39,516 nucleotides of DNA, taken from IMG/VR virus record IMGVR_UViG_3300030503_000053, positions 1 to 39,516 of that record. One strand, 5' to 3'. The notes under the pieces are model-generated. The model saw nothing but the letters and a program-made list of their open reading frames with translations. It did not search any database and had not been told where the DNA came from. The stretch is from a virus. Of the stretch, positions 1-39,516 are shown piece by piece. The position numbers and the translations under genes were made by a program. Positions within the stretch are counted from its first letter, which is position 1; each line of letters opens with the position of its first letter.

Positions 1-243
1 CTTGAATGCTGAAGCCAAAATAGTATCTATCTGCTTCTGGCTACAAGCAAGTGAGTATCTGCGCTCTCGTGTTGGTACGCAATAGTCGTATGGTCTATTC
101 TGTATTCCCGTACCAGCATGTGCACCGATCCAGCCAGTTCCAGAATCAATCTCAACATGATCCCAAAGGCTATTAGTAACCCAGTTGATCCCAACTGCGA
201 TTATGCCTGTACCATTTACATAGCGAATCTTAAATGCACTCAT
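1..243 (-). CDS. YiiX/NlpC-P60-like papain-fold hydrolase, partial
   Basis: The frame is open from an ATG at 243 to the left window edge, giving 81 residues; the C-terminus is outside the window. It begins MSAFKIRYVNG and contains a W-DHVEIDSGTGWIGAHAG block followed by GIQNRPYDYC. That pattern (HVE, then a G-A-H/R step, then a substrate-pocket Y-C) is what I know from phage YiiX/YebB-like permuted NlpC/P60 hydrolases, which cleave peptide or amide bonds and are often near lysis genes. The second half of the fold, usually with a GKPYD-like block, is not visible. The start overlaps the stop of the upstream lysozyme-like gene as ATGA (240-243), so the two are probably translationally coupled. 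The family call is moderate; that this is a real gene is well supported. Confidence 0.65.
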   Translation of the reverse strand, partial: MSAFKIRYVNGTGIIAVGINWVTNSLWDHVEIDSGTGWIGAHAGTGIQNRPYDYCVPTRERRYSLACSQKQIDTILASAFK

Positions 244-617
244 ACTGTCTCCAACAGCACGTCAATAATAGTAGTCGGTTGGCATCCAACCCACGCACAG
301 ACATTAGCTTCGTATGCGCTAGTATCATTATGGTCAGCAGGCGGTGCGTAGCGGCATAGTGCTTGTCGCACGTTTAGTCCTTTATAACTTGGTGTTTGGA
401 ACAAAGCTTTCATAGCTGCAAACCCAGTAGCAGTATCGGGGAAGTAAGCGAATCTCGCAACCTCATTATAACCATCAGGAATAACTTCTAATCTCGTAGC
501 CCCATGCGCTTGTGCGAATGCTCCCCAGTTAATATCTCCTGGATTATTATTCCTAGTCGCACGACCATTAGGAATCCCAAATCCTTCTTCTCTCGCAATA
601 GCTTGCAGTAAATTCAT
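240..617 (-). CDS. Lysozyme-like / virion-associated cell-wall hydrolase candidate
   Basis: 125 aa. Residues 18-30 carry RATRNNNPGDINW, the RNNNPGNI-type signature seen in many phage lysozyme-like and structural-muramidase proteins, followed by a region with FAYFPDTATGFAAMKALF, also typical of that group. Conserved E9/E10-type acids near the N-terminus (AIAREEGF) could be catalytic, but I cannot prove this. A GGAGG-like ribosome site precedes the ATG at 617. It is the first gene after the two hairpins that follow the major capsid gene and is coupled by ATGA to the papain-fold gene, which suggests a small late lysis or entry cassette. It could instead be a purely structural member of the family. 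Confidence 0.6.
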   Translation of the reverse strand: MNLLQAIAREEGFGIPNGRATRNNNPGDINWGAFAQAHGATRLEVIPDGYNEVARFAYFPDTATGFAAMKALFQTPSYKGLNVRQALCRYAPPADHNDTSAYEANVCAWVGCQPTTIIDVLLETV

Positions 618-635
618 AAACCCTCCTATTATAAA

Positions 636-670
636 CCCACTAGGGTTGGGGAGATGGCCGCCCTAGTGGG
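636..670 (-). terminator. Hairpin, probable terminator after capsid gene (distal)
   Basis: Perfect 10-bp inverted repeat: CCCACTAGGG at 636-645 and CCCTAGTGGG at 661-670, with a 15-nt loop. On the minus transcript the stem is followed by TTTATAATAGG, a weak U-rich run, then the ribosome site of the next gene. It is the second of two hairpins between the capsid gene and the lysozyme-like gene. It probably reduces read-through from capsid expression or protects the 3' end of the capsid mRNA. Confidence 0.6.
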
Positions 671-672
671 CC

Positions 673-703
673 GAGGCTTGCATTCACCCATCATGCAAGC
701 CTC
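673..703 (-). terminator. Hairpin directly after capsid gene (proximal)
   Basis: Perfect 11-bp inverted repeat: GAGGCTTGCAT at 673-683 and ATGCAAGCCTC at 693-703, with a 9-nt loop, starting 18 nt past the capsid stop codon on the minus strand. No U tract follows it directly; the second hairpin follows after 2 nt. It may be an mRNA-stabilising or processing element rather than a simple terminator. Confidence 0.55.
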
Positions 704-720
704 TACCTTGTTGCTTAGTA

Positions 721-1680
721 CTAGGCGCCGTTGCTGCCCCAAGTACCAAGCCAATCCGTAGCACCCGCAGACATACGCATGGTAGTCTTCTGTTTTAGCG
801 CGCCCGTATCGAAATCATCATCGAATTCGTCTTGCGGGTTCTGGCGCATAAATACAGTGAGGTAATGATTCTTCTTATCCGTGACCATAAACCAAGGCCC
901 GGCGCTGGTGAAATAATGACATACCATGTACGAAAGATCTTCGCCCAAGAGCGAGTTCACGTCATTGGTATCTGTTGCAGGCTTACCACTTGAAGCGAAG
1001 AGTTCACGAGCAAGGAACCGATTTTCAGGAGCAATCAGTACCATCTTCGGCTTCAGGTTAATAGGCAAGCCCTGTGAATCTACGAGCCGCTCGAACTGCG
1101 TGGTAGCCAACTGCACACCAGTAAAGCTGAGGTCGATATCAGTAGCAGGACGGTTAGGAAAAGTACCGGCGGCGCTAATGAGATTTGGAAGAGCCGACCA
1201 AGTACTAGTCGCAGAAGGTCCACCAAGCAGAGGATGCTGGTTATTAAACAGAGAAACTCCGTCCGTAGTCGTGACATTGGCGGAAAACCCCTGATTAAAG
1301 ATATTAAAAGCAACGATCTCTTTCGTGTAGCGGATCGAGCGCGCGAGAGCTTTAGGAGCCTGATTAATAACCCCGTACTTCGCATCATCCCACAGTTCCT
1401 TGGAAGTACGAACCGCCAAGGCGTAAGTAAGATGAATGTACCGCTTATCGCCACCCTGAATCATGTTAGTATACGCAACGGGCGTATTTTCCGGCTTTTC
1501 CTGTAGTGGCCCGAAACCAGCCATTTTCAAGTCCTGCTCGTACTCATTCTCCGAGGTTTTTACATTAAAGATCGCCTGATGCTCTTCTGCACGCTGTTCC
1601 GTGTCAAGTGCATCAACGTATACTTTATGCAACCCCGGAGCCATAAGTTTTGCAAATGCTCCACGTACTTGTGTCGCCAT
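721..1680 (-). CDS. Major capsid protein (HK97 fold, Mu gpT-like)
   Basis: 319 aa, usual length for an HK97-fold capsid subunit without a delta domain. The N-terminus reads MATQVRGAFAKLM. The central block with FNQGFSANVTTTDGVSLFNN followed by HPLLGG is a hallmark of the Mu gpT-like capsid group. Later blocks (MVLIAPENRFLARELF, DDFDTGALKQKTTMRMSAGA) fit the P-domain strand and C-terminal A-domain. A good ribosome site (AAGGA, 8 nt from ATG) supports the start. It sits downstream of the portal, scaffold-like and decoration-like genes, the normal head order, and is followed by two strong hairpins, as expected for the most abundant late mRNA. Its codons are more C/G-ending than those of the early genes. 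Confidence 0.9.
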   Translation of the reverse strand: MATQVRGAFAKLMAPGLHKVYVDALDTEQRAEEHQAIFNVKTSENEYEQDLKMAGFGPLQEKPENTPVAYTNMIQGGDKRYIHLTYALAVRTSKELWDDAKYGVINQAPKALARSIRYTKEIVAFNIFNQGFSANVTTTDGVSLFNNQHPLLGGPSATSTWSALPNLISAAGTFPNRPATDIDLSFTGVQLATTQFERLVDSQGLPINLKPKMVLIAPENRFLARELFASSGKPATDTNDVNSLLGEDLSYMVCHYFTSAGPWFMVTDKKNHYLTVFMRQNPQDEFDDDFDTGALKQKTTMRMSAGATDWLGTWGSNGA

Positions 1681-1705
1681 TTTATTATTCCTTTATACGA
1701 AGATA

Positions 1706-2362
1706 TTAAGCAGTGAAGATTTGACGAGCAGCCTGTAGAACCTGGAAACGAACGCGAGCGTTGATAATATAAGTACCCGCCGCACCCGGAACTTGGTCGA
1801 TAGGGTTAATACCAACCATTACAACTACTGTGTTTGTCCCCGCAGTAGCTTTACCGCCGTCCACATACCACTGGCCGTTTGCATCAATCGTAAGCCCGAA
1901 CTGTGTACCAATCTGCGCCTGTGTAGGAGTCCAGTTTGCGGCCACAGTTCCGGTGCTGTTGTCGTAGGTTGCCTCGAAGATGTTATTATCAACAGAGCTT
2001 TCAAACAGCGCACGGCCATCAGCAATAGGTGCACCGACTGCGATATTAACAGCCGCGGGCTGGAATACTACCGAGCCATAAGTCTGAATCGCGCCCGGAG
2101 GCCCGATCTGACTAAATGCTCCCGGTGCTCCTGCACCACTAGTACCAAGATTCTGGCTATAGTTAAGAGCAAATCCAGCAATGGAATTAGTAAGAGTAGT
2201 ACCATCCCATGCACGGATAAACCCGGCGTTAAGTTGAAGCGGAGTTCCAATCTTATAAGTCTGCCCAGATTGTTCAGGCTGGCTATTCGTGAAAGGAGTC
2301 AGCCCAGTAGTCGTCTCAACAACTCCAATTGGAATGTGAGTAGTAAGATTCGGACCTGCCAT
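1706..2362 (-). CDS. Putative head decoration / capsid-stabilising protein
   Basis: 218 aa, rich in G, A, T, N and Q, with no cysteine and no charged clusters. The pattern of short beta-like segments (PIGVVETTTGLTPFTNSQPE, YIINARVRFQVLQAARQIF) fits a virion surface or cement protein. It lies immediately upstream of the capsid gene, 25 nt away, with an AAGGA ribosome site before its ATG. That position is typical of decoration proteins in many tailed phages. I see no family-specific motif, so the function rests on position and composition. It could instead be a head-tail joining or fibre-like protein. Confidence 0.55.
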   Translation of the reverse strand: MAGPNLTTHIPIGVVETTTGLTPFTNSQPEQSGQTYKIGTPLQLNAGFIRAWDGTTLTNSIAGFALNYSQNLGTSGAGAPGAFSQIGPPGAIQTYGSVVFQPAAVNIAVGAPIADGRALFESSVDNNIFEATYDNSTGTVAANWTPTQAQIGTQFGLTIDANGQWYVDGGKATAGTNTVVVMVGINPIDQVPGAAGTYIINARVRFQVLQAARQIFTA

Positions 2363-2385
2363 TTTTTAATCCTTCTTTCTATTTA

Positions 2386-3117
2386 TTAAACTTCAACACC
2401 GGGATCGTAGAACGTCATTTTCTTCATTGCTGAAGCGTCACGAAAGTCACTACCTACCCCAGATTCCTGTGTCATATATTGATTTGCCATAGATGCGGCA
2501 CGAGTACGGCTACTAGCTTGATCGGTAGTTCTAACCGCACGTTCGTGAGCTGCACGAAGAGCACGATAGTAAGTTGCTTTGTCGATCTTCATTGCAACTA
2601 CGTCGTTGAAGCAGTAGTGGCCGTCTGCGTCTAAGGAGGTCTGAATAGCATCAGCACTTACTAAATCATTAGGCTCGATATAAGTAAATCCCTTACCGAT
2701 CTTATCTCCAAGATTCTGCGGGTTCTTATTAACCCATCGTGCTTCGTAGTTCGAGTCCCGCAATTTAATAGCAAGTACATCAGCATCCATGAACGCCTTA
2801 GCTTCGATCGGCACGCTAAGATCGTAAACATCGTCCATAGTAAGTTTGGAGAAGTCTGTGATATTAACAGCAGCCTTTGGTAGCACTTGTCCCGGCATGT
2901 TGGGATTGAATTTAGAAGAAGCAATAGCCTTGCGTGTCTGCTCTTCTACGATCTTAGCAACTGCAATCATCTGTGCGGCAGTAAGCGGGACTTCGGTGCT
3001 CACGGCTGGCGCATCTACTTTCACGGCTGGTTTTACGAAGGGCTTAGCCGCAACTGGCGCGTCTTCTCGCAAGTCCTTGAACATATCCAATGGGTCGATC
3101 TCGTTTTCGTTAGACAT
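2386..3117 (-). CDS. Virion-associated protein of unknown function
   Basis: 243 aa. An acidic N-terminus (MSNENEIDPLDMFKDLRED) is followed by a Pro/Ala/Lys-rich linker. The central block, YEARWVNKNPQNLGDKIGKG then FTYIEPNDL, resembles a small domain found in virion-associated or capsid-adjacent proteins of many phages (RWVN, then a short helix, then a G-x-x-x-V turn). The C-terminal third is helical and basic. It overlaps the upstream scaffold-like gene by 8 nt, with an AGAAGG ribosome site inside that gene. Between scaffold and decoration genes, a role in head assembly or as an internal head protein is reasonable but unproven. Confidence 0.55.
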   Translation of the reverse strand: MSNENEIDPLDMFKDLREDAPVAAKPFVKPAVKVDAPAVSTEVPLTAAQMIAVAKIVEEQTRKAIASSKFNPNMPGQVLPKAAVNITDFSKLTMDDVYDLSVPIEAKAFMDADVLAIKLRDSNYEARWVNKNPQNLGDKIGKGFTYIEPNDLVSADAIQTSLDADGHYCFNDVVAMKIDKATYYRALRAAHERAVRTTDQASSRTRAASMANQYMTQESGVGSDFRDASAMKKMTFYDPGVEV

Positions 3118-3796
3118 ACTCTAGTTGCCTTCTGGAAGTAATCCAGTCTTTCTCTGAGATTCCCATACGTTTTGCTACCAGCTTTTCGTCAGCATTAAGA
3201 GTCTCGGACTCGCCTTCGCTCTTGCCGCTATTGCCACTTGAGGAGTTAGAATCAAACACATTCGCACTGTTACGCGATTTGATCTTACCCTCTTGTATAT
3301 CTTTCATGTGGTCGAACATTACTAGTTTGTAGCAATTCTCAACCACATCCGCACGGCACTGAGCATCAAGTGTCTGCTGCGAAATCATAGCATCTACCTT
3401 GGACTTAATATCTCCGTGATAGTATTCCTTATCCGCAAGCGCATCCTGCTTATTCATCTTCGCCGCCAGCATCTTTACCGCGGTATTAGTACCACGATTC
3501 ATTCTGCTAACAGCATCCGCTGGATCAAGCATGAAATCTTCTGCTGTAACTTCTGGTCCCTTATTCTCGTTTGCCTTCGCAACTCGCGCCGCCTCTGCTC
3601 TATCAGCGCGCTCTTGCGCCATAGCCGCAGCCATTTCAAGAATCGGGCGCATCTTCTCATCTTGTGCGGCCTGCATTTCTGTTAGGGATGTTTTGAAAGA
3701 AGTAGTAAGTTCCTCTTTCAATTTCTCCGGTTTGAACTCTACATCGTCGAGCTTTTCACCTTCTACTAACTGCCCATCTCTTCGATACCACGGCAT
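3110..3796 (-). CDS. Scaffold-like head assembly protein
   Basis: 228 aa, strongly charged and predicted mostly helical. Residues about 20-90 form a long Lys/Glu/Met/Ala-rich segment likely to be coiled coil, as in phage scaffolding proteins. The C-terminal LNADEKLVAKRMGISEKDWI segment (about residues 200-219) is a short helix-turn-helix-like tail I have seen at the end of phage scaffold-type proteins. It is preceded by a Ser/Asn/Gly-rich linker. A perfect AAGGAG ribosome site sits 7 nt before the ATG. Its position between portal and capsid genes supports the call. No protease domain is visible, so if a maturation protease exists it is elsewhere. Confidence 0.7.
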   Translation of the reverse strand: MPWYRRDGQLVEGEKLDDVEFKPEKLKEELTTSFKTSLTEMQAAQDEKMRPILEMAAAMAQERADRAEAARVAKANENKGPEVTAEDFMLDPADAVSRMNRGTNTAVKMLAAKMNKQDALADKEYYHGDIKSKVDAMISQQTLDAQCRADVVENCYKLVMFDHMKDIQEGKIKSRNSANVFDSNSSSGNSGKSEGESETLNADEKLVAKRMGISEKDWITSRRQLEYV

Positions 3797-3807
3797 AAGC
3801 CATCTCC

Positions 3808-3954
3808 TTATACTTTATTGCTTTTGAAGTTCTTTACTATATAACCAATCCCAACTACCTCGTTATAAGCATCGAGTTGTCCTTTCAGATAACCCTTGCC
3901 ATAATCTGTGATCCCTTCTTTACTATCAAAGAAATCATCTTTAACTCTGTCCAT
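3808..3954 (-). CDS. Small conserved-looking protein after portal
   Basis: 48 aa if it starts at the ATG at 3954 (MDRVKDDFF...). The segment with YGKGYLKGQLDAYNEVVGIG resembles small phage proteins encoded between portal and scaffold genes. The frame stays open upstream to an ATG at 4113, but that part would lie wholly inside the portal C-terminus in another frame. I therefore prefer the start that overlaps the portal stop by only 14 nt, with a GGTGGAG sequence about 15 nt upstream. The function is unknown; a portal-adjacent structural accessory is possible. Confidence 0.5.
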   Translation of the reverse strand: MDRVKDDFFDSKEGITDYGKGYLKGQLDAYNEVVGIGYIVKNFKSNKV

Positions 3955-5911
3955 TAGTGCTAGTAGGTACTCCACCAGCAATTGCCCCGCCGCCGACTGG
4001 TACAGCTCCAGGATTATTACCCTCGCTTGCATCAGGTTGTCCAGCGCCACTTGGCTGTCCAGATTGCGGACTTGGCTGTTGACCTCCAACGCTTGACTGT
4101 GGGCTAAGTTCATTAGGGCGTCCTTTATCTAATAGTGCGGGTCGTGGTACTAGCCGCTCGTAATCGTCGTGACCGAAGTTCTGTACTATTTGCTTGTACA
4201 GCGATTGCTTCGCTCGGAGTACATCGGTGTAGTATTCTATCAAGTCAGGGGGAGCGCCTTGCATTCCCATAGCTTGAATCATCTGAGCATCGCCCTGATA
4301 GAGGCCACTTAGAGTTTGAGATAGCATTATATCATTCTGCTTCTCTAGTTCCTTATTCATACTAGCGGTGCTACTGCGAATACTCAGTCCTAATTTTCCA
4401 GACTTAATGTTCTCAAAAGCAGCTTTCAGGGCTTCTGCGTTATCACCGTACTGTCGTAACTTCTTACCAATTCCGAAGTGAGCATACATCTTAGCGAACT
4501 TCGAGCCGGCTCTAGAATGTGCGGATCGCATATCTGACATGCGTAGGCCGGTTCTAGAATTTTGTTGCTGAAGTACGGCGAAGGTGCCTTGGCTAGAATA
4601 GATTCCACGTTTGCTGTTGACAATACCGCCACCAGTACCTCCTGTTGCAGGATCTATTCCTGTGCGTTCTTTTACTAGGGCTAACGATAAATTCTCCCCG
4701 TCAAGCGAATCAGCTTGGGGATTGTTAAGTTCAAGTCTTTCGATCTCACCTGGATCAGCAGGCACGAGAACACCAGGATAAAACTGTAGAATCGAATGAA
4801 GCTTCGAATTCTTATTAACGCGAAACGCTGTTGTATTGGAAAGTGTTTTAGCATTGATTCGTTGGCGATGCATCTCGCCAATTTCATCTTGCAGTGCTTT
4901 GAGCATTTCTGCAAAACCGTATCCATAATACTGGTCATCATCATATGCCAACTTTGCGTCTTCGAAGATATCCATGTTCTCTGGATAGTAGTTGAAGAAA
5001 GATACTAACCGAGTCTTGCTTCGTGGATGGTGAGTGCATTGCAAACGGTAGTTCTGTCCGTTGTGCTGATAACGAAACCAGCACTCATAAAGATCGTACT
5101 CGTCGCTGAGCGATCCCGAACTAGTAGCCCCTAATCCCTGCTTCTCTTCAATGTAGTTCTGAAGAACATCTGACTGACTACGATCAGGCTGGGCAATAAT
5201 AGCATCAATATCTTCATCTTTGAAAAACTTCAGAGCTTTCTTGTCTTCGAGTGTCTTTCTAGAGACAGTCATTATGTGGCATTTGAATTTTGAATCTTCG
5301 AGCTTCTGTGTACTGATATCTGTCAGGAACTTATTAAGCGGAATGTTCTCAGGACGAGGACCATCGAGTCGGATTACTTCTTTCGTCTCGTACTTGTAAT
5401 CCTCACCGCTCATTCCATCCGTAGATACTATCTGATTCTCTACGTGATAGAGCCAAGGGAACTTAATAATACCAGTACCATTCCTAATAGTACCAGCGAA
5501 CCACGCTTCCTCTACTCGGTAGAAGTCCAGTTCCGAAGGCTCCAGCGCCATATTACTAAGGAACTTCTCGATAGCAGAACGCTGGTCGTCACCTTCGCCG
5601 GTCTTAATATCACCGTAAATCTTAGCCGTCCACAGAGGATCAGTCATGTACATAGCCATGACTCTAGCTAGTAGATTATCGCTATTCGAAGCAATAATCT
5701 GAATCTCTATATTAGAAGCCCCCGGCCAAGGAGTATCACGGGAGTCGTTCTTGGGAGTACCTTTGTAAAGTCGAGCGTACTCTTTCAGTTTATCTTCTCT
5801 GAAATTCCGAGTACGCTCGTACCAGTAAGCCGTGGATTCCTCCACAAATTTCCACATCTCTTCAGTAGCATCTTTTCCGAAATTAGTTTTGACCGGTCGT
5901 ATCGCTGGCAT
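3941..5911 (-). CDS. Portal protein
   Basis: 656 aa. The N-terminal region contains DTPWPGASNIEIQIIASNSD and then LLARVMAMYMTDPLW, a pattern I recognise from portal proteins of podovirus- and siphovirus-type soil and marine phages. The long helical middle and a C-terminal Gly/Pro/Gln/Ser-rich tail (after about residue 605) fit a portal with a flexible, possibly disordered barrel end. Portals form the dodecameric DNA gate at one capsid vertex and dock TerL. It has an AAGGT ribosome site and overlaps the preceding small membrane-protein gene by 29 nt. The order TerL, three small genes, portal, scaffold, capsid is a standard head module with an inserted cassette. Confidence 0.88.
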   Translation of the reverse strand: MPAIRPVKTNFGKDATEEMWKFVEESTAYWYERTRNFREDKLKEYARLYKGTPKNDSRDTPWPGASNIEIQIIASNSDNLLARVMAMYMTDPLWTAKIYGDIKTGEGDDQRSAIEKFLSNMALEPSELDFYRVEEAWFAGTIRNGTGIIKFPWLYHVENQIVSTDGMSGEDYKYETKEVIRLDGPRPENIPLNKFLTDISTQKLEDSKFKCHIMTVSRKTLEDKKALKFFKDEDIDAIIAQPDRSQSDVLQNYIEEKQGLGATSSGSLSDEYDLYECWFRYQHNGQNYRLQCTHHPRSKTRLVSFFNYYPENMDIFEDAKLAYDDDQYYGYGFAEMLKALQDEIGEMHRQRINAKTLSNTTAFRVNKNSKLHSILQFYPGVLVPADPGEIERLELNNPQADSLDGENLSLALVKERTGIDPATGGTGGGIVNSKRGIYSSQGTFAVLQQQNSRTGLRMSDMRSAHSRAGSKFAKMYAHFGIGKKLRQYGDNAEALKAAFENIKSGKLGLSIRSSTASMNKELEKQNDIMLSQTLSGLYQGDAQMIQAMGMQGAPPDLIEYYTDVLRAKQSLYKQIVQNFGHDDYERLVPRPALLDKGRPNELSPQSSVGGQQPSPQSGQPSGAGQPDASEGNNPGAVPVGGGAIAGGVPTSTNGQS

Positions 5912-6128
5912 TTGATTCTACCTTAACTTCGGGATTAGATGATACAGTTGTTACTTGATTTGGGGAGGGCTGCATGTGACTTATACCGCACAGGGTACTA
6001 CCTACTCCAGCGAAGTAATAACCAAGCTGGAGATTGTACTTCGCCGCGAGATACATGGAAGTGAAAAGTACGAGAATCCCCCAGAATGTTAGTGGAAGAT
6101 TCCCGATTGCTTTTATGATCGAAACCAT
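5883..6128 (-). CDS. Small membrane protein, holin candidate
   Basis: 81 aa. Hydrophobic stretches at about residues 10-28 (LPLTFWGILVLFTSMYLAA) and 33-48 (LGYYFAGVGSTLCGI) are separated by a short polar turn, giving one or two transmembrane helices. The tail from about residue 50 is polar and ends in an Asn/Ser/Thr-rich segment. Size and topology fit a class II-type holin, but other small phage membrane proteins look alike. GAGG lies 8 nt before the ATG. It lies between TerL and portal, not beside the lysozyme-like gene, which makes a lysis role less certain. Confidence 0.5.
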   Translation of the reverse strand: MVSIIKAIGNLPLTFWGILVLFTSMYLAAKYNLQLGYYFAGVGSTLCGISHMQPSPNQVTTVSSNPEVKVESNASDTTGQN

Positions 6129-6142
6129 TTCTTAATCCTCAG

Positions 6143-6592
6143 TCATGCAGGAGTTTGAACAGCGGCACCAGTTACGGGAGCGGCTACAGATGCGGCGACG
6201 GCGGGTGTAGTAGTTGCAGCGGGCTGCGTAGTAATAAATGCATTCGACGCAGCTACGAGGCTGTTTACGAAAGTCGTATACTGTGCGGTGGTGACAGTGG
6301 CAGGATTAACTCCAAGCGCAGTAAGAGTCGGCCCGAGGGAAGTAGCAAGTGAAGATACAACAGATGCAAGCTTTACAGCATTACTCCCGGTCGTATTCCC
6401 AGCCGCAACTCCAAGAGCTTCTGCGTTTCCGATTGCAGTAATACCAGTCTGGATCAGAGTAGAAAGACCCGGCATGTACGCATTCTCAAAAGGAGTAGCG
6501 ATCGTCTGAACTTCCTGCACAATCGGCGCAGCTTTCTTAAAAATACTGGCAATATCTTCGCCAGCTTTTTCAAGTACAGTAAGGAATGACAT
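6143..6592 (-). CDS. Ala/Thr/Val-rich protein of unknown function
   Basis: 149 aa. The N-terminal 25 residues form a charged amphipathic helix (FLTVLEKAGEDIASIFKKAA). The remainder is almost free of charge and dominated by A, T, V and P, ending in a Pro/Ala repeat-like tail. I have seen similar short low-complexity proteins in phage structural regions, always without a known function. It has a clear GGGAG ribosome site 9 nt before the ATG. The neighbours on both sides are candidate membrane proteins, so this may be part of a three-gene membrane-associated cassette inserted between TerL and portal. Confidence 0.5.
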   Translation of the reverse strand: MSFLTVLEKAGEDIASIFKKAAPIVQEVQTIATPFENAYMPGLSTLIQTGITAIGNAEALGVAAGNTTGSNAVKLASVVSSLATSLGPTLTALGVNPATVTTAQYTTFVNSLVAASNAFITTQPAATTTPAVAASVAAPVTGAAVQTPA

Positions 6593-6605
6593 AATATAAA
6601 TCTCC

Positions 6606-6863
6606 CTATTTCCAGAAATGATCTAGTATTCTAAGAATCACAGCGGTGATAACTCCACCCGCCGCACTATATGATGCAAGCTTGATCTTAAGTGTAAGTA
6701 TATCCGTAGATACCTTGGTTACTTTTTGCTCAAGACTGTGTAAATCTTTTCTGTTCTGTGAATGTTTCTCAGTTGTGTCGATCTTTAGATTACTCAGTTT
6801 CTCATTAAGTACTGCTTGGCCTATAGCAAGATCGACTAAGCTCACTTCGCCGCTCTCGCCCAT
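6606..6863 (-). CDS. Coiled-coil protein with C-terminal membrane helix, holin-like
   Basis: 85 aa starting MGESGEVSLVDLAIGQAVLN. Residues about 20-58 are a heptad-rich coiled coil, and the C-terminus holds a hydrophobic helix (ASYSAAGGVITAVILRI) ending in HFWK. Coiled coil plus C-terminal anchor is the architecture of several phage holin-like and haemolysin XhlA-like proteins. I placed the start at 6863, 1 nt after the TerL stop, because CGGGG lies 8 nt upstream. The open frame extends further upstream only as a shadow inside TerL. It is tightly linked to TerL and followed by two other membrane-related genes. Confidence 0.6.
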   Translation of the reverse strand: MGESGEVSLVDLAIGQAVLNEKLSNLKIDTTEKHSQNRKDLHSLEQKVTKVSTDILTLKIKLASYSAAGGVITAVILRILDHFWK

Positions 6864-6864
6864 A

Positions 6865-8703
6865 CTAATACCCCGAGATACTATTTCGTATATTTCGCTT
6901 GTACTGATTCTTTCTTCGAAGAATTTCCATTTCAATCTCGTCAGTGTTAGTATCAAAATCCCATACTTGCGGCCCATAGCCCAAAGTATCGAGTACGTCA
7001 ACGAGTTTCCCGGCGGGATAGGTTTCAAATTCCTCGTGGAACTCTTCCATTCCCTTGCTATTAAGCCAAAATTCTCCGCGTTCAAAAATAGGTCCGAGAC
7101 CATCAATACGCATTTTCTTAGCATTCTTGGTCTTGGGAGTAATAAGCTCCTTGATGGTAAGGTTGCCATATCTAGGATCTCGTCTTCGTTCTTCTTTTAT
7201 TTTGTACTCTAAGTGGTACTTGAGGTATTTTTGAGCGGCGATTGTTTCCATGTATATACAATCAAGTTTCCACACCTCGACTGCGAGATATAACATTGTG
7301 TCGATGAACTCGTCTGTACCACAGGATTTAGCCCATACATCGAGTAAGTACACCCGTCTTGGATTCTCGGCCACTCCGGTAATAGTAATAGCATGTCTGC
7401 ACCTACCCTCATTGCCGCTATGATTAGGGTCTACGATCATGTAGCGTTTTAGATTACGTGGGGCGATATCTTCTTCTACGTCGCCTTCGTGAACCTTGTG
7501 CCGTATTAGAACTTTCTGCCGAACCTTAGTAGCACCATTCTTAGTCATTGGCGCGGCGTCGGTGTAAGTGAAATTGGAGTCTTTAATAAACTCATAATAC
7601 CTAAGACTACGCTTATCAAACTTTACCTCGGCCGGATTAATAGGTACATTAAGATACTGGCAGCTAAATAGATAAGAGCCGAGACGCTGCTTGTAACGAG
7701 CAAGCTTCTCCAAGTTGAATGCTTCTGGAAAAATTGGCACGCCGAAAGGGTGTAAAGAACAGCAGCCACCAAGGGCGCTATGAGTAGTAAAATTAAAATA
7801 CTGCTCATTACTGCGAATGTAGCTATTAAGATCCTTGTAGCTCCATCGGTTCCCGACAATAATCTCATCATTATCCCTACCACCATCATCTATTGCGGCG
7901 TCAAAGGCGCCCACGAGTAGTTGATGATACTCGATAGTTTTCTGCATCGTGGTGTCGGATTCAAATGCCGCTCTACCAACAAGATCATCTTGGATAACCA
8001 TATCGTAATGGCGAGATTGTAGGGCAGATCCCACACCGATAAAATCAAATGTTCCTTCACCTTGAATTCTACCAGCTTTAGTACGCATTTGATGTAGACT
8101 TTCATCATTTTGCGTACAGCTAGAATCAGGTAGTATTTCCGGGAAAAGATATTTGAACAGAGCATTATCTCTGTAATGTCCATAAAATCGCACACCAAGC
8201 TTCTTCGCATTGTTAATAACCTCGCTAACTAGTAGAATGCGAATATCTTGATTATGTACATACCTCATCCACTGGATGTATCTATCACCATGCCCCATAG
8301 CACGCATGTACAACTCATCCTCATAACTAAAAGGAAGCGCGCGCCACATTGGGTAGCATTCTGAGTAGACGGTAGATTTGAAATGGTCACGAGGTATCTC
8401 GATTACTTCTTTCAGGCCATCTTTCTCTACTACTTGGCACATCTGAAAGTGCATGTTTCTATCAGGATCGGGGTTCTTCTGGAACTTATTCTTGCCGAGA
8501 ATTACTGTTGCGAAGTAGAACAAAGACCCAAGAGCATTCAACCTATGAATAACCCGCATCGTTTTTTCATCGGGATGCGTAGGAGGTATTACTTTATACG
8601 ACCTCGTAACACTCGCCGGGAGATATAACCCACCCGTCTCGCTATACTCATACTCCGCGTTTTTGTCTAGGACGGCTTCTAAATCCTTCTGAGTATAGCT
8701 CAT
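6865..8703 (-). CDS. terL: Terminase large subunit
   Basis: 612 aa, the DNA-packaging motor ATPase plus headful or site-specific nuclease. A Walker A-like PRDHFKST lies at about residues 104-111, in the P-R-x-H-x-K-S form used by many terminases. A Walker B hydrophobic strand with acidic end (DMVIQDD, 234-240) follows. The RNase H-like nuclease domain begins near 420 with the strand YMIVDPNHSG, whose Asp at 425 is a likely metal ligand. Length is slightly long for the family. The RBS is weak (GTGG, 4 nt). It lies downstream of the small-subunit candidate as expected. The Walker A His in place of the more usual Gly is seen in related phage terminases. Confidence 0.9.
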   Translation of the reverse strand: MSYTQKDLEAVLDKNAEYEYSETGGLYLPASVTRSYKVIPPTHPDEKTMRVIHRLNALGSLFYFATVILGKNKFQKNPDPDRNMHFQMCQVVEKDGLKEVIEIPRDHFKSTVYSECYPMWRALPFSYEDELYMRAMGHGDRYIQWMRYVHNQDIRILLVSEVINNAKKLGVRFYGHYRDNALFKYLFPEILPDSSCTQNDESLHQMRTKAGRIQGEGTFDFIGVGSALQSRHYDMVIQDDLVGRAAFESDTTMQKTIEYHQLLVGAFDAAIDDGGRDNDEIIVGNRWSYKDLNSYIRSNEQYFNFTTHSALGGCCSLHPFGVPIFPEAFNLEKLARYKQRLGSYLFSCQYLNVPINPAEVKFDKRSLRYYEFIKDSNFTYTDAAPMTKNGATKVRQKVLIRHKVHEGDVEEDIAPRNLKRYMIVDPNHSGNEGRCRHAITITGVAENPRRVYLLDVWAKSCGTDEFIDTMLYLAVEVWKLDCIYMETIAAQKYLKYHLEYKIKEERRRDPRYGNLTIKELITPKTKNAKKMRIDGLGPIFERGEFWLNSKGMEEFHEEFETYPAGKLVDVLDTLGYGPQVWDFDTNTDEIEMEILRRKNQYKRNIRNSISGY

Positions 8704-8842
8704 AGATCCACAGTTTCTGTTTTAGGATTTTTAACTCGGCATTCGCAGAAGCTAGTTGGGTTTGGAAGGTCATTATATCTACCGCTGCGCGTCGAAGTAG
8801 AGCGCATAGGCCGAGGTAGTTATACGTTCTCATTCGCGCCAT
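8648..8842 (-). CDS. Possible 64-aa protein overlapping TerL start
   Basis: The ORF begins MARMRTYNYLGLCALLRRAA and continues through a likely amphipathic helix, MTFQTQLASANAELKILKQK, before ending inside the TerL N-terminal coding region (56-nt overlap). GGACGATGACC precedes the ATG, a plausible but imperfect ribosome site. I recognise no family. The helix periodicity is coding-like, and the 5' part lies in the otherwise empty TerS-TerL gap. It may be real, or a chance frame. Confidence 0.3.
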   Translation of the reverse strand: MARMRTYNYLGLCALLRRAAVDIMTFQTQLASANAELKILKQKLWIYELYSEGFRSRPRQKRGV

Positions 8843-9052
8843 TGGTCATCGTCCTAATAACTCGGCACCACCGCTTCGCGGCGGATGCCTCGCGGACTGT
8901 TTTTTAGCCTGCCGAAGGTCCGACGCAATAATTGTTTGTTACTAATACAGAGACCTAACTAGTAAGGTGGCGCTTCGCATCTTCGGCTGGGCTACCTAGC
9001 GCAGTGTCCGAGGCCGCAACTAGGATTTAATGAGTATGCGTACGGTTGATTA
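8843..9052. other. Intergenic gap between terminase genes
   Basis: About 210 bases between the small-subunit candidate and the TerL side. I see no ORF of substance. GC-rich short self-complementary pieces occur near 8871-8885 (CCGC, TTC, GCGG), and a T6 run at about 8900-8906 lies on the plus strand, so a weak plus-strand terminator is possible. The gap could also hold a packaging (cos or pac) site, since these often lie near the terminase small-subunit gene, but no diagnostic repeat is visible. Confidence 0.3.
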
Positions 9053-9691
9053 CTAGTTAGGCTTCTGTAAACTTAGATCGAGTTCTTCGAGGGTTTTCTC
9101 AGTGTTCTCTTCGCTCATCCCGCGCATCTGTTCGCCAGCGGCCCCGGCACTAACAGTGAATCCGCCAGCGGCCTCGTTCATACTAGTAGACTTCGGCGCG
9201 CCCGCGAGCAGGGCCATGAGGTTATTAGCAACGCTCTGGTCCACTGCCATGTTAGGCTTGGTCTCAACAGTCACACTGCTCTTACTAACCTTCGCTAGAG
9301 TACCTTCGCGGTCCATTACTTCCAGCGCGGCTTTGAAGCGCAGGTTCGGCCCATACTTGCCGAGGATGCTGTCTCGAATGACCATCATGCTACTTGGGAT
9401 CATGCTGCGAAGCTCCTCGCGGGAGTTATCAATATCCTGACGTAGTTGCTGGTCGTACGCGCTTACTACCCCACTCGCCAACTCTATCATCTTCGCATGG
9501 TACTCAGGAAGCTGGCGCACTAGCACTACAGTCTGCTTATTAATCCCAAGGTGATTAGCAATCTGCTCGTTCGAGTACCCCGCCGGGTCTAGACTCAGCC
9601 GCGCAATCCGCTCGATTTTAAGCGCACGCTTCCACGTCATCTTCAACGTGGGGTGCAACGCGCTCGGGTTATTAGGATTCGCGGGAGCCAT
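9053..9691 (-). CDS. Terminase small subunit candidate (HTH)
   Basis: 212 aa. A helix-turn-helix lies at about residues 39-60 (YSNEQIANHLGINKQTVVLV), preceded by a basic helical segment (WKRALKIERIARL). It is followed by a long helical central region and an acidic C-terminal end (SEENTEKTLEELDLSL). This layout, DNA-binding N-terminus, oligomerising middle and acidic TerL-binding tail, is typical of phage terminase small subunits. It is immediately upstream of TerL in the late operon. AGAGG lies 9 nt before the ATG. A general HTH regulator is the alternative, but position favours TerS. Confidence 0.7.
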   Translation of the reverse strand: MAPANPNNPSALHPTLKMTWKRALKIERIARLSLDPAGYSNEQIANHLGINKQTVVLVRQLPEYHAKMIELASGVVSAYDQQLRQDIDNSREELRSMIPSSMMVIRDSILGKYGPNLRFKAALEVMDREGTLAKVSKSSVTVETKPNMAVDQSVANNLMALLAGAPKSTSMNEAAGGFTVSAGAAGEQMRGMSEENTEKTLEELDLSLQKPN

Positions 9692-9845
9692 TTATAAAAT
9701 CCTCTATACTCGTATTACTATGCTCACTACTAATCAGGCACAGGCCGGGTTCGGAGGAGTTAGTGGCTGGAACTATCAGGGACTTATCCCAAGCATAATC
9801 GCGACTGAATTTCTCCAGCGCCTCTATTATTTTCGATTCCGCCAT
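9672..9845 (-). CDS. Small protein opening the late operon
   Basis: 57 aa (MAESKIIEALEKFSRDYAWD...), acidic and without a recognised domain. I chose the ATG at 9845 because GGGAG lies 9 nt upstream. The frame is open to 9980, but the extra N-terminal part has no ribosome site and reads as non-coding. Its 3' end overlaps the small-terminase gene by 20 nt, so the two are probably coupled. It is the first minus-strand gene after the divergent control region. Confidence 0.55.
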   Translation of the reverse strand: MAESKIIEALEKFSRDYAWDKSLIVPATNSSEPGLCLISSEHSNTSIEDFINGSRES

Positions 9846-10053
9846 ATATTTAACTCCCAGCACGAACACCGGCTCGGTGCTCTGATACCCCTTACTATAT
9901 ATAGATAGGGGGAAAATAAAAAGACCGCTATACACGGTGCATACTCCCGCATACCCCACTTGCGCCCTCCGGGCCACCACGCCCCTTCGCGCACCTCTTT
10001 AATACTTGCTTCGCAACTCGGAATAAGAACTTATTATTACTTTCTAAAGTGCG

Positions 10054-10069
10054 AATTTTTTAAAAAATT
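10054..10069. repeat. Perfect 16-bp AT palindrome
   Basis: AATTTTTTAAAAAATT is a perfect palindrome. It lies in the control region between the two operons. It could be an intrinsic bend, a binding site for a dimeric regulator or IHF/H-NS-like protein, or a bidirectional weak terminator core. No gene overlaps it. Confidence 0.5.
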
Positions 10070-10162
10070 GTTTTGGTACACCCCGGCCTGTTGAGTTACA
10101 TTTCGATTTTTTGGAGGTGGGTGCTAATAGGAATGCTTTAGCAGTAGCGCGGCGCGAAGCGC

Positions 10163-10174
10163 ATTGTATACAAT
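10163..10174. promoter_or_regulatory. Perfect 12-bp palindrome, operator candidate
   Basis: ATTGTATACAAT is a perfect inverted repeat about 100 bases upstream of the first early promoter-like element. Length and symmetry suit a dimeric helix-turn-helix repressor. There is no further copy that I can find in the window, so its use is inferred only from position. Confidence 0.4.
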
Positions 10175-10240
10175 AGTGGATACATAGTAGTACGCAGCCA
10201 TGTATGCGCGCTGTTATATACTTAGTAACTAAAGAGATAG

Positions 10241-10269
10241 TTCGCACGCGCGAGTAGGACGTGTATAAT
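10241..10269 (+). promoter_or_regulatory. Early promoter candidate P1
   Basis: The -10 is a perfect TATAAT at 10264-10269. Seventeen bases upstream lies TTCGCA (10241-10246), which matches TTGACA at 4 of 6 positions. The element GTGTATAAT, four variable bases, ACAGCAGCA (10261-10282) recurs almost identically 111 bp downstream at P2. Both point toward the first early gene at 10447. Confidence 0.5.
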
Positions 10270-10351
10270 TACGACAGCAGCAGTTATAACTAACAGGCTG
10301 GCGGAGTAATCTGTAAGAGAAAAAAGATTTTCGAAATAAAGTTTTACGAAA

Positions 10352-10380
10352 CGCGCATAGAGCTACAAAGTGTGTATAAT
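10352..10380 (+). promoter_or_regulatory. Early promoter candidate P2
   Basis: A perfect TATAAT at 10375-10380 is preceded at 17 bases by CGCGCA, a poor -35 that shares its CGCA end with P1. The surrounding GTGTATAAT-N4-ACAGCAGCA block (10372-10393) is the second copy of the repeat seen at P1. It lies about 67 bases before the first early start codon. The weak -35 suggests activation by a protein, or that the conserved downstream ACAGCAGCA matters. Confidence 0.45.
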
Positions 10381-10446
10381 AGATACAGCAGCAACGATGC
10401 GGTAACAGAGACTAGCTGATACTAGTCCATAGCAAAGGAGATTACC

Positions 10447-10710
10447 ATGAACGTTACGATTATGTTGAATGACCACCAAGTAGAAGCGCTGGCCAAACTG
10501 GGATTGGCTGATGATGTTGAGACGCTTGCGTCTAACGCGGTCGCAACGGCACTCAAAGGCAAGTTCAAGTATTACGCGGATAAAGCGGAGAGCGATACGG
10601 CGAAGTCGTATGATTGGGCGATTCGGAGTGGCGCGAAGTTTGATAAGGATAAGGGCGCGTTTGTCAGCGGGTACATGTTCCAGCTTCGGGAGATACTGAA
10701 GAATCTCTAG
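10447..10710 (+). CDS. First early gene, 87-aa protein of unknown function
   Basis: 87 aa with an excellent AAGGAG ribosome site 6 nt from the ATG. The sequence starts MNVTIMLNDHQVEALAKLGL, has a short predicted beta strand followed by helices, and a basic, aromatic C-terminal half. The strand-helix-helix opening recalls ribbon-helix-helix proteins, but spacing and the C-terminal half do not fit well. It is the first gene after the early promoters, a position where phages often place host-takeover or regulatory proteins. I do not recognise a family. Confidence 0.65.
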   Translation: MNVTIMLNDHQVEALAKLGLADDVETLASNAVATALKGKFKYYADKAESDTAKSYDWAIRSGAKFDKDKGAFVSGYMFQLREILKNL

Positions 10711-10797
10711 TAGTAGCACAAGCCGAAATAGGGGGAAGGGCTAGGCAGTGCTGAGCGCCCCTTATATGCACGTAACGCGTGCACTGACGAGGCTTTT

Positions 10798-10929
10798 ATG
10801 ACACTTGAGACGTACGATATTGGATTCATGCGACGGATGTTAGAATGCGCCGTGAGGGCTGGTGATGTAAAAGCCGCGGAGTTCTGGCGCGCGCATATTG
10901 AACGGGAGCTATTAGATGCCAAAGAATAA
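10798..10929 (+). CDS. 43-aa early protein
   Basis: ATG at 10798 with GAGG 5 nt upstream. The product is helical (MTLETYDIGFMRRMLECAVR then AGDVKAAEFWRAHIERELLD) with a regular hydrophobic pattern. The next gene starts inside its last codons (14-nt overlap), which supports translation of both. The function is unknown. Confidence 0.55.
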   Translation: MTLETYDIGFMRRMLECAVRAGDVKAAEFWRAHIERELLDAKE

Positions 10930-11164
10930 CCCAATCCGCTCGCTAGTACACCCCGACGTGGCGCACTACTTGGCGATCGCGGAGTCTAATAAACGCGAGT
11001 GCGATGCTATTGACGCGCTGCATGAGAAAATGGACGCGCGACGTTCTACCACCGGGATTGGCGCGGATCGTAGGGATAAAAAGAAGTATATAGCGCCTAC
11101 GCTACATGATTTAGCTGCTAATAATCCACTACTCCGTGATATGCTGCGAATGGCACAGAAATAG
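10916..11164 (+). CDS. 82-aa early protein of unknown function
   Basis: 82 aa, basic, starting MPKNNPIRSLVHPDVAHYLA, with an excellent GGGAG site 7 nt before the ATG inside the previous gene. It contains a charged helix followed by a Lys/Arg-rich linker (GADRRDKKKY) and a hydrophobic C-terminal helix. I see no catalytic motif. It ends the first early cluster; a 480-base gap follows. Confidence 0.6.
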   Translation: MPKNNPIRSLVHPDVAHYLAIAESNKRECDAIDALHEKMDARRSTTGIGADRRDKKKYIAPTLHDLAANNPLLRDMLRMAQK

Positions 11165-11575
11165 CTAATAATAACCCGCTAGCAATAGCGGCCCTGCGGA
11201 CGGTCATGTGTCTCTTCGGGACCGAAAGCGGATTCGTTTCAAACCAAACCGTTGAAAACAAAGGGGATGGATCGATCGGGACACACTGCCGCATGACGGC
11301 ACATATAGGTGTGCGTACGATTCGATCCGTCGATCAATTACTATTAGTCTCTTAGTAGTAGTTGCTTCCTTTCTTATTAGAAAAAAAAAAAAATTAATAA
11401 TAATAGAACAACAAGTAATAATAAGAGCTTAGAGCTATTAGCAAGTTAGTAGAATCGAAGTCAGCATCGATCACCCTCCCCACCGTGGAGCGTTGACATG
11501 CGGCACGATGGACGTTTCGATCTATGTGTGACATTCTAAAGGACTTAGGTTGATCGGGCACCCGCCTTTGATCCC
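11165..11575. other. Long non-coding gap, structured and AT-rich; origin candidate
   Basis: No gene is supported here. At 11266-11331 there is an interrupted inverted repeat: GATGGATCGA at 11266-11275 pairs with TCGATCCGTC at 11322-11331 with one mismatch. A GCCG-catga-CGGC hairpin lies inside it (11288-11300). About 50 bases further on is a run of 13 A (11381-11393), followed by repeated AATAATAAT (to about 11422). Dyad plus AT-rich stretch in a large gap is what a replication origin often looks like, but no iterons or DnaA boxes are clear. Confidence 0.35.
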
Positions 11576-11604
11576 TTGACAATCCCATCCCCATCCCCTA
11601 TACT
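11576..11604 (+). promoter_or_regulatory. Sigma-70-type promoter
   Basis: TTGACA at 11576-11581, a 17-base spacer and TATACT at 11599-11604: nearly ideal. Transcription would start near 11611 and give a leader of about 38 nt before the start codon at 11649. It restarts transcription after the non-coding gap. Confidence 0.8.
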
Positions 11605-11648
11605 CTCTTTATAAGGCGTTGACGCTCCGCGCATGGAGATTATTAGTT

Positions 11649-12395
11649 ATGAAACAGGTTATTAAAGATCGAATTGCACGTATTGATAAAGAGATTGACG
11701 AGCTTGTTGTGCAGTGTAATGCTGCGTTAGAGCGCGAGCGTGAGATGGAAGGGAAAATCTTCTTTGCTAATGCTAGTGGCTCTAAGGGATTACTTGCGCG
11801 TATACAAGCTCTTACTGAGAAAAAAGAAGAGATTACTGATAAAGCTTTGTATGGTTCAATGGCTAAGACTAAGTTTGAGCGTGGTATGGAAGATAGACAG
11901 ACTAATCTTGCTGCTGCTCAGGCTGAGGCATTGGATATTGCTAGGCAATTCGGTGAAGCTGCACTAGCTGGTGATACTGAACTAGCGAAAGAATTAAAAC
12001 ACAAGCTTGGGAATGCTAATAGGATTGTAGCGATCTATGAGAACTCGCTTGATAATTGGAAGAATAAAGAAGACAAGATAGTATTCAAGAAAGAAGCTGT
12101 ACGGAAAACTATTCTTGAACCAACTACTGAGCGTGCGATATATCAAGTAGATAATCCACGACCTGCTGATCCTGAAGTATTGAGAGCTATTGAATTACTA
12201 AAGAATAAAGGCAAAGAATTAAAACCTGAAGCGAATAAAACAAATATCGCTATGATTACTCCTACTGAGGCTGATAAAATCAATGGGCCTACAGACGAGC
12301 ATGATAAGTACAGACCAAAAGAAGATATCGCATATGATAACTCTATCTTCGAAAAGGTAGACAAACCAAAAGTAGTTATAGACTTCGGAGAATAA
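11649..12395 (+). CDS. Long coiled-coil protein of unknown function
   Basis: 248 aa starting MKQVIKDRIARIDKEIDELV. The ATG at 11649 has GGAG 10 nt upstream and lies downstream of a strong promoter; an in-frame ATG at 11619 lacks a ribosome site. Residues 1-170 are almost entirely charged helix with heptad periodicity, followed by a Pro/Lys-rich C-terminal part that looks extended. It could be a scaffold or chromatin-like early protein; no enzymatic motif is visible. Codons are U/A-rich and unlike the next strong unit at 14512. The final codons carry the ribosome site of the following small membrane protein. Confidence 0.7.
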   Translation: MKQVIKDRIARIDKEIDELVVQCNAALEREREMEGKIFFANASGSKGLLARIQALTEKKEEITDKALYGSMAKTKFERGMEDRQTNLAAAQAEALDIARQFGEAALAGDTELAKELKHKLGNANRIVAIYENSLDNWKNKEDKIVFKKEAVRKTILEPTTERAIYQVDNPRPADPEVLRAIELLKNKGKELKPEANKTNIAMITPTEADKINGPTDEHDKYRPKEDIAYDNSIFEKVDKPKVVIDFGE

Positions 12396-12397
12396 CA

Positions 12398-12529
12398 ATG
12401 GACCTGTTTATATTCGTAATCAAATTCGTAGTACTCGGTTGTATGTATATCAGCGCGTATATTCTATGGTGCGTTGTAGCTAGCCTGTTCGTGGGGAAGA
12501 AGGATAATCATACCAATATACTCGGCTAA
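12398..12529 (+). CDS. 43-aa single-pass membrane protein
   Basis: ATG at 12398; the ribosome site GGAG is formed by the last codons of the preceding gene, 7 nt upstream. Residues 3-34 are almost entirely hydrophobic (LFIFVIKFVVLGCMYISAYI then LWCVVASLFVG), ending in a short basic/polar tail. Early phage membrane peptides of this kind often act on host membrane or superinfection, but there is no direct evidence here. Confidence 0.6.
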   Translation: MDLFIFVIKFVVLGCMYISAYILWCVVASLFVGKKDNHTNILG

Positions 12530-12533
12530 TAAC

Positions 12534-12552
12534 ATGGGCGCTGTATGCCCAT
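12534..12552 (+). terminator. Hairpin, weak terminator candidate
   Basis: ATGGGC at 12534-12539 pairs with GCCCAT at 12547-12552 with a 7-nt loop. The following sequence is TCGGGGGCTTTC, without a clean U run, so termination may be inefficient. It lies just after the small membrane protein and before a new promoter-like element. Confidence 0.35.
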
Positions 12553-12645
12553 TCGGGGGCTTTCATATAACAGGTGCGATTTGATCAATCGGTAATAACG
12601 CGCTGAAATACGCTGCGACCTCTATAGTCAGCCCCCTAATGGTTG

Positions 12646-12651
12646 TATAAT
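12646..12651 (+). promoter_or_regulatory. Promoter -10 candidate
   Basis: A perfect TATAAT within GGTTGTATAATACCAGCA, resembling the TGTATAAT...CAGCA core of the two early promoter elements at 10264 and 10375. No acceptable -35 is present at 16-18 bases, so the assignment is tentative. It would drive the small-gene cluster from 12712. Confidence 0.35.
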
Positions 12652-12711
12652 ACCAGCATGTGAACTCGCGCATGGCAACAAGCCTGTTACACAGTTAAAA
12701 AAGGAGATAGT

Positions 12712-13083
12712 ATGATAAAAGGAGGTTTTGTATTTCCGCTCACCTATAACGAATACTGGCGTATGGTCCAACATAATCCACGATTTTGGTATACGCAAGA
12801 GGATTATTGGGCCGAGCAACTATGGGATTCAGATTGTAATAACTGTAAACACGTAAAAAGAATTGAATTTGACCGTAAACAAGAACAGCCCCATGTATTT
12901 GGATCGCCAGCCATTTGTGGTTTACATAATAAATATATTCGATGTTACCATCCTGGAATTCATAGTGCATTCACATGTTTTGTACATATCCGAACTGGGG
13001 AAGTAAGTCCGCATACTAACACAGCAGCCGAACAGGTAAAATTTAGACCCTTTAAAGGAGTAATAAACCATGAGCGCGATTGA
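12712..13083 (+). CDS. Cysteine-containing early protein of unknown function
   Basis: 123 aa, aromatic-rich N-terminus (MIKGGFVFPLTYNEYWRMVQ). A CNNC motif near residues 42-45 is followed by C70 (AICGLHNKY), a further IRCYHPG and then FTCF, enough for one zinc site of the type found in small phage zinc-binding proteins. AAAAAAGGAG lies 5 nt before the ATG. It overlaps the next gene by 14 nt. The function is unknown; I infer metal binding only from cysteine spacing. Confidence 0.6.
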   Translation: MIKGGFVFPLTYNEYWRMVQHNPRFWYTQEDYWAEQLWDSDCNNCKHVKRIEFDRKQEQPHVFGSPAICGLHNKYIRCYHPGIHSAFTCFVHIRTGEVSPHTNTAAEQVKFRPFKGVINHERD

Positions 13084-13264
13084 GATTAACGACGATATCG
13101 AGCAGCTTTCTAACTTCATCCAAGCTGTTACACTACTTGCTAAAGTATTAAACCACGGCAGCGCATTTACAGATAATATAATGCCAACCAACACGGAGCA
13201 ATTCTTAGAGGATGCTTCTTTAAGTCTAACCGCAGTTATGGAAATGATTACAAAAGAAATCTAA
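13070..13264 (+). CDS. 64-aa helical protein of unknown function
   Basis: 64 aa, acidic and fully helical (MSAIEINDDIEQLSNFIQAV then TLLAKVLNHG), no cysteine. AAAGGAG lies 9 nt before the ATG and the start lies inside the previous gene. It ends just before a short gap with a GACC-GAA-GGTC mini-hairpin (13269-13279). I recognise no family. Confidence 0.6.
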   Translation: MSAIEINDDIEQLSNFIQAVTLLAKVLNHGSAFTDNIMPTNTEQFLEDASLSLTAVMEMITKEI

Positions 13265-13316
13265 CCACGACCGAAGGTCTGCCTCACAAGTAGCTATTAA
13301 CATAATGGAGATTGAT

Positions 13317-13442
13317 ATGAAAATAAAATCAGATAAAAACACAGCAAGATATTGCTTAGAAATAAGCTGGTTTGAGACAGCAGCGTATTTTATGGTAAAA
13401 GCGTATCTAGGGGGAGAATTAAAATGCTCCACGAATGCTTAG
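13317..13442 (+). CDS. 41-aa small protein
   Basis: ATG at 13317 with GGAG 6 nt upstream. The product reads MKIKSDKNTARYCLEISWFE, then an aromatic/aliphatic segment and a short Cys-containing end. It overlaps the next gene by 19 nt, with that gene's GGGGAG ribosome site inside it. The function is unknown. Confidence 0.5.
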   Translation: MKIKSDKNTARYCLEISWFETAAYFMVKAYLGGELKCSTNA

Positions 13443-13696
13443 CATGTGAGCGCGTATTCACTATGGGACGCGATGGTAATACAGGCGTGCCTATTGATTA
13501 CGCTTCAACTTATTGCACTCCAGAGTGCTATGAGCAATTTGAAGCCCAACTAAAAGCAGAAGTAGAACGCGCTAACGCGAGCGAGCTAAATCCACACCTC
13601 GATGGCTCTGATTCTAATAGCCAATCCTCACTCGATATAAACAAAAACACAATCCGCGCGATTGTAAACGGATTCAATTTCAAGGTGAAGCCATGA
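13424..13696 (+). CDS. Small zinc-ribbon-like protein
   Basis: 90 aa. Two cysteine pairs, CLAC at residues 5-8 and C-T-P-E-C near 31-35, separated by 22 residues, form a likely treble-clef or zinc-ribbon unit. After it comes an acidic helix and an Asn/Ser-rich linker. GGGGAG lies 7 nt before the ATG. The stop is joined to the next start as ATGA. Such zinc mini-proteins in early phage operons often bind nucleic acid or host factors, which here is only an inference. Confidence 0.65.
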   Translation: MLHECLACERVFTMGRDGNTGVPIDYASTYCTPECYEQFEAQLKAEVERANASELNPHLDGSDSNSQSSLDINKNTIRAIVNGFNFKVKP

Positions 13697-13782
13697 CAAA
13701 ACTAGAAATACTCCAAGCCTTCCGCGCATTCCCATATAAAAACCAACCAATTGCTACGAAGTATCTACTATCTAAGAAGTAA
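13693..13782 (+). CDS. 29-aa peptide
   Basis: ATG at 13693 overlaps the upstream stop codon as ATGA, and AGGTGAAG precedes it. The peptide begins MTKLEILQAFRAFPYKNQPI and ends in YLLSKK, a basic amphipathic pattern. It is very short but the coupling and ribosome-site spacing argue for translation. Confidence 0.4.
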   Translation: MTKLEILQAFRAFPYKNQPIATKYLLSKK

Positions 13783-13783
13783 C

Positions 13784-13852
13784 ATGGCAGATGTTTTGCC
13801 ATCCGCACTTATAGACAAAATAGGTAATCATCAGGTTGAGATACCTGCGTGA
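13784..13852 (+). CDS. Possible 22-aa peptide, or 5' part of a frameshifted gene
   Basis: ATG at 13784, after an AAGAAG sequence, opens a frame reading MADVLPSALIDKIGNHQVEI then PA and a TGA. In the +1 frame the sequence continues DKCGWEHKLTWSST and stops at 13893-13895, where its TGA forms ATGA with the next start codon. The coupling suggests that the +1 frame is read by ribosomes up to that point, through a +1 shift at GCG-TGA, a separate TTG start at 13836, or a sequencing error. A 14-bp inverted repeat encloses the area. Confidence 0.3.
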   Translation: MADVLPSALIDKIGNHQVEIPA

Positions 13853-13865
13853 TAAGTGCGGATGG
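13799..13865 (+). repeat. Perfect 14-bp inverted repeat, RNA hairpin candidate
   Basis: CCATCCGCACTTAT (13799-13812) and ATAAGTGCGGATGG (13852-13865) are exact reverse complements separated by 39 bases. A smaller AGGTA/TACCT pair lies inside the loop. A 5-bp TGGCA/TGCCA hairpin just upstream (13785-13801) would compete for the same bases. The element covers the stop of the 22-aa peptide and the region before the start codon at 13892, so it could control translation. Confidence 0.55.
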
Positions 13866-13891
13866 GAACACAAACTAACATGGAGCAGTAC

Positions 13892-14035
13892 ATGATAATA
13901 CTTCTAAATAAAGAAGGAAAAATAAATCATATATCTTGGGATAGAGAATGTAGACTACCACCTTGGGTGCTTCAAAATCGTCTAAGAGAATTTCATCGCC
14001 ACTGGGTACTTTGGTGTCAAGAGGTGTTGCAATGA
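13892..14035 (+). CDS. 47-aa Trp-rich small protein
   Basis: ATG at 13892, with TGGAG 9 nt upstream. The product begins MIILLNKEGKINHISWDREC and contains an unusual density of Trp, Arg and His (PPWVLQNRLREFHRHWVLWC). The stop codon overlaps the next start as ATGA. I recognise no family; composition suggests a compact helical protein. Confidence 0.55.
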   Translation: MIILLNKEGKINHISWDRECRLPPWVLQNRLREFHRHWVLWCQEVLQ

Positions 14036-14154
14036 ATCTCGAACGAGCACGCGCACAACTCGATTCACTGTGCAGAACTGAACCGAAGGTTCCTACACAG
14101 CTAACCGGGATACAAAAGCAAGCAGCAGCCAATTCGAAACAAAAGGGAGAATAA
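14032..14154 (+). CDS. 40-aa basic small protein
   Basis: The start at 14032 is coupled to the upstream stop (ATGA), with AGAGG 7 nt before it. The sequence starts MNLERARAQLDSLCRTEPKV and ends in a Lys/Gln/Ala-rich helix. The coding sequence includes a GAACC-GAA-GGTTC mini-hairpin (14080-14092). Its last codons carry the GGGAG site of the next gene. Confidence 0.5.
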   Translation: MNLERARAQLDSLCRTEPKVPTQLTGIQKQAAANSKQKGE

Positions 14155-14155
14155 T

Positions 14156-14350
14156 ATGTTTAAAGTAGAAAAAGTAATAACCTACAACGTGATGAACTAT
14201 AAAACCTATTCGCGAGTATCTGAGGGGCATACGGATGAGAATACCGCGCTCAAGATAGTAGATGCTTTAAATGCTTTGGAGCTTTCTACCGACGAGAAAA
14301 TCAAACGCCTTGAAGCAGAACTTGAAGAGGCAAAGAAAGTCACATTCTAG
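14156..14350 (+). CDS. 64-aa protein with C-terminal coiled coil
   Basis: 64 aa. Residues 1-35 look like a small strand-rich unit (FKVEKVITYNVMNYKTYSRV), followed by a charged helix with heptads (STDEKIKRLEAELEEAKKVT). GGGAG lies 7 nt before the ATG. It is the last gene before the strong promoter at 14363. The function is unknown. Confidence 0.6.
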   Translation: MFKVEKVITYNVMNYKTYSRVSEGHTDENTALKIVDALNALELSTDEKIKRLEAELEEAKKVTF

Positions 14351-14362
14351 CATAAAAATGCC

Positions 14363-14391
14363 TTGACAACTGCCCCTTGGTTTGGTACACT
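14363..14391 (+). promoter_or_regulatory. Sigma-70-type promoter of an isolated unit
   Basis: A consensus TTGACA at 14363-14368, a 17-base spacer and TACACT at 14386-14391. Transcription would begin near 14398 and give a leader of about 115 bases that includes the inverted repeat at 14405-14429. The -10 is weaker than the -35. Confidence 0.75.
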
Positions 14392-14404
14392 AAGGGTCGG
14401 TCGT

Positions 14405-14429
14405 CGATACATTACATGCATGTGTATCG
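14405..14429 (+). promoter_or_regulatory. Inverted repeat in the leader, operator or hairpin
   Basis: CGATACA (14405-14411) and TGTATCG (14423-14429) are exact inverted repeats, and the 10-base palindrome ACATGCATGT (14414-14423) lies inside. As DNA it is a good dimer site just after the predicted transcription start; as RNA it forms a 5' hairpin that could stabilise the message. Confidence 0.5.
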
Positions 14430-14511
14430 GTTACTAGAATCAAAAACACTAACTCGTAGCTATGCTACCATAACAATATACTAGCTACTTGCTAGTAGGG
14501 AGATCAACTAA

Positions 14512-15036
14512 ATGTCTACTACTGCCGTTATTCCTTCGCCTAATTCCGTCGCCGCCCTTCCTGTCAAGAACGAGAATGTTAACTTCGCCGTCGTGGTAAA
14601 GTTGGATGAGCAGAGCAAGATTACTGCCGTGCGTCATACTTCCAGCGAGAAGGACATTGCAACTCTCGAATCTCCCGAGTACAAGGGCACGGAGACTATT
14701 GCGTTCAAGCAGACAGTAATCAAGCCGTCCGCTGGCACTCTCGAAGGCTTCGAGCAGCTTATTCCTGATGCGGATGAGCGCCTGTCTATTATCAACAAGG
14801 GACTCAGCGCGAAGTTCAATCAGAAGATTCGCACAACGCTGATCGAGCAGGATGAGGCGGGTAATCTTGCATTCCAGCCAGTAGAGCCAACGTACGATGG
14901 TACTCCGCTAGTTCAGGCTGCTAGCGAGCGCGTTTCCGCATCTCCTACGGACAAGGCTATCAAGATGCTTGGTTCGCTTTCGCCCGAAATGCTCCAGCAG
15001 ATTCTTGCACAGTTCGCTGCTATCAATCAGGGATAA
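14512..15036 (+). CDS. Strongly expressed orphan early protein
   Basis: 174 aa with its own promoter, a GGGAG ribosome site 10 nt before the ATG and its own terminator, so it is a single-gene transcription unit. The codons are visibly more C/G-ending (GCC, GTC, AAG, GAG) than those of the flanking early genes, as in the capsid gene, suggesting selection for high expression. The N-terminal 20 residues are Ser/Pro/Ala/Val-rich, the middle looks like a beta-rich domain (NVNFAVVVKLDEQSKITAVR), and the C-terminus is an amphipathic helix (SPEMLQQILAQFAAIN). I recognise no family. It could be an abundant DNA-binding or host-takeover factor, but nothing in the sequence proves it. Confidence 0.7.
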   Translation: MSTTAVIPSPNSVAALPVKNENVNFAVVVKLDEQSKITAVRHTSSEKDIATLESPEYKGTETIAFKQTVIKPSAGTLEGFEQLIPDADERLSIINKGLSAKFNQKIRTTLIEQDEAGNLAFQPVEPTYDGTPLVQAASERVSASPTDKAIKMLGSLSPEMLQQILAQFAAINQG

Positions 15037-15108
15037 CTTGCCCGAAGGGCTGTTACACAATTAACGTTTTACGCATGAGCTACTTGATCCAATTCGGTTA
15101 ATACCCCC

Positions 15109-15144
15109 GGCCACACTTGCTAGTAAAGAGGTGTGGCCTTTTTT
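15109..15144 (+). terminator. Intrinsic terminator
   Basis: GGCCACAC (15109-15116) pairs exactly with GTGTGGCC (15131-15138), followed by six T (15139-15144). It ends the single-gene unit that starts at 14363. Confidence 0.88.
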
Positions 15145-15170
15145 AGCTCTACGGTTGTAGGAGATTATGC

Positions 15171-15842
15171 ATGATAACATACGAATGTCCTAATTGTCGC
15201 AAGATGGCTGGAATATCTTTAGACTTAATATATTCAGAAAGATTCAAGAATTGGTCCTGCGATAATTGTTGGAAGTCTTATTCGGACAAATATCTGCGAG
15301 ACCAGAGAAAGGGTGAGATGAAAGAAGTAATTGTTAATACGACCGCGAACGGAACAATTTACGAACTGAAATTCAAAACCCTCCCGCGTAAGGGATACTT
15401 CGCGGAGAATATTCAACCGATCATTAACCTAATAAAGGCAATGATCCCAGCAACCGCACGGGAATATAACCCAAGCACATATACCTGGGGGCTTGGTGCT
15501 GAGTATTGGCCGCCGCTAAAAACCAGCATGGAGGCGCTTGGGTTTAAGATTACATTCTTAGATAAGCAACCCGCTAGTGGTCCGAAAGTGCATGTACCAA
15601 CGGATTATGCTGAGAATTTCTACTACACTGCACCAACTAGCACGAAGGAGTCTACACAATCAATTGCTGCTCAACTTAGTAGTTACTTGGGTGTAGAAAT
15701 AACCACCCAAGACTTATCAGACCTGAAGAAACTCTACCGCGCCAAAGCCCGCGAATATCACCCGGATATGGGTGGGGACGCCAAGAAGATGAGCGAGCTT
15801 AATAGACTCTGGACGCTCTACTCTAACAAGGAGGTAATGTAA
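15171..15842 (+). CDS. Zinc-ribbon protein with C-terminal J-domain
   Basis: 223 aa. Residues 6-9 (CPNC) and 30-33 (CDNC) form an N-terminal zinc ribbon. Residues about 60-130 form a separate domain with a P-x-x-x-R-x-YNPSTYTW core that recalls the HARP-like fold seen in some phage and helicase-associated proteins; this comparison is tentative. Residues about 165-220 are a J-domain: helix II (DLKKLYRAKAREY), the HPD tripeptide at 197-199, then GGDAKKMSELNRLWTLYSN as helix III. J-domains stimulate host DnaK ATPase, so this protein probably recruits DnaK to a phage target bound by the N-terminal domains. The AGGAG site is 7 nt before the ATG. The stop overlaps the next start as TAATG. Confidence 0.8.
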   Translation: MITYECPNCRKMAGISLDLIYSERFKNWSCDNCWKSYSDKYLRDQRKGEMKEVIVNTTANGTIYELKFKTLPRKGYFAENIQPIINLIKAMIPATAREYNPSTYTWGLGAEYWPPLKTSMEALGFKITFLDKQPASGPKVHVPTDYAENFYYTAPTSTKESTQSIAAQLSSYLGVEITTQDLSDLKKLYRAKAREYHPDMGGDAKKMSELNRLWTLYSNKEVM

Positions 15843-16084
15843 TGCGAGCACGATTTAAAAGCTACGAAGAGATGCCGGAAGTTTATAAATGCTGTACACC
15901 TCGAATAGAAGGCATACACAAACAAGCAGGGAGGGAAATAGATATAACTCCCTGCGATCGTCCTATTCGGATTGAATGTACTATTTGCGGCCTAGAAAGT
16001 ATTGGCCCCGGTTATCACATAACTGGAAGAAATATCGGAATACTTCCAAACATGGTAGATATAGACGAAGGAGCAACTAACTAG
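15842..16084 (+). CDS. Small cysteine-rich protein
   Basis: 80 aa, starting at the ATG within TAATG, with AAGGAGG 7 nt upstream. Cysteines occur as CC at residues 17-18, C38 and CTIC at 46-49, enough for a single zinc site. The segment IRIECTICGLES is typical of short zinc-ribbon knuckles. It is the second gene after the J-domain protein and probably cotranscribed with it. The function is unknown. Confidence 0.6.
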   Translation: MRARFKSYEEMPEVYKCCTPRIEGIHKQAGREIDITPCDRPIRIECTICGLESIGPGYHITGRNIGILPNMVDIDEGATN

Positions 16085-16086
16085 CC

Positions 16087-16230
16087 ATGAAACTAGGATT
16101 CGCAATAATCGCCGGTTCGATTCAGCCATACTTCATTGAAAATGGCGAGGCTGTAAAGGTAGAACTAACCCCGATGGAAGTATTCGAGCTAGGGAGGTAC
16201 GCGCGTGAAGGCACTAATAAGAAAAGATAA
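16087..16230 (+). CDS. 47-aa protein
   Basis: ATG at 16087, only 2 nt after the previous stop; AGGAG lies about 15 nt upstream. The product (MKLGFAIIAGSIQPYFIENG ... VKVELTPMEVFELGRYAREG) has the pattern strand, strand, helix of a small compact domain. It overlaps the next GTG-started gene by 26 nt. The function is unknown. Confidence 0.5.
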   Translation: MKLGFAIIAGSIQPYFIENGEAVKVELTPMEVFELGRYAREGTNKKR

Positions 16231-16498
16231 AAACGGCTATTGGAAAGCGCGATTCGACGGTTATAACGAATGGTTTATGACTTTCGAGGCCGCTGATATC
16301 TGGGTCCGTAAAACCATGAAACGCTACTATAAAGAATCAGTAGCGTTCTCGATACTCGGTGATATCGGAGTAAATCTACTAAGCTGCCGCGAGCGTGAGC
16401 TTGTTGATAAGCTTATTAAGAATAGGTGCAAAGGTATTACTAAAAAGCAGTATGGCTGGTTAAGGGGGATACATGAGCGACAGCAAAGGGAGTGGTAA
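16205..16498 (+). CDS. 97-aa protein with GTG start
   Basis: The GTG at 16205 is supported by GGGAGG exactly 7 nt upstream. Residues 1-45 form a strand-rich unit (MKALIRKDKNGYWKARFDGY). The C-terminal part, with LLSCRERELVDKLIKNRCKG then ITKKQYGWLRGIHER, matches a helical module that I have seen at the end of phage single-strand-binding or zinc-binding proteins (x-ERE-x2-V-x-x-L, then LT-x-K/R-Q-x-x-WL). I cannot assign a biochemical role. It overlaps both neighbours by 26 nt. Confidence 0.6.
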   Translation: MKALIRKDKNGYWKARFDGYNEWFMTFEAADIWVRKTMKRYYKESVAFSILGDIGVNLLSCRERELVDKLIKNRCKGITKKQYGWLRGIHERQQREW

Positions 16499-16676
16499 AC
16501 CTATTTACTATATTTATTATTGGTCAAAAGCCGGTTATTGGTATAAAAGTACAAGCACTTTTAATAAAGATATGGTCGAATGTTTGCGTGATAGCTATAG
16601 ACGTTGTGGCTGGGCTACAGCAGTAGAAAGAGGAATATGGACATCGACCGTGAATGCAGCGTATGCAAAGAGTTAG
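16473..16676 (+). CDS. 67-aa aromatic-rich protein
   Basis: 67 aa, with a strong AAGGGGG site 4 nt before the ATG. Very rich in Tyr and Trp (KPIYYIYYWSKAGYWYKSTS), then a short helix and a Trp-containing end. Strand pattern suggests a small beta-sheet protein. It overlaps both neighbours, like the other genes in this run. The function is unknown. Confidence 0.55.
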   Translation: MSDSKGSGKPIYYIYYWSKAGYWYKSTSTFNKDMVECLRDSYRRCGWATAVERGIWTSTVNAAYAKS

Positions 16677-17185
16677 CATCTTATTTCTGTCGCATGTGCT
16701 CCGCTCATTACTGCGCGGAGCATTTGTGCTTGCATCTATCAGTAGCGTGGGAATCTAATACATGGACGAATCGTAATAAAGGAGAATGGGATGAGAGTAC
16801 AGATGTACGAGAAAATGAACGAAGTGATAGCCCCACAGTATATTCACAAGAGAAGGCAGTACGAGATTTATTACCGCATACTCCAAAACTTGTGGGCACG
16901 TATACTGAAACGCAGTTACAAGCATCGTACCAGTTTTATCTGTCTCAAGCTAGAAGAGTGCGAACTGAGTTGGAGCGGCGTGCGGTACTTATTGAGGGTG
17001 CTTTACCACGCGAATCGAAGTCTGTTATATCATTTTCAAGGGGGAATGGAAGTAGAAGTCGTAGAAAGACTTTTCCAGCATCTGCCAGTAAACACATTCA
17101 AGTATTGCAAGATAACATCAGGACAGGTACAATATCCCTCGAACAAGTAACAGCCCGCATCCGCGCTGCTAGTGCTACTAAATAG
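16637..17185 (+). CDS. B-box-like zinc finger protein
   Basis: 182 aa from the ATG at 16637, with GAGG just upstream; an in-frame ATG at 16604 has no ribosome site. Residues about 7-32 show C-x2-C-x7-C-x2-C-x4-C-x2-H-x3-H, the ligand pattern of a B-box or ring-type zinc fold. After this come an acidic linker, a helical segment (QASYQFYLSQARRVRTELER) and a basic Ser/Arg patch, then a C-terminal helix (TISLEQVTARIRAASATK). The overall order resembles the gene at 19720 (N-terminal cysteine cluster, helix, basic linker, short helix), so the two may be distant paralogues. A long overlapping frame at 16791-17150 is discussed in the findings. Confidence 0.6.
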   Translation: MDIDRECSVCKELASYFCRMCSAHYCAEHLCLHLSVAWESNTWTNRNKGEWDESTDVRENERSDSPTVYSQEKAVRDLLPHTPKLVGTYTETQLQASYQFYLSQARRVRTELERRAVLIEGALPRESKSVISFSRGNGSRSRRKTFPASASKHIQVLQDNIRTGTISLEQVTARIRAASATK

Positions 17186-17227
17186 TAGTAGCAGCGTCAA
17201 TGTGCGCTTTTGCGTGCAGGAAAGAGA

Positions 17228-17905
17228 ATGAATATGAACGATTTGATTAAAAAACCCGCAACATTCCGAGTAGGCGCGAAGCCTCTATCAGGACTCGCCG
17301 CGCGTAAACAAGCGGCCGCGCTTGCTACTAACGAACCAATAGAAATCCCCGCGCACGAAATGGAACATCGCATCGGGATAGTATTTGATGATTCAGGTTC
17401 TATGGGCTCCGCGCAGATTGCAGATGCAAAAGCGGGAGTGGAGGAATTTCTTCGCAGCTGCGAAAAAGACAAAACCGCAGTAGCAATCTACCCAATGAAC
17501 ATGGAAGGAATCCCGCTTTGCAGTAATCTCCCAGCGGTCGCAGTATACGCACAGGGAATCTCAGCAACAGGCGGCACACCACTAGTGCGAACTGCTAATA
17601 ACATGCTGAACCAGAACAAGCTCACCCGCGCTATTATCTTCAGCGACGGCTCACCAACTGGCGATCGGGATATTGAGAAGTTGATCGCACACGGAGTACC
17701 GATTGATTGCGTATACATCCCGGATATGTATGTAGATGCAAGCGCAGAACAATTCATGCAAGAGCTTGCACGTAAGACCGACGGAATCTACTTACGATTC
17801 GAGCGTGGTAAATCTAACTTCCGTGCAGCTTTTAAGTACCTCAGTCCTGGACTCCGGTACATGCTTGCGGACAAAAGCTTCGTGAGTAAACTAGAAGGGC
17901 GTTAG
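17228..17905 (+). CDS. von Willebrand factor A domain protein
   Basis: 225 aa from the ATG at 17228 (AGGA 6 nt upstream; an ATG at 17234 and a TTG at 17210 are also in frame). Residues 45-200 are a vWA domain: strand 1 with the metal-ion-dependent adhesion motif FDDSGSMG, the loop threonine in ATGGTPLV and the third ligand in IFSDGSPTGD. All MIDAS ligands (D, S, S, T, D) are present, so metal-dependent protein binding is likely. The N-terminal 35 residues are basic and may be disordered. It lies three genes upstream of the FtsK-like ATPase. vWA proteins usually work with AAA+ or other P-loop ATPases, so a joint complex is conceivable but unproven. Confidence 0.82.
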   Translation: MNMNDLIKKPATFRVGAKPLSGLAARKQAAALATNEPIEIPAHEMEHRIGIVFDDSGSMGSAQIADAKAGVEEFLRSCEKDKTAVAIYPMNMEGIPLCSNLPAVAVYAQGISATGGTPLVRTANNMLNQNKLTRAIIFSDGSPTGDRDIEKLIAHGVPIDCVYIPDMYVDASAEQFMQELARKTDGIYLRFERGKSNFRAAFKYLSPGLRYMLADKSFVSKLEGR

Positions 17906-17906
17906 T

Positions 17907-18077
17907 ATGAAACCCAACCTAATACCGGGGATGCGCACTAGAGGAATCAAGCGCGCCTCTAAAGCCGAGCATCTTAAAAAGCAGGACCGCTCGTTCTATA
18001 AAGAGCAAGCGGCGGTTAAGAAGGCCAAGCTCGAAGAAGCAAGAAGGATTAAGGCTAATAAGGAGTATATGATATGA
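17907..18077 (+). CDS. 56-aa highly basic helical protein
   Basis: ATG at 17907, 1 nt after the vWA stop, with GAAGGGCG upstream. The product begins MKPNLIPGMRTRGIKRASKA and is very rich in Lys, Arg and Ala, mostly a single long helix. The stop overlaps the next start as ATGA. A nucleic-acid-binding or adaptor role fits the charge, but there is no motif. Confidence 0.55.
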   Translation: MKPNLIPGMRTRGIKRASKAEHLKKQDRSFYKEQAAVKKAKLEEARRIKANKEYMI

Positions 18078-18268
18078 CAACACATGATAGAACTATAGCG
18101 CTATGCGACGAACTTTCGAAGATTTGTGATATTCTCATAGACCTAATTGGCCATGTAGAAAAGCTCAAATCCGAACAAGAAGAACTCCAAAAGCAAGCAG
18201 CCGAGCACGAGCAAGCAATTGTAGCTTTGAAAGAGAAGTTATTCTACGCCGGGATTGGTGATGATTAA
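18074..18268 (+). CDS. 64-aa coiled-coil protein
   Basis: 64 aa, AAGGAG 8 nt before the ATG, itself within ATGA. From residue 10 to 55 it is a continuous heptad-rich helix (HVEKLKSEQEELQKQAAEHE). The stop joins the FtsK-like start as TAATG, so it is strictly coupled to the ATPase and may be its partner or a multimerising adaptor. Confidence 0.6.
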   Translation: MTTHDRTIALCDELSKICDILIDLIGHVEKLKSEQEELQKQAAEHEQAIVALKEKLFYAGIGDD

Positions 18269-19350
18269 TGAGCGCCCTAACAACCGAACAATCCCAAACC
18301 GTACTTCACCTTTGCATGAAACTCTCCGCGCTCAAAATAAGCGGCGAGTTCAAGCAAGTAGAAGCCGGGCCGATAGTATCAACCTACTACTTCACACTTG
18401 GCGCGGATATTCCGATTGCTAAGATAATGAAATCTGAGGAGGACTTGGCGCTCGCAGTAGGGGCGCCGTCTGTACTTATAACCAGACTGGGGGCACAAAT
18501 TGCGATTGCGATTCCTAACAAGACAAAAGAAACAGTTAGTTACGATAAATGCCTGCACGCTCTTATGCAAAGCTCTGGACAAGGGCTTCCTATTATGCTC
18601 GGAGTTGATACTAAAGGTACTCCAAACACAATTGACCTGCGAGAATCTCCACACATTCTCGCAGCGGGTTCTACAGGCTCAGGTAAAAGTGTACTCCTTG
18701 CAGCTATCATTAGCGGTCTTGCGACTAAACTCTCTTCGAGAGAAATGAAACTAATGCTAGTTGATACTAAGCAATTAGACCTGCCGCTATTCGCATCCCT
18801 ACCACACACCGTAGAAGTCGCGGATGATATAGAGAAAATCTATGTTCTATTCGAACGCCTCATGCAAATAGTCCGACAGCGCACGGAAAAAATGAAAGGA
18901 GTAGCACGAAACATAACCGAGTACAACCGCATAACCGGCGCGGCACTACCATACTACGTAGTAGTAATCGACGAGTACGCAGATATCGTAGGCGCGGATA
19001 GTAGCATCGCGCTCAAGTTACAGAAGCTCGTCCAAATCTGCCGAGCCGCTGGAATCCATGTAATCCTTGCAACACAGCGGCCCTCAGTTAAAATCATAAC
19101 CGGCGATATCAAAGCGAACTTCGGTACTCGCATCGCACTAAAACTACCAACCGGCTACGATAGCAAAACAATCATTGATGAATATGGAGCCGAGCAGCTG
19201 CTAGGAAAAGGAGATATGCTATGCAAATTGAGTTCCGACGAACAAGTTACACGGTATCATGGTCCTATGCTAAGTATGGATCATATTTCAAACGTACTCG
19301 CTAATTGTGATGCGATTCGAGATAGTTACAAGCATTTGAAACTTAATTGA
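18268..19350 (+). CDS. FtsK/SpoIIIE-type DNA translocase, soluble
   Basis: 360 aa. Residues 25-90 match the FtsK alpha/beta modules (EAGPIVSTYYFTLGADIPIA; EEDLALAVGAPSVLI). The motor follows: Walker A GSTGSGKS at 134-141, Walker B VVVIDEYAD at 231-239, then ATQRPSVKIITGDIKANFGT at 268-287, the most diagnostic FtsK block, and GAEQLLGKGDML. There is no N-terminal membrane region and no C-terminal gamma winged helix, so it should be a cytosolic hexameric dsDNA pump without KOPS reading. Tailed phages package with terminase, so this motor must serve another step, such as resolving or moving replicated DNA, or acting on host DNA. It closes its operon: a strong terminator follows. Confidence 0.88.
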   Translation: MSALTTEQSQTVLHLCMKLSALKISGEFKQVEAGPIVSTYYFTLGADIPIAKIMKSEEDLALAVGAPSVLITRLGAQIAIAIPNKTKETVSYDKCLHALMQSSGQGLPIMLGVDTKGTPNTIDLRESPHILAAGSTGSGKSVLLAAIISGLATKLSSREMKLMLVDTKQLDLPLFASLPHTVEVADDIEKIYVLFERLMQIVRQRTEKMKGVARNITEYNRITGAALPYYVVVIDEYADIVGADSSIALKLQKLVQICRAAGIHVILATQRPSVKIITGDIKANFGTRIALKLPTGYDSKTIIDEYGAEQLLGKGDMLCKLSSDEQVTRYHGPMLSMDHISNVLANCDAIRDSYKHLKLN

Positions 19351-19371
19351 AGACTTAATAGTATCGAAATC

Positions 19372-19407
19372 TGGCCTTGGCCCCCTGTATGGGGTCAGGG
19401 CCATTTT
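19372..19407 (+). terminator. Intrinsic terminator after the FtsK-like gene
   Basis: The arms 19372-19384 and 19391-19403 form a 13-bp stem with two G-U pairs (TGGCCTTGGCCCC against GGGGTCAGGGCCA), a 6-nt loop, then TTTT. The loop end contains CCCTGTATG, which recurs in the promoter spacer at 19450. Confidence 0.85.
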
Positions 19408-19433
19408 CAGGTAAAGGGCTGATCCTAAAGGGG

Positions 19434-19463
19434 ATGCAGGGCTTGACGACCCTGTATGCAGGG
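19434..19463 (+). promoter_or_regulatory. Operator-like repeats around the promoter
   Basis: ATGCAGGG occurs at 19434-19441 and 19456-19463, 22 bp apart (two helical turns), in the same orientation. CCCTG at 19450-19454 and CAGGG at 19459-19463 form an inverted pair within the -35/-10 spacer. The next gene encodes a ribbon-helix-helix candidate. Such proteins bind tandem direct or inverted repeats as dimers of dimers, so autorepression is a good hypothesis. Confidence 0.55.
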
Positions 19464-19471
19464 TGTATGCT
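19443..19471 (+). promoter_or_regulatory. Sigma-70-type promoter for the replication operon
   Basis: TTGACG at 19443-19448, a 17-base spacer and TATGCT at 19466-19471. The predicted transcription start is near 19478, which is the first base of an ATG, so the first gene may be translated from a leaderless mRNA. It lies just past a strong terminator, so the replication operon is separately controlled. Confidence 0.75.
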
Positions 19472-19477
19472 CTCTAT

Positions 19478-19714
19478 ATGGAACCCCTTGAGGACAGTAA
19501 AAGTCAGACTGCTCGAACATTCGATGGCTTCTATCGAACAACGGGCAAGAAGACGAAAATGGCAGGATTTAGGATTTATCAAGAACAAGCTGATAAACTT
19601 AAATCAGACTACGAGGGTAATACATCGGTACTTGTAAGATTGCTACTTGAAAAGTATTTTAATGGTGAATTACCCGAAGTAGAAACGAAGTATAAACAGT
19701 TAGTTGGGGAGTAA
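19478..19714 (+). CDS. Ribbon-helix-helix-type regulator candidate
   Basis: 78 aa from the ATG at 19478, which coincides with the predicted transcription start; a shorter product from the ATG at 19559 is possible. Residues from about 28 onward read MAGFRIYQEQADKLKSDYEG then NTSVLVRLLLEKYFNG, the strand-helix-helix pattern of Arc/MetJ-type DNA-binding proteins (beta strand FRIY, helix A, N-T/S turn, helix B). The N-terminal 25 residues are polar. The direct repeats overlapping its promoter make it a probable autorepressor of the replication operon. Confidence in the fold is moderate because family sequences are short and variable. Confidence 0.6.
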   Translation: MEPLEDSKSQTARTFDGFYRTTGKKTKMAGFRIYQEQADKLKSDYEGNTSVLVRLLLEKYFNGELPEVETKYKQLVGE

Positions 19715-19719
19715 TCCTT

Positions 19720-20331
19720 ATGGCTTCTGAGAAATACGGCGGAGATGTAATACCTTGCTGTGCGGCCTGTGACATAATACCAGACGGTACGAAAATTTGC
19801 ACTAAGTGTGCGGTCGTATTTTGCAAACACTTTGCGTCATCAACAGATGTGCGGTACTGCGCGAATTGCATAAGCGACTTCACCATAAAGGAGACTATTA
19901 TGGAGAAGATTGTAGAGCATGAAAGGCCTGATGGAACTGTTACATTCTCCCGGAAGTACCAAGCAAGGCATATTACTTTGCAGGGAACAGATTGGTTATT
20001 TGCCGCACATAAGATAGAGGAGATGACGGATGCGGAGATTGAAGCGTCGATAGAATATCATCGCGCTAATGTTGGACTGATGTTACAAGAGCGAGAGAGT
20101 AGGAAGCTGGAGAGATTTAAGAAGCTTTCTGGAATCAAACTCGTGCATGAGAAGCATGAATCTCAGTTTGATAGAGAGAAGCGCGAGTCAAAAAGTAGCG
20201 GGAAGAAAACGCGCACTAAGGTTAAAGAGAAAGAAGTAACTGGCGAGCAGCTACTACAGATGCTTCAGACTTTAGCTAAGAGCGGATTGAGTATGGAGCA
20301 AATTACTGGAATACTAGGAGGGAAGAAGTAA
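19720..20331 (+). CDS. Cysteine-cluster protein with basic helical tail
   Basis: 203 aa, with GGGGAG 8 nt before the ATG. Residues 13-50 contain CCAAC, CTKC, a C at about 35 and CANC, up to eight ligands, suggesting two zinc ions in a FYVE- or B-box-like arrangement. After a strand-rich segment comes a long charged helix (MTDAEIEASIEYHRANVGLM...), a Lys/Ser/Arg-rich linker and a short C-terminal helix (GLSMEQITGILGGKK). The layout resembles the gene at 16637. It is the second gene of the replication operon. Nucleic-acid or protein binding is likely; no enzyme motif is present. Confidence 0.6.
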   Translation: MASEKYGGDVIPCCAACDIIPDGTKICTKCAVVFCKHFASSTDVRYCANCISDFTIKETIMEKIVEHERPDGTVTFSRKYQARHITLQGTDWLFAAHKIEEMTDAEIEASIEYHRANVGLMLQERESRKLERFKKLSGIKLVHEKHESQFDREKRESKSSGKKTRTKVKEKEVTGEQLLQMLQTLAKSGLSMEQITGILGGKK

Positions 20332-20332
20332 T

Positions 20333-20701
20333 ATGGGGATTCTTACTGATTACGAGAAGGTTAGAGCGGCGGCCGGGAGTTATCTAACCGGGGACCAGTA
20401 CAAAGAACAGCAAGCAGCTAAACAGCAGGAAGAAATTAGACGTGCGGTGCCGAAGTTCGAAGCAGATGGGCAATATATAGGAATGTTAGCTGGCAAGAAT
20501 GACCCAGTTAATAGCCCATCGCACTACACAAGCGGTGGAATTGAAACAATTGATTTTATTGAAGCAAAGAAGCTTAATTATAATTTGGGTAATACTGTGA
20601 AATATATTACGAGAGCAGGGAAGAAAGATAACACGATACAAGACCTAGAAAAAGCAGCATGGTATTTAGCACGAGAGATAAAAACCCTAAAGGGAAACTA
20701 A
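20333..20701 (+). CDS. DUF3310 family protein (T7 gp1.7-like)
   Basis: 122 aa. Residues about 58-118 are a complete DUF3310 unit: DPVNSPSHYTSGGIETIDFI, then GNTVKYITRAGKKDNTIQDL and EKAAWYLAREI. The family includes phage T7 gp1.7, described as an unusual nucleotide kinase acting on dTMP and dGMP, and is common in phage replication modules. The N-terminal 55 residues are a charged helical extension. It starts 1 nt after the preceding stop with AGGAGG 8-10 nt upstream. Family call is firm; enzyme activity is inferred from the family. Confidence 0.85.
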   Translation: MGILTDYEKVRAAAGSYLTGDQYKEQQAAKQQEEIRRAVPKFEADGQYIGMLAGKNDPVNSPSHYTSGGIETIDFIEAKKLNYNLGNTVKYITRAGKKDNTIQDLEKAAWYLAREIKTLKGN

Positions 20702-20705
20702 AACT

Positions 20706-21752
20706 ATGAACATAGCAGATGCAGTGAGCAAGTTCCATTGGATGCAGCTTGGAGAAGATGGCGTTGTTGAGATGTTCCTCGACCATCACTCACTCGCAAC
20801 CTTCCGTAGTTGCGAGGCCAGCTTTGAGCTTTCCATGATGGCTAATATCAAAGGAAAGCATAAAAGCTGGAACCTTGAGTTCGGTATTGTGTTTCATAAG
20901 ATGGTTGAGTTGTTCTACATTGGCAAACGCGATGAAACATTTGAGTTCAATGATTGGCTGAGCAAGGCTTGCTACTACTGGCATCTGTATAATATTGATA
21001 GCCAGTTCGAAGAGCATAAGATGTACAAAACTCTTGGAGGCTTGCACGGATTCCTAGCAATGCTTGGCCAGTACGCAACTCATTTCGCAGCGGAAGTAGA
21101 TCGGCTCCGGGTTATTGGAATCGAGATTACTTTTGGTAAGAAGCGGGAGGTTCCACTGGGGGAATTTCAGGTAAGTGAGTATTATACTCAGGGGAATGTT
21201 AAAGGATTCCAGTTCGGAAGTAAGGAAGTACGCTGCTACCTAACCGGGCGCATCGACTTTTTAATGGACTCCGGGAATGCAATCGGGCCATTAGATCACA
21301 AGACCACTGCATTTTTTAAGGGTTCCCCAAGTGCAAGCTACGACCCGCAAGAGGGGATGACCGGATACGTTTACGCGACTAACTATATTCTAAAAAGTCG
21401 ATTCCCTGAGCTATTAGCTGGGCGCAAAGTAGATCGTATCTGGATGAACTTCGCACAAATAACCCCGCAAGCTGATCCGATGCAGCGTTTTAAAAGAGTC
21501 CCACTATTCAAAACGGAGTGGCAACTTGAAGAATACAGAAAACGACAACTCAGAACTTTTCATAAAATATACGATATGGTCGTGCTTGGCGAAAGACCGG
21601 ATTGGAATACAAGTGTATGCAACAATATGTTCCACTCCGAATGCCAGTACAGGAATTTACACAGGCAAAATAGTAGCAGTAACATGCTCAACATCTTGAA
21701 CCAAGACTTCGTAGTAGCAGAACCTTGGAACCCAGAAGAAATGGAGGATTAA
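20706..21752 (+). CDS. PD-(D/E)XK nuclease, RecB/Cas4-like
   Basis: 348 aa. The catalytic core is visible at residues about 181-200: GRIDFLMDS (Asp 184), then PLDHKTT (Asp 197, Lys 199), the GxxD...DxK pattern of the RecB/Cas4-type exonuclease family. An N-terminal FRSCEASFEL (33-42), the usual RecB-family entry helix, is present. Cysteine 36 and a distal pair including CQYRNLH (about 315) could bind an iron-sulfur cluster as in Cas4/AddB, with one ligand uncertain. In phages such nucleases pair with a Sak4-type annealing ATPase and a single-strand-binding protein, both encoded downstream. The stop overlaps the next start (TAATG). Confidence 0.82.
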   Translation: MNIADAVSKFHWMQLGEDGVVEMFLDHHSLATFRSCEASFELSMMANIKGKHKSWNLEFGIVFHKMVELFYIGKRDETFEFNDWLSKACYYWHLYNIDSQFEEHKMYKTLGGLHGFLAMLGQYATHFAAEVDRLRVIGIEITFGKKREVPLGEFQVSEYYTQGNVKGFQFGSKEVRCYLTGRIDFLMDSGNAIGPLDHKTTAFFKGSPSASYDPQEGMTGYVYATNYILKSRFPELLAGRKVDRIWMNFAQITPQADPMQRFKRVPLFKTEWQLEEYRKRQLRTFHKIYDMVVLGERPDWNTSVCNNMFHSECQYRNLHRQNSSSNMLNILNQDFVVAEPWNPEEMED

Positions 21753-22039
21753 TGCATTCTATATCTCCAGTTTATAACGAGGAGTGCGTACCAGCAGAAC
21801 AAGTAATAGCTCTAGATCAGCCTGAATATCTGCCACTAGTAACTCTGCGAGTACCTGAATTCGGAGATATTTGCCTAGCTCGTTACGAATTCACAGACGA
21901 AGAGAGAAAGCTAATAGCAGATGGAGCGGACTTAGTAGTTTCTGAAATGTTATTCGGGGGGAGTTATACGCCGATGGCGCTTGAGGTTACTCCTAAGAAT
22001 ACAAAACCAACAATGATTGACATAGAAATGAGAGGATAA
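21752..22039 (+). CDS. 95-aa protein of unknown function
   Basis: 95 aa from the ATG in TAATG, with GGAGG 3-4 nt upstream. Acidic, with the strand-helix pattern YLPLVTLRVPEFGDICLARY then EFTDEERKLIADGADLVVSE. The segment DEERKLIADGADL recalls small proteins found beside phage recombination genes, but I cannot name a family. It ends just before a TTG-started zinc-knuckle gene. Confidence 0.6.
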   Translation: MHSISPVYNEECVPAEQVIALDQPEYLPLVTLRVPEFGDICLARYEFTDEERKLIADGADLVVSEMLFGGSYTPMALEVTPKNTKPTMIDIEMRG

Positions 22040-22043
22040 TCAA

Positions 22044-22175
22044 TTGAACCTCGGACCCCGTTGCCAGGAAGTATTAGAAAACCGTTGCCAGTGCCCGAAC
22101 ACAGTAGTAGAGGGCAAGCAGTTCTGCAAGTTGCACTTGAAAGCGTCAGTTGTAACATCAACTTCAACCAAATAA
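22044..22175 (+). CDS. 43-aa zinc-knuckle protein with TTG start
   Basis: A TTG at 22044 with GAGG 8 nt upstream opens a 43-residue frame: MNLGPRCQEVLENRCQCPNT, VVEGKQFCKLHLKASV and a short Ser/Thr tail. The cysteines and histidine (C7, C15, C17, C28, H31) have the spacing of a single zinc site (C-x7-C-x-C-x10-C-x2-H). No ATG exists, which is why it is easy to overlook. It fills the gap between two genes of the same operon. Confidence 0.6.
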   Translation: MNLGPRCQEVLENRCQCPNTVVEGKQFCKLHLKASVVTSTSTK

Positions 22176-22187
22176 GCGAGAGCTAAA

Positions 22188-22970
22188 ATGCCATACGAAA
22201 ACATAAGCGGATTAATAGATATCGAAGCAGAGCCGAGACTAAAGATCGCGGTAGTAGGAGTTCCAAAGGTGGGTAAAAGCTGGTTTGCTTATACCTCGCC
22301 GGCGCCGGTATGGAGTTTTGATTTCGATACTAGAAGCGAGAGTTTGAAGGAGTTTTGCTCTAAGTATAAGCGTACAGACGTAGAAGGAAAGTCTTACTGG
22401 GACAAAGACCCAAACATCCCAACAGCTATGCAGGCAGTTGAAACAGATATCAGCATGTTCGAGTATCTAAAGCAGCAAGGAAAAACAACCCCTGCTACTT
22501 ATATACTCGATAGCATGACTTTTATGAGAGCGGTGATGGAGCATGAACTCATCAAACAGCAACCGTCTTTTTGTAGAAAAGTTAAAATTAACTCCACAGA
22601 AATTAAGATCCCGGCTGGTTGGGATGTCATTAATGGAGTTCGTGCATACATGGAGTATATCATCGGACGGCTATCTGAACTCGGTCATGTCATCGCAGTA
22701 TTTCACGAAGCCGATGAGACAGATAAACAGAAATCTACCAAAGAGCAAAAAGCTTACACGGGATTAAAAACAGTACAACCTCCGTACCTAGCGACCGTGC
22801 TTAGTTTATTTAATGACGTATTCCGAATAACGGTTGACTACTCCGGCGCACGTATCGTTCAGTGCCAGCCTAATTCAGATTTCACAGCTTCTACCAGCAT
22901 GAAACTTGATGCTACAGAAGCTCCCGATATTATGCAGATGCTCGCTAAACACAAGCAACGCTCGGCATAG
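22188..22970 (+). CDS. Sak4-like RecA-fold ATPase (AAA_24)
   Basis: 260 aa. Walker A is GVPKVGKS at 24-31, followed by the strand PVWSFDFDTRSE, and Walker B-like TYILDSMTF. This is the layout of the phage Sak4/AAA_24 group, single-strand annealing or RecA-like recombination ATPases that act with an SSB and an exonuclease. The neighbours agree: a RecB/Cas4-like nuclease upstream and an SSB-like protein downstream. The C-terminal end is a short amphipathic helix. The strand-exchange activity is inferred from the family. Confidence 0.8.
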   Translation: MPYENISGLIDIEAEPRLKIAVVGVPKVGKSWFAYTSPAPVWSFDFDTRSESLKEFCSKYKRTDVEGKSYWDKDPNIPTAMQAVETDISMFEYLKQQGKTTPATYILDSMTFMRAVMEHELIKQQPSFCRKVKINSTEIKIPAGWDVINGVRAYMEYIIGRLSELGHVIAVFHEADETDKQKSTKEQKAYTGLKTVQPPYLATVLSLFNDVFRITVDYSGARIVQCQPNSDFTASTSMKLDATEAPDIMQMLAKHKQRSA

Positions 22971-23034
22971 TTACCACCGTAGTAAATGATTCATAGATTC
23001 TAAAAACTAACTAAATCGAAAAGAGGATACAAAG

Positions 23035-23535
23035 ATGGGTTTTCAAATGAAGGTCTCCAATGAGAAGCTCGAAGGTATGGATGTTTTTCCGGCTGGCCAG
23101 TACGATGTAAAGCTAGTAGGTTTTAAGCCCAACAAAGCTAAGACCGGTTCTACTAACTTGAACGCGATGATGGTAGTTCATGGGCATCCAGATTTTGCGA
23201 ATCGGAAGTTGTATGATTCGTTGAATGTGGGCGGCGCGTTTACTTATCCTGATTTCTCGCACTGCTTCGGCTTGCCAATGGAGACGGACGGAAAAGATAG
23301 CTGGTTGCCGGGAGAGTGGAATGGCGATCCTGCTAAGTTTAAGGAAGATGATCCTACTACTTGGGTCTATAAAGGGCCGCTGGTTGGCAGGATTGGTAAA
23401 GTGGAAGTAGCAGTTGATAACTACAACGGCAAGGACAATAACAAAATCCGTCGGTACTTCTGCGCGGTTCCTGATTGCGCTACGAAGTTCCCGAAGATTC
23501 GGCATATTGCGGATTTGCTGAAGAAGAGCAGCTAA
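23035..23535 (+). CDS. Single-stranded DNA-binding-like protein
   Basis: 166 aa, AAGAGG upstream of the ATG. The start MGFQMKVSNEKLEGMDVFPA followed by GQYDVKLVGFKPNKAKTGST is the common opening of phage DUF669/SSB-like proteins (P-x-G-x-Y-x-V, then a strand with a K-x-G-x-x-N turn). Predicted beta strands suggest an OB-fold-type barrel, and the Lys-rich C-terminus (IRHIADLLKKSS) differs from the acidic tail of bacterial SSB. In its place next to the Sak4-like gene, an SSB function is the most likely. A short hairpin follows. Confidence 0.65.
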   Translation: MGFQMKVSNEKLEGMDVFPAGQYDVKLVGFKPNKAKTGSTNLNAMMVVHGHPDFANRKLYDSLNVGGAFTYPDFSHCFGLPMETDGKDSWLPGEWNGDPAKFKEDDPTTWVYKGPLVGRIGKVEVAVDNYNGKDNNKIRRYFCAVPDCATKFPKIRHIADLLKKSS

Positions 23536-23545
23536 TTACTAACAA

Positions 23546-23567
23546 GGGGCGGCTAGTACAGCGCCCC
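23546..23567 (+). terminator. Hairpin after the SSB-like gene
   Basis: GGGGCG (23546-23551) and CGCCCC (23562-23567) form a 6-bp GC stem with a 10-nt loop, followed by ATTAACTCTTT. With no clean U run it may only attenuate transcription into the acidic-protein gene. Confidence 0.4.
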
Positions 23568-23602
23568 ATTAACTCTTTCTAAAGGAAAAGGAGAATTAGC
23601 AA

Positions 23603-23734
23603 ATGGTATTCGAAAACGACGAGGAAATTCTAGACGCAGACTTCCAGGATATTTATGACGAAGATGAAGATGAAAGCGAAGAAGACGAGGACGAAGATGC
23701 CGACGACGAATCCGAATACGAAGACGAAGATTAA
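23603..23734 (+). CDS. 43-aa extremely acidic protein
   Basis: ATG at 23603 with AAGGAG 9 nt upstream. The product is MVFENDEEILDADFQDIYDE, then almost only Asp, Glu and Ser, with about 60% acidic residues and no basic residue. Polyacidic mini-proteins of phages can act as DNA mimics or as acidic tails binding SSB partners; which applies here is unknown. It lies just after the SSB-like gene, whose own C-terminus is basic, so an interaction is conceivable. Its 3' end overlaps the next gene in another frame. Confidence 0.6.
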   Translation: MVFENDEEILDADFQDIYDEDEDESEEDEDEDADDESEYEDED

Positions 23735-23924
23735 ACTTAACAAAGTAGGAATTAACGCGCTGGAGTATCGGGGCATGTCAGATAATACTATGCTGATGAT
23801 CCTAAACCAAGACGGCGACCAGCCAATTGTAACTCGGCGCGCTATTAGGTGGCTCTGCATTCAAGTACTAGGACAGTATGGTTATGAGTTTGAGGTAGAT
23901 GATAATGCCACTTCTAGGAAGTAA
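23697..23924 (+). CDS. 75-aa protein overlapping the acidic gene
   Basis: I place the start at the ATG at 23697 (GAGG 6 nt upstream), giving MPTTNPNTKTKIKLNKVGIN, then a helical domain (EYRGMSDNTMLMILNQDGDQ, TRRAIRWLCIQVLGQYGYEF). An upstream ATG at 23655 would add 14 Lys-rich residues read in the frame opposite the acidic tract, which I consider artefactual. The end overlaps the exonuclease gene by 20 nt. No family recognised. Confidence 0.55.
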   Translation: MPTTNPNTKTKIKLNKVGINALEYRGMSDNTMLMILNQDGDQPIVTRRAIRWLCIQVLGQYGYEFEVDDNATSRK

Positions 23925-25032
23925 AGGCAATCCGACAAGTCCGGTGTGGGTGCTGGTAGATAGACCATTGTCAGGTGACGAGGACAAGGGATATCTATTT
24001 AGTGCCCCCACCGGATACGTCTGGGACAAGATGATGCAAGAGGCGGGGATTAAAGATTACTATGTTACTGGCTATCGCCGGGACACAGATAACCTCAAAG
24101 GCTGGTCCAACGTAGCAGGAGACTTAGAGCACTACCGACCGCCTATTATTATCCCACTCGGACATACTGGTAAGAACCTGCTAAACCAGATGAACCCGAA
24201 GTATTTGAAGAAAAAAGGCTCCTTCGACACCGCGAACGAAGAATCAGAGATTAGCAAGTACGCCGGCTCAATCCTAACAAGCACTCACCTCAACTATTCC
24301 CACTACATAATCCCAACCGAGCATCCCGTAGATGTAATCAAGCAGTGGAAGATGCGGGATATTGTTATTAACTGTGACCTAGCAAAAGCCGCTAGTGAAC
24401 TTGAATACTGGAAAAGCCATGCATGTACTCTTCAGCCACTTCCAGAACGGACTCATAAAATACAGTTTGATTGCTTTGAAGAACTTCTTTGTGATATTGA
24501 CAATATGCTCAATTGTCCTATTGTTAGTAACGATATCGAAACTATTTACCCAAAAGCGCCAACTAAAACGCAGCCATCTCAATTCTACAAAATCCTACCC
24601 GGCTATCCTATTACCGCTTCTTTCGCTAGTAGTGCAAGCTTTAGCATTAGTTTTGACTTTTTTCGTGAAAGTACTATTGAGACACGAGAGCTTTGGAAGC
24701 ACCTTGCAAAACTCATGTGGGAAGTCCCTAGTCTCGGTCAGAATTTCTTCAACTTCGACGCCAACTTCTACGAAGCCTTGGGTTTTAGAATCGACCTTAG
24801 TAGATGTAGAGATACTTTGATTAATCATCATTTGCTCTGGGCGGAGCTAAAGCATACGTTGCAGTTCCAGACGCGGCAGTATACTAGGGAGCCGTACTAT
24901 AAAGACGAAGGGCATGGGTGGAACATTAAAGATATGCGGCAGCTAAAGATTTACAACTGCAAAGATACTATGGTTACTTATGAGATTTATGAGTGCCAAC
25001 TATTAGAATTAGCAGAGAGAGGATTACTATAA
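23905..25032 (+). CDS. UDG-like domain fused to polymerase-type 3'-5' exonuclease
   Basis: 375 aa from the ATG at 23905 (GAGG 9 nt upstream; 23899 is an alternative). Residues about 15-160 resemble the uracil-DNA-glycosylase superfamily fold: VWVLVDRPLSGDEDKG, PTGYVWDKMMQEAGI, IIPLGHTGKNLL and PTEHPVDVI, but without a clear catalytic set. From about 205 there is a DnaQ-like exonuclease: Exo I SNDIETIYP (D210, E212), Exo II QNFFNFDANF (D285), Exo III NCKDTMVTYEI (D354). This matches the N-terminal and proofreading parts of SPO1-type phage polymerases. The polymerase domain is absent here and is encoded by a separate gene at 26585. Confidence 0.78.
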   Translation: MPLLGSKGNPTSPVWVLVDRPLSGDEDKGYLFSAPTGYVWDKMMQEAGIKDYYVTGYRRDTDNLKGWSNVAGDLEHYRPPIIIPLGHTGKNLLNQMNPKYLKKKGSFDTANEESEISKYAGSILTSTHLNYSHYIIPTEHPVDVIKQWKMRDIVINCDLAKAASELEYWKSHACTLQPLPERTHKIQFDCFEELLCDIDNMLNCPIVSNDIETIYPKAPTKTQPSQFYKILPGYPITASFASSASFSISFDFFRESTIETRELWKHLAKLMWEVPSLGQNFFNFDANFYEALGFRIDLSRCRDTLINHHLLWAELKHTLQFQTRQYTREPYYKDEGHGWNIKDMRQLKIYNCKDTMVTYEIYECQLLELAERGLL

Positions 25033-25547
25033 TGTTTGATCTTTATGATGATTTTAATACGGTAGAGCCTGCCGCCCCTGTTGTCCAACACGAGCCACCT
25101 GACGCCGGGTATACGTTTGATCACAAACAGGGATGCCCATGCGGATCGTGGCACCATGAATGCGGCAGTGACTGCCCGCATTGCAATTGTGTACCGTCGC
25201 AGCCTACCCCACTCCCTAGCGATGACGCGCTCTGTAGTCTTTGCGGAGAGGGTACAGATCACTGGGCAGGGAATCCCGGTAAATGGCCGATGAAACTCCC
25301 TTACAAAGGTGGAAATGGAAAAACTCGTATCTATCACCGCAGTTGTGTGATCGAAGCTATCGATAAGATGCAGAATATCGCCGCACTCCCTGTAGGGCAG
25401 ATGGAGACGTTTGAGGGATGGTGGAAAGGTGGCGAAGTCACTGAACTTGTATCACATCTTGAAGGCCAAGACGATCCAATGGAGTGCTACAAATCTTTAT
25501 CTAAAGCCGCATGGAACGCAGCAAAGGGACAGAAGGAGACGAAGTAA
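25032..25547 (+). CDS. Cysteine/histidine-rich protein
   Basis: 171 aa from the ATG inside TAATG (AGAGG upstream). Residues 35-57 are very Cys-rich (CPCGSWHHECGSDC then PHCNC), and CSLCGEG follows at about 78; a YHRSC motif comes at about 111. At least two zinc sites are likely. The C-terminal half is helical. It lies between the exonuclease and polymerase genes in one operon, so a role at the replication fork is possible, but the sequence gives no direct evidence. Confidence 0.6.
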   Translation: MFDLYDDFNTVEPAAPVVQHEPPDAGYTFDHKQGCPCGSWHHECGSDCPHCNCVPSQPTPLPSDDALCSLCGEGTDHWAGNPGKWPMKLPYKGGNGKTRIYHRSCVIEAIDKMQNIAALPVGQMETFEGWWKGGEVTELVSHLEGQDDPMECYKSLSKAAWNAAKGQKETK

Positions 25548-25741
25548 TGGAAATCACACAAGATTCGCAAGAGCAACTAGCAGCGGAAATCAACCTAGAA
25601 TTCGCGAAGCTCGCGCAGCTAGTGGAGGAAAATCCTCCTGCTTACCGACTTTTATACCACATTAATAAGCGAGTTGTACAATTCATCGACAACGCTCGCT
25701 TATTGCAAACGCCAAAACCTAAAGAAATGGTGGAACTCTAA
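25547..25741 (+). CDS. 64-aa helical protein
   Basis: 64 aa from the ATG in TAATG, with AAGGAG 8 nt upstream. The product is two amphipathic helices (QLAAEINLEFAKLAQLVEEN; AYRLLYHINKRVVQFIDNAR). The family is unknown. Its overlap with its neighbour and its good ribosome site argue that it is real. Confidence 0.6.
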   Translation: MEITQDSQEQLAAEINLEFAKLAQLVEENPPAYRLLYHINKRVVQFIDNARLLQTPKPKEMVEL

Positions 25742-25758
25742 AGGAAAGGAGCACTAGA

Positions 25759-25944
25759 ATGCAGCTAGATAGATACGAGCCACACGAAACCAGAACTAAA
25801 TGCGAGTGTCCTAGTTGTGTAGCTGATAGATTCGAAGCGGGTTTGTGGGATTATGGGTACTCGCTTACTAATACCTTCAGCCCGGTAGCGTTAAAAGCGG
25901 CGCTTACTATGCTCTATAGAAATCAACCCCCGCAATATAACTAG
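25759..25944 (+). CDS. 61-aa protein with CxCPSC
   Basis: 61 aa, GGAG 7 nt before the ATG. CECPSC near residues 15-20 could supply three ligands for a shared or inter-chain zinc site. The remainder is helical and aromatic (GLWDYGYSLTNTF). The function is unknown. Confidence 0.55.
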   Translation: MQLDRYEPHETRTKCECPSCVADRFEAGLWDYGYSLTNTFSPVALKAALTMLYRNQPPQYN

Positions 25945-25960
25945 AAAAGAGGACTCTAAA

Positions 25961-26515
25961 TTGACCCACGCATTTCAACTTATTTTCAATTGCACTCCAG
26001 CACAATTCGCTACTGCTACTGCAACCACACTCCCAGCAGTCGGCGCAACAGTTATTCAAAACCCTATTCCTGCTCAAGGGCTTATTATCTCTGAGCCTTT
26101 TACCTTCACAGCCACTACTGCTATTGGTACAGCACTTACTGCTATTTCGTCTATCGTAGGATTGTATTCGGGACTCCCTGTTAGCGCCGCTAATTTCACG
26201 CCTGGAACTCTTACTCTCGGCGCGGTGGGAGCGGTAAATACAGCAACACTTGCGGGGGGCGCTGCTACTTCAATAGCCACTGAAACTATCACCGCAACTC
26301 CCGGACTCGGGCAGATTGATTTTTCCTACGATGGTCAGTATTTTCTCCGATTCTTTGGGGCTAATCCAGCACCTATCAGCCAGCAATCGAATGCGGGTGT
26401 GACTGAGAATCAGATGACTACTAATCTAGTGGCATTCCTTACTAGTACTTTCGCGGCTACTCTCGGTGTGCCTGTACCAAGTAATATCGCTGTTCCTCCC
26501 CCGTTCGTGCCGTAG
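25961..26515 (+). CDS. Structural-like protein with TTG start in the replication operon
   Basis: 184 aa. The TTG at 25961 has AAGAGG 8 nt upstream, and no ATG is available. The composition is unlike its neighbours: dominated by A, T, G, V and P, nearly free of charge between residues 15 and 110, resembling the decoration-like protein at 1706 and tail-fibre domains. Near the C-terminus IDFSYDGQYFLRFFGANPAP suggests a beta-structured end. It may be a virion or secreted protein that was inserted here. I see no signal peptide. Confidence 0.55.
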   Translation: MTHAFQLIFNCTPAQFATATATTLPAVGATVIQNPIPAQGLIISEPFTFTATTAIGTALTAISSIVGLYSGLPVSAANFTPGTLTLGAVGAVNTATLAGGAATSIATETITATPGLGQIDFSYDGQYFLRFFGANPAPISQQSNAGVTENQMTTNLVAFLTSTFAATLGVPVPSNIAVPPPFVP

Positions 26516-26542
26516 TAGCAACTAACAATTAAAACTACCCAC

Positions 26543-26564
26543 ACCCCACAGAACATCGTGGGGT
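26543..26564 (+). terminator. Hairpin upstream of the polymerase gene
   Basis: ACCCCAC (26543-26549) and GTGGGGT (26558-26564) form a 7-bp perfect stem with an 8-nt loop. No U run follows (TAAGTAGG). It may slow transcription into the polymerase gene or act as a processing site; read-through is needed because no new promoter is visible. Confidence 0.4.
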
Positions 26565-26584
26565 TAAGTAGGCACTGAGGGCTT

Positions 26585-28138
26585 ATGCAGAAGAACAGAA
26601 TAAGCATGGAATACTTGCACGCGCTACAAGCGGTATACTACCAAATAGATCGACGCGGTATAGTAGTAGACAAGCAGAGGCTACGAGATGCATCACACTA
26701 TATTGATACAGACATTAATCGTCAATGCGCTATTGTCAGTAGTATCTGGAACATACCTTGCTACATCGGAGCCGCAAACAAACCGGAAGCTAAACTTGGG
26801 AGTAGTATTAATCTTAACAGCAGCAGCGGTGATAATACCCCTCTCGCACACTTAAAGCGGATGGGATTTACAATACCAAAGACAAGTGGGAGGGATGAGG
26901 ATGGAAACTACATATCAAAAGAATCTCTTGCGGAACTTACCCTGCAAAAGATATATGCAACAAATCAATTTAACGTCCCGGGAGGAGATCCAGCAATTAG
27001 GGCGCTTCTTAGAATACGTGAACTTGGAACTCTCCGAGCGCGCTACATTAATGCAAACCTCTATCGTTCAGGAGGGTTCGAGTTATTTCTTACAAATTAT
27101 AATTGCGCAGGAACAGTTACAGGACGCAGGGGAAGCCGCAAACATTCTTTCGGTTTTGGGGGGAATGCACAAAATTTTCCAAAGCATGGAGAGCTTGCTA
27201 AGATATTTCGTAGATGCTTAGTAGCCCGCCCCGGTAAAATCCTACTAATGGTAGACCAGATGCAAGCCGAGGACTGGCCTACTAGCGCACTAGCTAATAA
27301 CACGGAGGCACTTGATGACTTACGTTCTGGTATTGATAGGCATAGGAAGTTGGGTTGCCTTATATTTGATATCCCCTGGGACCACTATACAGACTCTCAG
27401 TGGAAAGAATCTATTGAGCGATTCCTTGGCAAGAAAACTAGACACGCTAATAACTATGGTATGCGTGGCGGTACTATGTCTGACTCACTTGCTAAGGAAG
27501 GCTATTCACTAACTCCCCAACAATGCACCAACATCCTCACGAAAGTAAACCAAGTTGACCCCTCCGTAGACGGAGTATTTCACAAATACATAAAGGACTG
27601 CTTATATGCGAATCGAACGCTCCGGACACCGTTTGGACGTGAACGTATCTTCTTCGGCCTCCGAGGTGGTGAAACAGGCTCGAATAATAAAATCTTCAAC
27701 GAAGCTTACAGCTACATTCCTCAATCTACAGTTGGCGATAATAACGGATTTGCAGTCTATGAACTTGAAACCGGAAATGACTCCACACGAGGTAAAATTA
27801 TTCAAGAATGCCATGACTCAATCGTTCAGGAGATTGACGATTCTGTTGAATCTATCTGGAACTTTATGCAAGTCACAAAAGCGGCGTATTCTCGTAGAAT
27901 CGTATTCCACAATGGGATTGAAGTTGAAATCCCAGTCGAAGGAGAAATTGCCTTTGACTTCTACAACACAGTAACTATTAAAGCTAGGAATGGCTCCAAA
28001 AAGCTGGAAGACATTACCTATCAAGATGTGCAAGCGGCTTACTACAAGTTAAAAGAGAATCAAGAAAAGGAGCGCCAGTCAGATGCCGCCACGCAAACTC
28101 AGCATGAACTGGATCAGCAGCTATGCGGCGGCGCTTGA
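26585..28138 (+). CDS. Family A DNA polymerase, polymerase domain only
   Basis: 517 aa. Motif features, in order: TVTGRRGS (177-184), the QNFPK block (196-200), motif A LLMVDQMQAEDWPTSALA with catalytic Asp 224 (usual form DYSQIELR), motif B KKTRHANNYGMRGG (283-296), and motif C ECHDSIVQEI with catalytic Asp 411 (usual form VHDE). Both metal-binding aspartates are retained. The exonuclease is on a separate polypeptide (23905-25032), so the holoenzyme is presumably assembled from two chains. Motif B is divergent: the Phe is Tyr as in T7 polymerase, but the usual Lys and downstream Tyr are replaced. The start at 26585 has GAGG 4 nt upstream. It overlaps the helicase gene by 56 nt. Confidence 0.85.
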   Translation: MQKNRISMEYLHALQAVYYQIDRRGIVVDKQRLRDASHYIDTDINRQCAIVSSIWNIPCYIGAANKPEAKLGSSINLNSSSGDNTPLAHLKRMGFTIPKTSGRDEDGNYISKESLAELTLQKIYATNQFNVPGGDPAIRALLRIRELGTLRARYINANLYRSGGFELFLTNYNCAGTVTGRRGSRKHSFGFGGNAQNFPKHGELAKIFRRCLVARPGKILLMVDQMQAEDWPTSALANNTEALDDLRSGIDRHRKLGCLIFDIPWDHYTDSQWKESIERFLGKKTRHANNYGMRGGTMSDSLAKEGYSLTPQQCTNILTKVNQVDPSVDGVFHKYIKDCLYANRTLRTPFGRERIFFGLRGGETGSNNKIFNEAYSYIPQSTVGDNNGFAVYELETGNDSTRGKIIQECHDSIVQEIDDSVESIWNFMQVTKAAYSRRIVFHNGIEVEIPVEGEIAFDFYNTVTIKARNGSKKLEDITYQDVQAAYYKLKENQEKERQSDAATQTQHELDQQLCGGA

Positions 28139-29315
28139 TCCAATAACCGAAGCGCCATCTGCGTATGTAATTTGGAGTGCAATCTCAGTAATAAGTGCAG
28201 TTCTAAAAAAGAAAGTATGGGTACGTCGTGGAACCTACAAAGTATACCCAAATCAGTACATTGTTCTCGTTGGACCGCCCGGCGTTGGGAAGGGAACAGC
28301 AATCCATCCAGCTCATTCGTTCATTAAGGACTACAAACCTGCTCTCAGCAACTACCTTTCCGATCGTATTACGGCGCCTAAAATCATTGAAAAGCTTGCA
28401 AACGGATTCCAAACCAACGCAGTAGTAAATGGTATGGTAACAACCGCTACTGAAAGCACTGCGGTACTAATGGCAACGGAGCTTAGTACTTTCCTTGGTT
28501 CCTCAGATTGGATGACAAGTTTCCTATGTGACACATGGGATAGAAATGAGTTTGAATATGACACTAAGAATAAGGGCAGCAGCCACATTAAGGACATGTG
28601 CGTTAGCCTTATTGGTGCTTGCGTACCAGATTTTATTAGGAAAATCAACGGGAATAAAAACGCTGCAGAAGCTATTAACGGTGGGTTTACCGCTAGAACG
28701 ATGTTTGTATTTGCTAATGAGAAGTCCAAGAAGCTGGCTTGGCCAGTCGCACTTGAAGATACTACTGGCGGAAAGGAAATAATTGCAAACCTCCGCCACG
28801 ATCTTGAACAAATCGCGCACGTACATGGCGAATTTACATTCGACAATGAGGCTTATCACGAATGGATTGCATTTTATAAAACTATCAATGCTACAGATTC
28901 TGATTCGGATGTTGTAAGATACTTCAAATCAAGGCAGGATATTCATGTCCTTAAAGTCGCAATGTGTCTTAGTGCAGCTAGTGACAATCTCCTTGTTATT
29001 AACCGATGGTGTTTGACGACAGCTATAGCTCTAGTTCAGGGGGTGTTAGATACACTTGACATTACCTTTAGAGGAGTAGGGGAATCATCACTATCAGAGG
29101 CAACGGCAAAATTGCAGACGTACATTGAGAGAAAGGGCCTTTGTTCGAGACGGGAACTTATTCGGGATTGTCATAGACACGCTACGGTTGAAGATATAGA
29201 TAGAATTATAAATACATTATTACAGATAGGACTAATTACTAACAAGATCGTAGGTGGCACTCAGTTCTATGAGTACGTACACACGACTAAAAAGAAAGTG
29301 GTACAAATGCCATGA
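28083..29315 (+). CDS. DUF3987-like primase/helicase-type ATPase
   Basis: 410 aa. Walker A GPPGVGKGT lies at 64-72, after IWSAISVISAVLKKKVW, which is typical of the DUF3987/YfjI-type helicase-like proteins that open with a conserved W-A-x-I-S-A-x-x. Later blocks (TTATESTAVLMATELSTFLG; GGFTARTMFVFANE) match the sensor and arginine-finger region of this group. The C-terminal winged-helix-like segment (LCSRRELIRDCHRH) may bind DNA. It is the probable replicative helicase; no separate primase is visible. AAAAGGAG lies 10 nt before the ATG, inside the polymerase gene; ATG 28104 is an alternative. Confidence 0.75.
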   Translation: MPPRKLSMNWISSYAAALDPITEAPSAYVIWSAISVISAVLKKKVWVRRGTYKVYPNQYIVLVGPPGVGKGTAIHPAHSFIKDYKPALSNYLSDRITAPKIIEKLANGFQTNAVVNGMVTTATESTAVLMATELSTFLGSSDWMTSFLCDTWDRNEFEYDTKNKGSSHIKDMCVSLIGACVPDFIRKINGNKNAAEAINGGFTARTMFVFANEKSKKLAWPVALEDTTGGKEIIANLRHDLEQIAHVHGEFTFDNEAYHEWIAFYKTINATDSDSDVVRYFKSRQDIHVLKVAMCLSAASDNLLVINRWCLTTAIALVQGVLDTLDITFRGVGESSLSEATAKLQTYIERKGLCSRRELIRDCHRHATVEDIDRIINTLLQIGLITNKIVGGTQFYEYVHTTKKKVVQMP

Positions 29316-29734
29316 GGATGCGGAGAGGAAGCCCATTAGAGAATTACTGGATAGTACTTGAAAATAGTTGTTGGGAGTGGCAAGGCTCTAAGTGCAAACG
29401 TGGCTATGGTAGATATCGAGTTGGCAGTACCATAAAACAAGCGCACAGAGTTGTGTATGAAAAATACAAGAAGAAGAAGATAGAATCTGGGCTGGAACTA
29501 GACCACAAATGTAGAAACCGCGCTTGTGTGAACCCTGACCATGTAGAAGAATTGACACATCTAGAAAATGTTTTAGTTGGTGAAACTACAAAGTTAAAAG
29601 AATTTGAAGTAAAACTTATTAGGGATCTATGGGAACATGGTAAAGTTTCTCAGGGAGAACTGGCTATTAAGTTTAAAGTAAGTCAATCAAATATCTCTGA
29701 TATTATAACCAGAAAGACTTGGAGAAATATATAA
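29312..29734 (+). CDS. HNH endonuclease (HNH_3 type), free-standing
   Basis: 140 aa, coupled to the helicase gene by ATGA. The HNH_3 pattern is complete: CWEWQGSKCKRGYGRY (20-35), AHRVVYE (44-50), ELDHKCRNRACVNPDHVE (62-79) with His 65, Asn 74 and His 77, then LTHLENV. The C-terminus is an AP2/HTH-like tail (VSQGELAIKFKVSQSNISDI). This is the form of phage-borne homing endonucleases. It interrupts no obvious intron or intein here; as a free-standing mobile gene it may cut related phages at this locus. Confidence 0.88.
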   Translation: MRMRRGSPLENYWIVLENSCWEWQGSKCKRGYGRYRVGSTIKQAHRVVYEKYKKKKIESGLELDHKCRNRACVNPDHVEELTHLENVLVGETTKLKEFEVKLIRDLWEHGKVSQGELAIKFKVSQSNISDIITRKTWRNI

Positions 29735-30315
29735 TGAGTTTCAATGAGCAAGGCCCAGAGCTAGTAGACCGTCCGTCCAAACCCCTTGAAGTATCACTGG
29801 AAGTTGAAAACGTAATCTTCGTAGTCGGTGGTAAATTCGGACTCGAAGCAGTTGAGGATAAAATTCTTATTCTTATTGACAAATACAAGAGCGGCTACGA
29901 GTGCCATGATTGTGATGGTACTGGAGTTTTCAATAGCTGCGACTGCACAAAGAAAGGAACCTTCGGGATTAAAGAAAATGGAAAAACCTGCACCTTCCGA
30001 GAAGCTTGCGCCAAACAAACCGTCGGCACAAAATGCCTACGATGCAATGGTACAGGATCAACGCTTATTGTGCCAGAGAATACGCGAGCAATCCCTACGT
30101 CTGGAGTTATCGTTAGCTGCGGCCCGAAAGTCAAGACGAGAAGAATTGGAGAGCGTGTGCTCTTTGGTGCTCACACAGGCTATTACCTTCCCTTCAAGGG
30201 AAACGCTAAAATTAGATGTATGAGAGAGGACGAGCCACTCTGCAAAATCCTAGCAGTAGAAACCGGCCCGGTTAGTTTGGACGACTTTCTTAGTATCGAG
30301 GAGATGCAATCGTGA
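29734..30315 (+). CDS. GroES-like co-chaperonin with inserted DnaJ-type zinc finger
   Basis: 193 aa from the ATG in TAATG. A first strand at about 41-52 (EDKILILIDKYKS) matches the start of GroES. Residues 57-108 hold a zinc domain with two DnaJ-type CxxCxGxG motifs, C57-HDC-DGTG64 and C101-LRC-NGTG108, plus C69, C71, C86 and C92. GroES-like sequence resumes: RAIPTSGVIVSCGPKV, GERVLFGAHTGYYLPFKG, then EDEPLCKILAVE. The insert sits where the mobile loop that touches GroEL begins. Proposed role: phage-specific folding factor acting with host GroEL (compare T4 gp31), with the zinc domain binding unfolded substrate. The N-terminal 35 residues are an acidic extension. Family call good; interaction inferred. 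Confidence 0.75.
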   Translation: MSFNEQGPELVDRPSKPLEVSLEVENVIFVVGGKFGLEAVEDKILILIDKYKSGYECHDCDGTGVFNSCDCTKKGTFGIKENGKTCTFREACAKQTVGTKCLRCNGTGSTLIVPENTRAIPTSGVIVSCGPKVKTRRIGERVLFGAHTGYYLPFKGNAKIRCMREDEPLCKILAVETGPVSLDDFLSIEEMQS

Positions 30316-30530
30316 CCGCGCGGGAACTCAGTGAGCAATTGGTAGACGAACTTTTATTTAAAACTAATCTATCATTCTGCGGCGATGAGAGAACAATCTG
30401 CGAAACAGATATAGCTAGCATGATTGAGAAATACGAACCAGATGTTGTAGCAGAACTAAGACTTGAAATAGATGAACTAGAAACTGATATAAAAGAACTA
30501 GAAGATAAACTATCAGCACTTGGACAGTAA
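30312..30530 (+). CDS. 72-aa acidic coiled-coil protein (GTG start)
   Basis: 72 aa. The GTG at 30312 overlaps the upstream stop as GTGA, and GAGGAG lies 8 nt upstream. The C-terminal half is an uninterrupted heptad helix (ELRLEIDELETDIKELEDKL). It is the last gene of the plus strand; the bidirectional terminator follows within 5 nt. The function is unknown; close coupling suggests a partner of the GroES-like protein. Confidence 0.6.
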   Translation: MTARELSEQLVDELLFKTNLSFCGDERTICETDIASMIEKYEPDVVAELRLEIDELETDIKELEDKLSALGQ

Positions 30531-30534
30531 AAAG

Positions 30535-30570
30535 ACCCCACTACGATGTTATGTAGTGGGGTATATTTTT
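30535..30570. terminator. Bidirectional terminator between convergent operons
   Basis: ACCCCACTAC (30535-30544) and GTAGTGGGGT (30553-30562) form a perfect 10-bp stem with an 8-nt loop. The plus transcript is followed by TATATTTTT. The minus transcript reads the stem and then CTTTTT. It therefore serves both the early operon and the tail operon, which end within about 25 bases on either side. Confidence 0.92.
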
Positions 30571-30585
30571 GTCTTGGGTTAAGTG

Positions 30586-33500
30586 CTAGTTAATCTGCCA
30601 ACATACATTGCTAGTATCTACCGCGAGCGCCGCAAGTGCCGTGTAGGAGTTAATCACGAATGATGTTCCCACCGAAATTGTACCTACTGACAATGTGCCG
30701 ATTGCTGTACTAGCGTTCAGGCCGCAGTTAGTAAGTTTATATCTACACGCCGTTCCCGGAGTACAAGCAGCCGCTGTAGATACAGTAACAGTCCCCGCAG
30801 CGAGAGTTGCCACCCCACCTACTCCAGCACTAGTAGCAGTAGCCGCATTACCTCCGATACTAAGATTAGCAACCGGAGTCGTAGAAGTAACAGCAAACGG
30901 AGCAGTACCAGTTGCGACGGTCGATGTAAAGATAAACGGAGTAGTAGCCCCAGTCGGATTAATAACCAGCGGTGTCACATATGTAGTAGCCCCGCCCCCA
31001 GTATTAACTTGGAACTGTAAACTACCAGCCGAACCTGAGCCAGTAAGAGATACACCGCATGTCCGTCCGTAAGACGAGTTATACGCGCCCACTCCTGAAG
31101 CTAATAGAAAATCATACCTAGTACAAGGCCCAGTATTAATACCACCAAACCGCAAACCAGCCAACATTACATCTTGGTTTGCAGAACTTGCTGTTGTGTA
31201 AGCCATAATAATAGGAGCAGTCCATGCAATGCCACTACCAACTCCTAGTATCCCGGTAGTTGGATCGTTGAACAGCGAAGTAATTATCCCATTAGTACCT
31301 GGAGTGCTTTTAAAGATGTTATATCTAAACTGCAATCCATGCACACACGGAGGGTCAATAGTAGTAGAACTCAGTGATTCAATACCACAATTTACTGTTA
31401 TAATATTACCACCAGCTAGCGCATTATTGGTTGGTATAATAGGAGGAGAAGCTAGATTTAGTGCAGTACTTACCTGACCTACTACATCTCTCCAGATTGG
31501 GGGGATTACTAAGTAATCAGTAGGAAGTATTCTGTTATAGTTATTAGCAAAACTACCATAATAGTGTGAGGTTGGTTCCTCGTTCTGAGTAGATTTAATA
31601 GCCGCTCCAGAGCCTACCCCCATTGTTCTCTCCGCTATCATAGGCCCAGTTCTACCATCCAACGAGTGCAGCGCGTTGCCAAAGTAGTTATACTGCCCAC
31701 TTACTCCTTGCCCATTCCACCAATCAGGAATCATTACATTATCTGTAGTGCTCCATGCAGATGTATTAAACGGCATCGCAGTGAATTTACCATCTGATAC
31801 TGTACCTACAGGCTGTGATGGGTCTTCGCTCTTATAAACCATCGCTACTGGATAAATCCCAAATGGTGTAGGAAAGAATGAAGCCACATTAAACGTAGGA
31901 GTCGCCGGACAACCAGAACCTCCTGATACTATCGTAGCTGTGTAAGGATCAAGTGAACTACTAGCTACAGCAGTTCCAACTGCTTGAATAACAGGAGCTA
32001 CAGTACATCCAGATACAGTAATAATAGGAGCCGGGAGTTTAAACGGATGGCCACTGCCAGAAGTACTAGTGTTGGATGAGTAATCATTCGCATTAGTAGT
32101 TATACTAGTCAGTACTCCACTTGTCACTACTGGAGCACTAATAACAAGCGCAATCTTGGGAGTATTAACCGCAGGTAATAGAGTTCTGAGATTATTATTA
32201 CTAGACCCCTCCGGATTTGTATATACATTCACCAGATCCCCAGCAAGGCTTTGTACAATAGGATAGCACAATCGTTGCTGCGCGGTTTGGTTACTAACAC
32301 CATTTGAATTAGTTCCAATCGGAATGATATCAATATCAGCCCCGATGCAATACCCCACTGCGCCGCCGAAATTAACAGTAGCTCCTACAGCATGGGCACT
32401 CCTAAAGAAAGCTGTGAAGTGAGTCCCATCTACAACCGAAATCACTTGCGTATACTCTATCTGATAATCCCCAGCGGCGATAAATAAAATAGTCCCGGCT
32501 GACATACCAGCCGTACTCGCTACTGTAGCGCAGAATCCTTGCAAAGCTCCTGTAGTAGTATTGTAGTTAGTATTCTCGCCCGGTATTCCTACCCCTTGGT
32601 AAGTGGTCATAAAACCATCAACACCACCAGCATTCGGACCGGTTATTGGGAATAAAGAAGCAGTTCTAGTCTGAGAACCGCAACTTCCGGTATAGACATT
32701 ATTATCAACAGCAGCAGTCAGAGTAGTCTGTGTGGATACTCCGAACTGTGTCGTGATCCCAGCACTTCCATCCCCCTGAAAAAACGAAAACAAAGGATTG
32801 GTAGCCGTGCCAATAGATGCAATGTTACCGGGAGATACGAATTTCTTCGTAACATCCATTACGAAGGCTTTTTCATAGAACGCTAACGAGTTCCCAGTCC
32901 CCGCTGTTACAGTAAGAGGTATCCCACCTTGAGTATCCGGCGCGCCAATTACAGTCAGTGTTCCGCCAGCTACGTCATTGTTATTGGATACAAAATGCCT
33001 CGGCCACTCATTACCCTCGTCCTCATTCCTAGAAACCCCACGACCTACAATAGTCATGGTCTCTCCTACGCAATCCCCAACACCTCCACAATTACCGTTG
33101 ATTGCAAACATCCCACCGCCCTGTTCGGGAGCGAGAGTTTTAGCGGTTAATCCAAGCACGCCAAAATTGCCGAGTACCGTATTTGTATTATCAGTGCCGC
33201 TATTAAGATTAAGCAGCAGTGACATACCGCTGTATGTTCCAGAACCTCCAAGTCTTCTATTGATTGCCTGCGTAACATTCCAAGGAATCTGCACCGGCTG
33301 AGGCGGGTTACTAGTTCTAGACATACCACTCACAACTGCTGTGGCACCACCAGTGCTGAGGGTAATAGCGGGAGGCGCATTGTATAACCCGCCTCCTTGG
33401 TTAGTAAGTGTGACTGAGACTACAGCAGTGCCACCTGCATTTAGCACAGCCACCCCAGTAGCGGTTGTGCCGTTAGAAGGAGCCGCGGAGAAGGTAACAG

Positions 33501-34305
33501 TAGGCGGTGTGCCGGTATAAGTCCCGCCATTAGTAACAGTAACAGACTGTACAGCACCAGAGGTAGCGAAATGCTGTGCGAAGTCAACATTAGTAGCAGT
33601 CGCTGCTGTTAGTCCAAGAGCTAGTATCGCATTATTTGGCTTAACACTAACCGCAGTTTCATTCCCAGCGCCATCAGTAGTTGCAGCCGTATCACCAGAT
33701 ACAGAAGCTACAACACCCGGAGTTTGGTAGTATGTTTTCTGGAATTGTGGAGCCGCTACAATAGTACCGCCACCACTCTGAGGTACTGTCCAGATAGTAC
33801 CATTCCAAGTATGCGTCAATCCATCGGTTACGTTAAAATACGCGCTGCCTATTCCAGCAATGGGGATAACCTCAACATCCAGATAACCATAAGCTGCGGG
33901 GCCGCTATTAAACCGAGGTGCGGTTATAGAAGCATTTATCACAGTATTAAACTGACTCGAACTAGTAACCGGGATAATAAACGAATTACAAGCAGCGATA
34001 GTATGCGAACAAACACTCACCGAGTACATAGCTCCCGAAGGAGTAATAGTAGCGGTATTAAAGAAGTGAGTAGTATCAGTAAGCACTCCGCTCGCGCTAA
34101 GCGACCCCCCAAAACTAGCAGTAGGAACAGGCGTTCCATTAAAGAACGCCTGACCACTAGGTGCGAATAAACTAGCACTCCAAGTCCCGTTATTCCAAGC
34201 CTGCCCATCCGAATCTACTACCGTAGCTGTTACACTAGTAACTTGTGCCTCGGTATTCACAACCCCGAGGCATAGGATAAATCCAAGTAGCACTTTTTTA
34301 AACAT
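30586..34305 (-). CDS. Long tail fibre / tailspike protein with signal peptide
   Basis: 1239 aa. The N-terminus MFKKVLLGFILCLGVVNTEA is a clear Sec signal (basic n-region, hydrophobic core, A-x-A-like TEA before Gln 22). Next comes a domain of about 110 residues (ATVVDSDGQAWNNGTWSA ... ITPSGAMYSVSVCSH ... AACNSF) shared in pattern with the next tail protein, with a Cys pair. The middle has repeats of type VTNGGTYTGTPPTVTFSAAP and GGLYNAPPAITLSTG, common in phage fibres. The C-terminus is Ala/Thr/Val-rich with a Cys cluster (AAACTPGTACRYKLTNCG). AGGTGA lies 7 nt before the ATG. Host recognition or surface-glycan binding is likely. It is very T/G/S/A-rich. Confidence 0.75.
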   Translation of the reverse strand: MFKKVLLGFILCLGVVNTEAQVTSVTATVVDSDGQAWNNGTWSASLFAPSGQAFFNGTPVPTASFGGSLSASGVLTDTTHFFNTATITPSGAMYSVSVCSHTIAACNSFIIPVTSSSQFNTVINASITAPRFNSGPAAYGYLDVEVIPIAGIGSAYFNVTDGLTHTWNGTIWTVPQSGGGTIVAAPQFQKTYYQTPGVVASVSGDTAATTDGAGNETAVSVKPNNAILALGLTAATATNVDFAQHFATSGAVQSVTVTNGGTYTGTPPTVTFSAAPSNGTTATGVAVLNAGGTAVVSVTLTNQGGGLYNAPPAITLSTGGATAVVSGMSRTSNPPQPVQIPWNVTQAINRRLGGSGTYSGMSLLLNLNSGTDNTNTVLGNFGVLGLTAKTLAPEQGGGMFAINGNCGGVGDCVGETMTIVGRGVSRNEDEGNEWPRHFVSNNNDVAGGTLTVIGAPDTQGGIPLTVTAGTGNSLAFYEKAFVMDVTKKFVSPGNIASIGTATNPLFSFFQGDGSAGITTQFGVSTQTTLTAAVDNNVYTGSCGSQTRTASLFPITGPNAGGVDGFMTTYQGVGIPGENTNYNTTTGALQGFCATVASTAGMSAGTILFIAAGDYQIEYTQVISVVDGTHFTAFFRSAHAVGATVNFGGAVGYCIGADIDIIPIGTNSNGVSNQTAQQRLCYPIVQSLAGDLVNVYTNPEGSSNNNLRTLLPAVNTPKIALVISAPVVTSGVLTSITTNANDYSSNTSTSGSGHPFKLPAPIITVSGCTVAPVIQAVGTAVASSSLDPYTATIVSGGSGCPATPTFNVASFFPTPFGIYPVAMVYKSEDPSQPVGTVSDGKFTAMPFNTSAWSTTDNVMIPDWWNGQGVSGQYNYFGNALHSLDGRTGPMIAERTMGVGSGAAIKSTQNEEPTSHYYGSFANNYNRILPTDYLVIPPIWRDVVGQVSTALNLASPPIIPTNNALAGGNIITVNCGIESLSSTTIDPPCVHGLQFRYNIFKSTPGTNGIITSLFNDPTTGILGVGSGIAWTAPIIMAYTTASSANQDVMLAGLRFGGINTGPCTRYDFLLASGVGAYNSSYGRTCGVSLTGSGSAGSLQFQVNTGGGATTYVTPLVINPTGATTPFIFTSTVATGTAPFAVTSTTPVANLSIGGNAATATSAGVGGVATLAAGTVTVSTAAACTPGTACRYKLTNCGLNASTAIGTLSVGTISVGTSFVINSYTALAALAVDTSNVCWQIN

Positions 34306-34332
34306 TATAAATTCACCTATTATCTGAAGTAA

Positions 34333-36504
34333 CTAGTTAACAGAACAAGAAACTCCGTAAGTAGCTCCAGCCACTGCGCCGTGGCTAATAGCAACACCGC
34401 CAGTGCTTACAGTGTAGAACGTGAATGCCGCATCAATTGAGTTGGCCCGAGTGACTGAGCAAGTACTAATAGGTGTGACAAAAGAACAAGAAAGCGCATC
34501 CATAGCTGCCGTTGTAGTTGTTATAGTTCCACAACTCTTCATCACTAGTGGGCCATCACTTAGGGCTAACGTGGTGATCTGAACCCCGCCAATGGCATAA
34601 GGCCCATGTCCAATATTAAACATACTATTATCATCGAAATCAACAGTAGCTCCGGCACTTGATAGAAAATGTAGTCCAGTTCCACCAACAGTTGAAGCCG
34701 CCCAAGTAGAACCTGCGCCTTGGCCAATCCATTCTATCTCTCCTCCGCCTCCTGTCGTTCCAACAATTATTCCACTAGTGAATAATGCTGTAGTTGCTGT
34801 GACAGTAAGTCCGTTGAATGCACTAGCATTAAGTAGAGTATTGTTTATATCTCCCTGACTGTCCGGTCCGGGAGTACTTGTTGCCATATTTGTGGGTGAG
34901 ACAGTCCAGTTATTACTAGAGAATGGCATTACTGTTACATCGATCAATGTACCCTGCAAATTTACAGAATAAGAAGTTGTGCCAAGTCCGTTCATCGTTC
35001 CGCCGCCGATGTAGACGTTATTCAGCCCATTGGTGGCTGTAATGTCAGCATAGCCGGCTGGGGCTATGAGCATGTTATCGGTAAACGTCAGCCATGGCCA
35101 TGCATTCGTTATGTAGATCGGCTCTTTGGAGGTCGTCTCGATGTTATTTAGACTGTATTGACCCTGCACCGATCCAGAGAGATTCAGCACTAATCCATGC
35201 TCGAAATTTCCGCCGCCGTTTGAATTAACCTTATTGGATATCCACTTCCCTCCGCCAGAACTATCTTGATAGACTGCGGCACTGCCGACTGCTTCAGTTC
35301 GAGCACCAGCGGCAAATTCATTGCCGGACACAGTCCAATCTCCAGCATCGGAATCCACCGTATTCTGAATCCATAAGGCGCGCCGAACGGGATTATCCAG
35401 TTCGGAATCCTTCATCGTCCAACGTGACCCGACACCCACATGAATATCGTCGTAGAACCCATTTACCTGAACGTTCTGGAGATTTATTCGTTGGATATCA
35501 AGCGTCGAGTTAGTGAATACTGCCGCACCCGCAGTGGGCGTGGTCGATGCTGTGTTCGTCAGGGAGATATTCTGGAATAATCCCGAGTTGGAGGTCACCG
35601 TGAAAAGAACAGCCGTTGAGCTACCGCAAACAACATTGGAACTAAAGGTTCCGAGTGTTTGATCTGTAACACCATCTCCCTCTAAAATAACAGGAACTCC
35701 AATAATGAACCCGCAATTAGCAGAAAAATAATTTCCAACGGGAAAATAGAGTCTACCAGCCCCTGCTGCGTCAAGAGCTACGATAGCTTTATTAATAGCC
35801 GCCGAATCATCAGTAACCCCATCCCCTACTGCCCCATAATATTTAACATTAAACGACTGCATTGTAGAAACAGGTTGGCCGTTTACTTCTAGAAAAGAAC
35901 CTAGAGGTTGGATTATATTCTGAGTCCCGGCGGGGTTTGTAATAATAGGCAAACCACCTACCGTAGCAAAAGGTTCCCAACCTCCCGCAGTAAATACTAG
36001 CATTTCCTGTGAGGTAGTATCATACAACATACCACCCTGATTCTGTGGAGGTGCAGCGACTTGGTTTGTATTATAAACCTTCGAGATAGTAGTAGGTTGC
36101 GCAGGAAGTGGAGGCCACGCATTTGCTCCGGTGATAATAGGAACAATATTAAGAGTAGTGCCACTCACCGCGACATTAACAACCGCGCATTGCAGGGAAG
36201 CATTAGGGCATACGCTAAAAAGCCAGGTACTGCCAACCGGCGAGATAGAGGTATTCGATGGAAGGATGAGACTAAAATTTCCACCCGAATCAGAAGTCAC
36301 AGTAGCAGGTAACTGGTTAAAAGCACCACCAGTCCATACGAAAGGAGGAGATTTACCGGGAGTATTTTGAAACACCGCAGTGATAGTAGCCGCACTCCAA
36401 GTATTTCCAAGCGGGTCTACAAGTGTCCCGCTGACTGTGGTAGATTGGGCGCTCGCGGTAATAGCACCGAGGCCGAGGATAAGATACCAAATGTACTTCA
36501 ACAT
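34333..36504 (-). CDS. Pectate-lyase-fold tailspike (depolymerase) with signal peptide
   Basis: 723 aa from the ATG at 36504; an in-frame GTG at 36513 would add three residues but has no ribosome site. The signal sequence MLKYIWYLILGLGAITASA ends in an ASA cleavage site. A beta-sandwich-like domain follows (SGTLVDPLGNTWSAATITAV ... VCPNASLQCAVVN), the same pattern as in the longer fibre. At about 218-240 lies FNVKYYGAVGDGVTDDSAAI, the entry signature of the pectate-lyase-3 beta-helix of tailspikes, followed by a long Asn/Gly/Thr-rich helix region. The C-terminus has the paired cysteines C-G-T...S-C-S. Likely an exopolysaccharide-degrading tailspike. The ribosome site is weak. Confidence 0.8.
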   Translation of the reverse strand: MLKYIWYLILGLGAITASAQSTTVSGTLVDPLGNTWSAATITAVFQNTPGKSPPFVWTGGAFNQLPATVTSDSGGNFSLILPSNTSISPVGSTWLFSVCPNASLQCAVVNVAVSGTTLNIVPIITGANAWPPLPAQPTTISKVYNTNQVAAPPQNQGGMLYDTTSQEMLVFTAGGWEPFATVGGLPIITNPAGTQNIIQPLGSFLEVNGQPVSTMQSFNVKYYGAVGDGVTDDSAAINKAIVALDAAGAGRLYFPVGNYFSANCGFIIGVPVILEGDGVTDQTLGTFSSNVVCGSSTAVLFTVTSNSGLFQNISLTNTASTTPTAGAAVFTNSTLDIQRINLQNVQVNGFYDDIHVGVGSRWTMKDSELDNPVRRALWIQNTVDSDAGDWTVSGNEFAAGARTEAVGSAAVYQDSSGGGKWISNKVNSNGGGNFEHGLVLNLSGSVQGQYSLNNIETTSKEPIYITNAWPWLTFTDNMLIAPAGYADITATNGLNNVYIGGGTMNGLGTTSYSVNLQGTLIDVTVMPFSSNNWTVSPTNMATSTPGPDSQGDINNTLLNASAFNGLTVTATTALFTSGIIVGTTGGGGEIEWIGQGAGSTWAASTVGGTGLHFLSSAGATVDFDDNSMFNIGHGPYAIGGVQITTLALSDGPLVMKSCGTITTTTAAMDALSCSFVTPISTCSVTRANSIDAAFTFYTVSTGGVAISHGAVAGATYGVSCSVN

Positions 36505-36602
36505 GAGGGCCACCAGTAAGCGTCGTTATTAAATCCAAGGAAGTTATAGTCTAGGAACCAATGGGTCTCTATGCAGTGAAGGTCTTCATTCCCGTCTTTC
36601 AT
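36498..36602 (-). CDS. 34-aa aromatic peptide coupled to ATP-grasp gene
   Basis: ATG at 36602 overlaps the ATP-grasp stop as ATGA (36602-36599). Its stop at 36500-36498 overlaps the tailspike start. The product begins MKDGNEDLHCIETHWFLDYN and ends NDAYWWPSC; it is rich in W, Y, D and N with two cysteines. GGGA lies about 5 nt upstream. It is too short for a domain, but its two-sided coupling argues for translation. It may be a small tail or regulatory peptide, or a substrate of the adjacent ligase, which is speculation. Confidence 0.5.
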   Translation of the reverse strand: MKDGNEDLHCIETHWFLDYNFLGFNNDAYWWPSC

Positions 36603-37873
36603 AGCAGTCCCATTCTACTAAGTTCATAGTATCTCTGAGTCGTGGTCTTCTGTAGGTCAGTGCGGATTTGCATATTAGGGAGCTTGATATCCTCGATCTT
36701 TGCGTCTACTATCTCCCACGCATCTCCAATGCTATTTCCGTAGCCAAGTGGAACCGCGATAAATCCACTATGCCCTGCTGTTACTAGCTCGCCCTTCTCC
36801 AACATAACATCATACATATAAGTAGAACCATACTGCCCAGGCCCTATTCCTTTTACCGGCACTCCCTGCGGATGCTTGCCCTTAATCTCGGTAGGATACG
36901 GCGGAATACTAAGACGAGTCCCGGCTCCGAACTCGCCACGCCAACTCTCATCCGGCACTTGCCCAGTTGCTACTTTCTGAAGCATCTCGCCAAAGTTTCC
37001 GCCGTACATATTAATAAGAGTCGCACTTGCATCATACCCAAAACGCGGAGTCCACTCTAGCCCGTAGAGTCCAGAATCAGTTGCAATAGTATTAAGATCA
37101 ATCATTCCACAATAGCCGACGCTCTTTAGATAGTCCTTCATCTTGCCAAGACCATTCTTGAATAGCTCGCTGGACTCCCGCAAGTAGAACACCAGATTCC
37201 CGGCACAACCAGTATTCGGTCCGTGATTCCCGTTCATAAACTTCTTTTCTTCTAGGGTCACATTTACTAAGTAGAAGTTATCCCCATTAAAATACCCCTC
37301 TACTGATACCTCGGTGCCCTTAATAAACTCCTGCAATACAAACGGAGCGCCCTTAGTTTTAGCATAAAGCTTATCAATACAAGCCAGCATATCTTCAGGA
37401 CTACTGGCTACATAAGTAGTATCAGTATCATTCTCCTGCCCGCCATCTGGTTTGTATACGAACCTCTTATTCGTCTTCTTAATATGCGCCTTAGCAGCAC
37501 CTAGCTCGGAAAATCTTTCATATGGCGGCACTTGTATTCCGCACTCCTCCATAGCTTCCAGACCAAACATTCTATCATCTTCAACAGCACAATTAAAAGC
37601 GCCATCGCCAATAGTAGGACAGAGCGTTGCGCTATACTCTGCTTGACGCTCGCGCCCAGTGAGATCGAAGATACTAAGATCGTATTTCCCATAATTAGGA
37701 TACCCTTTACTACCGCGCGCCCGGATATAAGGAGAAGGGACTATGCCTTTGAGAATGTTCTCGTAATCTGGTTCTGTGAGGAATGTATCTACTTTGTGCC
37801 CTTCTTCGAGCAGCCGCAAAGCAAACCAAAACCCATAGCCAGTGTAACTATTAAGTGCAATCCTCAATGCCAT
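36599..37873 (-). CDS. PurD-like ATP-grasp ligase
   Basis: 424 aa. The N-terminal nucleotide-binding region starts RIALNSYTGYGFWFALRLLE, with a GxG turn as in PurD. The ATP-grasp core includes FVYKPDGGQENDTDTTYV (ATP-binding strand with Lys), FVLQEFIKGTEVSVEGYF (the E-x-E/S-V-E block), GNHGPNTGCAG (compare PurD GPNTGGMG) and LEWTPRFGYDASATL (Mg-binding Glu and Arg/Asn region). The C-terminal domain resembles the PurD end (VDAKIEDIKLP). PurD makes glycinamide ribonucleotide from phosphoribosylamine, glycine and ATP; this distant paralogue may join a carboxylate to another amine. AAGGGAG lies 8 nt before the ATG. It lies inside the virion operon, not in a nucleotide-metabolism operon. Confidence 0.82.
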   Translation of the reverse strand: MALRIALNSYTGYGFWFALRLLEEGHKVDTFLTEPDYENILKGIVPSPYIRARGSKGYPNYGKYDLSIFDLTGRERQAEYSATLCPTIGDGAFNCAVEDDRMFGLEAMEECGIQVPPYERFSELGAAKAHIKKTNKRFVYKPDGGQENDTDTTYVASSPEDMLACIDKLYAKTKGAPFVLQEFIKGTEVSVEGYFNGDNFYLVNVTLEEKKFMNGNHGPNTGCAGNLVFYLRESSELFKNGLGKMKDYLKSVGYCGMIDLNTIATDSGLYGLEWTPRFGYDASATLINMYGGNFGEMLQKVATGQVPDESWRGEFGAGTRLSIPPYPTEIKGKHPQGVPVKGIGPGQYGSTYMYDVMLEKGELVTAGHSGFIAVPLGYGNSIGDAWEIVDAKIEDIKLPNMQIRTDLQKTTTQRYYELSRMGLL

Positions 37874-37894
37874 AATCCCATCTCCCTTGGTTAA

Positions 37895-38020
37895 TTACTG
37901 CTTGCTAGTAGTCTTCATTGACAACTTCGGCGCTTTGGAGGTATTGCTCTTGTTGCACTCCACGCTCTTAATACATGCACGTACTGATTCCCGGCTCTTA
38001 GTTGCTTCCTGTCCAGCCAT
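37895..38020 (-). CDS. 41-aa basic Ser/Lys-rich protein
   Basis: ATG at 38020 with AAGGAG exactly 7 nt upstream, one of the best ribosome sites in the window. The product MAGQEATKSRESVRACIKSV continues with ECNKSNTSKAPKLSMKTTSKQ: basic, polar, with two cysteines seven residues apart. It lies between the large virion protein and the ATP-grasp gene. The function is unknown. Confidence 0.6.
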   Translation of the reverse strand: MAGQEATKSRESVRACIKSVECNKSNTSKAPKLSMKTTSKQ

Positions 38021-38031
38021 TTTATATCTCC

Positions 38032-39516
38032 TTAGTAGTTAAAGTCGTTGGCGTTTAGTGGATTGTTACTATCAGGCTTTGGTCTAGTACGCCTGAATCT
38101 TTTTGGCTTGCCGCTTGCGCTATCGGCTTTGGTTGGCAGTATCTGATGAGAAGCAACACCACCAATCCCATACGGAGTAGTATCAGCCATCGCATCTCTA
38201 GCAAGCGGCTTCCACGCATCTGGATGCCTGTTATCAGTGTGCGCTGCTTTATATGCATCCTGCGCGCCCTGAATTAGCATGTTGGCATTCGGCCCCATAA
38301 TCTGGCCTGCTAGGTTATTACGTGCCGCGCCTCTAGTATATCCAGTCGCTACTCCGAAACTTGCAAGATGGCTCAGACTATCAATTGTATTCAGAGCTAT
38401 TCGTGCGGCACTTGCAGCATTTTGTCTTCCAGCGAGCGCGTCATAAACAACACCTGCTGGAGTTGCTTCAACTCTATTAGCAAGATGCTTACCCGGATCA
38501 TCCCAGTCGTGGCCTATTAGTAGCCGCTCTGCTTCGTAGAGCGTAGCCCCTAGTACTGGAAACGCCATACTCATAAGCCCGATGTTCCTAGCTATTCCTA
38601 CAAAGTCCCCTTGCTGGTACTGACGCTTGAATACATTCTGGATAAACCGTGCCTGATTAGCGGTGTATGAATGGAATGCGCCCATTACTCTAAATATAGG
38701 ACTGCTTTGTCCAAGTGCGGTACGTCCTTCTCCTTGATTCAAGAATGCCCGTACATTCGTCCCGTGGTAATAAGCCTTCTGTATATCACTAGCATCAAGC
38801 TGAAACTTCTGCGCTTGTATCTTCATAGGATCAAGCCCGAGTTCTCTTAGTACCGGGAGCGCCTTTTTACCATTCCCTCGTGCCAGATTCTGCACCGCCT
38901 CATCCGCTGCTAACTTACTCGCGTGCGCGCTCATCAGAAGAGTATTATATCTAACAGAAGACATTCCAGGTATGTACATGTTCTTGTGAATAAACTCACC
39001 AACACTACCGGGCATGTATTGCGAGATCTTACCAGCCTTAAAAGCCTCATGCTCCCTATATCCATTCATTGTTAGTTCGCTAATAGCGTTTGTCGCAAGT
39101 ACAGTAGCCTCGGCTCCCTTGCGTGTACTGGGGTTGAAAGTCTGGTCCAGTACTTTTGCGTAGGTCTGAAACCCATCGCTCATCAGGATATTAAGATTCG
39201 AGGTAAGATGCGGAATAGCGGCCTTGTACGCAAGTATCGACTGATGTACTCGTCCGGCCTTCTCGATAAGATTAGGGTCACGATACTTAGAAGGCGGGGT
39301 CTGAAACCTAGCATCCTCATTCCCCTTCCTCATATCCCGGTCGAACTTAGAAAGCCCCTCTGCATCTGGAGATTCTTTGAATAAGATATTCATATGATCC
39401 GCTAGGATATCCGCCCGGTTCTTACCAACCGTCTTCTCTACATGCTTGAGTACCGCTTGTATTCCAGAACGATTCGGCCCAAATACATTCTCCGCAGCTT
39501 GCTTCTGAGCGGCTTT
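38032..39516 (-). CDS. Large virion protein, C-terminal part (partial)
   Basis: The frame is open from the right window edge to the stop at 38032, so only the last 494 residues are seen; an ATG at 39393 is internal, since the frame continues upstream as KAAQKQAAENVFGPNRSGIQ. It is helical and Ala-rich, with a segment (FRVMGAFHSYTANQARFIQN, RNIGLMSMAFPVLGATLYEA) that could insert in or span a membrane. The last 60 residues are Pro/Lys/Arg/Asn-rich. The pattern fits the C-terminus of a giant internal virion or ejection protein of podovirus-like phages, whose N-terminus may hold enzymatic domains. The family is not certain. Confidence 0.65.
   Translation of the reverse strand, partial: KAAQKQAAENVFGPNRSGIQAVLKHVEKTVGKNRADILADHMNILFKESPDAEGLSKFDRDMRKGNEDARFQTPPSKYRDPNLIEKAGRVHQSILAYKAAIPHLTSNLNILMSDGFQTYAKVLDQTFNPSTRKGAEATVLATNAISELTMNGYREHEAFKAGKISQYMPGSVGEFIHKNMYIPGMSSVRYNTLLMSAHASKLAADEAVQNLARGNGKKALPVLRELGLDPMKIQAQKFQLDASDIQKAYYHGTNVRAFLNQGEGRTALGQSSPIFRVMGAFHSYTANQARFIQNVFKRQYQQGDFVGIARNIGLMSMAFPVLGATLYEAERLLIGHDWDDPGKHLANRVEATPAGVVYDALAGRQNAASAARIALNTIDSLSHLASFGVATGYTRGAARNNLAGQIMGPNANMLIQGAQDAYKAAHTDNRHPDAWKPLARDAMADTTPYGIGGVASHQILPTKADSASGKPKRFRRTRPKPDSNNPLNANDFNY

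Follow-up and report, generated by a model that had tools for sequence, protein, structure and literature searches.

Motors of the FtsK family are known to carry out packaging, segregation and transfer of DNA in cells, conjugative plasmids and membrane-containing phages. The recombination systems lambda Red and RecE/RecT have, to our knowledge, no dedicated dsDNA motor, and AddAB and RecBCD, in which an AddB/RecB-kind PD-(D/E)XK nuclease works with a motor, rely on SF1 helicases that unwind DNA, whereas FtsK-type motors pump dsDNA. Soluble FtsK proteins are already known in phages that possess a terminase, namely mycobacteriophages, Bacillus phages and the podovirus AP-20-A; the function of the Omega-group mycobacteriophage protein remains unclear (PMC3706429), and concatemer or packaging work has been suggested for that of AP-20-A (PMC13299392). 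Archaeal HerA-NurA, with a motor of the same superfamily and encoded together with mre11-rad50, is implicated in end resection, its exact role being debated (PMC12977600). Concerning the physical joining of a nuclease to such a motor, the closest published case found comes from defence operons, where a 3'-5' exonuclease is joined to HerA/FtsK (PMC10853773).

The window, that is the whole stretch of DNA analysed here (39,516 nucleotides, a viral record of 39.5 kb without end repeats), contains one ORF predicted to encode a motor of the FtsK/SpoIIIE family with its motifs intact, in an uninterrupted frame that starts with ATG. Its Pfam matches are to FtsK_SpoIIIE (PF01580, 2e-30) and FtsK_alpha (PF17854, 7e-9, above cut-off), one to DUF87 is under its cut-off, and its PHROG match is PHROG_1358, 'FtsK/SpoIIIE-like' (1e-74). 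Its parts are the following.

18268..19350, plus strand: soluble FtsK-type dsDNA motor, 360 aa, alpha and beta domains, assigned from Pfam, PHROG, the structural model and fold matches
18286..18519, plus strand: FtsK alpha domain, residues 7-84 (PF17854, E 7e-9)
18667..18690, plus strand: Walker A, GSTGSGKS, residues 134-141; G134, G139 and K140 invariant in 52 viral motors
18955..18975, plus strand: Walker B, YVVVIDE, residues 230-236; D235 and E236 invariant in 52 viral motors
19069..19086, plus strand: ATQRPS block, residues 268-273; T269 and Q270 invariant and R271-S273 nearly so in 52 viral motors
19186..19221, plus strand: GAEQLLGKGDML block, residues 307-318; A308, L311, G315 and D316 invariant in 52 viral motors

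The signature blocks that a preliminary description of this DNA had reported are therefore all there, in agreement with the Pfam and PHROG matches, and the alpha domain can be added to that account: since it is present, the ORF holds the whole motor. An AlphaFold2 model built with 51 viral relatives reached a mean pLDDT of 95.9; in fold comparison it comes closest to the FtsK motors of E. coli and P. aeruginosa (TM 0.89-0.91), including the dsDNA-bound structures 6t8b, 6t8g and 6t8o, which are cryo-EM rings with dsDNA or a dsDNA end. The conjugation motor TcpA is a weaker match (TM about 0.65), HerA defence complexes also stand among the weaker ones, and against HerA the TM score is about 0.44-0.50, so that the motor does not class as HerA-type. 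Compared with the FtsK of P. aeruginosa and E. coli (2iuu, 2ius, 6t8b), the full alpha plus beta motor fold, Walker A and B and the family motifs are shared, but the window motor is phage-encoded, has no membrane domain, linker or gamma domain, and is about 30% identical. It presumably forms a hexamer and translocates. The protein begins only a few residues ahead of the alpha domain, and about 16 residues follow the motor; with both termini so close to the motor domains, neither a membrane part nor a gamma part could fit. Both had been said to be missing: the N-terminal membrane domain of the cellular chromosome-segregation FtsK is absent from the ORF, and the gamma domain (PF09397) has no match anywhere in the record at E <= 10, so that no split gamma was found either.

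In this record the minus strand carries capsid, portal and terminase genes on the left side and fibre-like genes on the right. Between these flanks lies a plus-strand block with genes for a J-domain protein, a VWA protein, the motor, a Cys-rich protein, DUF3310, a PD-(D/E)XK nuclease, a Sak4-like protein, a DUF669 SSB, DNA polymerase I (two ORFs) and a primase/helicase-like protein. The elements that enter the argument are listed here.

6865..8703, minus strand: terminase large subunit, a separate packaging motor (phrog_38, 5e-52)
17210..17905, plus strand: VWA-domain protein (VWA_2, E 4e-5, under the curated cut-off)
19720..20331, plus strand: Cys/His-rich protein between motor and nuclease, conserved in the group, no Pfam match
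20706..21752, plus strand: PD-(D/E)XK nuclease, AddB/RecE-like (PF12705, 2e-9; phrog_1218 exonuclease; E140, D184 and D197-x-K199 conserved)
22188..22970, plus strand: Sak4-like single-strand annealing protein (phrog_124, 8e-9; AAA_24, 4e-10)
23035..23535, plus strand: DUF669 single-strand binding protein (PF05037, 7e-4, just under cut-off)

A soluble FtsK motor is accordingly found, as the preliminary description had it, in a phage that also has a terminase, together with a portal and a major capsid protein (HK97/Mu-type capsid genes). The Sak4-type gene adjoins the DUF669 SSB gene, as in Sak4-SSB recombination modules; DUF669 is a Sak4-linked SSB, a known type of Sak4 partner (PMC5928155), and Sak4 is described as required for replication of some Staphylococcus phages (PMC5499656).

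Several other features of the record deserve mention in their own right. The stretches 16604-17185 and 19720-20331, which flank the VWA-motor pair, both start with similar Cys/His-rich (B-box-like) sequences, and at 15171-15842 a J-domain-like C-terminal stretch (DnaJ, 7e-5, under cut-off) is conserved upstream of the VWA gene. The phage's DNA polymerase I falls into two ORFs, 23899-25032 and 26585-28138, about 1.5 kb apart, which match consecutive parts of phrog_17 (482-825 and 836-1275), and both halves recur in related contigs. At 29312-29734 a MarR-like HTH is joined to an HNH endonuclease domain; 29719-30315, which has no Pfam match, resembles by eye a co-chaperonin of the GroES type that carries a DnaJ-like CxxCxG zinc finger; and 36599-37873 encodes an ATP-grasp (GARS_A-like) enzyme, with fibre-like genes on one side and a possible internal virion protein on the other.

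To evaluate the conservation of the block, contigs were retrieved with the nuclease alone (the count includes contigs from the first search). The motor lies upstream of the nuclease in all 22 of the 22 retrieved contigs that have more than about 3.2 kb of upstream sequence, down to 24% nuclease identity, and the seven contigs without a motor all begin within 3 kb of the nuclease. Where within reach, the order is constant: VWA, motor, Cys-rich protein, nuclease, Sak4, SSB, Pol. Judging by these sequences, the motor is a core gene of the window's phage group; the count shows the entire block moving as a unit and is no evidence of contact between motor and nuclease. In 13 of the 13 window-type loci examined, including the deep member L037, the VWA gene is the first conserved gene on the upstream side of the motor.

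The nuclease itself is predicted to have a PD-(D/E)XK fold with an intact catalytic motif, E140, D184 and D197-x-K199 being invariant in an alignment across three lineages. Its model (pLDDT 84.8) matches AddB, AdnA, Cas4-like proteins, MGME1, RecB and RecE in Foldseek, with AddB, AdnA, RecB and RecE as the best matches. The nucleases of the three motor clades show only remote similarity to one another (hhalign E 5e-5, probability 66%), and the window nuclease is only a distant relative of the nuclease domains described in the following paragraph.

In another clade, PDDEXK_1 and FtsK_SpoIIIE occur in a single open frame, the nuclease N-terminal and a gamma-less motor C-terminal (for example L007/L086). 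This fusion, visible directly in the open frames, was seen in 11 of the 50 records searched with Pfam models. The fused motors form one clade (15 tree rows, SH-aLRT 100), so that the fusion arose once and has persisted while its carriers diverged strongly. Every one of the 17 fused loci has a RecT-like gene on the upstream side: in 13 it is of the phrog_148/PF03837 type, mostly touching or overlapping the fusion gene, and in the other four a second RecT-like type overlaps it by 4 nt. The distance is at most 430 nt, or there is overlap, in 15 of the 17, and 1.8-2.4 kb in L082 and L050. Fused phages such as L086 also encode a terminase. In the GenBank phage collection the fusion is not matched over at least 80% of its length by any record. 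A YqaJ exonuclease was considered as a general partner of the motor and rejected, being present in only 3/50 records. By eye, GroEL-like ORFs were noticed a few kb downstream of the fusion (L050:15477-16985, L074:13392-14975).

A third motor clade (L039, L047, L051, L081; 4/5 loci) is followed downstream by genes for a primase-like zinc-ribbon protein, an Mre11-like phosphoesterase, a Rad50-like ATPase and a PD-(D/E)XK nuclease. In the Omega-type mycobacteriophages Bobby and WXIN one small gene separates the motor from Ku, in opposite orders. When motors were compared for a nearby PF12705 nuclease, it was found with 22 of 30 that have no C-terminal extension and with none of 17 that have one (raw Fisher 4e-7), an association of gamma loss with the nuclease that rests on about four tree changes and is not significant in a phylogenetically corrected test, which with so few origins has no power. 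There is no PF12705 nuclease near the gamma-less phage motors L021, L029, L033 and L034, and no annotated end-processing neighbour within 6 kb in Bacillus phage Grass, cyanophage CrV-01T and Stenotrophomonas phage TS-12. Independent origins of the motor-nuclease association are few.

Like those of the Omega group, AP-20-A and Bacillus Herelleviridae, the window motor is soluble, of FtsK type, encoded by a tailed phage that has a terminase, and a member of the same PHROG (PHROG_1358), and since soluble FtsK in terminase phages was already described, the motor protein itself is of a known sort; Omega-type proteins, however, keep a divergent gamma domain, while the window group has none and lies beside nuclease, Sak4 and SSB. 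The likeness to HerA-NurA of archaea and Deinococcus-Thermus would consist in a ring dsDNA translocase of the same superfamily working with a nuclease; motor and nuclease are separate linked genes in the window group and fused in the other clade. The differences are that the motor is FtsK-type, that the nuclease is PD-(D/E)XK and not NurA, and that the partners are phage annealing proteins, where archaeal HerA-NurA has Mre11-Rad50 in the same operon (PMC12977600). As in lambda Red, RecET and Sak4-SSB modules, a nuclease, a single-strand annealing protein and an SSB stand in one block; unlike in lambda Red or RecET, a phage FtsK motor is part of the module or fused within it. With AddAB and RecBCD the window shares a nuclease of their kind beside a motor, although the motors differ as noted above. 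Neither a phage protein joining FtsK to PD-(D/E)XK, as seen here beside RecT, nor a gamma-less motor within a nuclease-Sak4-SSB block turned up in the literature searched, with most subscription journals outside it.

From these data it is possible to hypothesize that the window encodes a gamma-less, soluble FtsK-type dsDNA translocase, presumably hexameric, that serves the recombination/replication module of the phage, a reading that we hold to be the most likely of those weighed here and to which we give about even chances. The motor probably feeds DNA ends into recombination and not into virus particles, because it sits in a recombination cluster and distant relatives fuse the motor to a DNA-trimming nuclease. 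The ring would load onto dsDNA at or near an end and run along the duplex without sequence polarity, no KOPS reading being expected since there is no gamma domain. With the PD-(D/E)XK nuclease driven or delivered along the DNA by the ring, one strand would be resected; the DUF669 SSB would take the exposed single strand and Sak4 would anneal it, and annealing would prime recombination-dependent replication, giving concatemers to be packaged later by TerL. Contact between motor and nuclease in the window phage, the strand polarity and the role in replication are what we infer in this scheme. The working mode may be like that of HerA-NurA though FtsK-built. More tentatively, several tailed-phage groups may have made an end-resection machine from a gamma-less FtsK motor, coupled or fused to a PD-(D/E)XK nuclease and handing strands to RecT or Sak4, in parallel with HerA-NurA and RecBCD. 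In favour of the end-processing reading we count the complete motor, the conserved block, the nuclease fusion with its RecT-like neighbours, the Mre11-Rad50-like and Ku neighbours in other motor lineages, the AddB/AdnA/RecB/RecE-like fold of the window nuclease, the precedent of archaeal HerA-NurA and the purifying selection on the motor. It counts against this reading that in the window motor and nuclease are separate linked genes with two genes between them, and that the VWA gene, also conserved, lies nearer to the motor; adjacency alone is weak evidence, because phage replication genes cluster anyway.

The main rivals of end processing are housekeeping at forks and concatemers and a machine centred on the VWA protein. 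In the former, as suggested for AP-20-A, the motor would strip proteins from replicating phage DNA or disentangle it, with the nuclease unlinked. The motor gene's place in a replication module, with Pol, primase/helicase and SSB genes close by, is in keeping with this, and both Pope et al. (PMC3706429) and the AP-20-A authors (PMC13299392) assume translocation on phage DNA; however, it leaves unexplained the nuclease fusion and the RecT, Mre11-Rad50 and Ku neighbours of the other motor clades, and we judge it unlikely, if worth keeping in view. Breakdown of host DNA or conflict between elements, with motor and nuclease degrading host or rival DNA, is suggested by the HerA/FtsK-superfamily motor-nuclease pairs of defence systems, including the fused 3'-5' exonuclease (PMC10853773), and by the HerA defence complexes among the weaker fold matches. 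Here, though, the neighbours are the phage's own annealing and SSB genes and the block is core to the phage group, not variable, which makes this explanation improbable.

The preliminary description had proposed a purpose other than packaging, and this was supported: packaging as the main role was rejected, terminase and portal being present, and it is unlikely because the motor gene lies in the replication/recombination block, on the strand opposite to the packaging genes, in every related contig. Its own suggestions, segregation of concatemers, DNA movement at the membrane or plasmid-like transfer, found no support. These are jobs that FtsK-family motors do elsewhere, and TcpA does appear among the weaker fold matches, but its TM of about 0.65 compares with 0.9 for FtsK; the record has no membrane anchor and no gamma/KOPS reader, no Xer/tyrosine recombinase partner was found in it and no relaxase was recognised among its ORFs. 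In membrane-containing phages an ATPase of FtsK/HerA type is the only packaging motor and there is no terminase, whereas the window record has terminase, portal and capsid, so that the motor is not the sole packaging motor. Conjugation motors (TcpA/TraB) combine a membrane anchor or recognition domain with transfer genes; the window motor has no membrane part. Accessory packaging, segregation at the membrane and plasmid-like transfer taken together have, in our estimate, a low probability, and the neighbours and the fused relatives speak instead for processing of DNA ends, in which a nuclease and a protein that anneals single strands would take part.

The usual partner of VWA proteins is a MoxR-type AAA+. 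The VWA protein stands beside the FtsK motor without obvious reason, and the pair could be a separate remodelling or loading machine, with VWA as adaptor, independent of recombination. In favour of such a pair, none of the 13 window-type loci has another conserved gene closer to the motor than VWA; nevertheless, no VWA-motor pairing was seen outside the window clade and the motor is FtsK-type, not MoxR-type AAA+, and we think this explanation very unlikely.

Phylogeny had been proposed as the test for a recent, decaying copy of a host FtsK. In a tree of 100 motors, the window-type motors form a deep, virus-only group, and the closest cellular FtsKs found are about 37-38% identical to the window motor. 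From codon comparisons the gene is under purifying selection, with dN/dS about 0.12 in unsaturated pairs (L002-L004 0.058/0.50; L002-L014 0.199/1.61); the window motor against L002 gives 0.14, with dS near saturation. A neutral passenger or decaying host copy is hardly credible, and we reject it because of this selection, the virus-only deep clade and the conservation, with all motifs intact and a core position.

Concerning the rarity of such motors, the preliminary description was right about a soluble motor in a terminase phage, but the case is less unusual than it supposed: 233 records of the GenBank phage collection have a motor match, some of them mislabelled host contigs. We did not generalise from these matches, since several of the top ones are host contigs filed as phage: clearly so H14 and H15, and probably also H1 and the contigs from Listeria and Staphylococcus. 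It should also be noted that L010 (CAKLQH020000030.1), which carries minCDE, ftsK and trxB, and L012 (OR846645.1) are filed as phage, resemble pieces of host chromosome and distort searches for phage FtsK.

The nuclease-motor fusion beside RecT, together with the conserved motor-nuclease-Sak4-SSB block, gives a directly testable hypothesis for phage FtsK proteins that have long been annotated. If it is true, a third type of motor, after SF1 helicases and HerA, would take its place among DNA-end resection machines, and phages may possess self-contained, motorised recombination modules, which would be of interest for DNA engineering.
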